A stretch of DNA of 64,000 nt from Prauserella aidingensis. Its GTDB lineage: Bacteria; Actinomycetota; Actinomycetes; Mycobacteriales; Pseudonocardiaceae. The translations under genes and the position numbers were made by a program. Below are positions 1 to 64,000 of the stretch, one piece after another. Where the stretch lies: assembly GCF_024171865.1 (NCBI RefSeq), contig NZ_JAMTCN010000006.1, positions 124,001 to 188,000 on the forward strand, given 5' to 3'. The notes beneath the pieces are model-generated. The model worked only from the letters and a program-made list of their open reading frames with translations. It was not told the DNA's origin and did not search any database. Within the stretch, counting starts at the first letter, position 1, and each line of letters begins with the position of its first letter.

Positions 1-308
1 ATCGCGATCGCGTCCACCATGTCCCCGAAGACGCCGGAGAGCACGGCCACCGCGATCAGCAGCAGTTGCAGCGGCTCGGTGAAGGATTCGGCCAGTTCCT
101 CCCACCACGGTTCCCGCTTCTCGGCAGCAGCGGTGTTCGGGCCGTGGCGGGCGAGACGGCGCACCCGCTCGTCCTCCGGTAGTCCGGTCCTCCCGGTGTC
201 CAGCCGCTCGACCACGTCCCCCGCGGTGAGGGCGTGCCACGCGGGTGACTGTTCCCCTCCGGTCACGCCGACTGCGGTGTCGGCCTCTCCTGCACGGGCG
301 CGGGGCAT
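1..308 (-). CDS. Cation-transporting P-type ATPase, N-terminal part (runs off the window)
   Basis: Reading the minus strand from the ATG at 308 gives about 102 residues before the window edge. They contain a cation-ATPase N-terminal domain (WHALTAGDVVERLDTGRTGL, then LARHGPN) followed by the first hydrophobic helix (EPLQLLLIAVAVLSGVFGD). This is the standard start of SERCA/PMR1-like P2-type pumps that move Ca2+ or other cations across the membrane. The phosphorylation and nucleotide domains lie outside, so the ion cannot be named. The ATG overlaps the TGA of the ChrB-type gene (TGATG), which implies translational coupling. Family call is sure; substrate is unknown. Confidence 0.82.
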   Translation of the reverse strand, partial: MPRARAGEADTAVGVTGGEQSPAWHALTAGDVVERLDTGRTGLPEDERVRRLARHGPNTAAAEKREPWWEELAESFTEPLQLLLIAVAVLSGVFGDMVDAIA

Positions 309-913
309 CAGCTGTCCTCGACCGCGCGCAGCCTGCGTTGCGGTGCGTCCTCGACGGGAGGTTCGACGGGGGCTTCACGGCTCAGCGCGGCCTGCTCGAA
401 GTCCGCCAGGTCCCGCGCGGCCTGTTCCACCGCCTCGCGGGCAGCCTGCCCACCGGGTGCGTCGAAGTAGTCCCGCGCGGCGATCTTGGCCAGCCACGAG
501 CGGTACCGCTCCAGGTCGGACTCAGACTCTTCCACCTCGGCATAGGTAGCCCGTCCGCGCGCCCGCTCGGACTCCAGCTCCTGCCGGAACTCCGGTAACC
601 GTTCCAGCATCTCCGCGTACTCGTCGTCGCGGGCGGCGTTGAACTCCGCGACCACGCTCCGCTCCTCGTCGCCGTCGGCGAAACGCATCGTCAGCACGCG
701 CGCACTGCCACCCTGCCTGCGCACCTTGTCGGCCAGCCGCCGCACCTGCCGCACCACCTCCGGTTCGGCAGGCAACAGGCACACCGACTGCTGCAGGTAC
801 AGCGCCCCCAACGAGCGCAGCTTGCGCCACACGGTCACGCGCAACGTCCCCGCCGCGCCCGCGGTCGACACGCTGACCATCAGCCAGCTCCGGCTGTCGG
901 CTTCGCTCGTCAC
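308..913 (-). CDS. ChrB N-terminal domain protein
   Basis: A 201-residue protein starting at GTG 913. The N-terminus (SWLMVSVSTAG, RVTVWRKLRSLGALYLQQSV, then LP) matches the ChrB N-terminal family, found in the chromate-resistance regulator ChrB and in stand-alone actinobacterial proteins. The C-terminal half is charged and probably helical (ESESDLERYRSWLAKIAARDYF). The C-terminal chromate-sensing half of true ChrB is missing, so a role in chromate resistance is only a guess. It overlaps the P-type ATPase by one base, and the pair is probably one operon for metal or cation homeostasis. No chrA transporter is visible. Confidence 0.75.
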   Translation of the reverse strand: MTSEADSRSWLMVSVSTAGAAGTLRVTVWRKLRSLGALYLQQSVCLLPAEPEVVRQVRRLADKVRRQGGSARVLTMRFADGDEERSVVAEFNAARDDEYAEMLERLPEFRQELESERARGRATYAEVEESESDLERYRSWLAKIAARDYFDAPGGQAAREAVEQAARDLADFEQAALSREAPVEPPVEDAPQRRLRAVEDS

Positions 914-1115
914 GCCGCAATGTTACTCCCGTAACACCAGCACGCAAGGGCCTCGGGTGCAACGCATCAGCGGAAACGTTGCGCGTCACAGTGCGCGCGT
1001 AAGTGAGATGATGATCTTGACGAACCGGCGACCTGTTCGGGCACCACGGGCTGGTTGACCTCTAGTTCGGTCGAAATCTTGGCGCCGTGTCGATGGAGCC
1101 CTTCGGACGTGGAGC

Positions 1116-1680
1116 GTGACGATGAAGATTCGGCCGCACGTGAGTGATCCAGTGGCTCAGAATGATGTCGAAGCAGTGGTGGAACGGTTCGCCCCAGCCG
1201 AGCTCCGTCAGTGGATCGCAGGGCGGGCACGACCGCTGCCGCTCGATCCCGGGAGTGCGCCGGTGCGACTACCCGAGTCGCTCTCGCGGGCCAGCGTCGT
1301 CGGTTCGCTCGGCCAGGGAGCTGGTACGTGCTACGCACGTCCTGCTGCGGGCACTTGTCGAGCAGGCGGGCTTCCGAGTCGTGGCTATCGAGGGCACCAT
1401 CGAGACGGCTGTCGCGCTCGAACGGTTCGTCCGCACCGGCGAGGGCGAGCCCGCCACGCTCATTGCCACCAGTCGCCGGTGACCCGCGCACCGTGCCACC
1501 GGTGGAAACCCACCGCTACCGCGTCGCCGCCCTGACCGTGGGCTCGGGCTCGGCACCGTTCGCCGTCGCGGACCCGCCCTACGAGCTCACCGAGTACGCG
1601 TTCGCCGACGCACCCCACGACATCGCACTACTGGAGTTGGCAACCTCGAACCGTGTACTCCCGAAGCCTCCCGACCCCTA
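1116..1680 (+). pseudogene. Erythromycin-esterase-like gene remnant (frameshifted, internally deleted)
   Basis: Three reading frames each hold part of an erythromycin-esterase-family protein. Frame from 1116: ELRQWIAGRARPLPLDP, then SRASVVGSLG, which matches the start of the family. Frame from about 1315: THVLLRALVEQAGFRVVAIE, then ALERFVRTGEGEP, which matches the next conserved block. Third frame, about 1500-1680: HRYRVAALTVGSGSAPF, then FADAPHDIALLEL, which resembles the family C-terminus. About 250 residues of the catalytic centre are absent and at least two frameshifts separate the pieces. No functional product is expected. The first two blocks are convincing; the C-terminal assignment is weaker. 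Confidence 0.6.
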
Positions 1681-1702
1681 ATCCAATCCTTGGAGTGCCC
1701 CG

Positions 1703-1810
1703 GTGGGAACCGCAAAGGATGGGAACGGGACTGACCAGGGTGCGCTCACCGGGACTTTGACGATCAACGCGGTATTCGACCTCCCCGAAGCACCCCGGAA
1801 GTCGTCATGA
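1703..1810 (+). other. Unassigned short open frame in the decay zone
   Basis: A GTG-started frame of 35 residues containing GALTGTLTINAVFDLPEAP and ending in TGA just before the acyl-CoA dehydrogenase fragment. I recognise no family. Its place between two gene remnants suggests it is also debris, but this is not shown by the sequence. Confidence 0.2.
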
Positions 1811-1816
1811 TCAGCC

Positions 1817-1921
1817 CAGCTGCACGGTGGTATCGCGATCACGTGAGAGCACGACGTGCACCTGTACCTCAAGCGTGCCCATGGCACGGCCCTGCGGTTC
1901 GGGACGGCGCGCGCCGGCTGA
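1817..1921 (+). pseudogene. C-terminal fragment of an acyl-CoA dehydrogenase
   Basis: The frame reads QLHGGIAIT, then a stop, then EHDVHLYLKRAHGTALRFGT and a terminal TGA. This is the very conserved C-terminal block of acyl-CoA dehydrogenases, normally QxHGGxxxTWEHxxHLYLKRA. The stop at 1844-1846 is TGA exactly where the family has Trp (TGG), one base away. Nothing of the FAD-binding or catalytic parts survives upstream, so this is a relic of a deleted gene. The motif match is direct; the deletion history is inferred. Confidence 0.6.
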
Positions 1922-1980
1922 ACAGCAGGACTCGCGGTCCGGAGTGCACAACTCGCTGTCGGGAACGCAGGACTCGAGGT
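1919..1980 (+). repeat. Three imperfect ~21-nt tandem units
   Basis: Three copies of a degenerate unit with the cores GCAGGACTCGCGGTC, GCACAACTCGCTGTC and GCAGGACTCGAGGTG follow each other just after the acyl-CoA dehydrogenase fragment and right before the stop of the molybdenum-enzyme operon. The period (about 20-22 nt) resembles the array at 41209-41300, though the unit sequence differs. Function is unknown. Confidence 0.5.
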
Positions 1981-1981
1981 G

Positions 1982-4195
1982 TCACAGGAGCTTGGCCGGG
2001 GTGATGGGCAGGTCGCGGAGGCGTTTGCCCGTCGCGTTGTGGATGGCGTTCGCGACCGCCGCCGCGACACCGGTGATGCCCACCTCACCGATGCCGAGCA
2101 GGCCCAGCGGCATGGTCGGGTCCGGCTCGTCGAGGTAGGCGATGTCGATCGGCGGGATGTCGGCGTGGACGGGCACGTGGTAACCCGACAGGCTCGGGTT
2201 CATGATCCGGCCGCTGCGCGGGTCCACGTGCGCCTCTTCGGTGAGCGCCATCCCGATGCCCATGACGATCCCGCCACGGAGCTGGCTGACCGCGGTCTTG
2301 CGGTTCATGACACGGCCGACGTCGAACGCGCCCGTCCACCGGGAGACGCGCACCTCGCCGGTGTCGGCATCGACTCGGACCTCGCAGAAGTGCGCGCCAC
2401 ATGCGGCCTTCTGCCACCTGCGCATGTCGCGCGCCGTCCTCGCCATGAACCGCGCCTGGCCCGCCGCCTTGCCGATCCTGGTGTCCGAACCGACCGCCGC
2501 CTCGATGTAGGGCACCTTCGCGGCGGCGACAATCTCGGCCGGCGTTCGGCCCGCTGTGCCCGAACGCCGCGCCAACGTGTCGAGCCGCCGCGTGAGCTTC
2601 CGGCACGCAGCGAGCACGCTGGCCGCGACACTCGAGGTCTGCATCGAGCCGCCCGCCATCGCGCCCTCGGGCAGCGCCGAGTCGCCGCACTCGACGTGCA
2701 CCGCGTCGAACGGCACGCCGAGCGCGTCGGCCGCGATCTGCGCCTGCACTGTCGCCGCACCGACGCCGATCTCGTGTAGTCCACTGCGGACGGTCACGCT
2801 GCCGTCGGCGGCGAGCCGTACGGTCACGTTCGCCGTGAGACGCAGTTGCGGGTGGTACGCCGTCGCCACGCCCGTGCCGACGAGCCAGCGGCCGTCGCGT
2901 GTCGTGCCGGGCTCCGGCGAGCGGTCGGCCCAGCCGAAACGATGCGCGCCCAGCTCATAGGCCTCACGCAGCATCCGGTGCGAGAACTTCTTGCCGTCGA
3001 TGGGATTTCGCTCGGGCTCGTTACGCATGCGCAGCTCGATCGGGTCGGCGCCCAGCTCGTACGCGAGCTCGTCGATCGCCGACTCGAGCGCGAACGACCC
3101 GATCGCGTCGCCCGGTGCGCGCACGGCCGTGTTCGGAATCCAGTCGAGCGTCACCGAGCTCTGCCCCGTACGGATGTTGGCGGCGCCGTAGAGGTGGTTC
3201 GCGGGTGTGACGGCGGGTTCCGGCTGACCGCCGACCGGGCTCTTCCTGGTGACCGCGGTGTGCACGAGTGCGGTGAGCTTCCCGTCCCGACCGGCGCCGA
3301 GCGCCACGCGCTGAGTCGACGGTGTCCGCGCGCCGACCGTGCGGTAGACGTCCTCGCGGGTGAGCGACAGCCGGACCGGGCGGCCCGTCGCCCGCGCGGC
3401 GAGCACCGCGAGGATCACACCCGGCCACGCGAAGCCCTTGCCGCCGAACCCGCCGCCGACGAACGGCGCCAGCACCCGCACCTTGGCCTCCGGCACCCCG
3501 AACCGGAGCGCGAGATGCGCGCGCAGCCACGCCATGTTCTGTGTCGCGTCGTGCACGGCGAGCTCGTCTCCGTGCCACACGGCGGTCGTCGCATGCGGCT
3601 CGATCGCGTTGTGGTGGTGCTGCGGCGTCGAGTACTCCGAGTCGACGACGACCGGTGCCGCCGCGAGTGCCGCGTCGGCGTCGCCCTTCTTCGCACCGGT
3701 GGGCATGAGCATGTTTCCCTTGTCCAGCACGGCGTTCGGCAGCTCCGCGGCGAAGTCCACAGTGGCGGGAAGACGCTCGTAGGTCACCTCGACGAGCGCG
3801 GCCGCCTCGCGTGCGGCGTGGGAATGCTCGGCCACGACGACGGCGACCGGCTGGCCGTCCCAGTGCACCTCGTCGGTGTTGAGGTAGTTGACCTGCGTGC
3901 CGGAGACCATCGTGCTCATGTTGACGGGGGAGACTCGCTTCGGCGGGTTGAGCTTCGGCGCGTTGTGGTGCGTCAGCACCGCCACCACTCCGGGAAGCGC
4001 CTCGGCGGCGGAGGTGTCGATGCCGGTGATCCGGCCACGGCTGACGGTCGCGGTCACCAGTGCCGCATGGGTGAGGCCGGCAAGGTCGTGCTCGGCCGCG
4101 AAGCGCGCCGCGCCGGTGGTCTTCGCCGGCCCGTCGACGCGATCGACCGGTGCGCCGACCACGGGCTCACGGGTGGTGTTGTGAGTGCTGGTCAT
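1982..4195 (-). CDS. Xanthine dehydrogenase-family molybdenum-binding subunit (PaoC/YagR-like)
   Basis: A 737-residue molybdopterin-cofactor subunit. The domain order is family-typical: an N-terminal aldehyde oxidase a/b-hammerhead ([19 protein letters not shown]), then MoCo-binding segments ([30 protein letters not shown]), ending with GIGEVGITG, whose Glu near residue 704 is the catalytic base in this family. Together with the next two genes it forms an aldehyde or hydroxylating oxidoreductase in which electrons pass from Mo to 2Fe-2S to FAD. The ATG at 4195 overlaps the stop of the FAD subunit by 4 nt (ATGA) and was preferred over longer frames for that reason. Substrate is unknown; aromatic aldehydes are known for PaoABC. 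Confidence 0.88.
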
Positions 4196-5196
4196 GCGGC
4201 ACTCCCGGCTGCGGCGTGTTCCTGGAGCTCGCGCAGGGTCGCCACGATCGTGCGGCGTGCGAGCTCCACCTTGAACGCGTTGTCGTGTTGTGGGGTGGCC
4301 GCGGCGAGCTCGGCCTCGGCGGCACGGGCGAAGGTCTCCTCGGTGGCGGGTGCGCCGACGAGCAGTCGTTCGGCCTCGGCGGCACGCCACGGGAGTGGCG
4401 CCACGCCGCCCAGCGCGACGCGTGCGTCGACGATCGTGTCACCGTCGAGGCGCAGCGCGGCCGCCACGGAGACGAGCGCGAACGCGTACGAAGCCCGGTC
4501 GCGCACCTTGCGGTAACGGGACCGCGGGGCCGCGTCGGCAGCGGGCAGCTCGACGGCGGTGATCAGCTCGTCACGCTCGAGCACGGTCTCGACATGCGGA
4601 GTGTCGCCCGGCGGCCGGTACAGCTCCAGCACGGGAACGCGGCGCGTACCCCGGATGCTCTCCACCTCGACGACGGCGTCGAGCGCCGCGAGCGCAACCG
4701 CCATGTCCGAGGGGTGCGTCGCGACGCAGTGCTCGCTCACCCCCAGGATCGCCGCGTCGCGCGTGATGCCGCCGAGTGCGCCGCAGCCGCTGCCCGGCTC
4801 GCGCTTCGCGCACGGCGACGCGGTGTCGTAGAAGTACGGACATCGCGTGCGCTGCAACAGATTCCCGCCGACGGTCGCCATGTTGCGCAGCTGCGCCGAC
4901 GCGCCGTTGAGCACTGCCTGCGAGAGCACGGGGTAGCGCGTACGAACGAGCGGGTGCGCGGCGAGCGCGCTGTTGCGCACGCCGGCTCCGACGCGGACAC
5001 CGCCGCCGGGCAACTCGTCGATGCCGGTCAGCGGCAGCCGAGTGACGTCGACGACCACGTCGGGCCGCTCGACGTTCTCGCGAATGAGGTCGACGAGATT
5101 CGTGCCGCCGCCGAGGAACTTCGCGCCCGGCCTCTCGGCGACGGTGCGCAGCGCGGTGGTGACGTCCGTGGCCGTCACGTAGTCGAACGTTCTCAT
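4192..5196 (-). CDS. FAD-binding subunit with 4Fe-4S insertion (PaoB/YagS-like)
   Basis: A 334-residue CO-dehydrogenase-flavoprotein-type subunit ([13 protein letters not shown] near residues 25-37; [18 protein letters not shown] near 105-122). After the FAD loop it carries the insertion unique to the PaoB type, with four cysteines at residues 119, 129, 138 and 157 ([20 protein letters not shown], then C; later SEHC). In E. coli PaoB this insertion binds an extra 4Fe-4S cluster, so the complex is PaoABC-like and not a classic xanthine dehydrogenase. It overlaps both neighbours by 4 nt, which indicates tight translational coupling. Confidence 0.87.
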
Positions 5197-5681
5197 CGCA
5201 CGACCTCCGCGACCGCCTCGACGACCCCGTTGTAGGCGCCGCAGCGGCAGATATTGCCGCTCATGCGTTCCCGGATCTCCTCGTCGGTCAGCTCCTCGCC
5301 CTCGGCCGCCGGGTCCTCGCTGACGGCGCTGGGCATGCCGTCCTTGTGCTCGGCGAGCATCCCGATCGCCGAGCAGATCTGGCCGGAGGTGCAGTAGCCG
5401 CATTGGAACCCGTCGTGGCGGACGAAGGCCTCCTGCAGCGGATGATCGACGCCTTCGATCGTCGTGATCTCGCGGTCGGCGTACTGCACGGTGAGCGCGA
5501 GGCAGGCGTTGATCCGCTCGCCGTCGGCGAGCACCGTGCACGCGCCGCACGCGCCCTGGTCGCAGCCCTTCTTCGTGCCGGGCAGCCCGAGGTGCTCGCG
5601 CAGCGCGTCGAGCAGGCTGACCTGCGGGGGAATGTCGAGCCGTCGGTCGGCCCCGTTGACGCGCAAGCGCACCTCGGCCAT
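5193..5681 (-). CDS. 2Fe-2S subunit of the aldehyde oxidoreductase (PaoA/YagT-like)
   Basis: A 162-residue protein with two iron-sulphur modules. The plant-ferredoxin cluster uses Cys40, 45, 48 and 60 ([12 protein letters not shown], then NAC). The helical-bundle cluster uses Cys94 and 97 with Cys145 and 147 ([13 protein letters not shown]). It transfers electrons from the molybdenum centre to the flavin. E. coli PaoA carries a Tat signal peptide; this protein starts directly with the domain ([15 protein letters not shown]), so the complex should be cytoplasmic. It is the first gene of the three-gene operon, and its promoter faces the divergent TetR gene. Confidence 0.88.
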
Positions 5682-5714
5682 CGCGGTCTCCTTCGTCGTG
5701 GTGGATGTACCGCG

Positions 5715-5743
5715 AAGTTAACAGAACGCCGTACCGCTAACAA
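5715..5743 (-). promoter_or_regulatory. Promoter of the PaoABC-like operon
   Basis: On the minus strand, TTGTTA (5743-5738) and TAACTT (5720-5715) are separated by exactly 17 bp, a good SigA-type match about 30 bp upstream of the first ATG at 5681. It lies back to back with the tetR promoter. Prediction from sequence only. Confidence 0.55.
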
Positions 5744-5745
5744 GA

Positions 5746-5756
5746 GAACGGTGTTC
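5746..5756. promoter_or_regulatory. Candidate TetR operator
   Basis: An 11-bp near-palindrome, GAACGGTGTTC, sits between the two divergent promoters, just upstream of the minus-strand -35 and inside the plus-strand promoter. A related AGAACGCCGT lies 20 bp away. Divergent TetR genes usually act on such sites; binding here is inferred. Confidence 0.35.
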
Positions 5757-5771
5757 CTTTAACCCGTTACC

Positions 5772-5777
5772 TATACT
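5772..5777 (+). promoter_or_regulatory. -10 box of the tetR gene (near-leaderless transcript)
   Basis: TATACT ends 10 bp before the ATG at 5788. Transcription would start within about 5 nt of the start codon. There is no Shine-Dalgarno sequence, in keeping with a leaderless mRNA. The -35 is weak. Confidence 0.45.
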
Positions 5778-5787
5778 CCGCTGAGAC

Positions 5788-6429
5788 ATGGATCAGGAAA
5801 CGTTCGTACGGGCAAGGCGTCCGGAACAGAAACAGCAGCGCCGCGAGGCGATCCTCGCGGCGGCGGGGGAGCTCGCGCTCGAACGCGGGGTGCGCAACGT
5901 CAGCCTCGGCGACATCGCCAAACGGGTGGGCTTCGCGAAGTCGAACGTGGTGCGCTACTTCGGCACCCGTGAGGAGATCTACCTCGAACTCTCACTGGTC
6001 CACGGACGGCAGTGGGTCGACGAGGTCAAGCGGCGGCTGCCGTGCGAGGGGATCGTCGACGCGCTCGTCGAGCCGCTCGGCGAAAGACCGCTGCTGTGCG
6101 ACCTGATCAGCCAGGGCGGCACGTCGCTCGAGCACAACGTCGGGGTGGAGGCGGCGGCGGAGTTCAAACGCACCATGCACGGGCTGATCGTCGAGCTGGC
6201 GGTGGCGATCGCGGAGTGCTCCGCCGAGCTCACCGAAGCCGAGGCGAGCGAGGTGGTCACGGCGGCGGCCGCCTGCGCGATGGCGTTCTACCCGGCCGCG
6301 AACCCGCCGCCGACACTGCGCGAGGCCTACGACCGCCATCCCGAGCTGGCCGCCATGCAGGTGGAGTTCGTGCCCGCGACGAAGCGGGCGGTAGCCGCGC
6401 TCCTCGCGGGTATTCCGACGTTGCGGTGA
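5788..6429 (+). CDS. TetR family transcriptional regulator
   Basis: A 213-residue regulator with an N-terminal TetR helix-turn-helix (REAILAAAGELALERGVRNV, then SLGDIAKRVGFAKSNVVRYF at about residues 37-56) and a C-terminal ligand domain with no recognisable pocket. It is divergent from the PaoABC-like operon with a 106-bp gap that holds both promoters, so local control of that operon and of itself is the likely job. The inducer is unknown; aldehydes would be a reasonable guess. The gene ends inside a hairpin at 6408-6443. Confidence 0.87.
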   Translation: MDQETFVRARRPEQKQQRREAILAAAGELALERGVRNVSLGDIAKRVGFAKSNVVRYFGTREEIYLELSLVHGRQWVDEVKRRLPCEGIVDALVEPLGERPLLCDLISQGGTSLEHNVGVEAAAEFKRTMHGLIVELAVAIAECSAELTEAEASEVVTAAAACAMAFYPAANPPPTLREAYDRHPELAAMQVEFVPATKRAVAALLAGIPTLR

Positions 6430-6443
6430 ACGCCGGAATACCC
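6408..6443. terminator. Hairpin between convergent tetR and aldo/keto reductase
   Basis: Perfect 10-bp arms GGGTATTCCG (6408-6417) and CGGAATACCC (6434-6443) with a 16-nt loop. The tetR stop codon lies in the loop. There is no U-tract, as is usual in actinobacteria; it could serve both strands. Confidence 0.55.
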
Positions 6444-6478
6444 CCGAAGGAGCCGGATCGGTCGGTGTCTGCGAGTCG

Positions 6479-7318
6479 TCAGCGAACGTGGAAGGTGTCG
6501 GGGTGTGCGCCGACGCGTTCTCCGCGGTCGAGGCCCGCGAGTGTGCCGAGGTCGTCGCGGTCGAGCTCGAAGTCGAACAGCTCGAGGTTGGCCTTGATGC
6601 GCGACGGCGTGACCGACTTCGGGATGATCACGTTGCCGAGCTGCAGATGCCAACGCAGCACCACCTGTGCGGGCGTCTTGCCGTACTTCTCGGCGAGCGC
6701 GGTCACGGTCGGGTCGGTGAGGACGTCGCCGCCCTGCGCGAGCGGGCCCCACGCCTCGGTGGCGATGCCGTGCTCGGAGTGGTACTTGCGCAGCTCCGGC
6801 TGTTGCAAGTACGGGTGCAGCTCGACCTGGTTGACCGCGGGGACGATGTCCGACTCCTCGGCGAGCCGGTCGAGGTGTTCGGGCTGGAAGTTCGACACGC
6901 CGATCGCCTTCGCGCGACCCTCGGCGTGGATCTTCTCGAACGCGCGCCACGTGTCCACATAGCGGTCGACGTCCGGCATCGGCCAGTGGATCAGGTACAG
7001 GTCGACGTAGTCGGTGCCGAGCTTCTCGAGGCTGGTGTCGAACGCCTTGAGCGTCTCGTCGTAGCCCTGGTCGGCGTTCCACAACTTCGTGGTGAGGAAG
7101 ATGTCCTCGCGCGCGACGTCCGAGTCGGCGATGGCCTTGCCGACCTCGCCCTCGTTGCCGTATGCGGCAGCGGTGTCGATGCTGCGGTAGCCGGCCTCGA
7201 GCGCGGAGGTGACGGCTGCCACCGTCTCGTCGGCGCCGACCTTGAAGACGCCGAAACCGACCTGCGGCATCGCTACGCCGTTGTTCAGTGCGATCGTGGG
7301 TACGTTCGTTGGTGCCAT
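6479..7318 (-). CDS. Aldo/keto reductase
   Basis: A 279-residue NADPH-dependent (beta/alpha)8 oxidoreductase of the AKR5-like bacterial type. The catalytic tetrad is visible: Asp and Tyr in YRSIDTAAAYGNE, Lys in LTTKLWN, His in LYLIHWPMP. The C-terminal cofactor motif IIPKSVTPSRIKANL is intact. The start at 7318 (MAPTNVPTIALNNGVAMP) is the family N-terminus; the longer frame upstream runs through a tRNA gene and is not plausible. It reduces aldehydes or ketones, possibly linked to the aldehyde-oxidising operon nearby, but that link is only positional. Confidence 0.9.
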   Translation of the reverse strand: MAPTNVPTIALNNGVAMPQVGFGVFKVGADETVAAVTSALEAGYRSIDTAAAYGNEGEVGKAIADSDVAREDIFLTTKLWNADQGYDETLKAFDTSLEKLGTDYVDLYLIHWPMPDVDRYVDTWRAFEKIHAEGRAKAIGVSNFQPEHLDRLAEESDIVPAVNQVELHPYLQQPELRKYHSEHGIATEAWGPLAQGGDVLTDPTVTALAEKYGKTPAQVVLRWHLQLGNVIIPKSVTPSRIKANLELFDFELDRDDLGTLAGLDRGERVGAHPDTFHVR

Positions 7319-7444
7319 GCCCGGTCCAACGCGTGTCCGGCCGCGTGTATTCGCGTGAGCAACGGGGGCTTGATCACATCGCACCCCAGCTCGGGGAACC
7401 TTCGCGCGCAGGACGCGCACGGTGCGACCTCGCCACCCTCGGAG

Positions 7445-7518
7445 TGCCCCCGACGGGACTCGAACCCGCACTGAATCGGTTTTAAGCCGACTGCCTCTGC
7501 CGATTGGGCTACGGGGGC
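7445..7518 (-). tRNA. tRNA with anticodon UAA (Leu codon UUA), class-I-like short variable loop
   Basis: A 74-nt cloverleaf folds on the minus strand: acceptor GCCCCCG/CGGGGGC, a 3-bp D stem GCC/GGC, anticodon stem GTCGG/CCGAT, loop CTTAAAA giving anticodon TAA, variable loop TCAGT (5 nt), T stem GCGGG/CCCGT with loop TTCGAGT, discriminator A, and no encoded CCA. The anticodon reads UUA (Leu). Normal bacterial tRNA-Leu has a long variable arm, which is missing here. It may be a functional oddity, a mis-assigned tRNA or a pseudo-tRNA; the stems are well paired. Confidence 0.8.
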
Positions 7519-7623
7519 ACCTAGCAGCTTAAGGCCCTGCGCACGGCTGGGGTCCGTGAACCCCGTCACCCGGCCTGCCACCCGCCGACACCCGGCCGCG
7601 CGGACTCGGCCACCGACACACGA

Positions 7624-7656
7624 ATGCGGCCCCGAGTCGTCACCTCGGGGCCGCAT
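7624..7656 (-). terminator. Terminator downstream of ndh
   Basis: A perfect 12-bp stem ATGCGGCCCCGA / TCGGGGCCGCAT with a 9-nt loop, 22 bp past the ndh stop. It lies between ndh and the tRNA, both on the minus strand. Confidence 0.75.
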
Positions 7657-7678
7657 CTCGAAGCCGGTCGTGTCCGGG

Positions 7679-9001
7679 TCAGGACTTGGACGCCCTGTTG
7701 AACTCTTCCTTCGGGTTGTTGATCTGCCCGAGCGAGATCGTCTCGCGCTTGAACAGTCCGCCGAGGGCCCAGTCCAGCATGATGCGGACCTTGCGGTTGA
7801 AGGTCGGCATCGCGTGGACGTGGTAGGCGCGGTGGAAGAGCCAGGCGGGGAAGCCCTTGATCTTCATCTTCATCGCGTCGGCCACACCCTTGTGCAGGCC
7901 GAGACCGGCGACCGCGCCCAGGTTCTTGTGGTAATAGTCCGTCGGTTTGCCGCCGCGCAGCGAGGCGATGATGTTCTTCGCCAGGTGGCGGGCCTGCCGC
8001 ACGGCGTGCTGCGCGTTCGGCGGGCACGTGGCCGTGGGGTCCTCCTCGGTGCGCGACAGGTCCGGCACGGCCGAGACGTCACCGGAGGTCCACACGTCGG
8101 AGTGGCCGACGACGTTCAGCGCGGCGGTCGCCTCGAGCCGGCCGCGCTTGTCGGTCGGCAGGTCGGACTCGGCGACCACCGGGTTGGCCTTCACGCCCGC
8201 GGTCCAGATGATGGTGTCGCTGTCGAACTCGGTGCCGTCGGACAGCACGACGTGGCCGTTCTCGAACGACTTCGCCGCCGTCGACAGGTACACCTCGATG
8301 CCGCGCTTCTCGAGCTGCTCGACCGTCCACACGCCGAGGGTGTCGCGCACCTCGGGCAGGATCCGGCCTGCCGCCTCGACGAGCACCCAGCGGATGTCGT
8401 CGGGCTCGATGTTCTCGTAGTACGTCGAGGCGTCGCGGGTCATGTCCTCGAGCTCGGCCAACGCCTCGATGCCCGCGAAGCCGCCGCCGACGACCGTGAA
8501 GGTCAGCAATCGCTTGCGCAGGTCGGGGTCGAGGGTGCTGGACGCCTCGTCGAGCTTGGTGAGCACGTGGTTGCGCAGGTAGATGGCCTCGCCGACCGTC
8601 TTGATGCCGATGCCCTGCTCGGCGAGCCCCGGGATCGGCAGCAGGCGCGGCACCGAGCCGAGCGCCACGACGAGGACGTCGTAGCCGAGCTGCTCGATGT
8701 GCCCGTCGGCGGCCTCGACCGTCACGGTCTTGCGCTCGTGCTCGATCTTGTTCACCCGAGCGGTGAGCACGTGACAGCGTCGGAGCACCCGGCGCAGCGG
8801 CACCACCACATGCCGAGGCTCGATCGACCCGGCGGCCGCTTCCGGCAGGAAGGGCTGGTAGGTCATGTGCGGCTGCGGATCGACGATCGTCACGGAGGCC
8901 TCGTTGGCCCGGAGCTTCTTCTGGAGGCCCAGCGCCGTGTAGAGGCCGACGTATCCGCCGCCGAGGATGAGGATCCTCGTCGGTTCCGACTTGACTGCCA
9001 T
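7679..9001 (-). CDS. ndh: Type II NADH dehydrogenase (NDH-2)
   Basis: A 440-residue FAD-dependent NADH:menaquinone oxidoreductase. The N-terminal FAD site is RILILGGGYVGLYTALGLQ; the second dinucleotide site is FTVVGGGFAGIEALAEL near residue 170; the FAD-interacting GDVSAVPDL follows near residue 310. The C-terminal amphipathic region (FPAWLFHRAYHVHAMPTFNR) anchors the protein to the membrane. It passes electrons to quinone without pumping protons. A 10-bp direct repeat precedes the gene (9014-9040) and a strong terminator follows it, so it is probably monocistronic. Close relatives with other acceptors exist, but the length and C-terminus fit NDH-2. Confidence 0.9.
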   Translation of the reverse strand: MAVKSEPTRILILGGGYVGLYTALGLQKKLRANEASVTIVDPQPHMTYQPFLPEAAAGSIEPRHVVVPLRRVLRRCHVLTARVNKIEHERKTVTVEAADGHIEQLGYDVLVVALGSVPRLLPIPGLAEQGIGIKTVGEAIYLRNHVLTKLDEASSTLDPDLRKRLLTFTVVGGGFAGIEALAELEDMTRDASTYYENIEPDDIRWVLVEAAGRILPEVRDTLGVWTVEQLEKRGIEVYLSTAAKSFENGHVVLSDGTEFDSDTIIWTAGVKANPVVAESDLPTDKRGRLEATAALNVVGHSDVWTSGDVSAVPDLSRTEEDPTATCPPNAQHAVRQARHLAKNIIASLRGGKPTDYYHKNLGAVAGLGLHKGVADAMKMKIKGFPAWLFHRAYHVHAMPTFNRKVRIMLDWALGGLFKRETISLGQINNPKEEFNRASKS

Positions 9002-9013
9002 GTGCTTCAGTTT

Positions 9014-9040
9014 CCCACTAACCGCCAGTACCCACTAACC
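9014..9040 (-). promoter_or_regulatory. Direct repeat upstream of ndh
   Basis: CCCACTAACC occurs at 9014-9023 and again at 9031-9040, 17 bp apart, within 40 bp of the ndh start. On the gene's strand this is GGTTAGTGGG twice. Spacing near 1.6 helical turns suggests a regulator site in the leader or promoter; the regulator is unknown. Confidence 0.35.
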
Positions 9041-9154
9041 GGGTTGGCCAGGTGTGATCGGTGTCGCCGCTTCAACCCAAACGATTCAGTTGACAGGACC
9101 TTTACACGGACCTACGGGGTGTCGCAAGGGTCGCGGCAGGGCCACGACGGGGGC

Positions 9155-9649
9155 TCACGGGCCGCTCCGGAGGTCCAGCACCGCGTCGACCCGGTCGCCG
9201 TCGACGGTGAGTACGGCGCCCCTGTCGACGAGCAGTCGTCGAGCCCCGACGTTCGCCGTCGTCGTGCTCGCGACCACCCGCCGCGCCGTCGTCACACGCG
9301 CCATGGTCAGCAACTCGGCCAGCACGGCACGCCCGAGGCCCAGGCCGCGGTACGACCGCCCCAGCCACATACCGACCTCGACGTCCACACCGACCGGTTC
9401 GAGGCGCGCGGCACCGACCACACGCTCGTCGACCACCACGAGATACGTCTGCTCCACCGGGCGCTCCGCCTCGATCGACCTGGTCAGGTGGAAGTCACGG
9501 AACGCCTGCCGCCGCGTGTCGTTCCACCCCGGCTCTCCCGCGACGGGCGGCATGACCTCCAGCGGATCGGTTTCGGCGACGGCGACCGCCAGCAGGTCGG
9601 CGAGGTTGCGGCCGTCGAGCGGGCGCAGCTCGCATCGCGGAGCCGCCAT
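9155..9649 (-). CDS. GNAT family N-acetyltransferase
   Basis: A 164-residue acetyltransferase of the RimJ/RimL-like type. The acetyl-CoA loop is LGRSYRGLGLGRAVLAELL; the C-terminal VVASTTTANVGARRLLVDRG matches the N-x-x-S/A-x-x-x-x-x-x-x-G pattern of the family. I chose the ATG at 9649 (MAAPRCELRPLDGRN) because GTGAGG lies about 5 nt upstream and the fold starts there; an ATG at 9718 would add 23 residues. The acceptor substrate is unknown. It lies downstream of vapC on the same strand but is probably independent. Confidence 0.8.
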   Translation of the reverse strand: MAAPRCELRPLDGRNLADLLAVAVAETDPLEVMPPVAGEPGWNDTRRQAFRDFHLTRSIEAERPVEQTYLVVVDERVVGAARLEPVGVDVEVGMWLGRSYRGLGLGRAVLAELLTMARVTTARRVVASTTTANVGARRLLVDRGAVLTVDGDRVDAVLDLRSGP

Positions 9650-9727
9650 TCGCCTCACCCCCACGTCCCGAGTGGATCCCCCGGTGCCGGCGACGCTGTG
9701 TACTCGCCGAATCATCACCGGGACAGG

Positions 9728-10129
9728 TCAATGCTGCGCGACCAGGTCCACGCGACAGCGGCCGGTGGCCGCGCGCGCAAGCCGCGCATCGGCGGTCACG
9801 AGCGGAATGCCACGCTCCTCGGCCACTGCGACGTACGCCGCGCCGTACCCGCTGACGGCGTCGCGCAACCGCCACATCCGGACGAGCAGTTCGTCCAGCG
9901 GAACGGACTCGACCCCGAGCAACGGGAGCCGCTCCACCGCGCGGGCACCCTGCCCTTCCTTGAGCTTGCCACCGAGCGTGAGCCCTCGAGCCACCGAGAA
10001 GACCTCGGCCTTCCAGTGTTCGGGTGCCACCCACTCGAGGTCCCGTGCCAACGCGGCTCGCGCGCCGCGCCCGCGGGCGTCCGCATAGAGCAACATGTTC
10101 GCCAGGACCGAAGCGTCGACGACGATCAC
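9728..10129 (-). CDS. vapC: VapC-type PIN-domain toxin with an altered active site
   Basis: A 133-residue PIN-domain ribonuclease-type toxin. The acidic residues D5 (MIVVDASVLA), E42 (HWKAEVFS) and D114 (LVTADARLA) are present. The third conserved Asp, usually in a YDAAYVA motif, is Gly96 here (GYGAAYVA). The codon is GGC where GAC would encode Asp, one base apart. PIN nucleases need this residue for metal binding, so activity may be weak or lost. It overlaps vapB by 4 nt in a standard antitoxin-toxin operon. Confidence 0.85.
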   Translation of the reverse strand: MIVVDASVLANMLLYADARGRGARAALARDLEWVAPEHWKAEVFSVARGLTLGGKLKEGQGARAVERLPLLGVESVPLDELLVRMWRLRDAVSGYGAAYVAVAEERGIPLVTADARLARAATGRCRVDLVAQH

Positions 10130-10410
10130 GCGGCGCCGTCCGCACCGGACACCCCGAGGCCACCGCCCCGCTCCCCCGGCCGTGCCTGTTCCAGGAGCTC
10201 CGCGGCGCCCGGGGCGTCACCCTCGGCGCCACCGCCGGCGGTGAGCTCCCGTTCGATCTCCGAGATCAGCTGCCGATTGCCACTGAACGCGGCCTGCCGC
10301 TGCAGCACGCTCAGCAGGAAGGCCTGCAGCGACTGCCCGCGCTCCCGGGCGTCCCGCGCCAGCGCGTCCTTGACGTCGTCCGGCACGTCACGAATGGTCA
10401 ACACCGCCAT
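10126..10410 (-). CDS. vapB: VapB/FitA-type antitoxin
   Basis: A 94-residue antitoxin with an N-terminal ribbon-helix-helix (MAVLTIRDVPDDVKDALARD, then ARERGQSLQAFLLSVL) of the FitA-like family that binds both DNA and its PIN toxin. The C-terminus is Gly/Ala/Glu-rich and should wrap around the toxin. The stop overlaps the vapC start by 4 nt. The 37-bp gap upstream contains repeats suited to autoregulation. Confidence 0.85.
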   Translation of the reverse strand: MAVLTIRDVPDDVKDALARDARERGQSLQAFLLSVLQRQAAFSGNRQLISEIERELTAGGGAEGDAPGAAELLEQARPGERGGGLGVSGADGAA

Positions 10411-10438
10411 GGCTGCATTTTGCAGTCATAGTGCAGTC
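10411..10438 (-). promoter_or_regulatory. Candidate vapBC operator
   Basis: On the gene's strand, ACTGCA occurs twice 11 bp apart (one helical turn), followed by the inverted repeat CTGCA-AAA-TGCAG that ends near the vapB ATG. RHH antitoxins repress through such short repeats; the site is a prediction. Confidence 0.4.
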
Positions 10439-10447
10439 CAGGTCAAG

Positions 10448-11158
10448 TCAACCCTGGAGGCCGGCGAGTTCCTTCGCGCTGCTCAACACGTCGCGGAGCA
10501 TCTCCGGGGTGAGCCGTCCTGTGAAGGTGTTCTGCTGGCTGACGTGGTAACAGCCGACGAGGTGCAGCGGGGCCGGACCTGCCAGTTCGACGTGGGCGGC
10601 GTGGCCGAACGTCGGCCGCGGTCGCGGCACCTCCCACCCGGCCCGCGCCAGCACCGGCAACAACGCCTGCCAGCCGAACGCGCCCAGCACGACGATCGCG
10701 CGCACGGTGGGAGCGAGCAGGTCGAGTTCCTCGGCGAGCCAGCCGCCGCACGTGTCCCGTTCGGCCGGGGTCGGCTTGTTGGCGGGCGGGGCGCAGTGCA
10801 CCGGCGAGGTGATCCGCGTGCCGTACAGCTCCAGGCCGTCGCCGGCATGGGTCGCGGTCGGCTGTGATGCGAGCCCGACGTCGTACATGGCCCGGTACAG
10901 CACGTCGCCGGAACGGTCGCCGGTGAACATGCGGCCGGTGCGGTTGGCGCCGTGGGCAGCCGGCGCCAACCCGACGATCACCAGTGCGGCGTCGGCGGGC
11001 CCGAACCCCGGCACCGGCCTGCCCCAGTACGTCTCGTCGGCGTAGGCCGCGCGTTTGGTCTCCGCGACGTGCTCGCGCCACTCGACCAGCCGCGGGCACG
11101 CACGGCATTCGGTCAGGTCCGCGTCCAGTTCAGCCAGCGTCCGTCCCACAGGCGCCAT
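10448..11158 (-). CDS. Uracil-DNA glycosylase family 5 (UdgB)
   Basis: A 236-residue family 5 glycosylase that removes uracil and other deaminated bases from DNA. Diagnostic motifs: VIVGLAPAAHGANRTGRMFT, then GDRSGDVLY near the N-terminal third, and GCYHVSQQNTFTGRLT near the C-terminus. The Fe-S cysteines are visible at CRACPRL and further along (CAPPANKPTPAERDTCGGWL). An in-frame GTG at 11164 would overlap the upstream stop (GTGA); the ATG at 11158 is preferred for its spacing to GGGGTGA. It lies directly after the glycosyltransferase and is probably cotranscribed. Confidence 0.88.
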   Translation of the reverse strand: MAPVGRTLAELDADLTECRACPRLVEWREHVAETKRAAYADETYWGRPVPGFGPADAALVIVGLAPAAHGANRTGRMFTGDRSGDVLYRAMYDVGLASQPTATHAGDGLELYGTRITSPVHCAPPANKPTPAERDTCGGWLAEELDLLAPTVRAIVVLGAFGWQALLPVLARAGWEVPRPRPTFGHAAHVELAGPAPLHLVGCYHVSQQNTFTGRLTPEMLRDVLSSAKELAGLQG

Positions 11159-11160
11159 TC

Positions 11161-12324
11161 TCACCCCGTCGACCGGGCACCCCCACCGGCACGTCTGCAC
11201 AGCCGCTCCACCGCGTCGGCGGCCCTGTCGATACCGCCGCCCGCGCGGACCTCGTCCCGCAGTTCCCTGGCCCGGCGAGCCTTGCCGAGGGCGGCGTCGA
11301 CGGCGGCGCGCAGGGTCGGCGCGTCCCACGGCTCGTCGGGCTGCACTCCCGCTCCGATCGCGGCGAGCATGGCGGCGTTCGCCGACTGGTCGACGGCCTG
11401 CGGAACGAGCACCGTCGGCACGCCGAACCACAGCGACTCCGCCGCACTGCCCATGCCCGCATGGCTGACGAACACCGCGGCGTGTTCCAGCACGTCCAGC
11501 TGCGGCTGCGTGCGGGCGGCCGTCACGCCCGGTGGCAGCTCGCCGAGGTCGGCCGGGTCGACCTTGCCAGTGGCGAGCACGACGCGGTGATCGTCGGCGA
11601 GCCCGTCGACGCAGGCGCGGTAGATGTCGGGCCGTTCGGTGTAACTCGTTCCCAGTGCGACGTAGACGAGCGGGCGGTCGTCGCCCGGTCCCGGCCTCCA
11701 CCCGGTTCGGCGGGCCGGATCGACACACGGGCCTGCGAACACGTAGCGATCGGCGACGCGGTCGGCGTTCGGCTGCAGCACGCGGGGGATCAGCACCACA
11801 CACGACGGCGGCGTTCCGGTGAACTCGTCGGCGTCGATGTCCATGCCGTTCTCGTCGAGCCACGCGCGCAGCGTCGCGTAGTACCGCGCGCCCGACGGCG
11901 ACGCCCGCAGCGCCTGGTTGAACTCGGCCATCTCCTCCGCCATGCCCTCCCACGCGACGTAGGCGGTGGACAGCTGCACCGCGGGTACGTCCCAGTGGTG
12001 GGCGGCGACACGGCCCGCGAACCCGCCGATGTCGTAGAGCGCCGCGTCGGGCCGGTCGATGCCGCCTGCGACGGGGAGCGCCGTGATCGCGTCGTCGAGG
12101 AACACCTGCATGGCCTCGCCCGTGTCCTCGGGCCAGTGCTCGTCGGCCGCAGGCATGATCGACGCGTGCGTGACCACCTCGGCGCCCGTCGGTGCGACCA
12201 GGTCGGCCAGCCTCTCGCCGACGACGTACGTGACGCGGTGTCCCCTGGCCTCCAGCTCGGTGATCAGCCCGAGACCGGGGTACACGTGACTCGGCGCGGT
12301 GACCCCGACCATGACCAGATGCAT
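11161..12324 (-). CDS. Macrolide-type glycosyltransferase (MGT family, GT1)
   Basis: A 387-residue GT-B enzyme. The N-terminal acceptor domain begins MHLVMVGVTAPSHVYPGLGL. The C-terminal NDP-sugar motif is VFVSHAGMGSAAESLWFGVP, then LVPQAVDQSANA, which is the plant/antibiotic UGT-like signature. Members transfer glucose or other sugars to macrolides and other small molecules, including self-resistance enzymes. No biosynthetic cluster is present, so it is probably a detoxifying enzyme. The start at 12324 is the first Met before the beta strand. The erythromycin-esterase remnant is about 10 kb away; a joint resistance role is only speculation. Confidence 0.85.
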   Translation of the reverse strand: MHLVMVGVTAPSHVYPGLGLITELEARGHRVTYVVGERLADLVAPTGAEVVTHASIMPAADEHWPEDTGEAMQVFLDDAITALPVAGGIDRPDAALYDIGGFAGRVAAHHWDVPAVQLSTAYVAWEGMAEEMAEFNQALRASPSGARYYATLRAWLDENGMDIDADEFTGTPPSCVVLIPRVLQPNADRVADRYVFAGPCVDPARRTGWRPGPGDDRPLVYVALGTSYTERPDIYRACVDGLADDHRVVLATGKVDPADLGELPPGVTAARTQPQLDVLEHAAVFVSHAGMGSAAESLWFGVPTVLVPQAVDQSANAAMLAAIGAGVQPDEPWDAPTLRAAVDAALGKARRARELRDEVRAGGGIDRAADAVERLCRRAGGGARSTG

Positions 12325-12423
12325 ACCGAGGATCCTCGCAGCGCCGGCGATCACGGGCACAGCGAATTTCCGCCCCGCGTGAACGACGGCGAGCCTGTCG
12401 GCGCGAGCGCATAGGTTGGGGAC

Positions 12424-13920
12424 ATGCCAGACAAGCCTGACACCGCTTCGACGACCGCAGCCGAGACCGAGCCGGCGGCCACGCCGCAGGCCGAGCCGAC
12501 CGACGACCTCGTCACCACCCAGCACTCGATCACCGTGAAGCGCCGCAAGCTCGCCTACACCGCGCAGACCGGTCGGATCGTGCTGCGCAAGGAGGTCCTC
12601 AACGACGGGACCTTCGACGGCCACAAACCGAAGGCCGAGGTCTACGTGACGGCCTACACGCTCGACGGCGCGGACCCGACCACGCGGCCCGTGACGTTCG
12701 CGTTCAACGGCGGTCCCGGCTCGTCGAGCATCTGGCTGCACCTGGGCGTCCTCGGCCCGCGGCGCGTCGTGTCCGGCGACGTGAACGACCCCGAGCCGCC
12801 GCCGTACGGCCTGACCGACAACCCCGACACGCTGCTCGCCCACAGCGACTTGGTGTTCATCGACCCGGTGTCGACGGGCTTCTCGCGCACGGTCGACGGC
12901 GAGAAACCCGCCGAGTACCACGGGTTCACGCCCGACGTGGAATCCGTGGGCGAGGTGATCCGGCTGTGGACCTCGCGCAACCAGCGGTGGCTGTCGCCGA
13001 AGTTCGTCGCGGGCGAGTCGTACGGCACCCTGCGCGCGGCCGCGCTCGCCGCGCACCTGCAGAGCCGCCACGGCCTGTACCTGAACGGGCTGCTGCTCAT
13101 CTCGTCCGTGCTGGACATGGGCACGATCCGGTTCACAGAGGGCAACGACCTGCCGTACTCGCTGTTCGTGCCCACCTACGCGGCCATCGCGCACTACCAC
13201 GGCAGGCACGGCGACCGGGCACTCGACGACGTGCTGGCCGAGGCCGAGGAGTTCGCCTCCCGTGACCTGCCGTGGGCGTTGCAGCGCGGCGCCCGCCTCG
13301 ACCCCGACGAGCGCGCCGGGATCGTGGCGAAGCTGGCGGAGCTGACCGGCCTGTCCGAGGCCTACGTCGACCGCGTCAACCTGCGCATCGAGCACGTCCG
13401 GTTCTTCACCGAGCTGCTGCGCGACGAAGGACTCGTCACGGGCCGGATGGACGGCCGGTTCACCACGTGGGAACCGGACGGCGGACGTGAGCACATGAGC
13501 GACGACGCATCGGTGTCGCGGATCATCGGCGCCTATTCCGCCGCGCTCAACCACTACGTGCGCGCCGAGCTGCAGTACGAGAGCGACCTGCCGTACGAGA
13601 TCCTCTCCACCGACGTGAACCGGGCGTGGTCCTATTCGGACTTCGAGGGACGCGCCGTGTCGGTCGTCGACTCGCTCAGCGGCGCCATGCGCGAGAACCC
13701 GCACCTGAAGGTGCACGTCGCGCTCGGCCACTACGACGGCGCCACGCCGTACTACGCCGCCGAGCACGTCATCGCCCAGCTGCAGATCCCCGACGAGCTG
13801 CGGGGCAACGTCGAGACGGCCTACTACCCGGCGGGCCACATGATGTACATCCACCCCGAGTCACGGGTGCAGCAGGGCAAGGACCTGGCCGCGTTCGTCA
13901 AGTCGGCGTCCAACCGCTGA
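12424..13920 (+). CDS. Serine carboxypeptidase family S10
   Basis: A 498-residue S10 peptidase. FNGGPGSSSIWLHLG (about residues 94-108) forms the oxyanion region. The nucleophile is Ser199 in FVAGESYGTLRA. The acid is Asp in LGHYDGATPY and the base is His in YYPAGHMMYIHP near the C-terminus, so the triad is complete. Unlike fungal and plant relatives there is no signal peptide, only a Thr/Ala/Glu-rich N-terminal 35 residues, which implies cytoplasmic peptide trimming. It is divergent from the glycosyltransferase and convergent with ppx. Confidence 0.9.
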   Translation: MPDKPDTASTTAAETEPAATPQAEPTDDLVTTQHSITVKRRKLAYTAQTGRIVLRKEVLNDGTFDGHKPKAEVYVTAYTLDGADPTTRPVTFAFNGGPGSSSIWLHLGVLGPRRVVSGDVNDPEPPPYGLTDNPDTLLAHSDLVFIDPVSTGFSRTVDGEKPAEYHGFTPDVESVGEVIRLWTSRNQRWLSPKFVAGESYGTLRAAALAAHLQSRHGLYLNGLLLISSVLDMGTIRFTEGNDLPYSLFVPTYAAIAHYHGRHGDRALDDVLAEAEEFASRDLPWALQRGARLDPDERAGIVAKLAELTGLSEAYVDRVNLRIEHVRFFTELLRDEGLVTGRMDGRFTTWEPDGGREHMSDDASVSRIIGAYSAALNHYVRAELQYESDLPYEILSTDVNRAWSYSDFEGRAVSVVDSLSGAMRENPHLKVHVALGHYDGATPYYAAEHVIAQLQIPDELRGNVETAYYPAGHMMYIHPESRVQQGKDLAAFVKSASNR

Positions 13921-13935
13921 CGCGACCGGTGCTCG

Positions 13936-13971
13936 CCGCCCGTGGTGCCCCGCTCGGTGCGCCACGGGCGG
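13936..13971. terminator. Bidirectional terminator between S10 peptidase and ppx
   Basis: Perfect 10-bp arms CCGCCCGTGG (13936-13945) and CCACGGGCGG (13962-13971), loop 16 nt, between two convergent genes. Confidence 0.65.
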
Positions 13972-14023
13972 GAGCCCGTCACGGGCGGACCGTCAGCGGT
14001 GGAGCGTCGCCGGCGAGGCGTCG

Positions 14024-14977
14024 TCAGGCCAGCGACAGGGCGATGCCGTCGAGGATGTCGTGCTCGCTGACCACCAGGGAGTCGGGTCCGCCACGGGTCT
14101 GCAACTCCTCGGCGAGCGTCTGCACGACGAGTGAGCCGGCTCCGATGACGTCGACCCTGCCAGGGTGGATGACCTTCTTGGCCGCGCGGGCGTCGTGGTC
14201 GGCGGCGAGCAGTTCGGAGGTCACGCGGTCGATCGTGCCGTGCGAGAGCAGCGACAGGTGCGTGGCCTGCGAGTCGTACTCCGGCAGGTCCTGGGCGAGC
14301 GCCGACAGCGTGGTGATCGTTCCCGCGACGCCGATCCACGTCTGCGCCTTGGCCACGTCGACGACGTCGAACGCCTCCGCCAGCACCTCACGCGCGACCC
14401 CGCGGGCCGCCTCGACGTCCTCGGCCGTCGGCGGATCGTTCGGCAGAGCCCGCTCGGTGAGGCGCACGCACCCGATGTCGACGGACTTCGACGCCAGGAT
14501 CTCGGCCTGCGCACCGTCCCACGTGCCCAGCACCAGCTCGGTCGATCCGCCGCCGACGTCCACCACCAGGAACGGCCCGTCGTCCGGGTCCTGCTCACCC
14601 ACCGCTCCGGTGAACGACAGGCGTGCCTCCTCGTCCCCGGTGATGACCTCGGCCTCGACTCCGAGCACCTCACGGGTCATGGCGAAGAACTCGTCGCGGT
14701 TGCTCGCGTCGCGCGTCGCCGACGTGGCGACCATGCGCACCTTCTCGGCACCCTTCCGGCGGGCTGCGACCGTGTAGGAGGCCAGCGCCTCCCGCGTGCG
14801 CTCCAACGCTTCGGGCGCGAGCCGGCCGGTGGCGTCCACGCCCTGGCCGAGCCGCACCACCTTCATCTCCCGGTGCAGGTCACGCAGGTCGACACTGCCG
14901 TCGTGGCGGTGTGTCAGCTCCGCGACCAGCAGGCGGATCGAATTGGTCCCACAGTCGATGGCGGCTACACGAGACAT
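14024..14977 (-). CDS. Exopolyphosphatase / Ppx-GppA family phosphatase
   Basis: A 317-residue ASKHA-fold protein. The phosphate loop VAAIDCGTNSIRLLVAEL is at the start; LVVDVGGGSTELVLG is near residue 140; the catalytic region MVATSATRDASNRDEFFAMT is near residue 90. It hydrolyses polyphosphate or pppGpp. Its length matches the short actinobacterial form (M. tuberculosis Rv1026), and the downstream position after eno-ftsB-DUF501 is the conserved order, although a transglycosylase gene is inserted here. The exact substrate cannot be told from sequence. Confidence 0.9.
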   Translation of the reverse strand: MSRVAAIDCGTNSIRLLVAELTHRHDGSVDLRDLHREMKVVRLGQGVDATGRLAPEALERTREALASYTVAARRKGAEKVRMVATSATRDASNRDEFFAMTREVLGVEAEVITGDEEARLSFTGAVGEQDPDDGPFLVVDVGGGSTELVLGTWDGAQAEILASKSVDIGCVRLTERALPNDPPTAEDVEAARGVAREVLAEAFDVVDVAKAQTWIGVAGTITTLSALAQDLPEYDSQATHLSLLSHGTIDRVTSELLAADHDARAAKKVIHPGRVDVIGAGSLVVQTLAEELQTRGGPDSLVVSEHDILDGIALSLA

Positions 14978-15057
14978 GCGCCAACACTAAACGCAGCCTG
15001 CCGTGTGCCCGAAACGCCCACGGCGACGATCCACGGGCCGCGATCACCACACCGCGG

Positions 15058-16620
15058 TCACGAGCCTTCCGGTTTCGCCGGCCGCAGCAAATCCGAGGGC
15101 GGAGGCGACGTCGACCCCTCGTCGTCGTCCCCGTCCGGCCACTCGCACTCATCGGATTCCGGGACTTCCTGGCCCGCCTTCCCCGTCTTCTCGGGGCACA
15201 GGCACGACGGCGGCGGCACGCTCGACGGATCGCCGGTCGGCTCATCACGGGTGGCCTCGTCGCCGGAGCCCGACTCGTTGGCGGCCTCGTCGGTGGGCCC
15301 CGGATCCATCGCGTCCGAGTCTTCCGGCTTCGGGCATTCCGGAGGATCGGTCGGGCCCGGGGTCGGGCCGGGCTCTGACGGCGGCGGATCCGTCGGCGGC
15401 GTTGTCGGCGGCGTCGTCGGCGGCGTTGTCGGCGGCGTCGTCGGCGGCGTTGTCGGCGGCGTCGACTGCCCGTCATCCGGGCCGCCGCCTCCGGGATCGC
15501 TTCCGCTTCCACCACCGCCGGGACGGTTCCCCTGGCCTCCGCCGCCGGTGCCGCCGTTGCCACTGCCGTCGTCGCCGGAGCCGTTGCCGGGCCGGTTCGG
15601 AGGTGGTGGCTTCGGTGCCGTGGCCTCGCCGTTTCCGTTTCCGGGTTTGCCGGCGTCGTCCGTGGCACCGCCCCCGTCGCCACCCGAGTCACCGTCGGGC
15701 CGAGGACCGCCGTGGTTCGGCTCGGGCGCTGGCTCGGGCGCTGCCATGACGTCAGGAGGTGGCGGCCGGTCGGGTTCCGGCTGCGACTCGGGGGATTCGA
15801 CCGCGAGTGCGGGCGGCACACCGAGTGGCACGTCACTGTCCGGGATGGGCAGCACGCCGTCGCGGTAGGCCTGGGCCCAGCGGATCACGGTCTCGACGTA
15901 CGAGCGGGAGTCGTTGTAGCGGTGCAGGGCCGCCCGCAGCTGTCCGCCGTTCCGCAGGTCCAACCCGCCGGAGCAGACGTAGCGCCCTGCGGCGAGCGTC
16001 GCGTCGTGGACGTTGTTCGGGTCGGCCCGACCGTCGCCGTTGCCGTCCGCGCCGTACGTGCGCCAGGTGCCGGGTATGAACTGCATCGGGCCGACGGCCC
16101 GGTCCCACGTCGTGTCGCCGTCGAGCGCGCCACCGTCGGTGTCCCGGATGGCGGCGACCCCGGGACCGCCGTTGAGCACCGGCCCGGTGATGCGTACGCG
16201 GGTCGCGCCGTCGGCGTCGACGAACCCGCCCCGCGCGTGGTTCGACTCCGAACGTCCGATGCTGGCCAGCAGGGCCCAGTCCACACCGCAGTCCGGCAGT
16301 TCGGCACCCAACGTGCGTGCGGCCTGCCGGTACGCCTCGAGCATGCTCCCGGGGATTCCCAACGGCCCCGGTGCGGGCATCTCGATCATCAACTCGTCGA
16401 GTTCGGGCGGTGACGGCAGGCTCCCGTCGACCCCCACCCGATTCCCGCTCTCGGTACTGCCTGCGCCGTCGCCGGGTTCGGCCGCAGCGGTCGGATCGGT
16501 CGATCCGTACGCGTGTTCGGCCCGGTCACTCAGCAACGCCGCGGGCACCACCGCCAGCGATACCGCCAGCGCGATGGCAGCCGACTTGTGCCGGAACCCG
16601 GCTCTTCGCGGTCTGGTCAC
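15058..16620 (-). CDS. Secreted lytic transglycosylase with long Pro-rich tail
   Basis: A 520-residue envelope protein. The N-terminal signal/anchor is KSAAIALAVSLAVVPAALLS. The lytic transglycosylase domain spans about residues 105-265, with the catalytic Glu in LLASIGRSESNHARG, then VGPMQFIPGTWRTYGADGNG and ALHRYNDSRSYVETVIRWAQ. The remaining ~240 residues are low complexity, including a PPTT repeat, Gly/Asn-rich stretches and acidic Pro/Ser, and could span the peptidoglycan. It resembles M. tuberculosis LpqU but has no lipobox. It sits between DUF501 and ppx, with 156 bp upstream for its own promoter. Confidence 0.85.
   Translation of the reverse strand: MTRPRRAGFRHKSAAIALAVSLAVVPAALLSDRAEHAYGSTDPTAAAEPGDGAGSTESGNRVGVDGSLPSPPELDELMIEMPAPGPLGIPGSMLEAYRQAARTLGAELPDCGVDWALLASIGRSESNHARGGFVDADGATRVRITGPVLNGGPGVAAIRDTDGGALDGDTTWDRAVGPMQFIPGTWRTYGADGNGDGRADPNNVHDATLAAGRYVCSGGLDLRNGGQLRAALHRYNDSRSYVETVIRWAQAYRDGVLPIPDSDVPLGVPPALAVESPESQPEPDRPPPPDVMAAPEPAPEPNHGGPRPDGDSGGDGGGATDDAGKPGNGNGEATAPKPPPPNRPGNGSGDDGSGNGGTGGGGQGNRPGGGGSGSDPGGGGPDDGQSTPPTTPPTTPPTTPPTTPPTTPPTDPPPSEPGPTPGPTDPPECPKPEDSDAMDPGPTDEAANESGSGDEATRDEPTGDPSSVPPPSCLCPEKTGKAGQEVPESDECEWPDGDDDEGSTSPPPSDLLRPAKPEGS
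15392..15463 (-). repeat. Six tandem 12-bp units coding PPTT
   Basis: GTCGGCGGCGTT and GTCGGCGGCGTC alternate six times without a break. They encode the (PPTT)n linker of the transglycosylase tail. In-frame length changes by slippage would be tolerated. Confidence 0.85.
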
Positions 16621-16776
16621 GCCCCCTCCTCGCGCGTGCGCCTGCGACGCTCGTGTCCGCCGGAGGAATGCCCAACGGAGGCGGCTCCCACACGCGAACG
16701 AGTGGCTACTCGCGAGGTTGGTCCGGTCGGGCTACGCATTTCCCTCACCACGACCCGCTCACGACGACGCACGGCG

Positions 16777-17313
16777 TCAGTCGTCGGCCGCGCAGTGGTC
16801 GGCCGCGCAGTCGTCGGCCGCGCAGTCGCCGTTCGGCCAGCCGAGCTCGTGCAGCAACTGCAGCGTCTCGTCCCCGAACGGGTTCACACCTTCGCCGCGC
16901 GCGAGCGTGTGCGCGAGGTGCACGTGCAGGCACTTGACCCGCTTCGGCATTCCGCCCGCGGTGACCTCGTGGCCCAGCGGGTCGATCGCGTCGCGTTCGG
17001 CCAGGTATTCCCGGTGGGCACGGAGATACGCGGCGGCGAGGTCCTCGTCGGAGTCGAGCCGCTCGGTCATCTCCCGCATCACGCCCCGCGCCTCGATCCC
17101 GCCGACGAGCGAGCTCAGGTTCGGGCACGTCAGGTAGTACAGCGTCGGGAACGGCGTGCCGTCCTCGAGCCGCGGACTGGTCTGGACGACGCTGGGATGC
17201 CCGCTCGGGCATCGCGCCGCGACCGCCCGCAGCGCCCTCGGCGGCCTGCCCAGCTGCTCCGCGATGATCTCCCGGTCCGCAGCGGTCACCGGTTCGAAGT
17301 CGGTCCTATTCAC
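16777..17313 (-). CDS. DUF501 domain protein
   Basis: A 178-residue member of the DUF501 family, always found beside ftsB and eno in actinobacteria (Rv1025 in M. tuberculosis). Conserved blocks include VAARCPSGHPSVVQTSPRL, FPTLYYLTCPNL and GMPKRVKCLHVHLAHTLARG; the Cys/His residues in these blocks could bind a metal. The function is unknown. It starts at GTG 17313, overlapping the ftsB stop by 8 nt. The last 15 residues are a CAADD/CAADH/CAADD repeat encoded by three 15-bp copies, an unusual species-specific tail. Confidence 0.85.
   Translation of the reverse strand: MNRTDFEPVTAADREIIAEQLGRPPRALRAVAARCPSGHPSVVQTSPRLEDGTPFPTLYYLTCPNLSSLVGGIEARGVMREMTERLDSDEDLAAAYLRAHREYLAERDAIDPLGHEVTAGGMPKRVKCLHVHLAHTLARGEGVNPFGDETLQLLHELGWPNGDCAADDCAADHCAADD
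16780..16824 (-). repeat. Three 15-bp tandem units at the 3' end of the DUF501 gene
   Basis: GTCGTCGGCCGCGCA, GTGGTCGGCCGCGCA and GTCGTCGGCCGCGCA follow directly after the stop codon complement. They encode the C-terminal (CAAD[D/H])3 tail. Confidence 0.85.
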
Positions 17314-17845
17314 CTTCGGTCACGCCATTCCAGAGTTGCTCGTACCAGGCCCCGTGACGCTTCGGCGCGCCGTCCTCCGGCGCAGGCTCCCGATCGGCCT
17401 TCTCGTCCTCGGGCAGCTGCACGATGTACGGCGTCTCGCCCGGCATCACGTACCGAAGTCTGCGCCTCGCCTCCGCCTCGACCTGCGCCGGGTCGGACAG
17501 TTCCGCCTGCCGCTCCTCGAGGCGTTCGACCTGCTGCCGGAGCTGCTCCTGCCGGGCCTCCTGCTCGGCGACCTCAGCACGCTGCGACAGGTACGTCCGC
17601 AACGGAACCGCGATGGTGAACGCCAGCGCGCACACCACGATCGCGACGACCGCCGCGCGGCGCGTCGTGGACATCCCCAGCACCCTGGCCGCAGTCGCGG
17701 CGCGCTTCGCGGCCGCCGGGCGGCGCAGGGCCGACCTGCGGTCGCCGGAACGCCGAGTGCGCTGCGACGACCGCAGGTCGCGGGGGGCCGAGCCGCCTGC
17801 TCGGCCCCCACCGCGCCTGGTGCGCCTTCTCCCCCGGTCGGCCAC
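17306..17845 (-). CDS. FtsB/DivIC-like septum formation initiator
   Basis: A 179-residue bitopic membrane protein of the divisome. The cytoplasmic N-terminus is very basic (about 85 residues, many Arg). A single membrane helix follows, RRAAVVAIVVCALAFTIAVP, then a periplasmic coiled coil (VAEQEARQEQLRQQVERLEE) and the conserved YVMPGETPYIV. It would pair with FtsL and FtsQ at the septum. I chose GTG 17845, 8 nt after the eno stop; an ATG inside (MSTTRRAAVV) would give a short form starting at the membrane helix. Confidence 0.85.
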   Translation of the reverse strand: MADRGRRRTRRGGGRAGGSAPRDLRSSQRTRRSGDRRSALRRPAAAKRAATAARVLGMSTTRRAAVVAIVVCALAFTIAVPLRTYLSQRAEVAEQEARQEQLRQQVERLEERQAELSDPAQVEAEARRRLRYVMPGETPYIVQLPEDEKADREPAPEDGAPKRHGAWYEQLWNGVTEGE

Positions 17846-17852
17846 GGTCGCG

Positions 17853-19148
<1,296 letters not shown>

Positions 19149-19158
19149 TCACCCGGTT

Positions 19159-19176
19159 GTGCCGTTCTGACGGCAC
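19159..19176 (-). promoter_or_regulatory. Stem-loop in the eno 5' region
   Basis: Perfect 7-bp arms GTGCCGT and ACGGCAC with a 4-nt loop, 20 bp before the eno start. Too short for a sure terminator; it may mark the leader or a repressor site. Confidence 0.3.
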
Positions 19177-19302
19177 TCAACGTAGTCGCCTGGAAGGGAG
19201 CGTATCGGGCGTTGTAGATCACCCGTTGGAGGCACGCGCACGTGGACGTGCACAGATGGCGGCTCGGGCGGGCAGTGGCAAACATCTCAGCGCCCGATCG
19301 GG

Positions 19303-19863
19303 TCAACCCGCGGCGTGGTCTCCGGCACCTTCGGCGTTACCGGACTCCTCGTCACCCGCGTCCTCGACGCTCTCCGCTCCGTTGCCGGAGACGACCTCGC
19401 CGTTCCGGATCTCGCGCCAGCCTGCGGGCAGGTCCGCGGTGTCGGAGATGTGTTGCCAGAACGTCCAGCTGTTGCCGCCGATGTCCTGCACCGTGAACAG
19501 CCTCGCCCCGTACGGCTGGTCCTGCGGGCGGGACACCTCGAGGCCGTCGCCGACGGACTCGTCCACCCGCTCGAACTGGGCGTCGACGTCGTCGACATAC
19601 ACGACGTTCAGCTGGCCGACCGGCCCGTCAACGCCCTTCGCGGGCCAGTACTCGTCGCCGACACCGGCGAGGTGGATGTCGGAGCCGCCCGCGCTCAGCG
19701 TCGCCTGGAACACCTCACCGACCGCATCGACGTAGCGGACCTTCTCGGTGAACCCGAACACGCGGGTGAGCCACTCCACCGCCTCGGTGGCGTCCGTGTA
19801 GTAGAGGTACGGCGCGATGCCGAGGTACCTCGGGTCTTCGCCTGTCATCGCGGGGTCGCTCAT
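19303..19863 (-). CDS. VOC family (glyoxalase-fold) protein
   Basis: A 186-residue protein with a PhnB-like beta-alpha-beta-beta-beta repeat: IAPYLYYTDATEAVEWLTRV and FGFTEKVRYVDAVGE at the N-terminus, LNVVYVDDVDAQFERV in the middle, and GARLFTVQDIGGNSWTFWQH at the end of the fold. The last 35 residues are acidic and disordered. Metal ligands are not clear, so it could be a dioxygenase, a glyoxalase or a small-molecule (antibiotic) binding protein. An in-frame ATG at 19848 is a possible shorter start. It is not clearly part of the eno operon (163 bp gap). Confidence 0.75.
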   Translation of the reverse strand: MSDPAMTGEDPRYLGIAPYLYYTDATEAVEWLTRVFGFTEKVRYVDAVGEVFQATLSAGGSDIHLAGVGDEYWPAKGVDGPVGQLNVVYVDDVDAQFERVDESVGDGLEVSRPQDQPYGARLFTVQDIGGNSWTFWQHISDTADLPAGWREIRNGEVVSGNGAESVEDAGDEESGNAEGAGDHAAG

Positions 19864-20018
19864 GGCGGGCTAGTCCACCACACGGATGATCGCCACTTAT
19901 CACGGCCCCGGCCGGTAGGCGCGAGCCCGGCACACACTCCGCCACCAGGTTGATCATCGAACGGGTGTCGGGTCAAGGTCTCGATTAGCGCCTCCGACGC
20001 GGGTACCGTCGCTGAACC

Positions 20019-20465
20019 ATGGGTGACTCGACGCCATCGAATCCACCTCCGGCGGGCCTTCCGAAGCCGTCCGGCCGATCGGCGGCGCACACGGGGGACT
20101 CGCCCGTCCACGCATTCCGGCAAGCCGAGGCACTCGTCAAACGGCGCCGCCCGCTCGACGCGCTGAAGGCCCTCGAACCGGTCCTCGAAGCCGAACCCGA
20201 CAAGCCGAGCGTCCAACTGCTCGCGGGCCGGGCCTACTTCCACTCCGCGCAGTTGCGACGCGCCGAGCACGCACTGAGCAAGGTCATCGAGCACGACCCG
20301 TCCGACCACTACGCCCGGTTCGTGCTCGGCAAGACGCTGCAACGGCTCGGCCGGTTCGCCGAGGCGCTGGGACAGCTGCGGATGGCGTCGGCGATGCATT
20401 CGCAGGCCGAGTACCAGGACGCGATCGGCGAGGTGTCGGCGAGGCTCGCGCTCGGCGGCAACTGA
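20019..20465 (+). CDS. Tetratricopeptide repeat protein
   Basis: A 148-residue cytoplasmic protein with about three TPR helices pairs: HAFRQAEALVKRRRPLDALK, then LLAGRAYFHSAQLRRAEHAL and FVLGKTLQRLGRFAEALGQL. The first 30 residues are Pro/Ser-rich. TPR scaffolds bind partner proteins; none is indicated by the context, as the gene stands alone between the divergent VOC gene and the convergent transglycosylase. Confidence 0.75.
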   Translation: MGDSTPSNPPPAGLPKPSGRSAAHTGDSPVHAFRQAEALVKRRRPLDALKALEPVLEAEPDKPSVQLLAGRAYFHSAQLRRAEHALSKVIEHDPSDHYARFVLGKTLQRLGRFAEALGQLRMASAMHSQAEYQDAIGEVSARLALGGN

Positions 20466-20484
20466 CCCGTCGCGCCGGAGCCCG

Positions 20485-21346
20485 TCAACCCGGGGCCCGG
20501 TCCGCGTAGCCGCCGGCCTTGTCGGCGACGCGGCCCGCGTACTCGTCGGCACCGCCTCGGGCGGCGGGCTCCCGGAATCCGCCGACCGCCTTCCACCAGC
20601 CCTCGGCCGTGGACAGGTCGCGTCCGTCAGCGCAGAGGTACCGCGCCGCCGTCAGCGCCGCGTCGTCGATGTCCTGCGGGTCGGGACCACGCCCGTCGGT
20701 GGTCGCGCGCTGTTCCCAGCGTTGCCAGTGCGCGGGCAGGAACCGCATCGGCCCGACCGTCCGGTCCCACGTCGCATCGCCGTCGATCTCGCCCCGGTCG
20801 GTGTCGCGGACCTGGGCGCGTCCCTGTGAGCTGTCCAGCGGCGGGCCGGTGATCGGTGACGCGGGCAGGCCGTCGGCCCCGATTCCCGGTTCGCCCCCCC
20901 GCGGCGCCGTGCTGTGATTCGACCTGCCCGATCGCCGCGAGCGTGTTCCACGACAGGTGACAGCCGGGGCGCTCACCCCGCATCCACATCTCCGCACGCC
21001 CGTACGCGGCCGCGGCCCGTGCCGGGATCCCGGTGGCGCGGGCGACCTGCCGCGACCACGTGTCGAGCTCGTCCTCGTCGGACTGCGCAGGCCGGTCCAC
21101 CGGCGCAGCCGTCGCGGCCGCGGGCACGGTCGGCCGGGTGGGCGGCTGTGACTGCGGCGGGGACTGCGGCGACGGTGTGGAGCCCTCGGCGTTCGGCTGC
21201 TCCCCACGGTCCATACCGACCGTGAAGACCAGGACCAGGCCGGTCGCGACGAGGCCGAGCGTCAGAGCGATGCGCGACAGCGCCGGACCGGGCAGCGGCC
21301 ACGACGGTCCGCCACCGCGTGTAGAGGACGAAGGGCGTTCGCTCAC
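20485..21346 (-). pseudogene. Lytic transglycosylase broken by a +1 frameshift in a G7 tract
   Basis: The first part (from 21346) encodes a membrane anchor (ALSRIALTLGLVATGLVLVF) and the start of a transglycosylase domain with its Glu (WNTLAAIGQVESQHGAAGG). The domain continues in another frame, GEPGIGADGLPASPITGPPL, then DATWDRTVGPMRFLPAHWQR and ALTAARYLCADGRDL, ending at 20485. The switch falls in seven Cs at 20894-20900 (G7 on the coding strand); six would restore one frame of about 286 residues. It may be a true pseudogene, slippage, or a sequencing error. It corresponds in position to LpqU downstream of mazG. Confidence 0.8.
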
Positions 21347-21355
21347 CCGGCCAGG

Positions 21356-22321
21356 CTACGCGGGCGAGACCGGCCAGAACTCCCGCCATCCGTCGGCATC
21401 GAGCTCGGCCGGATCGCGGCCCGCGGCCCGTGCGGCACGTTCGGCCTCCCGGACCCGCTCGGCGAAATCCTTCGCGACCGCGCGCAGCGAGCCCTCGGCA
21501 TCGGTGCCGGTACGTGCGGCCGCGGCGGCGATCCGGAACAGCCGCGACCCGTCGTCGGCACCGCCCGGGATCAGGTCGAACGGCACCCCGGCGCGACCGG
21601 TCCGTTGGCCGAGCTTGCCCGCGAGCGCGGCGGCGGGCTGGCCGAGCGCGACCCCGTCCACGAGCGACTCACGCTGCTTCTCCTGCTGCTTCAGCTCTTC
21701 CCAGGAGACCTGTTGCTGCTCCGCCGAGTCGACCCGGCCCACGCCGGTGAACAGGTACGGGTGCCTGCCGACCAGCTTCGTCACCAGCCGGCTCGCGACC
21801 TCGTCGATGCCGAACGCGTCGGTGTCGTGCTCGGCCGCCACGCGCGCGTGGAACAGCACCTGCAGCAGCACGTCGCCGAGTTCCTCTCGGAGCGCGTCCC
21901 GGTCGCCGTCCTCGATCGCCTCGAGCAGCTCGTAGGTCTCCTCGACGAGGTACCGGCGCAGCGACTCGTGCGTCTGGGCGCCGTCCCACGGACAGCCACC
22001 CGGCGAACGGAGCCGGTCCATCACCTCGACGGTGCGTTCCAGTGGGGGCGCCGGCGACTCGATCACCGTCGCACCCTCGGCGATGAGTTCGGCCGCACCG
22101 GGCTCGCCGGCGTCGCACGCCACCAGGACCACGCCGCTCTGCCGCGTGAGTTCGTCGGGGTGCGGAGCGGGTTTCGCGTCCAACGCCGCACGGAGCGGGT
22201 CGGGCAGGCCCGCTGCCGCGTAGACGTGCTCCGCCCCGCGGACCACGCTCAGCGCGGCGGCGGGCACGTGGTCGGGCAAGGCCGGACTGCACAACACCAC
22301 GGTCGCCGATCGCCAGGTCAT
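21356..22321 (-). CDS. mazG: Nucleoside triphosphate pyrophosphohydrolase MazG
   Basis: A 321-residue NTP pyrophosphatase that removes damaged or excess nucleotides. The first ~95 residues are an actinobacterial extension. The MazG domain then has the family start MDRLRSPGGCPWDGAQTHES and the metal-binding YLVEETYELLEAIEDGD with RDALREELGDVLLQVLFHA; the Glu/Asp ligands of the EExxE...ExxD pattern are present. A second helical half follows. The ATG at 22321 overlaps the SurA-lipoprotein stop (ATGA), so the two are translationally coupled. Neighbourhood mfd-mazG-LpqU-eno is the mycobacterial order. Confidence 0.92.
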   Translation of the reverse strand: MTWRSATVVLCSPALPDHVPAAALSVVRGAEHVYAAAGLPDPLRAALDAKPAPHPDELTRQSGVVLVACDAGEPGAAELIAEGATVIESPAPPLERTVEVMDRLRSPGGCPWDGAQTHESLRRYLVEETYELLEAIEDGDRDALREELGDVLLQVLFHARVAAEHDTDAFGIDEVASRLVTKLVGRHPYLFTGVGRVDSAEQQQVSWEELKQQEKQRESLVDGVALGQPAAALAGKLGQRTGRAGVPFDLIPGGADDGSRLFRIAAAAARTGTDAEGSLRAVAKDFAERVREAERAARAAGRDPAELDADGWREFWPVSPA

Positions 22322-23253
22322 GAGTTCACGGTACGTGACCGCAGGAGCCTTCCCGTCAACTCGTCCTCGTTGGGTGCAGGCGACAACGCCGCTTCGTCCC
22401 ACAACCCGTAGCGCGGATTGATCCGCACGCCGACGTCCTCGGCGACCGGCTGCAGCATCCGCAGGCCCGCGAAGTAGAGGTACTCGGGATTGACCTGGGG
22501 CTCGGCGGCATCGGCCTGCCCGGTGGTCCGGCGCTCGTCCACCAGGCCGACCAGCCAACCGGCCTGCTGCCTGCTCGGCTGGACCACGACGACCGTGCCC
22601 TCCCGCGAACCGAACACCGCGCTCGTCGCCAACTCCGGATCGTTCTGGAGCGCCTCGGCGAAGTCGAGCTTCTCGTCGACCAGCTGATGACCCGCGTCCC
22701 GCGCGATGGCCCGTGCCCGCTCCGGATCGTCGGCGATCCGCCTGCCGAGCGCGGTCGCCTGCTCCTTGGCACTGTTGCCGGGCTCGTCACCGGTGATGAC
22801 GGTGCCCACCAGGCTCACCGACAGCCTGCCGATGTACTTGCGCGCCAGCTCCTGCAACACGACCTGGTCCGAGGCGAGGTCACGCACCCTGCTCGGCTCC
22901 ACTCCCGCCGAGCGGGACACCTCGTCGACCCCACCGCTGCCACGGATCAGCTCGTCGATCTCGCCACGGTCGGCCGTCACGCCTTCACGTTTCGCCGCGA
23001 TCTGCGCCAGCTGGTGGATCACGCGCCCGCGAACGACCTCGCGCGCGAACATGTCGACCTTGCCCTGCCGCTGTGCCTGTTGCGCCTGCGGCACGTTGTC
23101 GAGCAACCAGTCGATCTCCTGCTGCACGTCGTCCAGCGGCACCGACCGGTCACCGACGATGGCGGCCGAATAGACCTGGCTCGGCCCCGAGCCGCAGCCG
23201 GCCAGTACGAGACCTGCGAGCAGGGCGGTCAACAACGCGATGGGGCGACGCAT
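22318..23253 (-). CDS. SurA-N-like lipoprotein
   Basis: A 311-residue lipoprotein. The N-terminus MRRPIALLTALLAGLVLAGC has a lipobox (LAGC) with Cys20 as the lipidation site. The body begins with a SurA N-terminal-like helical segment (VPLDDVQQEIDWLLDNVPQ, then REVVRGRVIHQLAQIAA), as in peptidyl-prolyl isomerase chaperones, but I see no parvulin domain. It may help fold exported proteins. The start at 23253 places the signal peptide correctly; an upstream in-frame start would add about ten residues. It is the leading gene of the lipoprotein-mazG pair. Confidence 0.82.
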   Translation of the reverse strand: MRRPIALLTALLAGLVLAGCGSGPSQVYSAAIVGDRSVPLDDVQQEIDWLLDNVPQAQQAQRQGKVDMFAREVVRGRVIHQLAQIAAKREGVTADRGEIDELIRGSGGVDEVSRSAGVEPSRVRDLASDQVVLQELARKYIGRLSVSLVGTVITGDEPGNSAKEQATALGRRIADDPERARAIARDAGHQLVDEKLDFAEALQNDPELATSAVFGSREGTVVVVQPSRQQAGWLVGLVDERRTTGQADAAEPQVNPEYLYFAGLRMLQPVAEDVGVRINPRYGLWDEAALSPAPNEDELTGRLLRSRTVNS

Positions 23254-23835
23254 GATCCGGATCACAGGCGGCAGCTTCGCACACACCCCACCGCCTCACG
23301 CAACCACGAACCCGGCCCGCACCGCCCGACTTCCGTTCCGAATCGTGGCGACGACAGCGCGCACCCGCGACCGCGTCCCGGACGGCGATCACGCGGGCAC
23401 GACGACTATCCGCGCGGCGTCAGGTCGAACGCCGCGTGCGCGGAACCGGGACGATTCCCGCCCGCGGGTGTGGCGCCCCGGGCGGGTTCACCGGCAGACC
23501 TGCAGGCGCACCGGCGGTCGGTCCACGGGACACGCGCCCGACGTCCACGACGACCGCGTTTGACAAGGAACCGTGACCATGAACATGTTGGCACACAACG
23601 GATTCCACCCGCGAACACAGGAAACCGGGTGCGCGTCGACGTGGCACGAGTGTCGAATTCTTTCCGCGAATAACCACTATTTCCGGGGATTCTCTCGAAT
23701 CGAATCGACGATTACCGTTGAGCCATGCCCCGAGTTTCACAGCAACAGACAAGCGACGACGCGTTCGAAACACTTGTCGCTCGAGGAGTCTGCCGCGACC
23801 GCGCCCGGAAGGGCCGCGGCAGGCACCACCCGTGC
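23254..23835. other. 582-bp region without a convincing gene
   Basis: This gap between mfd and the lipoprotein gene contains a less GC-rich stretch around 23570-23790, unlike its surroundings. Short open frames on both strands show no family resemblance or codon bias. It should hold the promoter of the lipoprotein-mazG unit and the 3' end signals of mfd, but I could not identify a confident -35/-10 pair or hairpin. Confidence 0.4.
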
Positions 23836-26800
23836 TCACACCGCCGCAGGCTGTTGCGTCATCGACGTGAGGAGGTTGCTGCACCAGTCGAGCAACGCCT
23901 CGTCGCGCAACGGGGGTGCGCCCATCCGGCCGCCCGCGGGCCCTTCGGTCGGTTTCGGCACCGACACCGTGTGCGTCACCGCCTTGTACACGGCCTTGGG
24001 ATAGAGCCGCTTCAGCCGCACCAACTGCGAATCGCCCAGTGGCAGCGGCGTGAAACGGATCGTGTTGCCCTGCACGGTCACCTCGGTCACGCCGGCCTTC
24101 CGGCACGTCTGCCGGAAGGCCGCCACCGCAAGGAGCCTGCGCACCGGTTCCGGCGGCTGGCCGTAGCGGTCCACGAGTTCCTCCAGCACACTGTCCAGTT
24201 CGGACTGATCGGTCGCCGCCGCGATCTTGCGGTAGGCCTCGAGCCGCAGCCGCTCGCCGGGAACGTAGTCGTGCGGCAGGTGCGCGTCGACCGGCAGATC
24301 GACGCGCACCTCTGCGGGCGCCTCGTCCTCGGCCGACTCGTCGCCCGCGCTCCGGCGGAAGGCGTCGACCGCCTCACCCACCAGGCGCACGTACAGGTCG
24401 AAGCCGACACCGGCGATGTGACCCGACTGCTCGGCACCGAGGATGTTGCCCGCACCGCGGATCTCGAGGTCCTTCATCGCCACCGCCATACCGGCACCGA
24501 GCTCCGTGTTCTGCGCGATGGTGGCGAGGCGGTCGTGGGCCGTCTCGGTGAGCGGTTTCTCCGGCGGGTACAGGAAGTAGGCGTAACCGCGCTCCCTGCC
24601 GCGGCCGACACGGCCGCGCAGCTGGTGCAGCTGAGCCAGTCCCATCATGTCGCCGCGCTCGACGATCAGCGTGTTGGCGTTCGAGATGTCCAGACCGGTC
24701 TCGACGATGGTGGTACAGACCAGGACGTCGAAGTCGCGCTGCCAGAAACCCTGGATGACCTGTTCCAGCTTGTGCTCGGGCATCTGTCCGTGCGCAGTCA
24801 CGATCCGCGCCTCCGGGACGAGTTCCCGCAGCCGCGTCGCGGCCTTCTCGATCGACGAGACCCGGTTGTGCACGAAGAACACCTGACCGTCGCGCAGCAG
24901 CTCACGCCGGATGGCCGCGCCGACCTGCTTGTCGTCGTACGAGCCGACGTAGGTCAGGATCGGGTGGCGGTCCTCCGGCGGAGTCAGGATCGTCGACATC
25001 TCGCGGATCCCCGCCATGCTCATCTCGAGCGTGCGGGGGATCGGCGTCGCCGACATCGTGAGCACGTCGACGTGCGTCCGGAGCGCCTTGATGTGCTCCT
25101 TGTGTTCGACGCCGAACCGCTGTTCCTCGTCGACGATCACCAGCCCGAGATCCTTGTACCGCACGCCGCTCTGCAGCAGGCGGTGAGTACCGATGACGAT
25201 GTCGATCTCACCTGCGGCGAGCCCCTCGAGCGTCTTGTCCGCCTCGGCGGGCTCGGTGAACCGCGACATGCCGCGGATGGTCACGGGGAACGACCCCATC
25301 CGCTCGGTGAAGGTGTTGAGGTGCTGTTGCGCGAGCAGCGTCGTCGGCACCAGCACCACGACCTGCTTGCCGTCCTGGACCGCCTTGAACGCCGCACGTA
25401 CCGCGATCTCGGTCTTGCCGTAGCCGACGTCCCCGCAGATCACCCGGTCCATGGGGACGCTGCGTTCCATGTCGGTCTTGACCTCGTCGATGGCCGCGAG
25501 CTGGTCGTTCGTCTCGGCGAACGGGAAGGCGTCCTCCAGTTCGCCCTGCCACGGCGAATCCGGACCGAACGCGTGGCCGGGCGCCGCCTGCCTCGCGGCG
25601 TAGAGCTGCACCAGCTCGGCCGCGATCTCCTTGACCGCCTTGCGGGCCTTCGCCTTCGTGTTCTTCCAGTCGGAGCCGCCGAGCTTGTTCAGCGTGGGAA
25701 GCTCGCCGCCCACGTAACGGGAAACCTCGTCGAGCTGGTCGCTGGGCACGAACAACCGGTCGCCGGGATGTCCCCGCTTGGACGCCGCGTACTCGAGCAC
25801 GAGGTACTCCCGCGTCGCCCCACCGATGGTGCGCTGGACCATCTCGACGAACTTGCCGATGCCGTGCTGGTCGTGCACGACGTAGTCCCCCGCCTTGAGC
25901 GCGAGCGGATCCACCGCGTTGCGCCGCCTCGACGGCATCTTCGTGTTGAGATCGCGTCCGGAACGTCCGGCGGTCGCACCGCGCCCGGTGATGTCCGATT
26001 CGCTCAGGACGACCAGTGCGCTGTCCGGGGCCACGAACCCGTCGGAGATCGCACCGCAGGTGACCGTGACGACGCCGGGCCGCGGCGCCTCGGCGAGCGA
26101 CTCGGCGTAGCTCGCGGGCACCTCGCCCGCCGACAACTGCTCGACGGCACGCTGCGCCGTACCCGAACCCGCGACGACGACCACGGCCGCGCCGCCGGCC
26201 GCGGTGTGGGCGCGGAGGTCGGCGACGACCTTCTCGAGTTCGCCGTGATACGAGGGCGCCTGCTCGACCGCGACGTGAACGGCGTCGTCCTCACTGGTCA
26301 GCTGCGACAACGTCCACCATGCGCGGTTCGACTCGGTCGCATGGGTGCGCACCTCCCCGAGGCCCCGGTAGGCCGACGCACCCAGGTCGATCGGGGCACG
26401 GCCTCCGTCGGCGGCGGAGGTCCACGACGCCTCCAGGAACTCCTGCCCGGTGCGCACGAGGTCCGCGGCACGCGCGCGCACCTTCTCCGGGTCGCAGAGC
26501 ACCACGTGCGTGCCCTCCGGCATCGCGTCGGTGAGCAGTTCGAGCTCGCCCTCGCACAGCACGGGGATCAGCGACTCCATGCCCTCGGACGGGATGCCGT
26601 CCGCGAGCTTGGTGAGGATCTCGGCGAGCTGCGCATCGGTGACGTGTTCCTCGGCCAGTTCGGCGGCCCGTGCCTTGACGTCGCCGGTCAGCAACAGCTC
26701 CCGGCACGGCGATGCGGTCACCTCGGGAATCTCGCCGGGCAGGGACCGCTGATCCGAGACCGAGAAGGCGCGGATCTCGCTGACCTCGTCGCCCCAGAAC

Positions 26801-27402
26801 TCGACGCGGTGGGGGTGCTCGTCGGTCGGCGCGAAGACGTCGAGGATGCCACCGCGCACCGCGAACTCGCCCCGCTTCTCGACCATGTCGACGCGGGTGT
26901 AAGCGAGCTCGACGAGCCGCTCGAGCGCTCCTTCGAAGTCGAGTTCCTCCCCGACCTTCAGCTCGACGGGAGCCAGCGAGCCCAGGCCGGGCGCCATCGG
27001 CTGGATGAGGCTCCGCACCGTCGCCACCACGACGCGCAGACCGCCGTGTCCGGGCTGCGCCAGCCGGTGCAGCACCGCCAAGCGTTTGCCGACGGTGTCC
27101 GCCCGGGGCGACAACCGCTCGTGAGGCAGGGTCTCCCACGACGGGAAGTCGGCGACGGAGTCGTCGCCGAGCAGGCTCCCGATCGCCGCAGTCAGTTCCT
27201 CGGCCTCCCTGCCGGTGGCCGTCACCGCCAGTACCGGCTTGCCCGCTCCCGCGTCCGATGCGAGCGCCGACAACACCAGCTGCCGGGTCGCAGGCGCGCC
27301 GTCGAGGTCGAGCATCGGTGCGCCCGCACGCTCGAGAACCGTGCGCACGGCGGAATCGGACAGAACGGCCGACAGCAAACCGGCCAACGTCGGCTGGGAC
27401 AC
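23836..27402 (-). CDS. mfd: Transcription-repair coupling factor
   Basis: A 1188-residue Mfd, full length. The N-terminal UvrB-like modules come first; the RNA-polymerase-interacting domain follows ([20 protein letters not shown] near residue 490), then the translocase with Walker [25 protein letters not shown] (DEAD-box type), [15 protein letters not shown], and [17 protein letters not shown], and a C-terminal TRCF domain. It removes stalled RNA polymerase and recruits UvrA. I chose GTG 27402 because AGGGAGA sits 7 nt upstream; the longer frame starting 60 bp earlier has no such site. Confidence 0.96.
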
Positions 27403-27570
27403 GGAGCGTCTCCCTCGGGTGCGAACGCGCGGACACACCTGTGCCCGGGCAACACCGGGCACAGGTACTCGAATCGTCGAACTATGGGGTTCTGGTTCCC
27501 AGCCTACGTCCTGAGCGGCGGCACCCCGTCGACGGCGCCTCTCGCGGCGAGCTGCGGCCGGCGGGGCAGC

Positions 27571-28248
27571 TCACTCGGCCACACGCAGCTTCGGCTTGTG
27601 TTCGAGGTTCGACAGGCCGTTCCACGCGAGGTTGACCAGATGGGCCACGACCTCGTCCCGCTTCGGCTTGTGCGCGTCGAGCCACCACTGGCCCGTGAGC
27701 GCGACCATGCCGACGAGTGCCTGCGCGTACAGGGGCGCGAGCTTGCCGTCGTATCCCCTGGCCGAGAACTCCTCGCCGAAGATGTCCTCCACCTGACTCG
27801 CGATGTCGTTGAGCAACGTGGAGAACGTGCCCGTCGAACTCGCGACCGGGGAGTCCCGCACCAGGATCCGGAATCCCTCGTGCGATTCGTCCACGTAGCC
27901 GAGCAGGGCGTTGGCGGCCTGCTCGAGCATCGCCCGCGGATGGTCGGCGTGCAGACTAGACACCATGCGGTCGAGGATCGCCTGCGCCTCCCGGTCCACC
28001 ACGACCGCGTAGACGCCTTCCTTCCCGCCGAAGTGCTCGTACACCACCGGTTTCGAGACGTTCGCTCGCCGCGCGATCTCCTCGACGGACGTGCCGTCGT
28101 AACCCTTCTCCGCGAACAGTGCCCGAGCGACGTTGAGCAACTGCTGCCTACGCTCGGTGCCCGTCATGCGCACGCGGGCCGCCGCAGGGGCATCGGGTTG
28201 CGTCCCCGCGGCGGCCGCGTCCCGCTTAGCGCGCCGTCGACCTGCCAT
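27571..28248 (-). CDS. TetR family transcriptional regulator (Rv1019-like)
   Basis: A 225-residue regulator. The helix-turn-helix (RQQLLNVARALFAEKGYDGT, then SVEEIARRANVSKPVVYEHF) spans about residues 33-80, followed by a C-terminal TetR domain (AMLEQAANALLGYVDESHEG; WWLDAHKP). The start region is Arg/Ala-rich. It lies immediately downstream of an acyl-CoA desaturase on the same strand (30-bp gap) and upstream of mfd, as in mycobacteria. A palindrome in the desaturase promoter is the obvious target, so it may sense acyl-CoA or membrane lipids; this is inferred. Confidence 0.85.
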   Translation of the reverse strand: MAGRRRAKRDAAAAGTQPDAPAAARVRMTGTERRQQLLNVARALFAEKGYDGTSVEEIARRANVSKPVVYEHFGGKEGVYAVVVDREAQAILDRMVSSLHADHPRAMLEQAANALLGYVDESHEGFRILVRDSPVASSTGTFSTLLNDIASQVEDIFGEEFSARGYDGKLAPLYAQALVGMVALTGQWWLDAHKPKRDEVVAHLVNLAWNGLSNLEHKPKLRVAE

Positions 28249-28278
28249 TCGCCGAACCGTACAGGCACCCCGAGCCGC

Positions 28279-29223
28279 TCACGCGGTCGAGAGCTTCTCC
28301 AGGCGCTTGGCCGTGGGCCAGCGCACCTTGTGGGCCCAGCCCAACTTCTCGAACGCCCAGATCACGCGGGCCGAGATGTCGATCTGGCCACGCTGCACAC
28401 CGTGCCGGGCCGACGTCGGATCGGCGTGGTGGAGGTTGTGCCACGACTCGCCGAACGACGCGATGGCCAACGGCCAGAAATTGGCCGACCGGTCACGTGC
28501 GCTGAACGGCCGCTCCCCGAGCATGTGGCAGATCGAGTTCACCGACCACGTCACGTGGTGCAGCACGCAGACTCGCACCAGTCCGGCCCAGAAGAAGGCC
28601 GTCACGAAGCCCCACAGGGACCAGGTGACCAGGCCGCCGATAATGCCCGGAACCACGAAGCTCGACAGCGTCCACAGCCCGAACATCCTGTCGATCCTGC
28701 TGATGGCGGGGTCCTTGAGCAGGTCGGGTGCGAACCGTTCGTGGTTGCTCTTGTCCCGCTGGAACAGCCAGCCCATGTGCGCGTGCCAGAACCCCTTCGC
28801 CACGGCCACCGGCGTGGTGCCGAACAGCCACGGCGAATGCGGGTCGCCCTCACGGTCGGAGAACGCGTGGTGCCTGCGGTGATCCGCGACCCACGTGATC
28901 ACCGGCCCCTGCACCGCACTGCTGCCCGCGATGGCGAGCAGCGCCCGCAGCCACGGCTTCGCCTTGAACGAACCGTGCGTGAAGTACCGGTGGAATCCGA
29001 CGGTGATGCCGAGGCCGGAGAAGGCGTAGAACACGACGAAGAGGCCGACATCGACCCACGAAAGGCCCCAGCCCCACGCAAAGGGGACCGCGGCGACGAG
29101 CGCCACCAGCGGTGCCAGCACGCCGAGATAGACCGCGAACTGAACACCGGGCCCGCGCTGGCCGTCCAGGATCGGCTTACGACCGGACTTCGGTGTCTCG
29201 TCCGCGTCCAGAGTTGCCGTCAT
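28279..29223 (-). CDS. Acyl-CoA delta-9 desaturase (membrane fatty acid desaturase)
   Basis: A 314-residue integral membrane di-iron desaturase. The three histidine boxes are intact: HRYFTH, HRRHH (in ADHRRHHAFSD) and HNLHH (in ESWHNLHHADP). Four hydrophobic segments are visible, for example VQFAVYLGVLAPLVALVAAV. It puts a cis double bond into stearoyl- or palmitoyl-CoA using O2 and an electron donor. I chose ATG 29223 (MTATLDADETPKSG) as the family start; upstream sequence holds the promoter and operator. Cotranscription with the TetR gene downstream suggests feedback control of membrane fluidity. Confidence 0.92.
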   Translation of the reverse strand: MTATLDADETPKSGRKPILDGQRGPGVQFAVYLGVLAPLVALVAAVPFAWGWGLSWVDVGLFVVFYAFSGLGITVGFHRYFTHGSFKAKPWLRALLAIAGSSAVQGPVITWVADHRRHHAFSDREGDPHSPWLFGTTPVAVAKGFWHAHMGWLFQRDKSNHERFAPDLLKDPAISRIDRMFGLWTLSSFVVPGIIGGLVTWSLWGFVTAFFWAGLVRVCVLHHVTWSVNSICHMLGERPFSARDRSANFWPLAIASFGESWHNLHHADPTSARHGVQRGQIDISARVIWAFEKLGWAHKVRWPTAKRLEKLSTA

Positions 29224-29300
29224 GCACGTCACTTCTTTCCACGAGGACCGCCGCCACCACGCCCGCGGACGGGCCGGAGGCGACGACGGAAGGGTCACCT

Positions 29301-29324
29301 AACCTACGATTGCGTAAGTTACGC
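29301..29324. promoter_or_regulatory. Candidate TetR operator at the desaturase promoter
   Basis: AACCTACG-ATTG-CGTAAGTT is an inverted repeat with 8-bp arms (one mismatch) and a 4-bp spacer; overlapping it is the perfect GCGTAA-G-TTACGC. It is 78 bp upstream of the desaturase start, where the promoter should be. The pattern resembles sites of TetR-type regulators of desaturases; recognition by the adjacent TetR protein is inferred. Confidence 0.55.
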
Positions 29325-29420
29325 TACAGGAGGTTTCCCACCCGGGGGAGAGGCGAAAACGGGCCGCTTCGGACCTGCCCGCAGCGTGCAACCTGCAGTG
29401 GATATCCTGACCAGGCGCGA

Positions 29421-29492
29421 TCCGCCGTAGTGTAATTGGCAGCACTTCAGATTTTGGTTCTGACAGTCCAGGTTCGAGCCCTGGCGGCGGAG
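29421..29492 (+). tRNA. tRNA-Gln (UUG)
   Basis: A 72-nt cloverleaf: acceptor TCCGCCG/CGGCGGA, anticodon stem TCAGA/TCTGA with loop TTTTGGT giving anticodon TTG, T arm CCAGG-TTCGAGC-CCTGG, discriminator G73 as expected for glutamine. No encoded CCA. A tRNA-Gln at this place next to glmU is conserved in mycobacteria, to my knowledge. Confidence 0.93.
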
Positions 29493-29521
29493 CAGAGCGG
29501 AGTCCCGGTAGCCCAGGGGGT

Positions 29522-31381
29522 GTGTGTCCGCTGGACGGCGAAGAGTCCAAGGTCGCGGCCGAGCCCGGCATCGCCCCCGGCGGTGCGGCCGCAGAACGCG
29601 GCGCGGGCCCATCCGCTGCGACCTCAGGCGCCGGGTTCACGGCCGATCCCGGCGCGCCGACCTCTGCGACGACGCAGGATCCCGCCACCCCACCGCTCGG
29701 CGACAAGTCGGACGCCTGGCTGCTCGGACGGGCCCGCGAACTGATCGCCCTCGTCCAGCGCAGCGAGAAGCACGAGCAGCAGGAGATCATCACCAGGCTG
29801 GACGAGCTGCTCCACGAGACCCAACGACGGGGCGAACCTCTGCTGGTCGCGCAGATACTGCGCGCCGCGGCACTGTCACGGCTCATCAGCGCGAGCGCCC
29901 CCGACGAGGCGGGGCGGCAGCTCGACGAGATGCTCGCGCACACGCGCAGGCACGGTGCCACCCTGCTGCGTGCGGACGCGCACGCGCTGCGCGGCCGCCG
30001 TCTCGTCCTCGCGGGACACGAGGACGCGGCGCTGACGGAGATCGCCAGGGCGCTGGCACTGCTCGACGACCCGCCGTCACAGGAGCTGGGCCTGGGCAGG
30101 CGCGCCTGGGACCGCCTGCTGTCGACGGCGCTCAACGACTGCTGGATCGTGCTCAACCAGCTCGGCGTCTACGAGGTCGCCGAGGAGGTGATCACCCGTG
30201 CGCACCAGGCCGTCCGGGACAGCGCCGGGCCGCACGAGATCACGATGCTGCTGATGAACCGGGTGAAGATGCTGCTCGGCTGGGGCCTGCGACTCGAACG
30301 CATCGGCCGCAGCGACCAGGCGGGCGAGCGGTTCCGGACGGCCGCCTCGATGGCGATCGCCGTCGAGGCACCGTTCGCCGAGTCGCTGTTCCCCCGCAAG
30401 GCCGGGGTCGCCGCGGTCGACCAGGTCGCGTCGCTGGCGTCCGCGCTGGCCCTCGCCGCGCCGAGCGACGCGCACATCGAGCGGCTCCGCAGTCTGCGGG
30501 CCGCACCGCTGTACCCGTACGACAATCCGCTGCTGTCGATCGCGCTCGCCCGCTGCCTGGAGTCGATCGGCGAGCACGAGGAAGCGTTCCGCCTCCTCAT
30601 GGAGGACCGCCACCACATCCCCGAGGAGTACCCGCAGCCGTCGATGCGCATCGGCCTCATCCACGAGCTGGCACGGTTCGCCGACCGGTACGACATCGGC
30701 GACCCTCGCGCCACGCTGGCCGACTACGCGGGGGCCCTCGAAGCCGAGCTCTGGTCGATGCGGGAATCCCAGAGCGCGGCCCTCGACACCCGCCGCGAAC
30801 ACGAGCGACTGTCGGCCGCACACGGAGCGATCACCCAACAGGCGTTGCAGGACCCGCTGACCGGCCTGCCCAACCGTCGCGCACTCGACGACCGGCTCCG
30901 CGCGTTCGCCACGTCGACGTCGAGCGACCCGCTCGCCGTCGCGCTGATCGACCTCGACGGCTTCAAAGGGGTCAACGATCAGCGCTCGCACGCCGACGGC
31001 GACGACGTGCTCCGCGTGGTCGCCAGCACACTCAGGGACTCGTTGCGCGGCGACGACATCGTCGCGCGCTACGGCGGCGACGAATTCATCACACTGCTGC
31101 CGGGCGCGACGTTATCGGCGGCCCACCAGGCGATGAACCGCGCGGTGACGGCGGTGGACGAGCTACCGCAGCACCTGTCCCACGGTGTGACGTTGTCGGT
31201 CGGGCTGGTCGCCCTCCGGGCCGGCGAGCACGGGGAGGAGGTCCTCTCCCGCGCCGACGCCGCCATGTACCAGGCGAAACGCCGCGGCGGGAACCAGATC
31301 GCCTCGTGCGGAGAGGTGGCCGACGAGACGGAGACCGCAACGGGGGGCGGCCCCACGTCCGACGCGGGCCAACCGACGTAG
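29522..31381 (+). CDS. Diguanylate cyclase (GGDEF) with N-terminal helical repeat domain
   Basis: A 619-residue cytoplasmic protein. The first ~60 residues are Ala/Gly/Pro-rich; residues about 65-400 form a TPR-like helical array (LLVAQILRAAALSRLI, RLLSTALNDCWIVLNQLG). The C-terminal GGDEF domain begins QDPLTGLPNRRALDDRL; the active site is RYGGDEF. The product-inhibition I-site RxxD is also present (RGDD, five residues before GGDEF). It should make c-di-GMP in response to a signal on the helical domain. GTG 29522 is preceded by AGGGGG. It lies alone downstream of tRNA-Gln. Confidence 0.88.
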   Translation: MCPLDGEESKVAAEPGIAPGGAAAERGAGPSAATSGAGFTADPGAPTSATTQDPATPPLGDKSDAWLLGRARELIALVQRSEKHEQQEIITRLDELLHETQRRGEPLLVAQILRAAALSRLISASAPDEAGRQLDEMLAHTRRHGATLLRADAHALRGRRLVLAGHEDAALTEIARALALLDDPPSQELGLGRRAWDRLLSTALNDCWIVLNQLGVYEVAEEVITRAHQAVRDSAGPHEITMLLMNRVKMLLGWGLRLERIGRSDQAGERFRTAASMAIAVEAPFAESLFPRKAGVAAVDQVASLASALALAAPSDAHIERLRSLRAAPLYPYDNPLLSIALARCLESIGEHEEAFRLLMEDRHHIPEEYPQPSMRIGLIHELARFADRYDIGDPRATLADYAGALEAELWSMRESQSAALDTRREHERLSAAHGAITQQALQDPLTGLPNRRALDDRLRAFATSTSSDPLAVALIDLDGFKGVNDQRSHADGDDVLRVVASTLRDSLRGDDIVARYGGDEFITLLPGATLSAAHQAMNRAVTAVDELPQHLSHGVTLSVGLVALRAGEHGEEVLSRADAAMYQAKRRGGNQIASCGEVADETETATGGGPTSDAGQPT

Positions 31382-31404
31382 GATCGTTAACCGGCCGAGA
31401 TTAA

Positions 31405-31436
31405 TCCCCGGTGAATCCCATCCCCGGTGAATCCCA
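31405..31436 (+). repeat. Perfect 16-bp tandem duplication in the glmU leader
   Basis: TCCCCGGTGAATCCCA occurs at 31405-31420 and 31421-31436, ending directly at the AGGAG ribosome site of glmU. It may be a neutral duplication or a repeated regulator/ribosome-access element. Confidence 0.8.
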
Positions 31437-31445
31437 AGGAGTGCC

Positions 31446-32918
31446 GTGACCGGGCCGCTGAGCACAGTCGTCCTCGCCGCGGGCGAGGGCACCCGCATGC
31501 GTTCGGATCTTCCGAAGGTGTTGCACCCCATCGCGGGGCGTCCCCTCGTCGAACACGCCGTCCGCGCCGCCGCGGGGCTCCGGCCCGACGAGCTCGTGGT
31601 CGTCGTCGGCCACGGGCGCGAGCAGGTGGGCGCGCATCTCGACGTGGTCGCCGACGCGATCGGCCGCACCGTCAAGACGGCGGTGCAGGAGGAGCAGCGC
31701 GGCACCGGTCACGCGGTGCGCTGCGCGCTCGAGGCGCTGCCCGCGGGGGACACCGGCACGGTGCTGGTTACCTACGGGGACGTGCCACTGCTCGACACCC
31801 CGACGCTGACCGACTTCCTCGCCGCGCACGAACGCGACGGCAACGCCGTCACCGTGCTCACCTCGGTGGTCGACGATCCGTCGGGATACGGCCGCATCGT
31901 GCGCGACGCCGACGGGGACGTCACGGGCATCGTCGAGCACAAGGACGCCGACGACGCCCACCGCGCCATCACCGAGATCAACTCCGGCGTGTACGCCTTC
32001 GACGCCGCGGTCCTCGCCGACGGCCTGTCCCGGTTGTCGACCGACAACTCGCAGGGCGAGCTCTACCTGACCGACATCCTCGGCATCGCCCGTGGCGACG
32101 GGCGCCGCGTCGGCGCTCTCCCTGTGGCCGACCCGTGGCTGACGGAGGGCGTCAACGACCGCGTCCAGCTCTCGACCCTCGGCACCGAACTCAACCGCCG
32201 GATCGTCACGCGGTGGCAGCGCGAGGGCGTCACGATCGTCGATCCGGCGTCCACCCGCATCGACCTCGACGTCACGCTGTCCCGCGACGTCGTCATCGAA
32301 CCGGGCGTGCAGCTGCGCGGCGCCACGACGGTCGCCGCGGCCGCGACCGTCGGCCCGGACACGACGTTGACGGACGTGCGCGTCGGCGAGCGTGCGAGCG
32401 TCGTGCGGACCCACGGCAGCCAGTCCGTCGTCGGCGACAACGCCTCGGTCGGGCCGTTCGCCTACCTCCGTCCCGGAACGACCCTCGGCGAGGCGGGCAA
32501 GATCGGCACGTTCGTCGAGACGAAGAAGGCCGACATCGGCACCGGGACGAAGGTGCCGCACCTGACGTACGTCGGTGACGCCACGATCGGCGAGCACAGC
32601 AACATCGGCGCGTCGAGCGTGTTCGTCAACTACGACGGCATCTCCAAGCACCACACCACGATCGGTTCGCACGTCCGCACGGGCTCGGACACCATGTTCG
32701 TCGCCCCGGTCACCGTGGGGGACGGCGCCTACAGCGGCGCAGGAACGGTGATCCGTGAGGACGTCCCGCCCGGCGCGCTCGCGGTATCAGGGGCACCGCA
32801 GCGCAACATCGAAGGCTGGGTGCCGCGGCGTAGGCCGGGTACCCCAGCGGCGGAGGCCGCAGAGCAGGCCGTCGCCGACCAGGAGGAAACCGACACCGAC
32901 GGGGAGTCGCCAGCATGA
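31446..32918 (+). CDS. glmU: Bifunctional UDP-GlcNAc pyrophosphorylase / glucosamine-1-P N-acetyltransferase
   Basis: A 490-residue GlmU that makes UDP-GlcNAc for peptidoglycan. The N-terminal uridylyltransferase has [20 protein letters not shown]; the linker and left-handed beta-helix acetyltransferase follow ([20 protein letters not shown], then [20 protein letters not shown]). The C-terminal ~30 residues are acidic and variable, as in mycobacterial GlmU. It starts at GTG 31446 with AGGAG 5 nt before. The stop overlaps the prs start by 4 nt, so the two genes are coupled. Confidence 0.96.
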
Positions 32919-33895
32919 GTCCGAAGTCCGGAACACCCAAGAAGAACCTGATGCTCTTCTCGGGGCGTTCACACGTCGAGCTCGCCGAAGAGGTCGCGAA
33001 GAACCTCAACGTGACGGTCACCCCGCAGACGGTGCACACGTTCGCGAACGGCGAGATCTACGTGCGGTACCAGGAGTCCGTGCGCGGCACCGACGCCTTC
33101 GTCATCCAGAGCTTCTCCCCGCCGATCAACGAGTGGCTGATGGAACAGCTCATCATGATCGACGCGCTGAAGCGGGGCAGTGCCAAGCGCATCACGGCGA
33201 TCGTGCCGTTCTATCCGTACTCGCGGCAGGACAAGAAGCACAAGGGCCGTGAGCCGATCTCGGCACGCCTGGTGGCGGATCTGCTCAAGACGGCCGGTGC
33301 CGACCGCATCCTGACGGTGGACCTGCACACGGCGCAGATCCAGGGCTTCTTCGACGGCCCGGTCGACCACCTGCACGGGCAGAACGTGCTCGCCGACTAC
33401 ATCAACGAGCACTACAGCGATCACGACATCACCGTCGTCTCCCCCGATTCCGGCCGAGTGCGGCTCGCCGAGAAGTGGGCGCAGCAGCTGGGCGACCGGC
33501 CGATCGCGTTCATCCACAAGACGCGCGACCCGGACACGCCGAACCAGGCGGTCGCCAACCGCGTCGTCGGTGACGTCAAGGGCAGGCTGTGCGTGCTGAT
33601 CGACGACATGATCGACACGGGCGGCACGATCAGCAAGGCCGTGGACGCGCTGCTGGACCAGGGCGCCTCGGACGTCGTCATCGCCACGACGCACGGCATC
33701 CTGTCCGACCCGGCGACCGAGCGGCTGTCCAACTCCAAGGCACGCGAGGTGATCGTCACCAACACGCTGCCGATCCCGGAGGAGAAACGCTTCCCCACGA
33801 TGACCGTGTTGTCGATCGCCCCGCTGCTGGCGCGGGCCATCCAGGAGGTCTTCGAGGACGGCTCGGTGACGAGCCTGTTCGATGGCAGCGCCTGA
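32915..33895 (+). CDS. prs: Ribose-phosphate pyrophosphokinase (PRPP synthetase)
   Basis: A 326-residue class I PRPP synthetase, complete. Start [23 protein letters not shown]/ribose-5-P regions [20 protein letters not shown] and [18 protein letters not shown]-binding loop [18 protein letters not shown]. It makes PRPP for nucleotide, His and Trp synthesis and, in actinobacteria, for decaprenyl-phosphoribose of the cell wall. It is the second gene of the glmU-prs operon and is followed by a very strong terminator. Confidence 0.97.
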
Positions 33896-33938
33896 TCCGG
33901 AGCTGTTCGCCCCGGCATCCGCCGCGGCGAACGACGTG

Positions 33939-33987
33939 ACGGAACGACCCCGTGGCGGCCGACGGTTCCGCCACGGGGTCGTTCCGT
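33939..33987 (+). terminator. Strong intrinsic hairpin terminator after prs
   Basis: Perfect 20-bp arms (33939-33958 and 33968-33987; core CGACCCCGTGGCGG) with a 9-nt loop, 44 bp after the prs stop. One of the longest perfect stems in the window. Confidence 0.85.
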
Positions 33988-34110
33988 GTCCGGGGCCGGC
34001 CGCCGGAGCACGCCGAAGGCCGCCGCGGCCGCGTTGCCTACCGGCCCCGCCCCGGGGCGCCGCCTTTTGCACAAAGCGGGGCGGGGGTCAAGCACCGTTT
34101 CCGGCTGGAT

Positions 34111-34116
34111 TACACT
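34111..34116 (+). promoter_or_regulatory. Candidate -10 box of rplY
   Basis: TACACT fits the TANNNT pattern; no strong -35 is at 17 bp. It would give a ~215-nt leader before the GTG at 34336. The leader has no clear riboswitch fold. The 33988-34335 region holds no gene. Confidence 0.35.
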
Positions 34117-34335
34117 GGGCGAGTTGTCTCGGCGAGGCGGGGCCGGATGCGAGTCCGGCGCCCGACGTGATCGACGCGGCGGCTTGAGAGGCCACCCGTG
34201 CGCGCACGTCGTGGTACTCGCCGCCGGACAGCCACAGCGACAACCGCTGGTGCCGACCAGCAGCCGAGAACGCCCCAGTAAGCCCAAGCAAGTAAGCCCC
34301 ACCCACCAGGGCCCCACCGCGAGGAGTGCATCACC

Positions 34336-34980
34336 GTGTCCGAGGTACGCCTGACCGTCGAACCCCGTAACGAGTTCGGCAAGGGAGCGGCTCGCCGCAC
34401 CCGCCGTGCCGGCAAGATCCCCGCGGTGCTGTACGGCCACGGCGAGGACCCGCGGCACCTCGCACTGCCCGCGGTCGACTTCGCCCGCGTTGTGCGTGAG
34501 AACGGCCAGAACGCCGTCCTGACCCTCGACGTCAACGGCTCGAACAGCAAGAAGACCGAGCTGGCACTGACCAAGACCATCACGGTCCACCCGCTCAAGA
34601 ACTACATCGAGCACGTCGACCTCCTCGTCGTGCGCCGCGGCGAGAAGGTCACGGTCGACGTGCCGATCGTGCTGAACGGCACCGCCGCCCCGGGCACCCT
34701 GGTCAACCAGGACGTCGACACCATCCAGATCGAGGTCGAGGCGCTGCACATCCCGGAGCAGTTCGACGTCGACATCGACGGTGCCGAGGCCGGCCACACC
34801 GTGCACGCCTCGGACGTCACGCTGCCCCGCGGCGCCGAGCTCGTGACCGACCCGGAGACGCTGGTCGTCGCGGTGAACGAGGCACCGACCGAGGAGGCCA
34901 TGGAGGCCGACGTCGACGCCGAGGGTGCCGGTGTGACCGAGGAGCCCTCCGACGAGGGTGGCGACAGCTCGGAGAGCTGA
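34336..34980 (+). CDS. rplY: 50S ribosomal protein L25/general stress protein Ctc
   Basis: A 214-residue long-form L25 (CTC type). The N-terminal 5S-rRNA-binding domain is [20 protein letters not shown], then [14 protein letters not shown]; the C-terminal TL5 domain follows ([40 protein letters not shown]). The last 25 residues are acidic. It binds 5S rRNA in the large subunit. It starts at GTG with GAGGAG upstream. pth follows in 22 bp, the conserved rplY-pth order. Confidence 0.95.
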
Positions 34981-35002
34981 CGCTCACTCCTCCTCGTCCA
35001 TC

Positions 35003-35596
35003 ATGACGAACGATCTTCCCGGGGCCGGCGAGCAGGTGCTGCTCGCCGGCCTCGGCAATCCCGGGCCCCGTTACGCCGGCAACCGGCACAACGTGGGTTT
35101 CATGGTTCTCGACGAGCTGGCCTCCCGCGTCGGCGGGAAGTTCAAGGCGCACAAGGGCGGTGCCGAGGTCCTCGAAGGGCGTCTCGGCGGACGCAAGGTG
35201 GTGCTGGCGAAGCCCCGCTCGTACATGAACCTCTCCGGCGGACCGCTCGCGGGCACCGCCCGCTTCTACAAGATCGACGCGAGTGGTCTGGTCGTGATCC
35301 ACGACGAACTCGACGTCGACTACGGGGCGCTGCGCCTGAAGCTCGGCGGCGGCGACAACGGACACAATGGACTGCGTTCCATCACGAAGTCCTTCGGCAC
35401 CAAGGATTACTTCCGCGTGCGATTCGGCGTCGGCAGGCCGCCGGGCAGGATGGACGCCGCGGATTTCGTGCTCAAGGACTTCTCGACGACCGAGCGCCGC
35501 GAACTGCCGCTCAACGTCGATCGCTGCGCCGACGCCGTCGAAGAACTCGTCGCCCGGGGACTGACGGCGGCGCAGAACGCCTTCCACGGTTCCTGA
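35003..35596 (+). CDS. pth: Peptidyl-tRNA hydrolase
   Basis: A 197-residue Pth that recycles peptidyl-tRNAs dropped from ribosomes. The catalytic core begins [20 protein letters not shown] with the essential His and Asn; then [10 protein letters not shown] (Asn), [12 protein letters not shown] (Asp), [13 protein letters not shown] and [14 protein letters not shown] chose ATG 35003 ([13 protein letters not shown]), 22 bp after the rplY stop; the longer frame overlaps rplY. Coexpression with rplY is likely. Confidence 0.95.
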
Positions 35597-35815
35597 CCGA
35601 GCTCCTCGAACCTCGCAGGCCCGAGGAACCCGGCTGCGGGCACCGCAGGTCACCCGGCCACGTAGGCACGGAGCGTCACATCGGACACGCAAACTAACCC
35701 GACAGGGTCTTCCCGTACCCCTGAACGAGTCGCATCATAGCTGCACTCTTCCCGACGTCTCACCACCGCGACTATCACAGAGAGCCGCGAGTGACCCGAC
35801 GTGGAGGTGCAGGTC

Positions 35816-36205
35816 ATGGCGATCACGGCAGACGAGGCGCGCACCGTCGCCTTCCCCGATTCCGGTTTCGGCAGGCGCGGGTACGCCAAGCACGAGGTCG
35901 ACGCGCTGCTCGACCGGATCGCGGCAACCCTGTCCGATCAGGACGACCTGACGGCGGCCGAGGTGCATCACATCCAGTTCGGACGGCCACCGATCGGCAG
36001 GCGCGGGTACGACGAGAAGAGCGTCGACGAGTTCCTCGACGCCGTGGAGGACACGCTACTGGCACGCACCGGCGCCGCCGGGGCGCACCACGTCCCCTCC
36101 GCTCGCACCGAGTCTCCCGCGGTCACCGAGGTGCCCACCGCCGACATCCCTGTCGTGAACCTGCCCGCAGCCGATCAGGCACCGCAACGGTCCCGGGACA
36201 GCTGA
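35816..36205 (+). CDS. Protein with two DivIVA-domain half repeats
   Basis: A 129-residue protein made of two similar units, FPDSGFGRRGYAKHEVDALL and GRPPIGRRGYDEKSVDEFLD, each matching the short lipid-binding N-terminal module of DivIVA/Wag31 (Gly-Tyr then acidic helix). The C-terminal third is Pro/Ala-rich. No long coiled coil follows, unlike Wag31, so it is a small accessory that could bind membrane or polar partners. The ATG at 35816 follows GGAGGT by 8 nt. The function is unknown; polar growth is a guess from the domain. Confidence 0.75.
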   Translation: MAITADEARTVAFPDSGFGRRGYAKHEVDALLDRIAATLSDQDDLTAAEVHHIQFGRPPIGRRGYDEKSVDEFLDAVEDTLLARTGAAGAHHVPSARTESPAVTEVPTADIPVVNLPAADQAPQRSRDS

Positions 36206-36221
36206 TCTCCACAGAACCCGC

Positions 36222-36255
36222 CCGGCGCCTGATCGGGTTGCCGATCAGGCGCCGG
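36222..36255. terminator. Bidirectional terminator between DivIVA-domain gene and FAAL
   Basis: Perfect 15-bp arms CCGGCGCCTGATCGG and CCGATCAGGCGCCGG with loop GTTG, between convergent genes; the FAAL stop codon lies in the right arm. Confidence 0.85.
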
Positions 36256-37927
36256 CGTCCATCCTGTCGCGGTACTGCTCCGCGGTCGCCGCGCGCTGCA
36301 CCTTGCCGGACGGCGTCTTCGGCAGGCTGCCCGTCGGCAGCACGACGACCGCGTAGGGCCGCGCGTCCACGGCGTCGCGCACGCGCGCCGTGACCTCCTT
36401 GACGATGCGCGTCTCCTCGGCCTCGTCACCGGCGGCCTTGGACTCCAACACGACGGCGAACCGCTCGCGGCGGGTGCCGGCATCGATCCGCACGGCCACG
36501 GCGTTGCCCGCCCTGACACCGTCGACCTCGCCCGCCGCACGCTCGACGTCGGTCGGATAGACGTTTCGGCCACCCAGGATGATGACGTCCTTGCTGCGGC
36601 CGCAGATGACGATCTGCCCGTCGACCAGGTATCCGATGTCGCCGGTGGCGAACCAGCCCTCGGAGTCCTGCGTTTCGACCGGCCCGTCGACCGTCAGGTA
36701 TCCCGGCGTGATCGCCTCGCCGCGCAGGCGGATCTCGCCCACCTCGCGTTCGCCCAGCACCGTCCCGCCGTCGCCGACGATCTGCGCCTCGATCCCGTCG
36801 AGCGGCCTGCCCAGCACGGCGAATCCGCGGACCTGCTCGGTGCCGCGCCGCTCGTCACCCTCGGGCACCGCCACGGCACGGTTCTCCGCCTCCAACGGCC
36901 CGGCCTCGACGACGTCGACCGTCAATCCCGTCGACAGCGGCGCGAACGACACGGCGAGCGTGGCCTCGGCCAGCCCGTACGCGGGGAACACGCATTCGGC
37001 GGGCATGCCGAACCAGCCGCCCGCATCGGTGAACGCCGCCACGGCGGCCTCGTCGATCGGCTCGGCGCCGTTGAGCGCGATGCGCAGCGTCGACAGGTCG
37101 TAGGCATCGCCGTCGTCGACCCGGGCGAGCCTGCGGCCCACGACGGCGTAGGCGAAGTTCGGCGCAGCCGTGATCGTCCCGCCGTACCGGGAGATCAGGT
37201 CCGGCCACAGCAGCGGCGAGCTCAGGAACTCGACCGGCGTGACCTTGACCAGCTCGACACCGAAGGTCATGGGAACGGTCAGAAAGCCGACCATGCCCAT
37301 GTCGTGGAACGTCGGCAGCCACGACACCATCACGTCGCTCGCCGGGTCGAGTTCGGAACGCCGTGCCATGGCGCTGATGTTGCTGTAGAGGTTGCCGTGG
37401 GTGATCCGCACGGCCTTGGGCTCGGCGGTCGAACCACTGGTGAGCTGCAACAGCGCCAGGGCGTCCTCCGCGGTCGGCACCGGCTCCGCGATCGGCTCGG
37501 AGTCGAGCAACGTCTCGATGGTGCGGTACTGGATACCGTTCTCCTCCAGCACCGGCGCCAGCTGGCCGAACGGCTCGCCGAGCAGCACCAGGTCCGACCC
37601 GATCATCTGCAGCACCTGCAGCGTGTCGGCCGCCCAGTGCGCCAGATCGGTCCGCGGGGTGGGCTGGTGCAGCATCGTGACGCTGCCGCCCGCCAGCCAC
37701 ACGCCCTGCACCGTCGGCGCGATCAGCTCCGGCGCGGCGGCGAGGACGGCCACGGCACCGCCGGGCTCGAACCCGTCCCCTGCCAGACCACCCGCGAGGT
37801 GCCGGGCACGTTCGTGCACGTCCCTCCACGTCCTGCGCACGGGCGCCGAAGGCTCACCCGTGACCATCCCCCGCTGCGTGCCGCCCGCCTGTGCGGTGGC
37901 GACCATCGTGTCCACGAACCGGCTCAT
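36245..37927 (-). CDS. Fatty-acyl-AMP ligase (FAAL), Rv1013/Pks16-like
   Basis: A 560-residue adenylate-forming enzyme. Motifs: LLQLTSGSTAEPKAVRITHG (P-loop, near residue 165), SWLPTFHDMGMVGFLTVP, YGLAEATLAVSF, GWFATGDIGYLVDGQIVICG and the C-terminal Lys in PKTPSGKVQRAATA. The HDMGMVG pattern is typical of FAALs that make acyl-adenylates for transfer to carrier proteins; true acyl-CoA ligases usually differ here. No PKS or carrier gene is nearby. The position between pth and ispE matches Rv1013 in M. tuberculosis. The lipid product is unknown. Confidence 0.85.
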   Translation of the reverse strand: MSRFVDTMVATAQAGGTQRGMVTGEPSAPVRRTWRDVHERARHLAGGLAGDGFEPGGAVAVLAAAPELIAPTVQGVWLAGGSVTMLHQPTPRTDLAHWAADTLQVLQMIGSDLVLLGEPFGQLAPVLEENGIQYRTIETLLDSEPIAEPVPTAEDALALLQLTSGSTAEPKAVRITHGNLYSNISAMARRSELDPASDVMVSWLPTFHDMGMVGFLTVPMTFGVELVKVTPVEFLSSPLLWPDLISRYGGTITAAPNFAYAVVGRRLARVDDGDAYDLSTLRIALNGAEPIDEAAVAAFTDAGGWFGMPAECVFPAYGLAEATLAVSFAPLSTGLTVDVVEAGPLEAENRAVAVPEGDERRGTEQVRGFAVLGRPLDGIEAQIVGDGGTVLGEREVGEIRLRGEAITPGYLTVDGPVETQDSEGWFATGDIGYLVDGQIVICGRSKDVIILGGRNVYPTDVERAAGEVDGVRAGNAVAVRIDAGTRRERFAVVLESKAAGDEAEETRIVKEVTARVRDAVDARPYAVVVLPTGSLPKTPSGKVQRAATAEQYRDRMDAGA

Positions 37928-37999
37928 GACACATGACTGTAACCGCGGGTCACACCGCTGCGGCGATCGGCCGTGCGGTGAATCGGCCGTACGGCGGCG

Positions 38000-39799
<1,800 letters not shown>

Positions 39800-39995
39800 G
39801 TGTCGGACAAACCTCTCGCGGATGCGGAAACGCTGTGCGACCACGCGGGTCGCGTGGTCGATGGTGACAGTGCGGCCCGCCGTCGCCTGCGGGTCCTCCC
39901 CCGGGGCCACGCGTGGTTCCCGGGCAGGAACCCGCCCACGACCGCGGCGGGAACCGAGACCACCGGATCCGACGGGACCCGGGGCTCGGATCGGG

Positions 39996-40988
39996 TCATG
40001 CGTGTGCCTGCGGCGGGTGCGGACCCCACGGCGGCTCGCCGCCCGACGGGCCGCCGTCCGGCTCGACCACCCGCGCCCCCGGCGCCGGACCGCTCGCGAC
40101 GCGCACCGTGCGGCACACGCCCGCACCGGACAGCCGCGCCGACACCTGCACCGCCGACTCGGCGTCCTCGCACAGGAACGCGCACGTCGGACCGGAGCCG
40201 GACACGAGACCGGCCAGTGCGCCCGCCTCGACACCCGCTCGCAGCGTCCGCCGCAGGTTCGGCCGCAGCGACACGGCCGCGATCTGCAGGTCGTTGCCGA
40301 TCAGCTCGGCCAGGCGATGCGGGTCACCCGACGCCAGCGCTTCGATGACGACGTCGTGGTCGCCGGCCGCGGGCGGGGGCTCGCCCACGTCCCGCAGCCG
40401 GTCCAGTTCCTTGTACACCCGCGGCGTGGACAGGCCGCGCTGGGCGAACGCGAGCACCCAGTGGAACGTGTGCCGCGTCAGCACCGGCAGCAGCTCCTCG
40501 CCGCGGCCCGTACCGAGCGCGGTGCCGCCGAGCAGGGAGAACGGCACGTCGCTGCCGAGTTTCGCCGCCAGCCGCGTGAGCTCGTCGCGGGAGAGGTCGA
40601 GCTTCCACAGTGTCGACAGCGCGAGAAGCGTGCCCGCGGCATCGGCGCTCCCGCCCGCCATGCCGCCCGCGACCGGGATGCCCTTCTCCAGTGCGATCCG
40701 CACCGGGCCCAGCTCGGCCGGGCTCGTGTCCAGATGCTCCGCGAGGACGTCGATCGCGCGCCATGCCAGGTTGCGCTCGTCGCGCGGCACGATCTTCTCG
40801 CCCTCGCCGACCACGTGCAGCGACGACTCCTCCGCGGCCGACACGGTCACCGTGTCGGTCAACGACAACGCCTGGAACACGGTCGTCAGCTCGTGATACC
40901 CGTCGTCGCGCGCAGGCCCCACCGCCAGGTGCACGTTGATCTTGGACGGCACCGTGACGGTCACGGGGGTCGGTACGACGGCAAGCAC
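39996..40988 (-). CDS. ispE: 4-diphosphocytidyl-2-C-methyl-D-erythritol kinase
   Basis: A 330-residue GHMP kinase of the MEP isoprenoid pathway. Start region [23 protein letters not shown] loop [21 protein letters not shown]-terminal [20 protein letters not shown]. The catalytic Lys (PSKIN) and Asp (GGSADAA) are present. I chose GTG 40988, although no clear ribosome site precedes it; other GTGs lie a few codons later. The C-terminal 30 residues are Pro/Gly-rich. It follows ksgA in the conserved rpfB-ksgA-ispE order, but here a MetN-like gene is inserted between ksgA and ispE. Confidence 0.93.
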
Positions 40989-41208
40989 ATACCCAGGGTA
41001 CTTGGCGCCCCCGCGACCACAGGCGCAGCCGCGTGTCAGCGCGTCGACGAGGGGCGGTGGTCGCAGCCGCGGATCCCGGCCGGCCGCACGAACCGCGCCC
41101 GCCAGCGCTCCGTAGTACTCGCCACAGTCGGCATCGAACGGCAACACGTCGAACGTCGAGGTCACCGCCTGGAGCTACGAGATCGCTACGGCCGAGGGCA
41201 CGACACGC

Positions 41209-41300
41209 GCCCCGGAACCCGCAACACGGCCTCCGGGATCCGCAACACGGTCCCCCGGGAACGCAACACGGGCCCCGGGATCCGCAACACGCGCGGGTCG
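41209..41300. repeat. Four imperfect ~21-nt tandem units
   Basis: Four units sharing CCGGRAYCCGCAACACGG follow each other, with cores GGAACCCGCAACACGG, GGGATCCGCAACACGG, GGGAACGCAACACGGG and GGGATCCGCAACACGC. They lie between the ispE start and the MetN-like stop, inside a 313-bp gap with no gene. The period is close to that of the array at 1919-1980. Confidence 0.75.
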
Positions 41301-41301
41301 G

Positions 41302-42312
41302 TCAGGCGGCGACGGTACGCAGGCCGCAGAGGGTGTGCGTGACGTGGGCGCCGCGCTCGGCCATCCACGCCAGCGCCGCGTCGGCCCGCTGCCCCCGCAG
41401 GCCGATGCGGAACCGCGCGACAGGTGTGTCCCCGAACCGCGTCAGTCCACCGCCGATCGTCGCGATCTCGACGTCGAAGCGGCCGCCCGCCTCCGGCAGG
41501 AGCGCACCGACCGAGGCGAAGCCGACGAGCACGACGTCCACGACCACGTCGAACCGCGCCGCCTCGGCCGGGGACGTCTCCACCGACGGGAGCAGTTCGT
41601 CGGCGATCCGGCTGCCGCGCGTACCGGCCAGCGTCAGCAGGTTGCCGCTCTCGACGACCGAGCCGTGGTCGAGCAGTGCCACGTCGTCGCACACACGCCG
41701 CGCCACACCCGCCTCCGACGTCGTCAGCAACACGGTCGCGCCCAGTTCCGCACGCGCCCGGTCGAGCACCGACAGCACGGCGCCGCTCTCGTCGGCGTCG
41801 ACACCGGACGTCGGATCGTCGGCGAGCAGCACCGCGGGCCCGCCCGCGAGTGCCCGCGCCACCGACACCCGGCGCTGCTGCCCCGGCGTCAGGTCGGCGG
41901 GAACCTGCGCGGCGGCACGGCTCAGACCGATGACGTCCAGCAGCGTGGCGACGCGCTGCCTCCTGCGCGCACCGTCGACGCCCACCCGCTCGAGCGGGGC
42001 GGCGATGTTTCCGGCGACGGTCCGTTCCGGGCGCAGCCGCGAGTCGACCACCGCGACCTGGCTCTGCGCCTCGCGCAGCTTGCGCCCGTCGAGGGTGGTC
42101 GTGTTCAGCCCGTCGTAGCGGACGGAGCCGCGGTCGGGGCGCTCCCGCAGCGCGACGCAGCGCGCCAGCGTCGACTTGCCCGCGCCCGTCTCGCCGACGA
42201 CGCCGAACAGCGCGCCCGCTTCGACATCCAGGTTGACGTCGTGCAGCGCCTGCACGGGGGCGTCCGACTCGGTGGTGCGGAACGACTTGCTGACGTTCTC
42301 GACGGTGATCAC
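41302..42312 (-). CDS. MetN-like ABC ATPase with NIL domain, degenerate catalytic motifs
   Basis: A 336-residue protein resembling MetN, the ATPase of the D/L-methionine importer. It has Walker A GVVGETGAGKSTLARCVAL (residues 37-55). The signature is LTPGQQRRVSVARAL (141-155) where LSGGQ is usual. Walker B is AVLLADDPTSGVD with Asp166 in place of the catalytic Glu. The H-loop reads LLTTSEAG with Ser199 in place of His. The C-terminus is a NIL (methionine-binding) domain (RFDVEIATIGGGLTRFGDTP). No metI or metQ is adjacent. GTG 42312 has GGAG 6 nt upstream. A SAM riboswitch and a leader ORF precede it. Hydrolysis is probably impaired; it may work as a sensor or a regulatory partner. Confidence 0.82.
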   Translation of the reverse strand: MITVENVSKSFRTTESDAPVQALHDVNLDVEAGALFGVVGETGAGKSTLARCVALRERPDRGSVRYDGLNTTTLDGRKLREAQSQVAVVDSRLRPERTVAGNIAAPLERVGVDGARRRQRVATLLDVIGLSRAAAQVPADLTPGQQRRVSVARALAGGPAVLLADDPTSGVDADESGAVLSVLDRARAELGATVLLTTSEAGVARRVCDDVALLDHGSVVESGNLLTLAGTRGSRIADELLPSVETSPAEAARFDVVVDVVLVGFASVGALLPEAGGRFDVEIATIGGGLTRFGDTPVARFRIGLRGQRADAALAWMAERGAHVTHTLCGLRTVAA

Positions 42313-42537
42313 AGCAGCTCCAAGACAGCTCGGTGGCTCACCGGCCCGCGCGGTCAGGGACCGGGGCCGGGAGGGAAAAGGCGGAAGATCGGATCGGACG
42401 GCGGCGCCGAGTTCGCGCTGCGGTGTCCGGCTCATCGGCCGGTTCACCGCTCGGCGAGTCGGATCCGGTCGCGGCCGCCAATCGGATTCGGCGGTTCCGC
42501 GGACGGGATCACCCGCGAGGCGGGCGATGCTCAGCGC
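42313..42537 (-). other. 225-bp spacer between leader peptide and MetN-like gene
   Basis: An in-frame ATG at 42447 would extend the MetN-like protein by 45 residues with no resemblance to the family. I see no hairpin strong enough to call a terminator and no other gene. It may hold an attenuator that senses translation of the leader peptide, but this is not shown. Confidence 0.35.
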
Positions 42538-42630
42538 TCAGACCAGGGTGGCGGAGCGACGACACGCAGACACGGTGCGCCGACTGTGATCAACGACCAG
42601 ACGCCGGGTGAGCGGCTCGGAAAAATACAT
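42538..42630 (-). CDS. 30-residue leader peptide under the SAM riboswitch
   Basis: The ORF starts ATG 42630 with GGAGG 7 nt upstream and encodes MYFSEPLTRRLVVDHSRRTV followed by SACRRSATLV. It resembles the small actinobacterial leader peptides rich in Arg with a C-terminal Cys and an LTRR-VVD core, which precede sulphur-metabolism genes. Its ribosome site is partly inside the 3' strand of the riboswitch P1 helix, so SAM binding should hide it. It has one Met and one Cys. The next gene is the MetN-like ATPase, 225 bp downstream. Confidence 0.6.
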   Translation of the reverse strand: MYFSEPLTRRLVVDHSRRTVSACRRSATLV

Positions 42631-42638
42631 CGCGTTCC

Positions 42639-42722
42639 TCCATCGCTCCTGGCGGTAGCACCGTCCTCGAGGGAGGTTGCTGCGACGTCGACGAGCCAGG
42701 TCTCTCGGTCGCTCGGGATGGA
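42639..42722 (-). promoter_or_regulatory. SAM riboswitch (SAM-I/IV clan)
   Basis: On the minus strand, P1 is TCCATC (42722-42717) pairing with GATGGA (42644-42639). P2 is GCGAC with GTCGC, enclosing GAGAGACCTGGCTC. The conserved CAGCAACC follows and then GGTGCTAC, as in the S-box core. The P2 loop CCTGG can pair with CCAGG after GGTGCTAC, the known pseudoknot. No P4 hairpin is seen before P1, which suggests the SAM-I/IV variant. GATGGAGG contains the ribosome site of the leader ORF, so ligand binding should block its translation. Confidence 0.75.
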
Positions 42723-42730
42723 ATTCCCAC

Positions 42731-42736
42731 ATAGTA
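42731..42736 (-). promoter_or_regulatory. -10 box for the riboswitch transcript
   Basis: TACTAT on the minus strand is 8 bp before the riboswitch P1, so transcription would begin at its first bases. TTGCCA lies 20 bp further upstream, a rather long spacer. The surrounding 42723-42815 holds no gene. Confidence 0.5.
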
Positions 42737-42815
42737 GACACGAAACATCGCCGTAATGGCAAGCCGACGGGCGTAGATCACACCGACGGTGACACGAGGA
42801 ACGCGACCGCCGGAA

Positions 42816-43685
42816 TCACACCTCGGCGGCCGCCCGCGCGATCGCCACGTACTCGTCGATGCCGAGCTGTTCACCCCTGGACCGCGGATCGACGCCGGCG
42901 GCGGCCAGGATCTCTCCCGCCCGCTCGGCCGAGCCCGCCCACGACGCGAGGGCCGCGCGCAACGTCTTCCGCCGCTGCGCGAACGCGGCGTCGACAACCG
43001 CGAACACGGTGTCGCGGTCCGCATCGGTGCGCTCGGGACCGCGGTCGAAGGCGACGAGCGACGAGTCGACGTTCGGCACCGGCCAGAACACCGACCTCGG
43101 CACGGCCGCCACTTTGCGGGCCGTGCCGTACCAGGCGAGCTTCACGCTCGGCACGCCGTAGACCCTGCCGCCGGGGCCCGCTGCCATGCGGTCGGCCACC
43201 TCGGTCTGGACCATCACGAGCACGCGCCGCAGCGACGGCAGTTCGGCGAGCAGGTGCAGCACCACGGGAACCGCGACGTTGTAGGGCAGGTTGGCGACGA
43301 GCGCGTCCGGCTCGCCGACGTGGCCGCTGTCGACCCTCAGGGCGTCGTCGGCGACGACCGCCAGCCGTGACACCGCCTCGGGGGCGTGCGCCGCCACCGT
43401 GCGTTCCAGCCGTCCCGCCAGCGCCGGGTCGATCTCCACCGCCACCACGCGCGCGCCGGTACCGAGCAGTCCGAGCGTCAGCGAACCCAGCCCGGGGCCG
43501 ACCTCGAGCACGAGCGGGTCGGTGTCGCCGTCGAGGCCGACCTCGGCCAGCTCGACGATCCGCCGCACCGTGTTGGCGTCGTGCACGAAGTTCTGGCCCA
43601 GCTTCTTGGTCGGGCGGACGTCGAGCTCCTCGGCGAGCTGCCGGATCTCGGCGGGCCCCAGCAGCCCCGGTGGTTCAGCGGTCAC
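42816..43685 (-). CDS. ksgA: 16S rRNA dimethyladenosine transferase
   Basis: A 289-residue KsgA/RsmA that methylates A1518 and A1519 of 16S rRNA. N-terminus [23 protein letters not shown]-binding [17 protein letters not shown]; catalytic [17 protein letters not shown] (NLPY); then [20 protein letters not shown] and [16 protein letters not shown]. All family motifs are intact. I chose GTG 43685; no strong ribosome site precedes it. It lies downstream of rpfB in the conserved order, but a terminator between them suggests separate transcripts or readthrough. Confidence 0.95.
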
Positions 43686-43705
43686 ACCGATGAGTTCAGC
43701 ACAAC

Positions 43706-43740
43706 GCGGCCCGGCACCCCGCGAAGGGGTACCGGGCCGC
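43706..43740 (-). terminator. Terminator after rpfB
   Basis: Arms GCGGCCCGGCACCCC and GGGGTACCGGGCCGC, 14 of 15 paired with one C-A mismatch, loop GCGAA. It lies 26 bp past the rpfB stop and before ksgA. Confidence 0.7.
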
Positions 43741-43765
43741 TGTGATCGTCCGCCTGTCGCGAGCC

Positions 43766-45199
43766 TTACGTCGGCAGGCCGAGCTGCGACGCGCACGAAG
43801 GCCAGGCGCTGTAGCCGCCACGGTCGTCGCGCACCTTGGTGGCGGTGGCGATCTGCTGCTCGCGGGTCGCCTCGTGCGGGTAGGCCGCGTACTGGTCGCC
43901 TCCGTAGGCGTCCCAGGTCTGCTTGTTGAACTGCAGGCCGCCGTAGAAGCCGTTGCCCGTGCTGATGGACCAGTCGCCGCCGGACTCGCACTGGGCCAGC
44001 CGGTCCCACACGGCGCCACCGGTGATCTGTGGCTGCGGGGGCTCCTTGGTGCCCACGCGCACGACCTTGTCCTTGGCCTCCTGAAGAACCTTGGAGTCGA
44101 CCTCCTCGCGGGCGATCTCCTCACCGTTCTCCTTGGTGACCCGGTAGGTGACGAGCTCCTCGCCCGCCTTGCCGGGCTTCTCGACGACCTCCTTGCCCTG
44201 CTCCAGCTCGGGGTCCTCGATGGTGCGGACCTCGGGCTCGATGGTCTCCTTCTGCTTGACCACCGAGACGCCGGTGCGGCTGATGTAGACCTCGGCGCCG
44301 TCCTCGAGGCTCATCTGCTTGCCGCTCTGGATGCGGTCCTGCGGGCCGAGCTTCATGCCGAGCTCGTCGACCAGGTCGCCCGCGGTGACGGCGTGGGTCG
44401 TGACCTCGCGGGGCTCCTTGCCGCCGTCGTAGATCGTGACGCTCTTCTGCGTCCGGACCTCGAGCGTCATGCCGTCCAGGGGCACCTCGCTGTCGAGCGG
44501 CGCGGACAGCTTCGCACCCTCGTTCTTGAGGTCCTGCATCCCGAGCTGGGTGAGAGCCTCGTCGACGGTGGTGGCGCGGACCCACACCTGGCGCTGCTCA
44601 CCGTCGACCGACACGGTCATGTGGCGGCCGCGCTCGAGGGTGATGACGCCGCCGTCACCGACCTCAGCCTGCGGCGAGGGGGACAGCGCGTCGTGCTTGC
44701 CGACGTCGATGTCCGCGTCGTCCAGCACCTCGCCGACGGTGTCGCCGTAGCTGCGGACCGTCTGTTCCTCGCCGTCGACGTTGAGCGTGACGCTCTTGTT
44801 CATCGCCAGCGCCGCCGCACCGCCGCCGGTGAGCGTGATCAGCATGGCGAGAACCGAGCCCTTGAGGAACCGCTTCTTCCACGTCTTGACCGCGCTCGCG
44901 AGGCCGTCCTCGGGCTCCTCGACGCTCGTGCCCGCCGCCGCGGCGGGCGCGGGCGGGGTGTCGACGATCGGCGGAAGCATCGTCGTCTCGGCGTTGATCA
45001 GCCGGATGAGCTCGTCCACTCCGACATTGGCCTCGGCCATGAGTGTGTCGGCGTCGGGGCCGAGCACGGCGAGGATGTCGTCCCGCGTGATCCGCGGGTC
45101 GGAGGAGAACTCTGGGTCGCTCGGTCGGTCGAGCAGAGCCGTCGAGCCGGCCGGAGCCGACGACGAGCTCGCGTCTGCGCGCCCGTAGCTACCAGTCAC
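43766..45199 (-). CDS. rpfB: Resuscitation-promoting factor RpfB
   Basis: A 477-residue surface enzyme. The cytoplasmic N-terminus (~105 residues) is followed by one membrane helix ([20 protein letters not shown]), three DUF348 repeats (the first [20 protein letters not shown]), a G5 domain ([20 protein letters not shown]) and the C-terminal lysozyme-like Rpf domain ([20 protein letters not shown], with catalytic Glu in QCESGG). It cleaves peptidoglycan during resuscitation and growth. I prefer GTG 45199 because AAAGGG is 9 nt upstream; an in-frame GTG at 45217 is also possible. It is not lipidated, unlike mycobacterial RpfB, since no lipobox is seen. Confidence 0.93.
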
Positions 45200-45365
45200 A
45201 GGGTCAATCCCTTTCACGCATGGCCAGGACTCCCGCAGTCAGCGTCGTCCCCTGACATTCCCGCACGGGCCGTGACCCGGCGGGCGATGCCGTCCCCGAC
45301 GAACACCGACGTGACTGTGGGCGTGCCGCATCGAGACAGTCGATCTCAACCGGCACGGTCACGGG

Positions 45366-45394
45366 ACCGTAACGGGTGCCGGGGGGTTGCGCAA
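45366..45394 (-). promoter_or_regulatory. rpfB promoter
   Basis: TTGCGC (45394-45389) and TACGGT (45371-45366) with a 17-bp spacer on the minus strand, about 165 bp upstream of the chosen start. The rest of the 252-bp gap, 45218-45469, forms a long leader in which I see no known riboswitch. Confidence 0.5.
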
Positions 45395-45469
45395 ACACGG
45401 CCCGCGATCCCGTGACCTTCGTCACCTGGGCCGATCGACGGTTGCACCCCCGTGGTTGTCGCAGTGCGA

Positions 45470-46321
45470 TCACGCCGAGGTGACGCTCCGCGACGGCGAG
45501 AGGCCGAACACCCGCTCGGCATTACTCCGAACGGAGTCGGCGACCGTGTCGACCGGCTCCCCACGAAGCTCCGCGAGCCCGTGAAGGGTATAGGCCGCGC
45601 AATACGGCTCGTTCGGGTGTCCCCGATAGGGGTGCGGAGTGAGGAACGGCGCATCGGTCTCGACCAGATACTGCTCCGCGGGTACGAGCTTCGCCGCCTC
45701 GTGCAGGCCCGCGGCGTTCCGGAACGTGACGGTGCCCGCGAACGACAGTACGTAGCCGGCGTCGACGCAGCGGCGCGCCATGTCGCCGTCCCCCGAGAAG
45801 CAGTGGAATACCACGGTGTCCGGGGCGCCCTCCTCGTCGAGGATCCGCAGGATGTCCTCGTGCGCCTCGCGGTCGTGGATCATCAGCGGCTTGCCGATCC
45901 GCTTGGCGAGGTCGATGTGCCACCGGAACGCCTCCTGCTGGGCGTCCGGCGGTGAGTAGTCCCAGTAGTAGTCCAGACCGGTCTCGCCGACGGCGACGAC
46001 GCGGTCGCCCGCCACGAGACGTTCGATCTCGGCCCGCTCGGTGTCGCCGAAGTCCGCGGTGCGGGTCGGGTGGATCGCCACGGCGGCGAACACGCGCGCG
46101 TCCCACGTCGCCGCGTCGGCGGCCCACCTGGCGGCGGCGAGGTCGTCGGCGACGGTCACCACCCGCTCGATGCCCGCCCTGCCCGCGCGGTCGAGCAGTC
46201 CCGCCACGTCCGCCGGTGTGCCGTCGCCGCAGGCGTCCAGGTGGGTGTGCGCGTCCACCGCGGGCGACGGCAGGCGTTCCGGCACCGGCGGCGGCGCGTC
46301 ACGGTCTCTCTTCCGGCTCAC
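45470..46321 (-). CDS. tatD: TatD family metal-dependent hydrolase
   Basis: A 283-residue TatD DNase. Metal ligands: AVDAHTHLDACG (HxH near residue 25), VAVGETGLDYYWDYSPPDAQ (Glu), PLMIHDREAHEDILRIL (His), VFHCFSGDGDMARRC (His) and LVETDAPFLTPHPYRG (Asp). It is a 3'-5' DNA exonuclease linked to DNA repair or RNA quality control. It starts at GTG 46321, 33 bp from the metG stop, so metG-tatD is probably one operon. The same order is found in M. tuberculosis. Confidence 0.94.
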   Translation of the reverse strand: MSRKRDRDAPPPVPERLPSPAVDAHTHLDACGDGTPADVAGLLDRAGRAGIERVVTVADDLAAARWAADAATWDARVFAAVAIHPTRTADFGDTERAEIERLVAGDRVVAVGETGLDYYWDYSPPDAQQEAFRWHIDLAKRIGKPLMIHDREAHEDILRILDEEGAPDTVVFHCFSGDGDMARRCVDAGYVLSFAGTVTFRNAAGLHEAAKLVPAEQYLVETDAPFLTPHPYRGHPNEPYCAAYTLHGLAELRGEPVDTVADSVRSNAERVFGLSPSRSVTSA

Positions 46322-46354
46322 GTCTTCTCCCCGGCTGGTCGTGTCACGATCGGT

Positions 46355-48148
46355 TCAGCTCTGGATGGGCGCCCACTCGGGGCCGGTCTCGCCCAGCGAC
46401 GCGTCGAGCTTGGCGAACAGCGGCGACGGCTTCTCGAGTGGCCTGCCGACCTCCACCGGTGTCGACTCCCACGTCGCCTGCTCGTGCGAGTAGTCGCCCG
46501 TGAGGATCGGATTCGTGCGCCCGGGGATGTCGAGGTCCTCGACGTCGTGGCACTCGGGCTGCGCCGCCCACACACCCGTGCCGCCGAGGGCCTCGTGGAC
46601 CTTCTGCGCGGCGTGCGGCAGGAACGGAGTCAGGAGCGCGTTCGCATCGGACACGACCTGCAGCGCCGTGTGCAGCACCGCGTCCCGTCGGTCCGGATCC
46701 TCCTTGAGTTTCCACGGCTCCTGGTCGGACAGGTACTTGTTGGCCGCGGACACGACGCGCATCGCCTCGCCGGCCGCCTGCTTGAAGCGCGAGTGCCGCA
46801 GGTGCGTGCCGACCGTGTCGAACGCCCCGCGAGAGAGAGCCTTGAGTTCCTCGTCGGCGGGCGCGGGCGCGGTCGGCGCCGGTACGCCACCGTTGTTCTT
46901 GTGCGCCAACGAGATCGACCGGTTGACGAGGTTTCCCCACTCGTTGGCGAGCTCGAAGTTGGTGCGGCGGACGAACTCGTCCCAGGTGAAGTCGGTGTCC
47001 TGCGTCTCGGGACCGGCGACGCTGATGAAGTAGCGCAGCGTGTCGGGACCGAACTCGCGCAGGAAGTCCTCGACGTAGATGACCGTGCCGCGCGAGGTCG
47101 AGAACTTCGACCCGCTCATGGTGAGGAACTCGCTCGAGACGATCTCGCCGGGCAGGTTCAGCGTGCCGTACGGACCCGGCTCGCCGCCCTTGTCGCCCTG
47201 GCCGTTGTGGCCGAGCAGGAACGCGGGCCACAGCTGGGCGTGGAACGTGATGTTGTCCTTGCCCATGAAGTAGAAGGACTGCGCGTCCGGGTCGGTCCAG
47301 AACGGCTTCCACGCGTCCGGGTCGCCGCTGCGCCGGGCCCACTCGACGCTGGCGGAGAAATAGCCGATGACCGCGTCGAACCACACGTAGAACCGCTTGA
47401 GCGGCTGGTCGCGCCACCCGTCGAGCGGCACCTTCACACCCCAGTCCAGGTCGCGCGTGATGGGACGGGGGCGCATGTCGTCGACGAGGTTCTTGGTGAA
47501 GTTCAGAACGTTCGGGCGCCAGTCGGTCTTGGTCGACAGCCAGTCGCCGAGCGACTCGGTGAAGGCGGGCAGGTCGAGGAACAGGTGCTCGGTCTCGACG
47601 AATTCGGGCTTCTCACCGTTGATGCGCGAACGCGGGTTCTTCAGCTCGGCGGCGTCGAGCTGGTTGCCGCAGTTGTCGCACTGGTCGCCGCGCGCCCCGT
47701 CGTAGCCGCAGAGGGGGCATGTGCCCTCGATGTAGCGGTCCGGCAGCGTGCGTCCCGTCGACGGGCTGACGGCACCGGTGGTCGTCTTCGGCACGACGTA
47801 GCCGTTGCGGTGCAGCGCCAGGAAGATCTGCTGCACCACCTCGGCGTGGTTGCCCGTCGTGGTGCGCGTGAACAGGTCGTAGGACAGGCCGAGGCCGCGC
47901 AGGTCCTGACTGATCTGGCGGGTGTACTTGTCGGCCGTCTCCTGCGGCGAGAGGCCTTCCTTGTCGGACTGCACCAGGATGGGCGTGCCGTGTTCGTCGG
48001 TTCCGGAGACCATGAGCACTCGGTTGCCGGCCATTCGCTGATACCGCGAGAAGACGTCGGAGGGGACGCCGAAACCGGACACATGACCGATGTGGCGGGG
48101 GCCGTTGGCGTAAGGCCAGGCCACCGCGGTCAACACAGAGGTGCTCAT
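46355..48148 (-). CDS. metG: Methionyl-tRNA synthetase
   Basis: A 597-residue class I synthetase. HIGH motif: [20 protein letters not shown]; the zinc knuckle has four Cys ([20 protein letters not shown]); KMSKS-equivalent [20 protein letters not shown]; anticodon-binding helix bundle at the end. It lacks the C-terminal tRNA-binding (EMAP-like) extension of some MetGs. No Shine-Dalgarno is seen before the ATG at 48148; TAACCT lies 8 nt upstream and fits a -10 box, so the mRNA may be leaderless. tatD follows. Confidence 0.95.
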
Positions 48149-48270
48149 ACTTGAACAGGTTACGGCGGCCCGTACCAGCACCTTGAGGGAGGCGGGCGGC
48201 CGAACACGGGTGGCGCACGTGCGTCTCGCCGGGACGGGGTTCGGGCGGGCACCGTGGTGCGTGACGCCGT

Positions 48271-48334
48271 GCAGCGGGAAGCGGCCGGGCAGCGGGGTGC
48301 GGGCAGCGGGGTGCGGGCAGCGGGAAGCGGCCGG
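48271..48334. repeat. Alternating 18/14-nt GC-rich repeats
   Basis: Four units: GCAGCGGGAAGCGGCCGG, GCAGCGGGGTGCGG, GCAGCGGGGTGCGG, GCAGCGGGAAGCGGCCGG. They form a near mirror order in the 280-bp gap between metG and the PadR gene. No gene is supported in 48149-48428. Confidence 0.7.
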
Positions 48335-48428
48335 GCCGACGTCTCCGGCCGCCTTCGGCGTCGTGGCCGCCCCGACGGTGGGAGGATGGTGCCTCCCGCT
48401 ACGCGACCAGGGACGGAGGCCGGAAGCG

Positions 48429-49043
48429 GTGTCGGCGACACGGTTGCTCGTGCTCGGTGTGGTGCGGATGCACGGCGGATCGGGTGGTGCGCACGGCTAC
48501 CAGGTGCGGCGGGAGCTGTTGTCGTGGTCCGCGGACAAGTGGGCCAACGTCCAGCCGGGGTCGATCTACCACGCGTTGAAGCGCCTCGCGCTCGAAGGAC
48601 TGCTCGAGCAGGTGGAGACGCCGCAGGGGAAGGGCCCCGACCGGCTCGCGTACACCCTGACCCGCGCGGGCGAGGACGCCTTCCAACGGGAGCTGCAACA
48701 GCGCATCGCCGACGTCGACGGCGCAGCCGGGGGTGCCCACGAGTTCTCGGCCGCGCTGGTGTTCATCACGTGCCTGCCCCGCCGACTGGCACTCGACCTG
48801 CTCGAGTACCGCCTCGTCCAGCTCGACGGTCAGCGCGAGAACGTCACCTCCGTGCTCGACAAGGGCATCGAGTGGGGACAGCCCGCGCACGTCAACGAGC
48901 TGTACCGGCTGTGGCTCGCCCACTGCGACGCCGACATCTCGTGGACCACGGACCTCGTCGCGCGGCTGCGCGCGGGCGAGTACGTGATGGCCGACGACGC
49001 AGGCCACAACTTCGGTTCCGCGGCGCACGGCGCCACGTCCTGA
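48429..49043 (+). CDS. PadR family transcriptional regulator
   Basis: A 204-residue regulator. The winged helix ([20 protein letters not shown], then [20 protein letters not shown] and [20 protein letters not shown]) is at the N-terminus; the C-terminal half contains the PadR alpha-helical dimerisation region. The start at GTG 48429 begins directly with the domain. The gene sits 275 bp upstream of an ABC exporter on the same strand, the usual arrangement for LmrA/PadR-type repressors of drug pumps. A palindrome at 49190-49207 is a likely target. Confidence 0.85.
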
Positions 49044-49189
49044 TCCGAGGAGCCCCGACCCGCGCCGTCGCACCGGAGCTCGGCCCGCCGCACGGGGACC
49101 GTTCGCTCTGCGCGGTATCGCTCCGGGCGAAAACTCGTCGCGTCGCCCGCCTTCGGCGGCCACGCTCATCCTAACTCGACTCCACCCTG

Positions 49190-49207
49190 CTAATCAAATT
49201 TGACTAG
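49190..49207. promoter_or_regulatory. Candidate PadR operator upstream of the ABC exporter
   Basis: CTAATCAAATTTGACTAG is an 18-bp palindrome with one mismatched pair, very AT-rich for this genome. TTGACT within it could be the -35 of the exporter promoter, with GACAGT 17 bp later. PadR regulators usually bind AT-rich palindromes of this kind; recognition is inferred. Confidence 0.55.
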
Positions 49208-49317
49208 ATGCTGTTCGCGGAGGACAGTGGCCGCATCACCGGCCGTTCGGCCGGACCACGCGGTCGGCCACGTCCACACGCGACGGCGGACCCACACTTC
49301 ACTCGACGGGGGTTTCC

Positions 49318-50358
49318 TTGATCAAGGCACGTGGCCTGCAGCGACGGTTCACGTCGCGCGGGCGCACCGTGGACGCGGTGAAAGGCGTCGACATCGACGT
49401 CACCGAAGGCGAGCTGGTCGGCTTCCTCGGGCCCAACGGCGCGGGGAAGACGACGACGCTGCGCATGCTGACGACCCTGCTCACGCCCACGGCGGGCGAG
49501 GCACAGGTGGCCGGATGCGATCTGCGCGCCGATCCGGTCGGGGTGCGCAGGCGTATCGGTTACGTCGCGCAGGGCGGCGGCACCGGGCCCGAATGCAAGG
49601 TGGCCGAGGAGATCGAGCTCCAGGGCAGGCTCTACGGGCTCGGCAAGGCCGACGCGATCGAGCGGGGCAAGGAGCTGACCGAGCAACTCGACCTGTCCGG
49701 ATTGGACCAGCGGCTGACGAAGACACTCTCCGGCGGTCAGCGGCGCAGGCTCGACATCGCGCTCGGGCTGATCCACTCACCGAAGCTGGTGTTCTTCGAC
49801 GAACCGACGACCGGGCTCGACCCGCAGAGCCGGGCGAACCTGTGGGAACACATCCGCATGCTGCGCTCCGAACAGGGCGTGACCCTCTTCCTCACGACGC
49901 ACTACCTGGAGGAGGCCGACGCGCTCTGCGACCGCATCCTCGTCATCGACGGTGGCGAGATCGTCGCCGAGGGCACACCGGACGCACTCAAGGCGCGGGT
50001 GTCCGGCGACAGCGTCGCACTCGGTGTCGACGACGACGTCACGACGAGGGCCGCCGAGATCGTCGGCAGAGTCGAGGGCGCCCACGAGCTGACGACCGCG
50101 CCCGGTGAGGTGCGATTCCGCGTGCCACGCGGCGACACGGCACTGCCCGCGCTGCTGCGGGCGTTCGACGCCGAGAACCTGACGATGCAGTCGATGCAGG
50201 TGCAGCGGCCGACCCTGGACGACGTGTTCCTGACCCTCACCGGCCGCAGCCTCCGCGACTCCAGCGGCAGCGACTCCAGCGGCGGCGACGCGGACGCGGC
50301 AGCCGAGGCATCGGCCGACGACAACGAGCGAAACGAGGTGCCGACCCGTGCTGCGTGA
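49318..50358 (+). CDS. DrrA-type ABC transporter ATP-binding protein
   Basis: A 346-residue ATPase of the daunorubicin-resistance (DrrA) family. Walker A FLGPNGAGKTTTLRMLTTLL; signature TLSGGQRRRLDIALGLI; Walker B LVFFDEPTTGLDPQSRANLW; H-loop LFLTTHYLEEADALCDR. The C-terminal DrrA assembly region contains TLDDVFLTLTGRSLRD, followed by an acidic Ser/Asp tail. It powers the export of a drug or lipid with the permease downstream. It starts at TTG 49318. The overlap with the permease (11 nt) shows translational coupling. Confidence 0.9.
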   Translation: MIKARGLQRRFTSRGRTVDAVKGVDIDVTEGELVGFLGPNGAGKTTTLRMLTTLLTPTAGEAQVAGCDLRADPVGVRRRIGYVAQGGGTGPECKVAEEIELQGRLYGLGKADAIERGKELTEQLDLSGLDQRLTKTLSGGQRRRLDIALGLIHSPKLVFFDEPTTGLDPQSRANLWEHIRMLRSEQGVTLFLTTHYLEEADALCDRILVIDGGEIVAEGTPDALKARVSGDSVALGVDDDVTTRAAEIVGRVEGAHELTTAPGEVRFRVPRGDTALPALLRAFDAENLTMQSMQVQRPTLDDVFLTLTGRSLRDSSGSDSSGGDADAAAEASADDNERNEVPTRAA

Positions 50359-51115
50359 CACCTGGCTCATCTTCCGGCGCGACGCGACCCTGCTGTTGCG
50401 CAATCCCGCGTGGTTGGCGATCGGCGTGATGCAGCCGGTGCTGTACCTGGTGCTGTTCGGCCCGCTGATGGAGCGGATCGTGACCAGCACGCCCGGCTTC
50501 CCACCCGGCAGCAGTTGGACGATCCTCACCCCCGCGCTGATCGTTCAGCTCGCCCTGTTCAGCGCGACGACGGCGGGCTTCTCGCTGCTGGCCGACCTGC
50601 GCAACGGCGTGGTCGAACGACTCCGCGTCACGCCGGCCAGCCGGGTGGCACTGCTGCTCGGCAAGGTCCTGATGAACGGCCTGACCACGGTGGCGCAGGC
50701 GATCATCATCACCATCCTCGCGTTCCTCGTGTTCGGCCTGTCGGCGCCGATCGGCGGGATCCTGCTGACACTGCTGATCGTGGCGATGCTGTCGGTGACG
50801 TTGGCGTCGGCGTCGTACGCGGTCGCGCTGACCCTGCGCAACGAGCAGGCGTTCCCCGCGCTGGTGAACTCGGTGATGATGCCGGTACTGCTGTTGTCCG
50901 GAATCCTCGTGCCGATCACGACCGGACTCGCACCGGACTGGTTGTACGCGATCTCGCGGGTCAATCCGTTCACGCACATCGTCGACGCGGGCCGTGCCGG
51001 GTTCCGCGGCGACTTCTCCGTTGACGCGCTGCTCACCGGGTCGATCGTGCTCGTCGTACTGATGTCGCTGTGCGTGTTCTGGGGCGCGCGAACGTTCCGG
51101 AGGGAGAACGCCTGA
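50348..51115 (+). CDS. DrrB-type ABC-2 permease
   Basis: A 255-residue integral membrane protein with about six helices, for example PAWLAIGVMQPVLYLVLFGP, then IVQLALFSATTAGFSLLADL, AIIITILAFLVFGLSAPIGG and VMMPVLLLSGILVPITTGLA. It contains the ABC-2 motif FGPLMERI and a C-terminal SRVNPFTHIVDAGR. It starts at GTG 50348 within the ATPase gene. Together they form an exporter probably controlled by the PadR gene. The substrate is unknown. A hairpin terminator follows the stop. Confidence 0.88.
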   Translation: MLRDTWLIFRRDATLLLRNPAWLAIGVMQPVLYLVLFGPLMERIVTSTPGFPPGSSWTILTPALIVQLALFSATTAGFSLLADLRNGVVERLRVTPASRVALLLGKVLMNGLTTVAQAIIITILAFLVFGLSAPIGGILLTLLIVAMLSVTLASASYAVALTLRNEQAFPALVNSVMMPVLLLSGILVPITTGLAPDWLYAISRVNPFTHIVDAGRAGFRGDFSVDALLTGSIVLVVLMSLCVFWGARTFRRENA

Positions 51116-51124
51116 CACGCCGCG

Positions 51125-51172
51125 GGTGATGGCCGCCTGACGTGCGCGAACGCACGTAGGGTGGCCGTCACC
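51125..51172 (+). terminator. Terminator of the ABC exporter operon
   Basis: Nested stems: the outer GGTGATGGCC/GGCCGTCACC (one G-T pair) encloses the inner ACGTGCG-CGAA-CGCACGT. It begins 10 bp after the permease stop. Confidence 0.7.
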
Positions 51173-51198
51173 ATCGCTTCCGGCAGCTAGGGGGACCC

Positions 51199-51792
51199 GT
51201 GACGGAGCCCGCGGGCGCGAGCGGCGTCGGACTGGAGCTGCGCGAGTCCGTGCCGGACTGGACGCGGCTGCGCGCGAGGGCCGTCACGTTCGCGTCGATC
51301 ACCGTCACCGAGAACCTCAACTGGAGCGAACCGAGTTCGGCCCGGCAGCTCACGTGCGCACTCGACGCGGGCGTGCACGCGGGGATCCGCCATCTCGCCA
51401 GGGAAGGCGGCGCCGTCGACCAGGCACGGCACGTCGTGCGCACCGGCGCGCCGCTCGGGGCGTTCGCACCCGGAGTGCTCGCGCCCGCCCTGGACGCCCG
51501 CGCGGCCGGGATCGACGACCGGTTCGTCAAGACGTGGATCAAGACGATCCGCGGCGAGGCCGGGATCGGCAAGGCCCTGGTGTACGCCGAGTTCGAGGAC
51601 TGGCAGCACCGGTTCCACCCGGACAAGTGGGCCGACGCCGGCGTGGTGCTGTGGCTCGTGCGGCGCAACGGCATCCCCGGCAGGCCGGGCTGGTTCCACA
51701 GCAGACTCGGCGTGCACCAGCACACCGGCGACGGCCCCGGCGCGACGTCGGCGCTCGTCTACCCGTTCACCCTCGCCGACGTGCTGCTGTGA
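51199..51792 (+). CDS. Unknown protein, weakly GH25-like
   Basis: A 197-residue cytoplasmic protein I do not recognise with confidence. It opens VPDWTRLRARAVTFASITVT and continues LDAGVHAGIRHLAREGG, then GKALVYAEFEDWQHRFHPDK. This alternation of strand and helix is reminiscent of a glycoside hydrolase family 25 barrel (IDW..K..GVSFAFIKATEG), but the catalytic DxE of GH25 is not visible and there is no signal peptide. GTG 51199 has AGGGGG upstream. It sits in an accessory stretch between the ABC exporter and a HigA remnant. Function unknown. Confidence 0.5.
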   Translation: MTEPAGASGVGLELRESVPDWTRLRARAVTFASITVTENLNWSEPSSARQLTCALDAGVHAGIRHLAREGGAVDQARHVVRTGAPLGAFAPGVLAPALDARAAGIDDRFVKTWIKTIRGEAGIGKALVYAEFEDWQHRFHPDKWADAGVVLWLVRRNGIPGRPGWFHSRLGVHQHTGDGPGATSALVYPFTLADVLL

Positions 51793-51882
51793 ACCCGCCG
51801 TGGGCCCACGTGGCCCTACAAGCTCGAACAGCTCAAAGGAGACCACCCGGGCGAGATCCTTCCCGAGGATTTCCTCGTCCCC

Positions 51883-52116
51883 ATGGGCCTCAGCGCGTAT
51901 GCACTCGCCAAGGCGATCCACGTGCCCGAGTCACGGATCGGAGCGATCCTCAAGGGGCAGCGCGCGATCACCGCCGACACCGGACTCCGGCTGTCCCGCT
52001 ATTTCGGGTTGAACGACCACTACTGGACCCGCATCCAGGAGTCCTACGACGTCGAGATCGCCCGCGACGCGATCGGCGACCAGCTCGAGGACATCGAGCC
52101 GATGGCGGCGGCGTAG
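51883..52116 (+). CDS. Orphan HigA-type antitoxin, N-terminally shortened
   Basis: The frame encodes MGLSAYALAKAIHVPESRIG, then AILKGQRAITADTGLRLSRY and FGLNDHYWTRIQESYDVEIA, a standard HigA helix-turn-helix and C-terminal core. The usual N-terminus (HPGEILPEDFLVP) is also encoded just upstream in the same frame (from 51844), but no ATG, GTG or TTG exists between it and the stop at 51790. So only a 77-residue protein from ATG 51883 can be made by normal rules. No HigB toxin is visible. It may be a decayed antitoxin or a solitary regulator. Confidence 0.65.
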   Translation: MGLSAYALAKAIHVPESRIGAILKGQRAITADTGLRLSRYFGLNDHYWTRIQESYDVEIARDAIGDQLEDIEPMAAA

Positions 52117-52126
52117 CGGCCGGCGA

Positions 52127-53158
52127 CTATCGGGCCTCGATGCGGGTTCGGGTGAGGAAGACGTTGTACGGGCCCCACTGCGAGACGAGGTAGTAGAGGT
52201 CGAATCCGCCCGGCCGGTCGCCCGGCGCTCCGGCCGCGCCGTCCGCCGTCCCGTCGAGCGACCAGGGGTGGAGGAACCCTCCGTAGATCGCCGGGTGTTC
52301 GTCGCCGGACACGACGACGTCTCCCGCCGTCCACGGACCGGTCGGCGCGGGTGCACTGCGGAGCACGAGGCCGCGGCGCGGTTCGTCGAGGTGCACCATC
52401 AGCCACCGCCCGCACCCACGGTGATAGCCGACGGACATCTCCCCGACCGACCCGTCGAAGACCGGTGCCGCCGCGTCCTCGTCACCACGCCAACCGGCAC
52501 CGTCCCAGTACTCGTACGCCCGTACGCGCAGCAGGTCCGCGGGCCGCACCCGGGCGAGGTAGGGCAGGTCGTGCCTGCCGTTGGTGGTGCCGAACAGCAG
52601 GACGTGCTCGCCGTCGCGGGCGAACGCGCCGACCTGGAACCTGCTCCCGCCGCCGGGGTTCTTCCACCGAGCCCCGCGGGGTCTGCTCCACGTGCGCCCG
52701 TCGTCGTGGGACACGGCGACGCCGGCATGGTCGGTGCGCCAGTGTCCGGGCTCGCCCCACTCGCGCACCGACATGTAGTGGGCGTAGTGCACGCCGTCGA
52801 CGGTGATCGCACCGTTCGGCACGACCGTCACCTCACGCCTGCCCGACGGGATGACCTGCGCCGCCCCACCGCCGCGCCGGGTCACGACGCCGCCCAGTGA
52901 CAGCCCGCCGGAGAGGTCGCGGGCGGTGGACCAGGCGAGCACGTTGCTGCGCCAGTCCGCCGACCCCGGCCCGGCGCCGTGGCCGCCCCAGCCGTCACCG
53001 AAGGTGTCACCGAACAGCGCGAACACCCTGCCGCCACCCGCGTCCCACAGGATGCCGAGGTCCGTCGCGGCGATCGCGAACCGTTCGGCGGTCCGGTTCG
53101 GCGAGTCGGCGCCCGTGACCGGGGCGATCCGTTCCGTCTCCGCGGGTGCGACGTCCAT
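52127..53158 (-). CDS. DUF4185-like protein (five-bladed propeller type)
   Basis: A 343-residue protein with repeated blades rich in W, G and D: DLGILWDAGGGRVFALFGDT, then FGDGWGGHGAG; VAVSHDDGRTWSRPRGARWK (Asp-box-like); YEYWDGAGWRGDEDAAAPVF; GGFLHPWSLDG; LYYLVSQWGPYNVFLTRTRI. This is the arrangement of DUF4185/DUF5005 proteins, some of which are glycan-active. The ATG at 53158 gives no signal peptide, which is odd as most relatives are secreted; an exported form from an upstream start is not supported. Function unknown. Confidence 0.78.
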   Translation of the reverse strand: MDVAPAETERIAPVTGADSPNRTAERFAIAATDLGILWDAGGGRVFALFGDTFGDGWGGHGAGPGSADWRSNVLAWSTARDLSGGLSLGGVVTRRGGGAAQVIPSGRREVTVVPNGAITVDGVHYAHYMSVREWGEPGHWRTDHAGVAVSHDDGRTWSRPRGARWKNPGGGSRFQVGAFARDGEHVLLFGTTNGRHDLPYLARVRPADLLRVRAYEYWDGAGWRGDEDAAAPVFDGSVGEMSVGYHRGCGRWLMVHLDEPRRGLVLRSAPAPTGPWTAGDVVVSGDEHPAIYGGFLHPWSLDGTADGAAGAPGDRPGGFDLYYLVSQWGPYNVFLTRTRIEAR

Positions 53159-53311
53159 GCCGCGAACGTAGCGGCGATCGACCCGCTCCGCCCGACCCGT
53201 CGTGGAGATCAACAAGTAATCGCCGGGAAACACCGGCGACCTAGGTTGCCGCCCGGGCTCGTGTTCACCCACGTGCCCGCGACCCAGTTCCCGACGAACG
53301 GAGCAGCACGC

Positions 53312-54964
53312 GTGCACCGCACTCGTTCGCACCGCACTCGCCACACCGGCCTGGCCCTGTCGGCCCTGCTGACATCCACGGCGGTCGCCTCGCTGATGAC
53401 CGCGCCCGCGTCGGCGGCACCACCCGGCCTCGCCCACCAGGACCCGACGACCCTCACGCTCGGCGAAACGGTGAAGGCGTTGAAGACCAACAAGGTCACC
53501 GCGATCGAACTGCTCGAGGCGTACCAGCAGCGCATCGAAACCTACGACCGGAACTACAACGCCTTCACCCAGATGAACCCGGACGCGAAGACCCAGGCGA
53601 TCGCCTCCGACGAGCGCCGTGAAGGGTCCAAGAAGGACGTCGGCCCGCTCGACGGTGTTCCCGTCGTCATCAAGGACTCCCTCAACGTGGCGGGCATGCC
53701 GACCACGTCCGGCTGGGAACTGACGTCACCGGTCACCGACGGTGTCTCACTGGTGCCGGAGGACGACGCCCCGGTCGTGGAACGGCTGCGCGAAGCCGGC
53801 GCGGTGATCGTCGGGAAGACCAACCTGCCGGTGCTGGCAGGCTCCGGCTCCAACGCCAACAATTCGGCGTACGGCCCCACGTTCAACGCGCTGGACCAGG
53901 AGTGGGCGCCCGGCGGCTCCTCCACGGGGTCGGCCACCTCGGTCGCCGCCGACTTCGCGACGGCGGGCATCGCCGAGGAGACCGGTGGGTCGATCCAGAA
54001 CCCCGCCTCCGCGCAGTCGCTCTACGCCGTGAAGCCCACCTTCGGGCTGGTGCCGAACACCGGCAACTTTCCCCTCGCGGGCAACACCCGGGACGTCCTC
54101 GGTCCGCTGGTCAAGAGCCCCGAGGACGCCGCGCTGATGCTCGACGTCATGGCGGGCGAGCACGCCGGCGACCCGAAGACCGAGGGCGCCGTCGTCCCCG
54201 AGGGCGGCTACACCTCCGCACTGTCGAAGAAGGCGTTGAAGGGCAAGCGGATCGGGTTGTACGGACCCGGCTGGCGCTCCGGTGAGAAGGGTGAGTTGTC
54301 GCCGGAGACCGCCGAGCTGTACGCGCAGGCGGTCGCGAAGCTCGAGGAGCAGGGCGCGACCGTCGTCGAGGATCCGTTCGCGGGCTCGGGGTTCGCCGAG
54401 CTCGCCGAGGTCGGTGACGGCGGTTACGACGGCCGCGGCAGCCTCGGCAACTCGCACGCGGTCGAGGACTACCTCCGCGGCCTGGGCGAGACGTCCCCGG
54501 TCGGATCGCTCGAGGAACTCGACGCGTGGGCGGACTCGCACGGGTTCGCGGACGACCAGCGCATCGACGAGATGGTGGCCAAGCTCGACTCGGAACCGCC
54601 GGTGGACGAGGAGTTCGAGCGCGCTTCGGCCGAGTACCAGCGGATCTTCGACCGGGTGATGGACGACCGCGACCTCGATGCGCTGGTGTTCCCGCAGCAG
54701 GTCGAGGCGATTCCCGGCATCTACGACGGCGAGATCAACGCCTCGACCGTCTCGGAGATCAACATCGCGGGCCTTCCGGGTGTGGTCGTGCCGGACGGCG
54801 CGTACGCGGGCGGCAAGCCGTTCAACCTGATCTTCGTGGACAAGAAGTGGACCGAGGCCGAACTGCTCGGCTACGCCTACGACTACGCGGAGGCCTACGG
54901 CGGCCGCGTCGTCAACCGGGACCTGTCGCACACGCCCGGGCCGGAAGCCCCGGACGAGGAGTGA
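53312..54964 (+). CDS. Secreted amidase (amidase signature family)
   Basis: A 550-residue amidase. The signal peptide is HTGLALSALLTSTAVASLM, then TAPASAAP (AxA cleavage). The Ser-cisSer-Lys triad is placed as expected: Lys in PVVIKDSLNVAG, cis-Ser in APGGSSTGSATSVAADF, nucleophile Ser in EETGGSIQNPAS. EETGGSIQNPAS differs from the usual GTDTGGSIRxPA at two positions. It could cleave amides in peptides, cell-wall material or xenobiotics outside the cell. GTG 53312 is chosen for the signal peptide. A small hairpin, CGCCGG-GAAACA-CCGGCG, lies at 53221-53238 in the divergent promoter gap. Confidence 0.88.
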   Translation: MHRTRSHRTRHTGLALSALLTSTAVASLMTAPASAAPPGLAHQDPTTLTLGETVKALKTNKVTAIELLEAYQQRIETYDRNYNAFTQMNPDAKTQAIASDERREGSKKDVGPLDGVPVVIKDSLNVAGMPTTSGWELTSPVTDGVSLVPEDDAPVVERLREAGAVIVGKTNLPVLAGSGSNANNSAYGPTFNALDQEWAPGGSSTGSATSVAADFATAGIAEETGGSIQNPASAQSLYAVKPTFGLVPNTGNFPLAGNTRDVLGPLVKSPEDAALMLDVMAGEHAGDPKTEGAVVPEGGYTSALSKKALKGKRIGLYGPGWRSGEKGELSPETAELYAQAVAKLEEQGATVVEDPFAGSGFAELAEVGDGGYDGRGSLGNSHAVEDYLRGLGETSPVGSLEELDAWADSHGFADDQRIDEMVAKLDSEPPVDEEFERASAEYQRIFDRVMDDRDLDALVFPQQVEAIPGIYDGEINASTVSEINIAGLPGVVVPDGAYAGGKPFNLIFVDKKWTEAELLGYAYDYAEAYGGRVVNRDLSHTPGPEAPDEE

Positions 54965-54991
54965 TCCGGTCCGGCGGCACGTGACCGCCGG

Positions 54992-55022
54992 GTGGCGGGT
55001 GACCGGTCCGGTCACCCGCCAC
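54992..55022 (+). terminator. Terminator after the amidase
   Basis: Arms GTGGCGGGTGACCGG and CCGGTCACCCGCCAC flank a single T; at least 12 bp can pair with a small loop. It is 27 bp after the amidase stop. Confidence 0.7.
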
Positions 55023-55098
55023 ACCGACGTCCGCCCGTGCCGGTTCGGCGGTCGCGTCGGACACCTTCCGCTCGGAATCCGCCGCCGACCGGGTGACA

Positions 55099-56517
55099 AT
55101 GCCGAGCATGCGACTTCGGCGTACGGCACTCGACTGCGACCTGACACCCGAGCAGGTCCTCACAGTGCTGTCCCGTCGCGCGCGCGAACGCGGTCTCGCC
55201 GGGCCCGCCGCACTGACCGGCGACTGGTTCGGCTCCCCCGCCGTCGTCGCACCGTCCGTCCGGCTCGAGCCGGTCACCGGTCTCGCCGACGCCCTTGCCA
55301 CGCCGTCCGACCTCCCTGCCGGTACCGACGGTTCCGGCAAAGTGGACCCCGACGTCCCACCCGGCGCGGTCGGTGGCGGCTGGTTCGGTTACCTCTCCTA
55401 CGACCTGTCCGACCCGTCGCGGCGCCGCGGCCCGCTACCGCCCGCCGTCTGGGGCTGGGCAGGCCACGTGCTGCGCCTCGACACCGACGGGCGCTGGTGG
55501 TTCGAAGCACTCGACGGCACCCCCGGAGGTGACGTCGACGCCGACGAGTTCCGCGACCTGCTCACGCCCGGCGCGACCACCGCGGACCCCGCCCACACCT
55601 GGCACGCGACGTCGCTCGACCGGCCACCCCGCGCCGATCACGAACACGCCGTCACCGAGTGCGTACGCGCCATCGGGGCGGGCGAGGTGTTCCAGGCCAA
55701 CATCTGCACCCGCTTCACCGGCACGTTCGACGGCTCTCCGCTCGCACTGTTCACCGAGGGCGCCCGCCGGCTGCACCCGGCCCGCGCCGCCTACCTCGCC
55801 GGCGACTGGGGCGCGGCCGTGTCGATGTCGCCGGAACTGTTCGTCGCCCGGCACGCCGCGACGGTCCGGTCCACCCCGATCAAAGGCACCCGGCCTCGAC
55901 GCGGCCCGGAGGACGACCAGGGTGCCCGGCTGCTCCGCGAGTCGGTCAAGGACGTCGCCGAGAACGTGATGATCACCGATCTGGTGCGCAACGACCTGGG
56001 CCGCGTGTGCGAGACCGGCAGTGTGCGCGTGCCGGAGCTGCTCGCCGTCCGGCCCGCGCCGGGCGTGTGGCACCTCGACTCGACGGTCGTCGGCACCCTC
56101 CCCGCCTGCACCGGCGACACGGAGCTGTTGCGCGCGGCGTTCCCTCCCGGCTCGGTCACGGGCGCGCCGAAGATCCGTGCGCTGGACCTGATCGCCGAGC
56201 TCGAGCCGGTGCCGCGCGGGCTCTACACGGGAGCCGTCGGCCTGGCCTCGCCGGTCGCGGGCACGGAACTCAACGTCGCGATCCGCACCTTCGAGATCGC
56301 GGCGGGCGAGGTGCACGTCGGCGTCGGCGGCGGCATCACGGCCGACTCCGACCCGCGCGCCGAATGGAACGAATGCCTCGACAAGGCCGCCCCGCTGGAA
56401 ACGCTGCTGGCCTCGCCGCCCGGCGACGTCACCGACCGCGAACAGTCCCCGCCACCCGCCGACGCCGACGAGCGCGGCCCGGGTCAGTCCGCGCGCGCCG
56501 CCACGACGGCGTCGTAG
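55099..56517 (+). CDS. pabB: Aminodeoxychorismate synthase component I
   Basis: A 472-residue chorismate-using enzyme. The diagnostic PIKGTRPRRGPEDDQGA carries the Lys that PabB uses as nucleophile (anthranilate synthases have PIAGT). Other blocks: GEVFQANICTRFTGTF, MITDLVRNDLGRVCETGSVR, FPPGSVTGAPKIRALDLI, YTGAVGLASP and HVGVGGGITADSDPRAEW. It makes 4-amino-4-deoxychorismate for folate. ATG 55099 or 55108 may be the start. The last 34 bp overlap the 3' end of rsmI on the other strand. Confidence 0.92.
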   Translation: MPSMRLRRTALDCDLTPEQVLTVLSRRARERGLAGPAALTGDWFGSPAVVAPSVRLEPVTGLADALATPSDLPAGTDGSGKVDPDVPPGAVGGGWFGYLSYDLSDPSRRRGPLPPAVWGWAGHVLRLDTDGRWWFEALDGTPGGDVDADEFRDLLTPGATTADPAHTWHATSLDRPPRADHEHAVTECVRAIGAGEVFQANICTRFTGTFDGSPLALFTEGARRLHPARAAYLAGDWGAAVSMSPELFVARHAATVRSTPIKGTRPRRGPEDDQGARLLRESVKDVAENVMITDLVRNDLGRVCETGSVRVPELLAVRPAPGVWHLDSTVVGTLPACTGDTELLRAAFPPGSVTGAPKIRALDLIAELEPVPRGLYTGAVGLASPVAGTELNVAIRTFEIAAGEVHVGVGGGITADSDPRAEWNECLDKAAPLETLLASPPGDVTDREQSPPPADADERGPGQSARAATTAS

Positions 56518-57311
56518 AGCTCCTTCTTCGACACGCCCGTCTCCTTCGCGACCTCCGCGGCGACGGTCTTGAGCCGCTCCCCCGCCTCGACCCGGCGCGT
56601 CACCTCGCCGACCAGGTCGGCGACGCTCACGTCCCGCGGCGCGGCACCCGCGAGCACGACGGTGATCTCCCCGCGCACGCCGTCGGCGGCCCACTCGGCC
56701 AGCTCGGCGAGCGTGCCGCGGCGCACCTGTTCGTACGTCTTCGTCAGTTCGCGGCAGACGGCCGCGCGGCGGTCCGGCCCCAGCCGCTGCGCCGCGTCGG
56801 CCAACAGCGAGGCCAGCCGGTGCGGCGATTCGAAGAACACGGTCGTGCGCTTCTCCTCGGCCAGCTCGTCGAACCACCGGGCGCGTTCACCGGGCTTGCG
56901 GGGAGCGAATCCGTCGAAACAGAACCGGTCCGGAGCGAGTCCCGACAACGCCAGCGCCGTGGTCACCGCCGACGGCCCCGGCACGCAGCTGACCGGCAGG
57001 TCTTCCTCGGCGCACGCCGCGACGAGGCGGAAGCCGGGGTCGGACACGCTCGGCATTCCCGCATCGGTCACCAGCACCACGACCTCGCCCTCGCGCACGG
57101 CGTCCAACAGCTTCGGCAACCGTGCGCTCTCGACGTCCTCGTAGAAGCTGACGACCTTCGCCGTCGACGCGACGTCGAGTGCCGTGGCCAGTGACCGCAG
57201 CCGGCGCGTGTCCTCGGCGGCGATGACGTCCGCGGTTCGCAGCGCCTCCGCGAGGCGGGGACTGGCGTCACTGCGGTCGCCGAGCGGCGTCCCGGCGAGG
57301 ATCAACGGCAT
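56484..57311 (-). CDS. rsmI: 16S rRNA 2'-O-ribose C1402 methyltransferase
   Basis: A 275-residue SAM-dependent methyltransferase of the tetrapyrrole-methylase fold: LILAGTPLGDRSDASPRLAE at the start, VIAAEDTRRLRSL, VVLVTDAGMPSVSDPGFRLV (the family motif), PVSCVPGPSAVTTALALSGL and FFESPHRLASLL. It methylates C1402 of 16S rRNA. The C-terminus VSKKELYDAVVA is typical. It is divergent from pmt and convergent with pabB, as Rv1003 is in M. tuberculosis. Confidence 0.95.
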   Translation of the reverse strand: MPLILAGTPLGDRSDASPRLAEALRTADVIAAEDTRRLRSLATALDVASTAKVVSFYEDVESARLPKLLDAVREGEVVVLVTDAGMPSVSDPGFRLVAACAEEDLPVSCVPGPSAVTTALALSGLAPDRFCFDGFAPRKPGERARWFDELAEEKRTTVFFESPHRLASLLADAAQRLGPDRRAAVCRELTKTYEQVRRGTLAELAEWAADGVRGEITVVLAGAAPRDVSVADLVGEVTRRVEAGERLKTVAAEVAKETGVSKKELYDAVVAARAD

Positions 57312-57363
57312 ACCGCGAGGCTATCCGGCACGCGTCCCGCCGACCCCGCGGCCGCGCCCCCAA

Positions 57364-57400
57364 GGGCACCTTGGTCGCATTCAATGCAACCAAGGTGCCC
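57364..57400. repeat. Long palindrome between rsmI and pmt
   Basis: Arms GGGCACCTTGGTCGCAT (57364-57380) and ATGCAACCAAGGTGCCC (57384-57400), 17 bp with one mismatch and a 3-nt loop TCA. It lies between two divergent starts, so it is not a simple terminator. It may be a dispersed palindromic element, an operator or a leader hairpin of pmt. Confidence 0.8.
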
Positions 57401-57466
57401 CGGGGGCGTTTCGACACCGACACGGCTGCACGGGGCTCAACACCGCCGGCCGTAAGATCGGCCTCC

Positions 57467-59023
57467 GTGACCGCCGTACTGCCGCGACCGCACCGCGCCG
57501 GAACCGGTCCGGCCGGGCAACCGCCGTCGGATCGCGAGGCCGCGCTGCTCGGCACCCCGATGCCCGCCGACCGCATGCGCGCCCTGTGGGTCACGCTCGT
57601 CATCACCACCGTCGGCGGCGTCGTGCGGCTGTGGAATCTCGGCCACCCCACCGACGGCGGGTCCCCGGTCTTCGACGAGAAACACTACGTCCCGCAGGCG
57701 TGGCAGATGCTGCGCAACGGCGGCTACGAGGACAACTACGGCTACGAACTGGTCGTCCATCCGCCGCTGGCGAAGCAGCTCATGGCGATCGGCGAGTGGC
57801 TGCTGGGCTACAACGGCTGGGGCTGGCGGCTCACGGCGGCGCTCGCGGGCACGCTGATCATCCTGCTGGTCGTCCGCATCGCCCGGCGGCTGACGCGGTC
57901 GACGCTGCTCGGCGCGATCGCGGGCATCCTGGTCATCTGCGACGGCGTACTGCACCTCCAGTCGCGGATGGGGATGCTCGACATCTTCCAGGCCCTGTTC
58001 GTCGTCGCGGCGTTCGGCTGCGTGCTGATCGACCGCGACCAGGTGCGGGAACGCCTCGCGACGGCCGTCCGGGAGGGCTGGGCGTGGAACACCCCGTTCG
58101 GCCCGCGGCTGGGGTTCCGCTGGTGGCGGTTCGGGGCGGGCGTGATGCTCGGACTGGCCACGGGCATCAAGTGGTCCGGCATGTACTGGGTGATCGCGTT
58201 CGGCCTGCTGACGATCGCGTTCGACGTCGCCGCCCGGCGCACCGCGGGCGTCGCCCGGCCGTGGACGGGCATGCTGCGCCGCGACCTGGCTCCGGCGCTG
58301 TGGAGCATCGGCGTGATCTCCGTGCTGGTGTACCTGTCCACCTGGTGGGCGTGGTTCGCCTCCGAGACGGCGACGGACCGGCACTACGCCGAGATCAGCG
58401 GCGACGGCTCGCTGGCGTTCCTGCCGGATGCACTGCGCAACCTGGTGCTGTACACGCTGAACGTCCTCGACTTCCACAGCAGCCTGGCCACGCCCGACGG
58501 CGATCCGCACCCGTGGGAGTCGAAGCCGTGGACGTGGCCGATGGGCCTCCGGCCGATGCTGTACCACCACGAGTCCGGTGGTCATATCGACGGCTGCGGG
58601 CAGAGCGACTGTGTCCAGGCGACGATGCTCATCGGCACCCCCGCGATGTGGTGGCTCGCGCTGCCGGTGCTGGGCTGGGGCCTGTGGCGGACGGTCTTCC
58701 GCGCCGACTGGCGGTACGCCGCCGTGCTCGTCGGCTACGGTGCGGGCCTGCTGCCGTGGTTCGTGAACCTCGACAGGCAGATGTACTTCTTCTACGCCAC
58801 GCCGCTGGCGCCGTTCCTGATCCTCGGCATCACACTCGTGCTGGGCCACCTGCTCGGCCGCGCGCACGCCGGGTTCGAACGCCGGGGCACGGGACTGCTC
58901 GTGGTGTCGCTGTACACGGGCCTGGTCGTGGCGAACTTCGTGTGGCTGTGGCCGATCCTCGTCGGTGAGCCGATCACTCCGGAGCGGTGGAACGCGGAGC
59001 TGTGGCTTCCGTCCTGGCGGTGA
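57467..59023 (+). CDS. pmt: Dolichyl-phosphate-mannose-type protein O-mannosyltransferase
   Basis: A 518-residue GT39 enzyme with about ten membrane helices. The catalytic Asp-Glu pair is in GGSPVFDEKHYVPQAWQML near residue 65; the family motifs NYGYELVVHPPLAKQLMAIG and HLQSRMGMLDIFQALFVVAA follow. It transfers mannose from polyprenyl phosphate to Ser/Thr of Sec-exported proteins (Rv1002c in M. tuberculosis). I chose GTG 57467 (VTAVLPRPHRAGTGP). Its last 50 bp overlap the yhhN-like gene on the opposite strand. Confidence 0.93.
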   Translation: MTAVLPRPHRAGTGPAGQPPSDREAALLGTPMPADRMRALWVTLVITTVGGVVRLWNLGHPTDGGSPVFDEKHYVPQAWQMLRNGGYEDNYGYELVVHPPLAKQLMAIGEWLLGYNGWGWRLTAALAGTLIILLVVRIARRLTRSTLLGAIAGILVICDGVLHLQSRMGMLDIFQALFVVAAFGCVLIDRDQVRERLATAVREGWAWNTPFGPRLGFRWWRFGAGVMLGLATGIKWSGMYWVIAFGLLTIAFDVAARRTAGVARPWTGMLRRDLAPALWSIGVISVLVYLSTWWAWFASETATDRHYAEISGDGSLAFLPDALRNLVLYTLNVLDFHSSLATPDGDPHPWESKPWTWPMGLRPMLYHHESGGHIDGCGQSDCVQATMLIGTPAMWWLALPVLGWGLWRTVFRADWRYAAVLVGYGAGLLPWFVNLDRQMYFFYATPLAPFLILGITLVLGHLLGRAHAGFERRGTGLLVVSLYTGLVVANFVWLWPILVGEPITPERWNAELWLPSWR

Positions 59024-59693
59024 GCCTGCCCGCGCGGAGCACACCGACCGCCAGCAGCGCCTGACCCGCCAGATACGTGATCATCACCCACAGGTCGTGC
59101 GCGGGAGGGTCGTACCAGTCGGCGAACGCGCCCAGCGCGATGAGCCCGTCCGACACGAAGAACACCGCACCGCCGATCCCGGCGAGCCGACCTGCCCCCG
59201 TGGCGAGCACCGCCATCGACGTGAGGCAGAGGCCGTAGACCGCGACCGGGACGAGCATCCCGCCCGCACCCGGCGCGCAGAGCCCGAACAGCACGCCGAA
59301 CGCCGCGAGGTATCCCGCCACGGCCGGAGTGCGCAGCAACGACGCGTGCCGGTACGGCCAGAACGCCACGACATACGTGACTTGGGCCAGCAGGAACCCG
59401 CCGACCATGGCCAGGAACGCGACGTCCCCCGTGAACGCCGCGGGCAGCGTGTCCCCGAGCCACGAGAAGGCCAGCGCCACCGTCACGAACCGCACCGGCC
59501 GCGTGCGCTCGGGCGCCGCACACCACAACCACCCCGCGAGCAGCGGCATGAGCAGCACCTGAGTCGGCCGCGACAGTACTGCGGGGCCGGTGACCTGCAC
59601 GACCAGGTGCACAACGGCCACCGCGGCGTACGCGACGGCGAACACCACGGCCGGCACGACACGACGGGACGGGCCCGCCGGGTTCCGGGTCAC
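58974..59693 (-). CDS. YhhN family membrane protein (lysoplasmalogenase-like)
   Basis: A 239-residue protein with about eight membrane helices, for example VVPAVVFAVAYAAVAVVHLV and VTVALAFSWLGDTLPAAFTG. The conserved FSWLGD and FFVSDGLIALGAF (SDxL) motifs are those of YhhN/TMEM86, whose animal members hydrolyse lysoplasmalogens. The bacterial substrate is uncertain. GTG 59693 overlaps the kinase stop by 4 nt (GTGA), so kinase and YhhN are translated together. The 3' end overlaps pmt. Confidence 0.85.
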   Translation of the reverse strand: MTRNPAGPSRRVVPAVVFAVAYAAVAVVHLVVQVTGPAVLSRPTQVLLMPLLAGWLWCAAPERTRPVRFVTVALAFSWLGDTLPAAFTGDVAFLAMVGGFLLAQVTYVVAFWPYRHASLLRTPAVAGYLAAFGVLFGLCAPGAGGMLVPVAVYGLCLTSMAVLATGAGRLAGIGGAVFFVSDGLIALGAFADWYDPPAHDLWVMITYLAGQALLAVGVLRAGRLTARTEATAPRSTAPE

Positions 59694-61375
59694 CGCGAGC
59701 GCGGCACGATCTGCGTCACCGGTCCGTCGGCGGACGCACCGATCCGGGAGAGCCAGCCGCCGACCTCCCGCTCCACGGCGTCGAGCGTAGGCCGGTTCCG
59801 CGGCTGCGGATCCAGCGACGCCCGCAGCAGCCGGGCGTGCACGCTCTGCCGGGGCAGGTGGCTCGCCGGTTCGGAGCGGGCTGCGGCCATCAGCGCGGCC
59901 ATCGGCGTCTCTCGGGTGCCGCGCGGCGGATGTCCGGACAGCGCGTAACTGACGGTCGCGGCGAGCTGCCAGGCGTCCGAGGCCGGGGTGGCGGTCGACC
60001 CCTCCGCGATCTCCGGTGCCGTGTAGTCAGGGGTGCCGATCATCATGCCCGTGGCGGTCAGCTTCGCGTCGCCGGCGCTGCGGGCGATGCCGAAGTCGAT
60101 CAGGTGCGGCAGGCCCTGCGGGTCGAGGATGACGTTCGACGGCTTCATGTCGCGGTGCAGCACGTCCTTCTCGTGCGCCGCCGACAGCGCGCCCGCGAGC
60201 GTCGCCCACAGTTTGCCCGCGGACATGTCGTCGAGCGCACCGCCCGTGTCGACCGTGTCGGCCAGCGACCGGCCTTCGAGGTACTCCATGACCAGCGCCA
60301 TGCCGTCGTGTTCCTCGACGAGGTCGTAAACGCGCACGCAGTTGGGATGCGACAGCATCGCCAGCGCGCGGGCCTCGCGCCGCATGCGCTCCTGGGTCTC
60401 CTGGTCGGTGACGTGCGCGATCTTCAGCGCGACCGTGCGGCCCAGCTGGGTGTCCCGCGCCTGCCACACGGTGCCGAACCCGCCCTGGCCGAGCTTGCGG
60501 ATGCGCTCGAACCGGCCGTCCGACCCGTTCGACGCCGCAGGCACGGCCGCGGCCGCTGCCATCGGCGGGGACGGCGCGACGGCCGTGGGCGCGTACTGCC
60601 GCTGCGGCGGTTCGGGTTCCGGCCGCCGCTGGGGTTCGGGACGTGGTTCGGGCCGCGGGGCCGGCCGGGGTTCCGGCGGCGCGTCCGACCGCTGGATCGT
60701 CGACCAGCTGGGAGCGCCGACGATCGCCACCGGGATGATCCCGAGGATCACGGCGGGCAGGAAGCCCAGCCACAGGTGGATGGCGGTGTTGGCCTCGACG
60801 CCCGCCGACAGCAGGACGAAGGCGACGTACGAGCCCCAGACGAAGCGGCCCGGCCACTTCGGCCCACGGCGCAGCGCGACCCGGCCGAGCAGCATGACCG
60901 CCAGCAACGTCAGGATCGGCAGGCCGACCAGGCCGCCCAGGTAGTAGCCGTAGGCCAGCGAGTCGCCGGACGGGTAGAACAGCGTCTCGTAGATGTTCTG
61001 CCCGCCGCCGAGGTACTCGGTCTGCGGGCCGACGAAGCAGTACTCCCGCGACATGTTCGCGACGTCGGTCGGGGTCAGCCCGCCGGTACCGCCCGCGAAG
61101 ACGTCGCGGTAGATGCCGGAGACGCCCGTCGCGAGCAGCCACGGCATCAGCAGCACCGTGACGAGGGCGATGGCGCCGATGGCGATCAGTGGGGCGCCGG
61201 TGTAGCGGTTGCCCGTGAACTTGCGGACGATCGCGATGACCAGCGCGCCGAACACGGGCCACAGACCCATGAGCAAGCCCGCCATGCTGGTCGCCCACAC
61301 CCAGTCGCCGGGGCAGAACCCGGGCTGGAAGATCCGGTACGCCAGCGACAACAACGAGCCAGCGATCGATTCCAC
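59690..61375 (-). CDS. Membrane Ser/Thr protein kinase with N-terminal multi-helix domain
   Basis: A 561-residue kinase with inverted layout. Residues 1-~235 carry about five or six membrane helices (MAGLLMGLWPVFGALVIAIV; APLIAIGAIALVTVLLMPWL; YLGGLVGLPILTLLAVMLLG). A Pro/Arg/Glu linker follows, then a C-terminal STPK domain: LGQGGFGTVWQARDTQLGRT (Gly loop), VALKIAH (Lys), VLHRDMKPSNVILD (HRD), LIDFGIARSAGD (DFG), GTPDYTAPE. PknB-type kinases have the kinase first and the sensor after it. An extracellular loop with Cys (SREYCFVGPQTEYLGGGQNI) could sense a signal. GTG 61375 has GGAGG 8 nt upstream. It forms an operon with the YhhN gene. Confidence 0.88.
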   Translation of the reverse strand: MESIAGSLLSLAYRIFQPGFCPGDWVWATSMAGLLMGLWPVFGALVIAIVRKFTGNRYTGAPLIAIGAIALVTVLLMPWLLATGVSGIYRDVFAGGTGGLTPTDVANMSREYCFVGPQTEYLGGGQNIYETLFYPSGDSLAYGYYLGGLVGLPILTLLAVMLLGRVALRRGPKWPGRFVWGSYVAFVLLSAGVEANTAIHLWLGFLPAVILGIIPVAIVGAPSWSTIQRSDAPPEPRPAPRPEPRPEPQRRPEPEPPQRQYAPTAVAPSPPMAAAAAVPAASNGSDGRFERIRKLGQGGFGTVWQARDTQLGRTVALKIAHVTDQETQERMRREARALAMLSHPNCVRVYDLVEEHDGMALVMEYLEGRSLADTVDTGGALDDMSAGKLWATLAGALSAAHEKDVLHRDMKPSNVILDPQGLPHLIDFGIARSAGDAKLTATGMMIGTPDYTAPEIAEGSTATPASDAWQLAATVSYALSGHPPRGTRETPMAALMAAARSEPASHLPRQSVHARLLRASLDPQPRNRPTLDAVEREVGGWLSRIGASADGPVTQIVPRSR

Positions 61376-61566
61376 CTCTCGCGCCTCCGTGCCTGTCGCT
61401 GATGACGTCCTCGGCCCACGGGCCTGCCGGTGCACAGTATGTCGGCCGCCGTGGCCGCGGGCGCATCCGCCTCGCCGGGCGTCGCTCTGGTGCAGCGCAC
61501 ATGCAACGTCCTACGGTCGAGAGTCGAAGACTCAGCGCAGAGCACAAGGCACGAAGGAGAGCCGCG

Positions 61567-63447
61567 ATGGGCGCGTACGCCGACACCTACGAGCGCAGCA
61601 TCAACGACCCGGAGGGTTTCTGGCTCGACGCCGCCCGCGGAGTGACGTGGACGAAGGCACCCACGAAGGCTCTGGACGACTCCCGCGCCCCGCTGTACCG
61701 CTGGTTCCCCGACGGTGAACTGAACACCGCCCACAACGCGCTCGACCGGCACGTCGACGCGGGCCGCGGCGAGCAGGCCGCGCTGATCTGGGACTCGCCC
61801 GTCACGTCGTCGCAGCGCACCTACACCTACGCCGAGCTGCGCGACGAGGTGGCCCGGTTCGCGGGCGGCCTCCGCTCCCTCGGCGTCGGGAAGGGCGACC
61901 GGGTGATCATCTACATGCCGATGGTGCCCGAGGCGGTCGTCGCGATGCTGGCGTGCGCACGCCTCGGCGCGGTGCACTCGGTCGTCTTCGGCGGATTCGC
62001 CCCGAAGGAACTGGCCGCGCGGGTCGAGGACGCGAAGCCGACGGCGATCGTCGCGGCCTCCTGCGGCATCGAACCGGGCCGGGTCGTCGAGTACAAGCCG
62101 ATCGTCGAGGACGCGCTCGCCGCCACGGAGCACCAGCCGGACCACGTGGTCGTCCTGCAGCGGGAGGCGAGCCGCGCCGAGCTCACCGGCCGGGACGTCG
62201 ACTGGGCGGACCTCATGGCCGGCGCGACGCCCGCCGATCCGGTGCCGGTCGCGGCGACCGACCCGCTCTACGTGCTCTACACGTCCGGCACCACGGGCAA
62301 GCCGAAGGGCGTCGTCCGGGACAACGGCGGGCACGCCGTGGCGCTGACGTGGTCGATGGGTGCGGTGTACGACATCCACCCCGGCGACGTCTGGTGGACG
62401 GCCTCCGACGTCGGCTGGGTCGTCGGCCACTCCTACATCGTCTACGCGCCGCTGCTGATCGGTGCCACGACGGTGCTGTACGAGGGCAAGCCGGTCGGCA
62501 CGCCGGACGCGGGCGCGTTCTGGCGCGTCGTCTCCGAGCACGGGGTGAAGGCACTGTTCACGGCGCCCACGGCGCTGCGCGCGGTCAAGCGCGTCGATCC
62601 GGACGCGGGGGAACGGGACAAGTACGACCTCGGCGGCTTCACGACGCTGTTCATGGCCGGGGAGCGCCTCGACCCGGAGACGTACCACTGGGCGCACGAC
62701 AAGCTCGGGGTGCCGGTCGTGGACCACTGGTGGCAGACCGAGACGGGCTGGCCGATCGCCGCCAACCTGCGCGGCCTCGAGCCGATGCCGGTCAAACCGG
62801 GGTCGGCGACGATGCCGGTGCCGGGCTGGCACGTGCGGATCCTCGACCAGGACGGCGTGTCCCTCCCCGCGGGCAAGGAGGGCGCGATCGCGATCAGACT
62901 GCCGCTGCCTCCGGGCGCGCTGCCGACGCTGTGGGGTGACGACGAGCGGTTCAAGGAGGCCTACCTCTCCCGCTACGACGGCTACTACCTCACCGGCGAC
63001 TCCGGCTACCTCGACGAGGACGGCTACCTGTTCGTCATGGGCCGCACCGACGACGTCATCAACGTCGCGGGCCACCGGTTGTCGACCGGGTCGATGGAAG
63101 CGGTGCTGGCCGCCCACCCCGCGGTCGCCGAATGCGCCGTGATCGGCGTGGCCGACCAGCTCAAGGGGCAGCTGCCACGTGGGTTCGTCGTGCTCAAGGC
63201 GGGAGTGGACATCGCAGAGGACCGGCTGCGCGACGAGCTCGTCGAGGCGGTGCGGTCGGAGATCGGCCCTGTCGCCGCGTTCCGGGAGGTGTCGGTCGTG
63301 CAGGCGCTGCCGAAGACCCGCTCGGGCAAGATCCTGCGCAAGACCATGCGCGGCATCGCCGACGGCCGCGACGAGCCGATCCCCTCGACCATCGAGGACC
63401 CGGAGGTGCTCACCGCACTGAAGCCGGTGCTGCGCACCGACGCCTGA
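61567..63447 (+). CDS. Acyl-CoA synthetase (propionyl/acetyl-CoA synthetase type)
   Basis: A 626-residue AMP-forming enzyme close to PrpE/AcsA. N-terminal ACAS segment YERSINDPEGFWLDAARGVT; P-loop VLYTSGTTGKPKGVVRDNGG; VDHWWQTETGWPIAANL; GYYLTGDSGYLDEDGYLFVM; C-terminal Lys in LPKTRSGKILRKTMRGIADG, the known acetylation site. VDHWWQTETGWP fits propionyl- or acetyl-CoA synthetases; the choice cannot be made firmly, PrpE being slightly favoured. ATG 61567 has GAAGGAG 6 nt upstream. Divergent from the kinase. Confidence 0.9.
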   Translation: MGAYADTYERSINDPEGFWLDAARGVTWTKAPTKALDDSRAPLYRWFPDGELNTAHNALDRHVDAGRGEQAALIWDSPVTSSQRTYTYAELRDEVARFAGGLRSLGVGKGDRVIIYMPMVPEAVVAMLACARLGAVHSVVFGGFAPKELAARVEDAKPTAIVAASCGIEPGRVVEYKPIVEDALAATEHQPDHVVVLQREASRAELTGRDVDWADLMAGATPADPVPVAATDPLYVLYTSGTTGKPKGVVRDNGGHAVALTWSMGAVYDIHPGDVWWTASDVGWVVGHSYIVYAPLLIGATTVLYEGKPVGTPDAGAFWRVVSEHGVKALFTAPTALRAVKRVDPDAGERDKYDLGGFTTLFMAGERLDPETYHWAHDKLGVPVVDHWWQTETGWPIAANLRGLEPMPVKPGSATMPVPGWHVRILDQDGVSLPAGKEGAIAIRLPLPPGALPTLWGDDERFKEAYLSRYDGYYLTGDSGYLDEDGYLFVMGRTDDVINVAGHRLSTGSMEAVLAAHPAVAECAVIGVADQLKGQLPRGFVVLKAGVDIAEDRLRDELVEAVRSEIGPVAAFREVSVVQALPKTRSGKILRKTMRGIADGRDEPIPSTIEDPEVLTALKPVLRTDA

Positions 63448-63453
63448 TGGGAA

Positions 63454-63493
63454 GGTGGGACGAGCCGGCCGTACAGGACCGGCTCGCCCCACC
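63454..63493 (+). terminator. Terminator after the acyl-CoA synthetase
   Basis: GGTGGGACGAGCCGG (63454-63468) pairs with CCGGCTCGCCCCACC (63479-63493), 14 of 15 paired with one A-C mismatch, loop 10 nt. It begins 7 bp after the stop. Confidence 0.75.
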
Positions 63494-63687
63494 CGGGCGC
63501 CCCGCCCGGCGCGCAGCGTCCCCTGGGCGGGCCACCGCCGGCCGTCCGAACCCGCCGAATCCGCGCCGAAACGGCCACACCGGTCACGGCCCGGTAACGT
63601 TTAGCCCATTCGGGGCGACACTCCCGGGAAGCGGTAATCCCGCGGGAACCGGGAGCGAAGCCGAACCGAACAGGGTGTGAGCGGAAG

Positions 63688-64000
63688 ATGTCCTACCAGC
63701 GTTTCGTCGCGCTCGGCGACAGCCTGACCGAGGGTCTCGACGACCCGTACCCCGGCAGGCCGATGTACCGCGGCTGGGCCGACCTCGTCGCCGAGCGCCT
63801 GGCCTGCGACGAACCGGCGCTCCACTACGCCAATCTGGGCGTGCGGGGCAAACGCCTCGATCAGATCGTCGTCGAGCAGGTTCCCGCGGCGGCCGACCTC
63901 GAGCCGGACCTGGTCGCGCTGTGCGGCGGCGCCAACGACCTCATGGCGACCCGCGGCTTCGACCACGAGGTCGTGGCGAACCGGGTGCGCGCCGCGCTGC
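63688..64000 (+). CDS. SGNH/GDSL hydrolase, N-terminal part (runs off the window)
   Basis: ATG 63688 opens a frame of 104 residues to the window end: FVALGDSLTEGLDD (GDSL block I with Ser), YANLGVRGKRLDQIV (block II Gly) and LVALCGGANDLMAT (block III, Asn in GxND). No signal peptide, so it is a cytoplasmic esterase/lipase-like member. The catalytic Asp-His at the C-terminus lies outside. Substrate unknown. Confidence 0.88.
   Translation, partial: MSYQRFVALGDSLTEGLDDPYPGRPMYRGWADLVAERLACDEPALHYANLGVRGKRLDQIVVEQVPAAADLEPDLVALCGGANDLMATRGFDHEVVANRVRAAL

Follow-up and report, generated by a model that had tools for sequence, protein, structure and literature searches.

A gene in a 64,000-nucleotide stretch of Prauserella aidingensis DNA (hereafter the window) appears to encode the surviving motor subunit of a MetNIQ importer under SAM-riboswitch control, which now probably serves as a soluble pseudo-ATPase in some role outside transport. 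We give this reading, drawn from comparisons of sequence, a probability of roughly 0.6. That the protein does not power transport is very likely, and that its job is a regulatory one in methionine and SAM metabolism is about an even call.

A MetN domain plan with altered ATPase motifs

The gene, its two domains and its neighbours lie in the window as follows.

41302..42312, minus strand: solo metN gene, ABC ATPase plus NIL, 336 amino acids, GTG start
41593..42312, minus strand: nucleotide-binding domain (NBD), residues 1–240; F11, K46 and D165 kept, other motifs changed
41338..41550, minus strand: NIL domain, residues 255–325 (Pfam PF09383 at residues 257–325)
42816..44009, minus strand: ksgA, open reading frame as listed with the true start probably inside; Pfam RrnaAD, 141.6 bits
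39996..41165, minus strand: ispE, open reading frame as listed with the true start probably inside; Pfam GHMP kinase N and C domains

The GTG start is backed by the invariance of I2 across 60 aligned orthologues, and a misread frame was ruled out by the GC content of the three codon positions (0.78/0.53/0.93) and by the full-length orthologues. The protein has the domain plan of MetN, an ABC domain followed by a C-terminal NIL (C2) domain, with Pfam scores of 92 bits for ABC_tran and 29.4 bits for NIL (PF09383, cut-off 24), so that the preliminary description of this DNA was right that the NIL domain is kept. MetN (TIGR02314) was the best NCBIfam model, at 178.5 bits, and the solved MetN chains (6CVL, 3DHW and 3TUI) aligned with residues 2–322; Rv1281c chains outscored them slightly but span the NBD only. 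A NIL (C2) domain is not universal in MetN, the N. meningitidis protein being described in an excerpt of one report as lacking it (PMC8416018).

Translation reproduced the signature, Asp166, Ser199 and intact Walker A reported previously. Walker A reads GETGAGKS (residues 40–47), the signature LTPGQ (141–145) and the Walker B and catalytic stretch LLADD, with Asp166 where Glu is expected; the H-loop position is Ser199 rather than His, and the Q-loop Gln, whose loss had gone unnoticed earlier, is also gone. The earlier statement that all ATPase motifs are altered therefore holds for the signature, the catalytic Glu and the H-loop, but not for the Walker A Lys, Asp165 or G144 and Q145 of the signature, all of which are retained. 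The residues by which a MetN hydrolyses ATP and couples to its permease (Q-loop Gln, LSGGQ, catalytic Glu and H-loop His) are thus absent, and what is left matches the residue pattern of a pseudo-ATPase, namely loss of Glu and His alongside a retained Walker A Lys, Walker B Asp and A-loop aromatic residue (which we take to be Phe11). The nearest named relatives are from Prauserella, and the P. isguenensis copy is 97% identical to that of the window.

The permease and binding protein are missing from the genome

The solo metN has ksgA upstream and ispE downstream on the same strand. As previously reported, MetI and MetQ are not adjacent, and neither was found elsewhere in the genome: the assembly (99.95% complete) has zero PF03180 matches for MetQ, its sole match to MetI is 27% identical with E=0.006, and it holds no second NIL domain besides that of the window's metN. 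The cognate MetI and MetQ of a MetN were accordingly not found in this genome.

Across the family, 191 of 200 Pseudonocardiaceae genomes have a match with E up to 1e-30. We took E of 3e-75 or better as marking an orthologue, the remaining matches being other ABC ATPases, and by this threshold the best match is an orthologue in 167/200 genomes and 41/46 genera. In an order-wide draw of 348 genomes, lineage matches scored at least about 478 bits and all other listed matches at most 303, and no lineage match fell outside the Pseudonocardiaceae. Many genera of the family hold the complete ancestral unit ksgA–[SAM riboswitch]–metN–metI–metQ–ispE. The preliminary description was thus correct about the flanking genes but not about an insertion between them, since relatives carry the whole metNIQ operon at this position; a lone-gene insertion was rejected on this ground.

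Nor did any of the three longer metN–ispE gaps that were read contain a MetI-like permease in place of the lost one. They encode MFS and TetR proteins or a histidine kinase: an opposite-strand MFS gene and a TetR gene separate the solo metN from ispE at L036 and L041, and a histidine kinase gene lies downstream of it at L038. Four more solo loci have a metN–ispE gap of similar size to that of L036 and L041. No constant new partner gene was seen beside the solo copies, whose neighbours are ksgA and ispE apart from the three inserts read. Downstream of the window's metN, the short repeat GTGTTGCGG(A/G)T(C/T)CC is present three times at 41214–41290; its 17-base form has 103 copies genome-wide, 56 on the forward strand and 47 on the reverse, versus 0 for the reversed control, and these are frequently spaced 21 or 42 bases apart.

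Motif changes accompany the absence of metI and metQ

We compared 61 loci, 60 from other genomes plus the window. Both metI and metQ are present at 22, and neither was found at the other 39 (hereafter solo loci, including the unlinked paralogue L123). LSGGQ, the D-E and T-H pairs and the Q-loop Gln are present in 22/22 complete operons. Two solo loci of one genus, L048 and L129, retain all motifs, and L064 and L123 retain the H-loop His. In a second set, made up of the best 80 of 210 relatives, 67 loci are solo, and the alignment of orthologues proposed earlier as a check found the signature and H-loop changed in 67/67 and Glu replaced by Asp in 66/67 of them. These 67 solo loci among the best 80 comprise 45 from Amycolatopsis, nine from Prauserella, seven from Saccharomonospora and one each from Kibdelosporangium, Herbihabitans, Actinocrispum, Qaidamihabitans and two unplaced assemblies; the remaining 13 of the 80, from Umezawaea endophytica and 12 Lentzea, have the complete operon and canonical motifs. 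The paralogue (L123, also L091, in genome G010) is a second, unlinked copy; it has LSRGE, D-D and an intact H-loop but no riboswitch, and the same genome holds a complete operon (L116).

MetI is present anywhere in 12 of the 38 solo genomes, 35–38% identical to the query, and those 12 also carry a second NIL protein and a strong MetQ match, unlinked to the solo gene; the unlinked set is canonical in the three that were read (L082, L083 and L092). Genome-wide searches of the other 26, the window's included, found no MetI and no convincing MetQ; one MetI-less solo genome (G107) has a weak PF03180 match at 4.9e-5. The absence of MetI and of a convincing MetQ from 26/38 solo genomes, together with the altered motifs that solo orthologues share, upholds the earlier view that the protein has ceased to be a transporter motor.

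To define what was lost and kept, we used 124 distinct sequences, 90 solo and 34 with metIQ, with L123, L124, L198 and duplicates excluded. All 34 complete-operon sequences keep Q91, G143, E166 and H199. Among the solo copies, 78/90 are missing all four residues, eight three, two two and two none; by residue, losses number 88 for G143, 87 for His199, 86 for Gln91 and 79 for Glu166. Retention in the same 90 copies is high for the Walker A Lys46 (87), the Walker B Asp165 (89) and the A-loop Phe11 (85). The Walker A Lys is absent from three solo copies (L117, L120 and L121), which suggests that nucleotide binding is not needed everywhere.

The rest of the protein was compared in the same way. The stretch 82–96, the Q-loop and the residues after it, which we take to contribute to the groove that receives the coupling helix of the permease in type I importers, has 13 constant positions, of which only one is retained in 90% of solo copies. 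The NIL domain has 33 positions with a constancy of 95% or more among complete-operon copies, and 27 of them persist in 90% or more of the solo copies. On average, complete-operon copies are 81% identical to one another in the NBD and 74% in NIL; for 35 solo copies (L048, L129, L123 and L124 excluded) the means are 60% and 67%. As the order of the two domains is reversed in the solo copies, constraint seems to have moved towards NIL. Taken as a whole, the pattern of loss and retention is the one expected if a transport job was lost and a NIL-centred job kept.

TIGR02314 scores fit this pattern, falling from 270–286 bits in four complete-operon copies and 275.5 in L048 to 201.8 in the solo L041 and 178.5 in the window protein. 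Two criteria, however, do not discriminate here. One is the equivalog cut-off of 499.7 bits, below which all of these scores lie, complete-operon copies included. The other is a residue of the NIL domain. Ala284 of the window protein occupies the position of E. coli Asn295, which is Asn in 6/22 and another residue in 16/22 complete operons of the genome set, so that the position also varies where the importer is whole. For the E. coli protein, partial texts describe C2 (NIL) domains that dimerise, bind L-Met and keep the motor apart (PMC10710835), and an N295A substitution that makes the Ki for L-Met 28 times higher (PMC12357092).

A SAM riboswitch and a conserved leader peptide precede metN

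Between ksgA and metN the window contains the following elements.

42637..42724, minus strand: SAM riboswitch aptamer RF00162, 55.3 bits against a gathering threshold of 44.4
42637..42641, minus strand: Shine–Dalgarno GGAGG of the leader open reading frame, within the 3'-terminal part of the aptamer match, supported by an alignment of ten leaders
42538..42630, minus strand: leader open reading frame of 30 codons plus stop, MYFSEPLTRRLVVDHSRRTVSACRRSATLV, Cys-containing

The riboswitch that had been placed upstream of the gene is therefore present, and RF00162 also occurs before 42 of the 43 other lineage copies tested (13/13, 13/13 and 16/17), the sole copy without it being the unlinked paralogue L091. 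Three unlinked metQNI sets were examined, and none has a riboswitch. A leader open reading frame with a core like LTRRRVVDQGRRTVSACRR lies upstream of metN at 60/61 loci and is missing only at the paralogue. With two mismatched rows included, the leader's pN/pS is 0.49 in frame versus 1.40 and 1.63 in the other frames. The metN start lies 225 bases past the leader stop in the window. A Pfam search with the leader peptide gave no match; the Ms5788A Cys-rich leader family (NF042933) did not match the window peptide and matched two of five leader peptides weakly, the best at 17.7 bits against a cut-off of 45.

As read from sequence, a riboswitch and a conserved leader peptide are thus stacked before metN. 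SAM binding would hide the leader's Shine–Dalgarno site in the last helix of the aptamer, and the leader would in turn affect metN; because of this masking, synthesis of the protein would be expected at low SAM levels. The search of the window's genome found just one more SAM riboswitch (L112, C4:101301-101433), which lies before threonine synthase, near the start codon. SAM riboswitches are listed at threonine genes of S. lividans too in an excerpt of one study (PMC8079986). A 2005 study, in the portion seen, reports Cys leaders at mycobacterial cys operons but, in the actinobacteria that it compared, no RNA structure conserved at methionine operons (PMC1262725).

Selection on the solo gene and the order of its changes

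Against four close Prauserella, the dN/dS of the window's metN is 0.08, 0.05, 0.05 and 0.06; the same pairs give 0.09–0.20 for ksgA, 0.14–0.19 for tatD and 0.05–0.09 for ispE. Against P. rugosa (L034) it is 0.14, and other solo pairs range from 0.04 to 0.30, with the highest value in L050–L132. Values of 0.05–0.08, together with the riboswitch kept at 42 of 43 copies, argue that the window's copy is not decaying. Orthologues with normal motifs, which the preliminary description would have read as a sign of simple decay here, do exist, with metI–metQ either adjacent or recently lost (L048 and L129), but decay does not follow from them because strong purifying selection acts on the copy in the window. 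In Saccharomonospora sp. CUA-673 (L024/L124/L198) the solo metN is frameshifted in its last part, which could be a sequencing error of a draft genome.

A tree of KsgA, IspE, ABC-F and TatD (51 rows, bootstrap, LG+G4) has five changes between the solo and complete states, four forced by supported branches, and gathers 27 of its 32 solo rows on one side, with L048 and L129, L064, L066 and L118 apart. A quick flanking-gene tree of 56 rows has six changes, five forced, and a metN tree with the motif columns removed has four, three forced. Since the flanking-gene tree requires five changes, metIQ was probably lost more than once; change counts alone cannot separate loss from gain, and we read the direction as loss, the canonical motifs being the ones that MetN proteins generally have. 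Sign tests of metIQ loss against motif change in independent pairs were not significant, with only five pairs on supported branches: the two changed in the same direction in four of the five for the signature, three for the H-loop and none for Glu-to-Asp, and never in opposite directions. Glu-to-Asp is restricted to the large solo clade on the 51-row tree and recurs off the tree in the paralogue L123. Comparison of L048 and L129 with their complete-operon sister, L128, suggests that metIQ was lost first and the motifs changed afterwards.

Alternative explanations

An importer still powered through an unlinked permease, in the manner of multitask ATPases such as MsmX, would fit the retained NBD fold and Walker A; shared, unlinked ATPases exist, as partial accounts describe (PMC7658222, PMC5730181), and two solo genomes (G060 and G022) keep all motifs and have MetI elsewhere. 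We regard this as unlikely for the window's copy, in whose genome neither MetI nor MetQ was found; a search for the MetI family found none in 25/37 other solo genomes either, the MetI of the remaining 12 is accompanied by a NIL protein of its own, and the Q-loop, signature, catalytic Glu and H-loop are jointly lost in 78 of 90 solo copies. The 12 genomes with an unlinked MetI, MetQ and second NIL protein could instead suggest that the solo protein joins a functional MetN and so dampens a MetNI complex encoded elsewhere, the dominant partner proposed earlier. That proposal is not supported for the window's genome, where no such MetNI was found, and damping is very improbable as a general account, since the solo protein is kept there and in 25 other solo genomes in which the set was likewise not found.

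Slow decay of a relic following metIQ loss would account for motif positions that vary without settling on a single new residue (P, Q, R, S and others at the H-loop), for the faster evolution of some lineages and for the one frameshifted copy (L024). It is nevertheless very unlikely: the dN/dS of 0.05–0.08 in close Prauserella is like that of ispE and below those of ksgA and tatD, 66 of the 67 solo loci among the best 80 of 210 relatives have a full-length frame, NIL residues are constant across genera, and the riboswitch is retained at 42/43 copies. The near-universal leader (the open reading frame at 60/61 loci, the riboswitch at 42/43 copies) raises the idea that riboswitch and leader peptide are the conserved element and metN is carried along with them. 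The strong purifying selection on the metN frame is unexpected for such a passenger and leaves this idea scarcely credible.

A proposed soluble nucleotide-binding NIL protein

The reading that we favour, a former motor subunit in a non-transport job, takes the protein to be a regulator or scaffold in methionine and SAM metabolism because the riboswitch, the NIL domain and the nucleotide-binding residues are retained. Mg-nucleotide would still be bound, but neither hydrolysed nor used to drive a permease, and dimerisation would probably occur through the NIL domains, as in MetN; the NIL ligand could be methionine, a relative of methionine, or none. The riboswitch and the kept NIL domain would also fit the methionine- or SAM-linked sensor suggested earlier. 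More tentatively, the protein may be a liberated feedback module, a NIL protein loaded with nucleotide that it does not hydrolyse, which binds a metabolite and a protein partner and regulates methionine and SAM metabolism. This version assumes that the permease was lost several times in the family, the trees forcing between three and five changes, and that a transporter subunit was thereby repeatedly converted into a soluble regulator under its SAM riboswitch.

Genes for ABC ATPases are commonly taken for transport genes, and the label 'methionine importer subunit' would mislead where the importer is not found. Our search of open-licence PubMed Central literature found no report of a solo MetN or of this locus. 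The loci form a natural series, from the complete operon, through metIQ lost with motifs intact (L048 and L129) and motifs partly changed (L064), to fully changed copies (Prauserella and Amycolatopsis) and copies that have also lost Walker A (L117, L120 and L121), which makes it testable how a transport motor changes its role and which residues are freed without a permease. The Amycolatopsis species in our set include antibiotic producers, in which methionine and SAM control may have practical interest.

Comparison with known systems

The closest counterpart is MetN of MetNIQ. The window protein is related to E. coli MetN (3DHW and 3TUI; also 6CVL) over residues 2–322, covering both the ABC and the NIL (C2) domains, and the ksgA–metN–metI–metQ–ispE locus within the Pseudonocardiaceae adds to the likeness; the differences are that neither MetI nor MetQ was found in the window's genome and that the Q-loop Gln, the signature Gly, the catalytic Glu and the H-loop His are all changed. 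NIL/ferredoxin proteins of homocysteine synthesis offer an example of a NIL domain outside transport, in methionine supply; compared by their description only, in an excerpt, they have a ferredoxin where the window protein has an ABC domain (PMC5764234). MsmX-type ATPases resemble the solo copies in being encoded apart from their permease, but in the excerpts available they are active and serve several permeases, whereas the window protein is without the hydrolysis residues (PMC7658222, PMC5730181). ABC transporters with one degenerate nucleotide-binding site likewise have an impaired catalytic site, but keep an active partner site in the account excerpted (PMC12038006); in a homodimer of the window protein both sites would be degenerate, as the search of its genome revealed no further MetN.

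For the control region, the nearest likeness is metL of Streptomyces lividans, a 29-residue leader open reading frame before metNIQ that contains Cys and Met, with Cys near its end. In the excerpt it is presented as a case of leaderless attenuation, with the SAM riboswitch listed at threonine genes and not at metN (PMC8079986). Unlike metL, the window's leader has its Shine–Dalgarno site overlapping a SAM aptamer.
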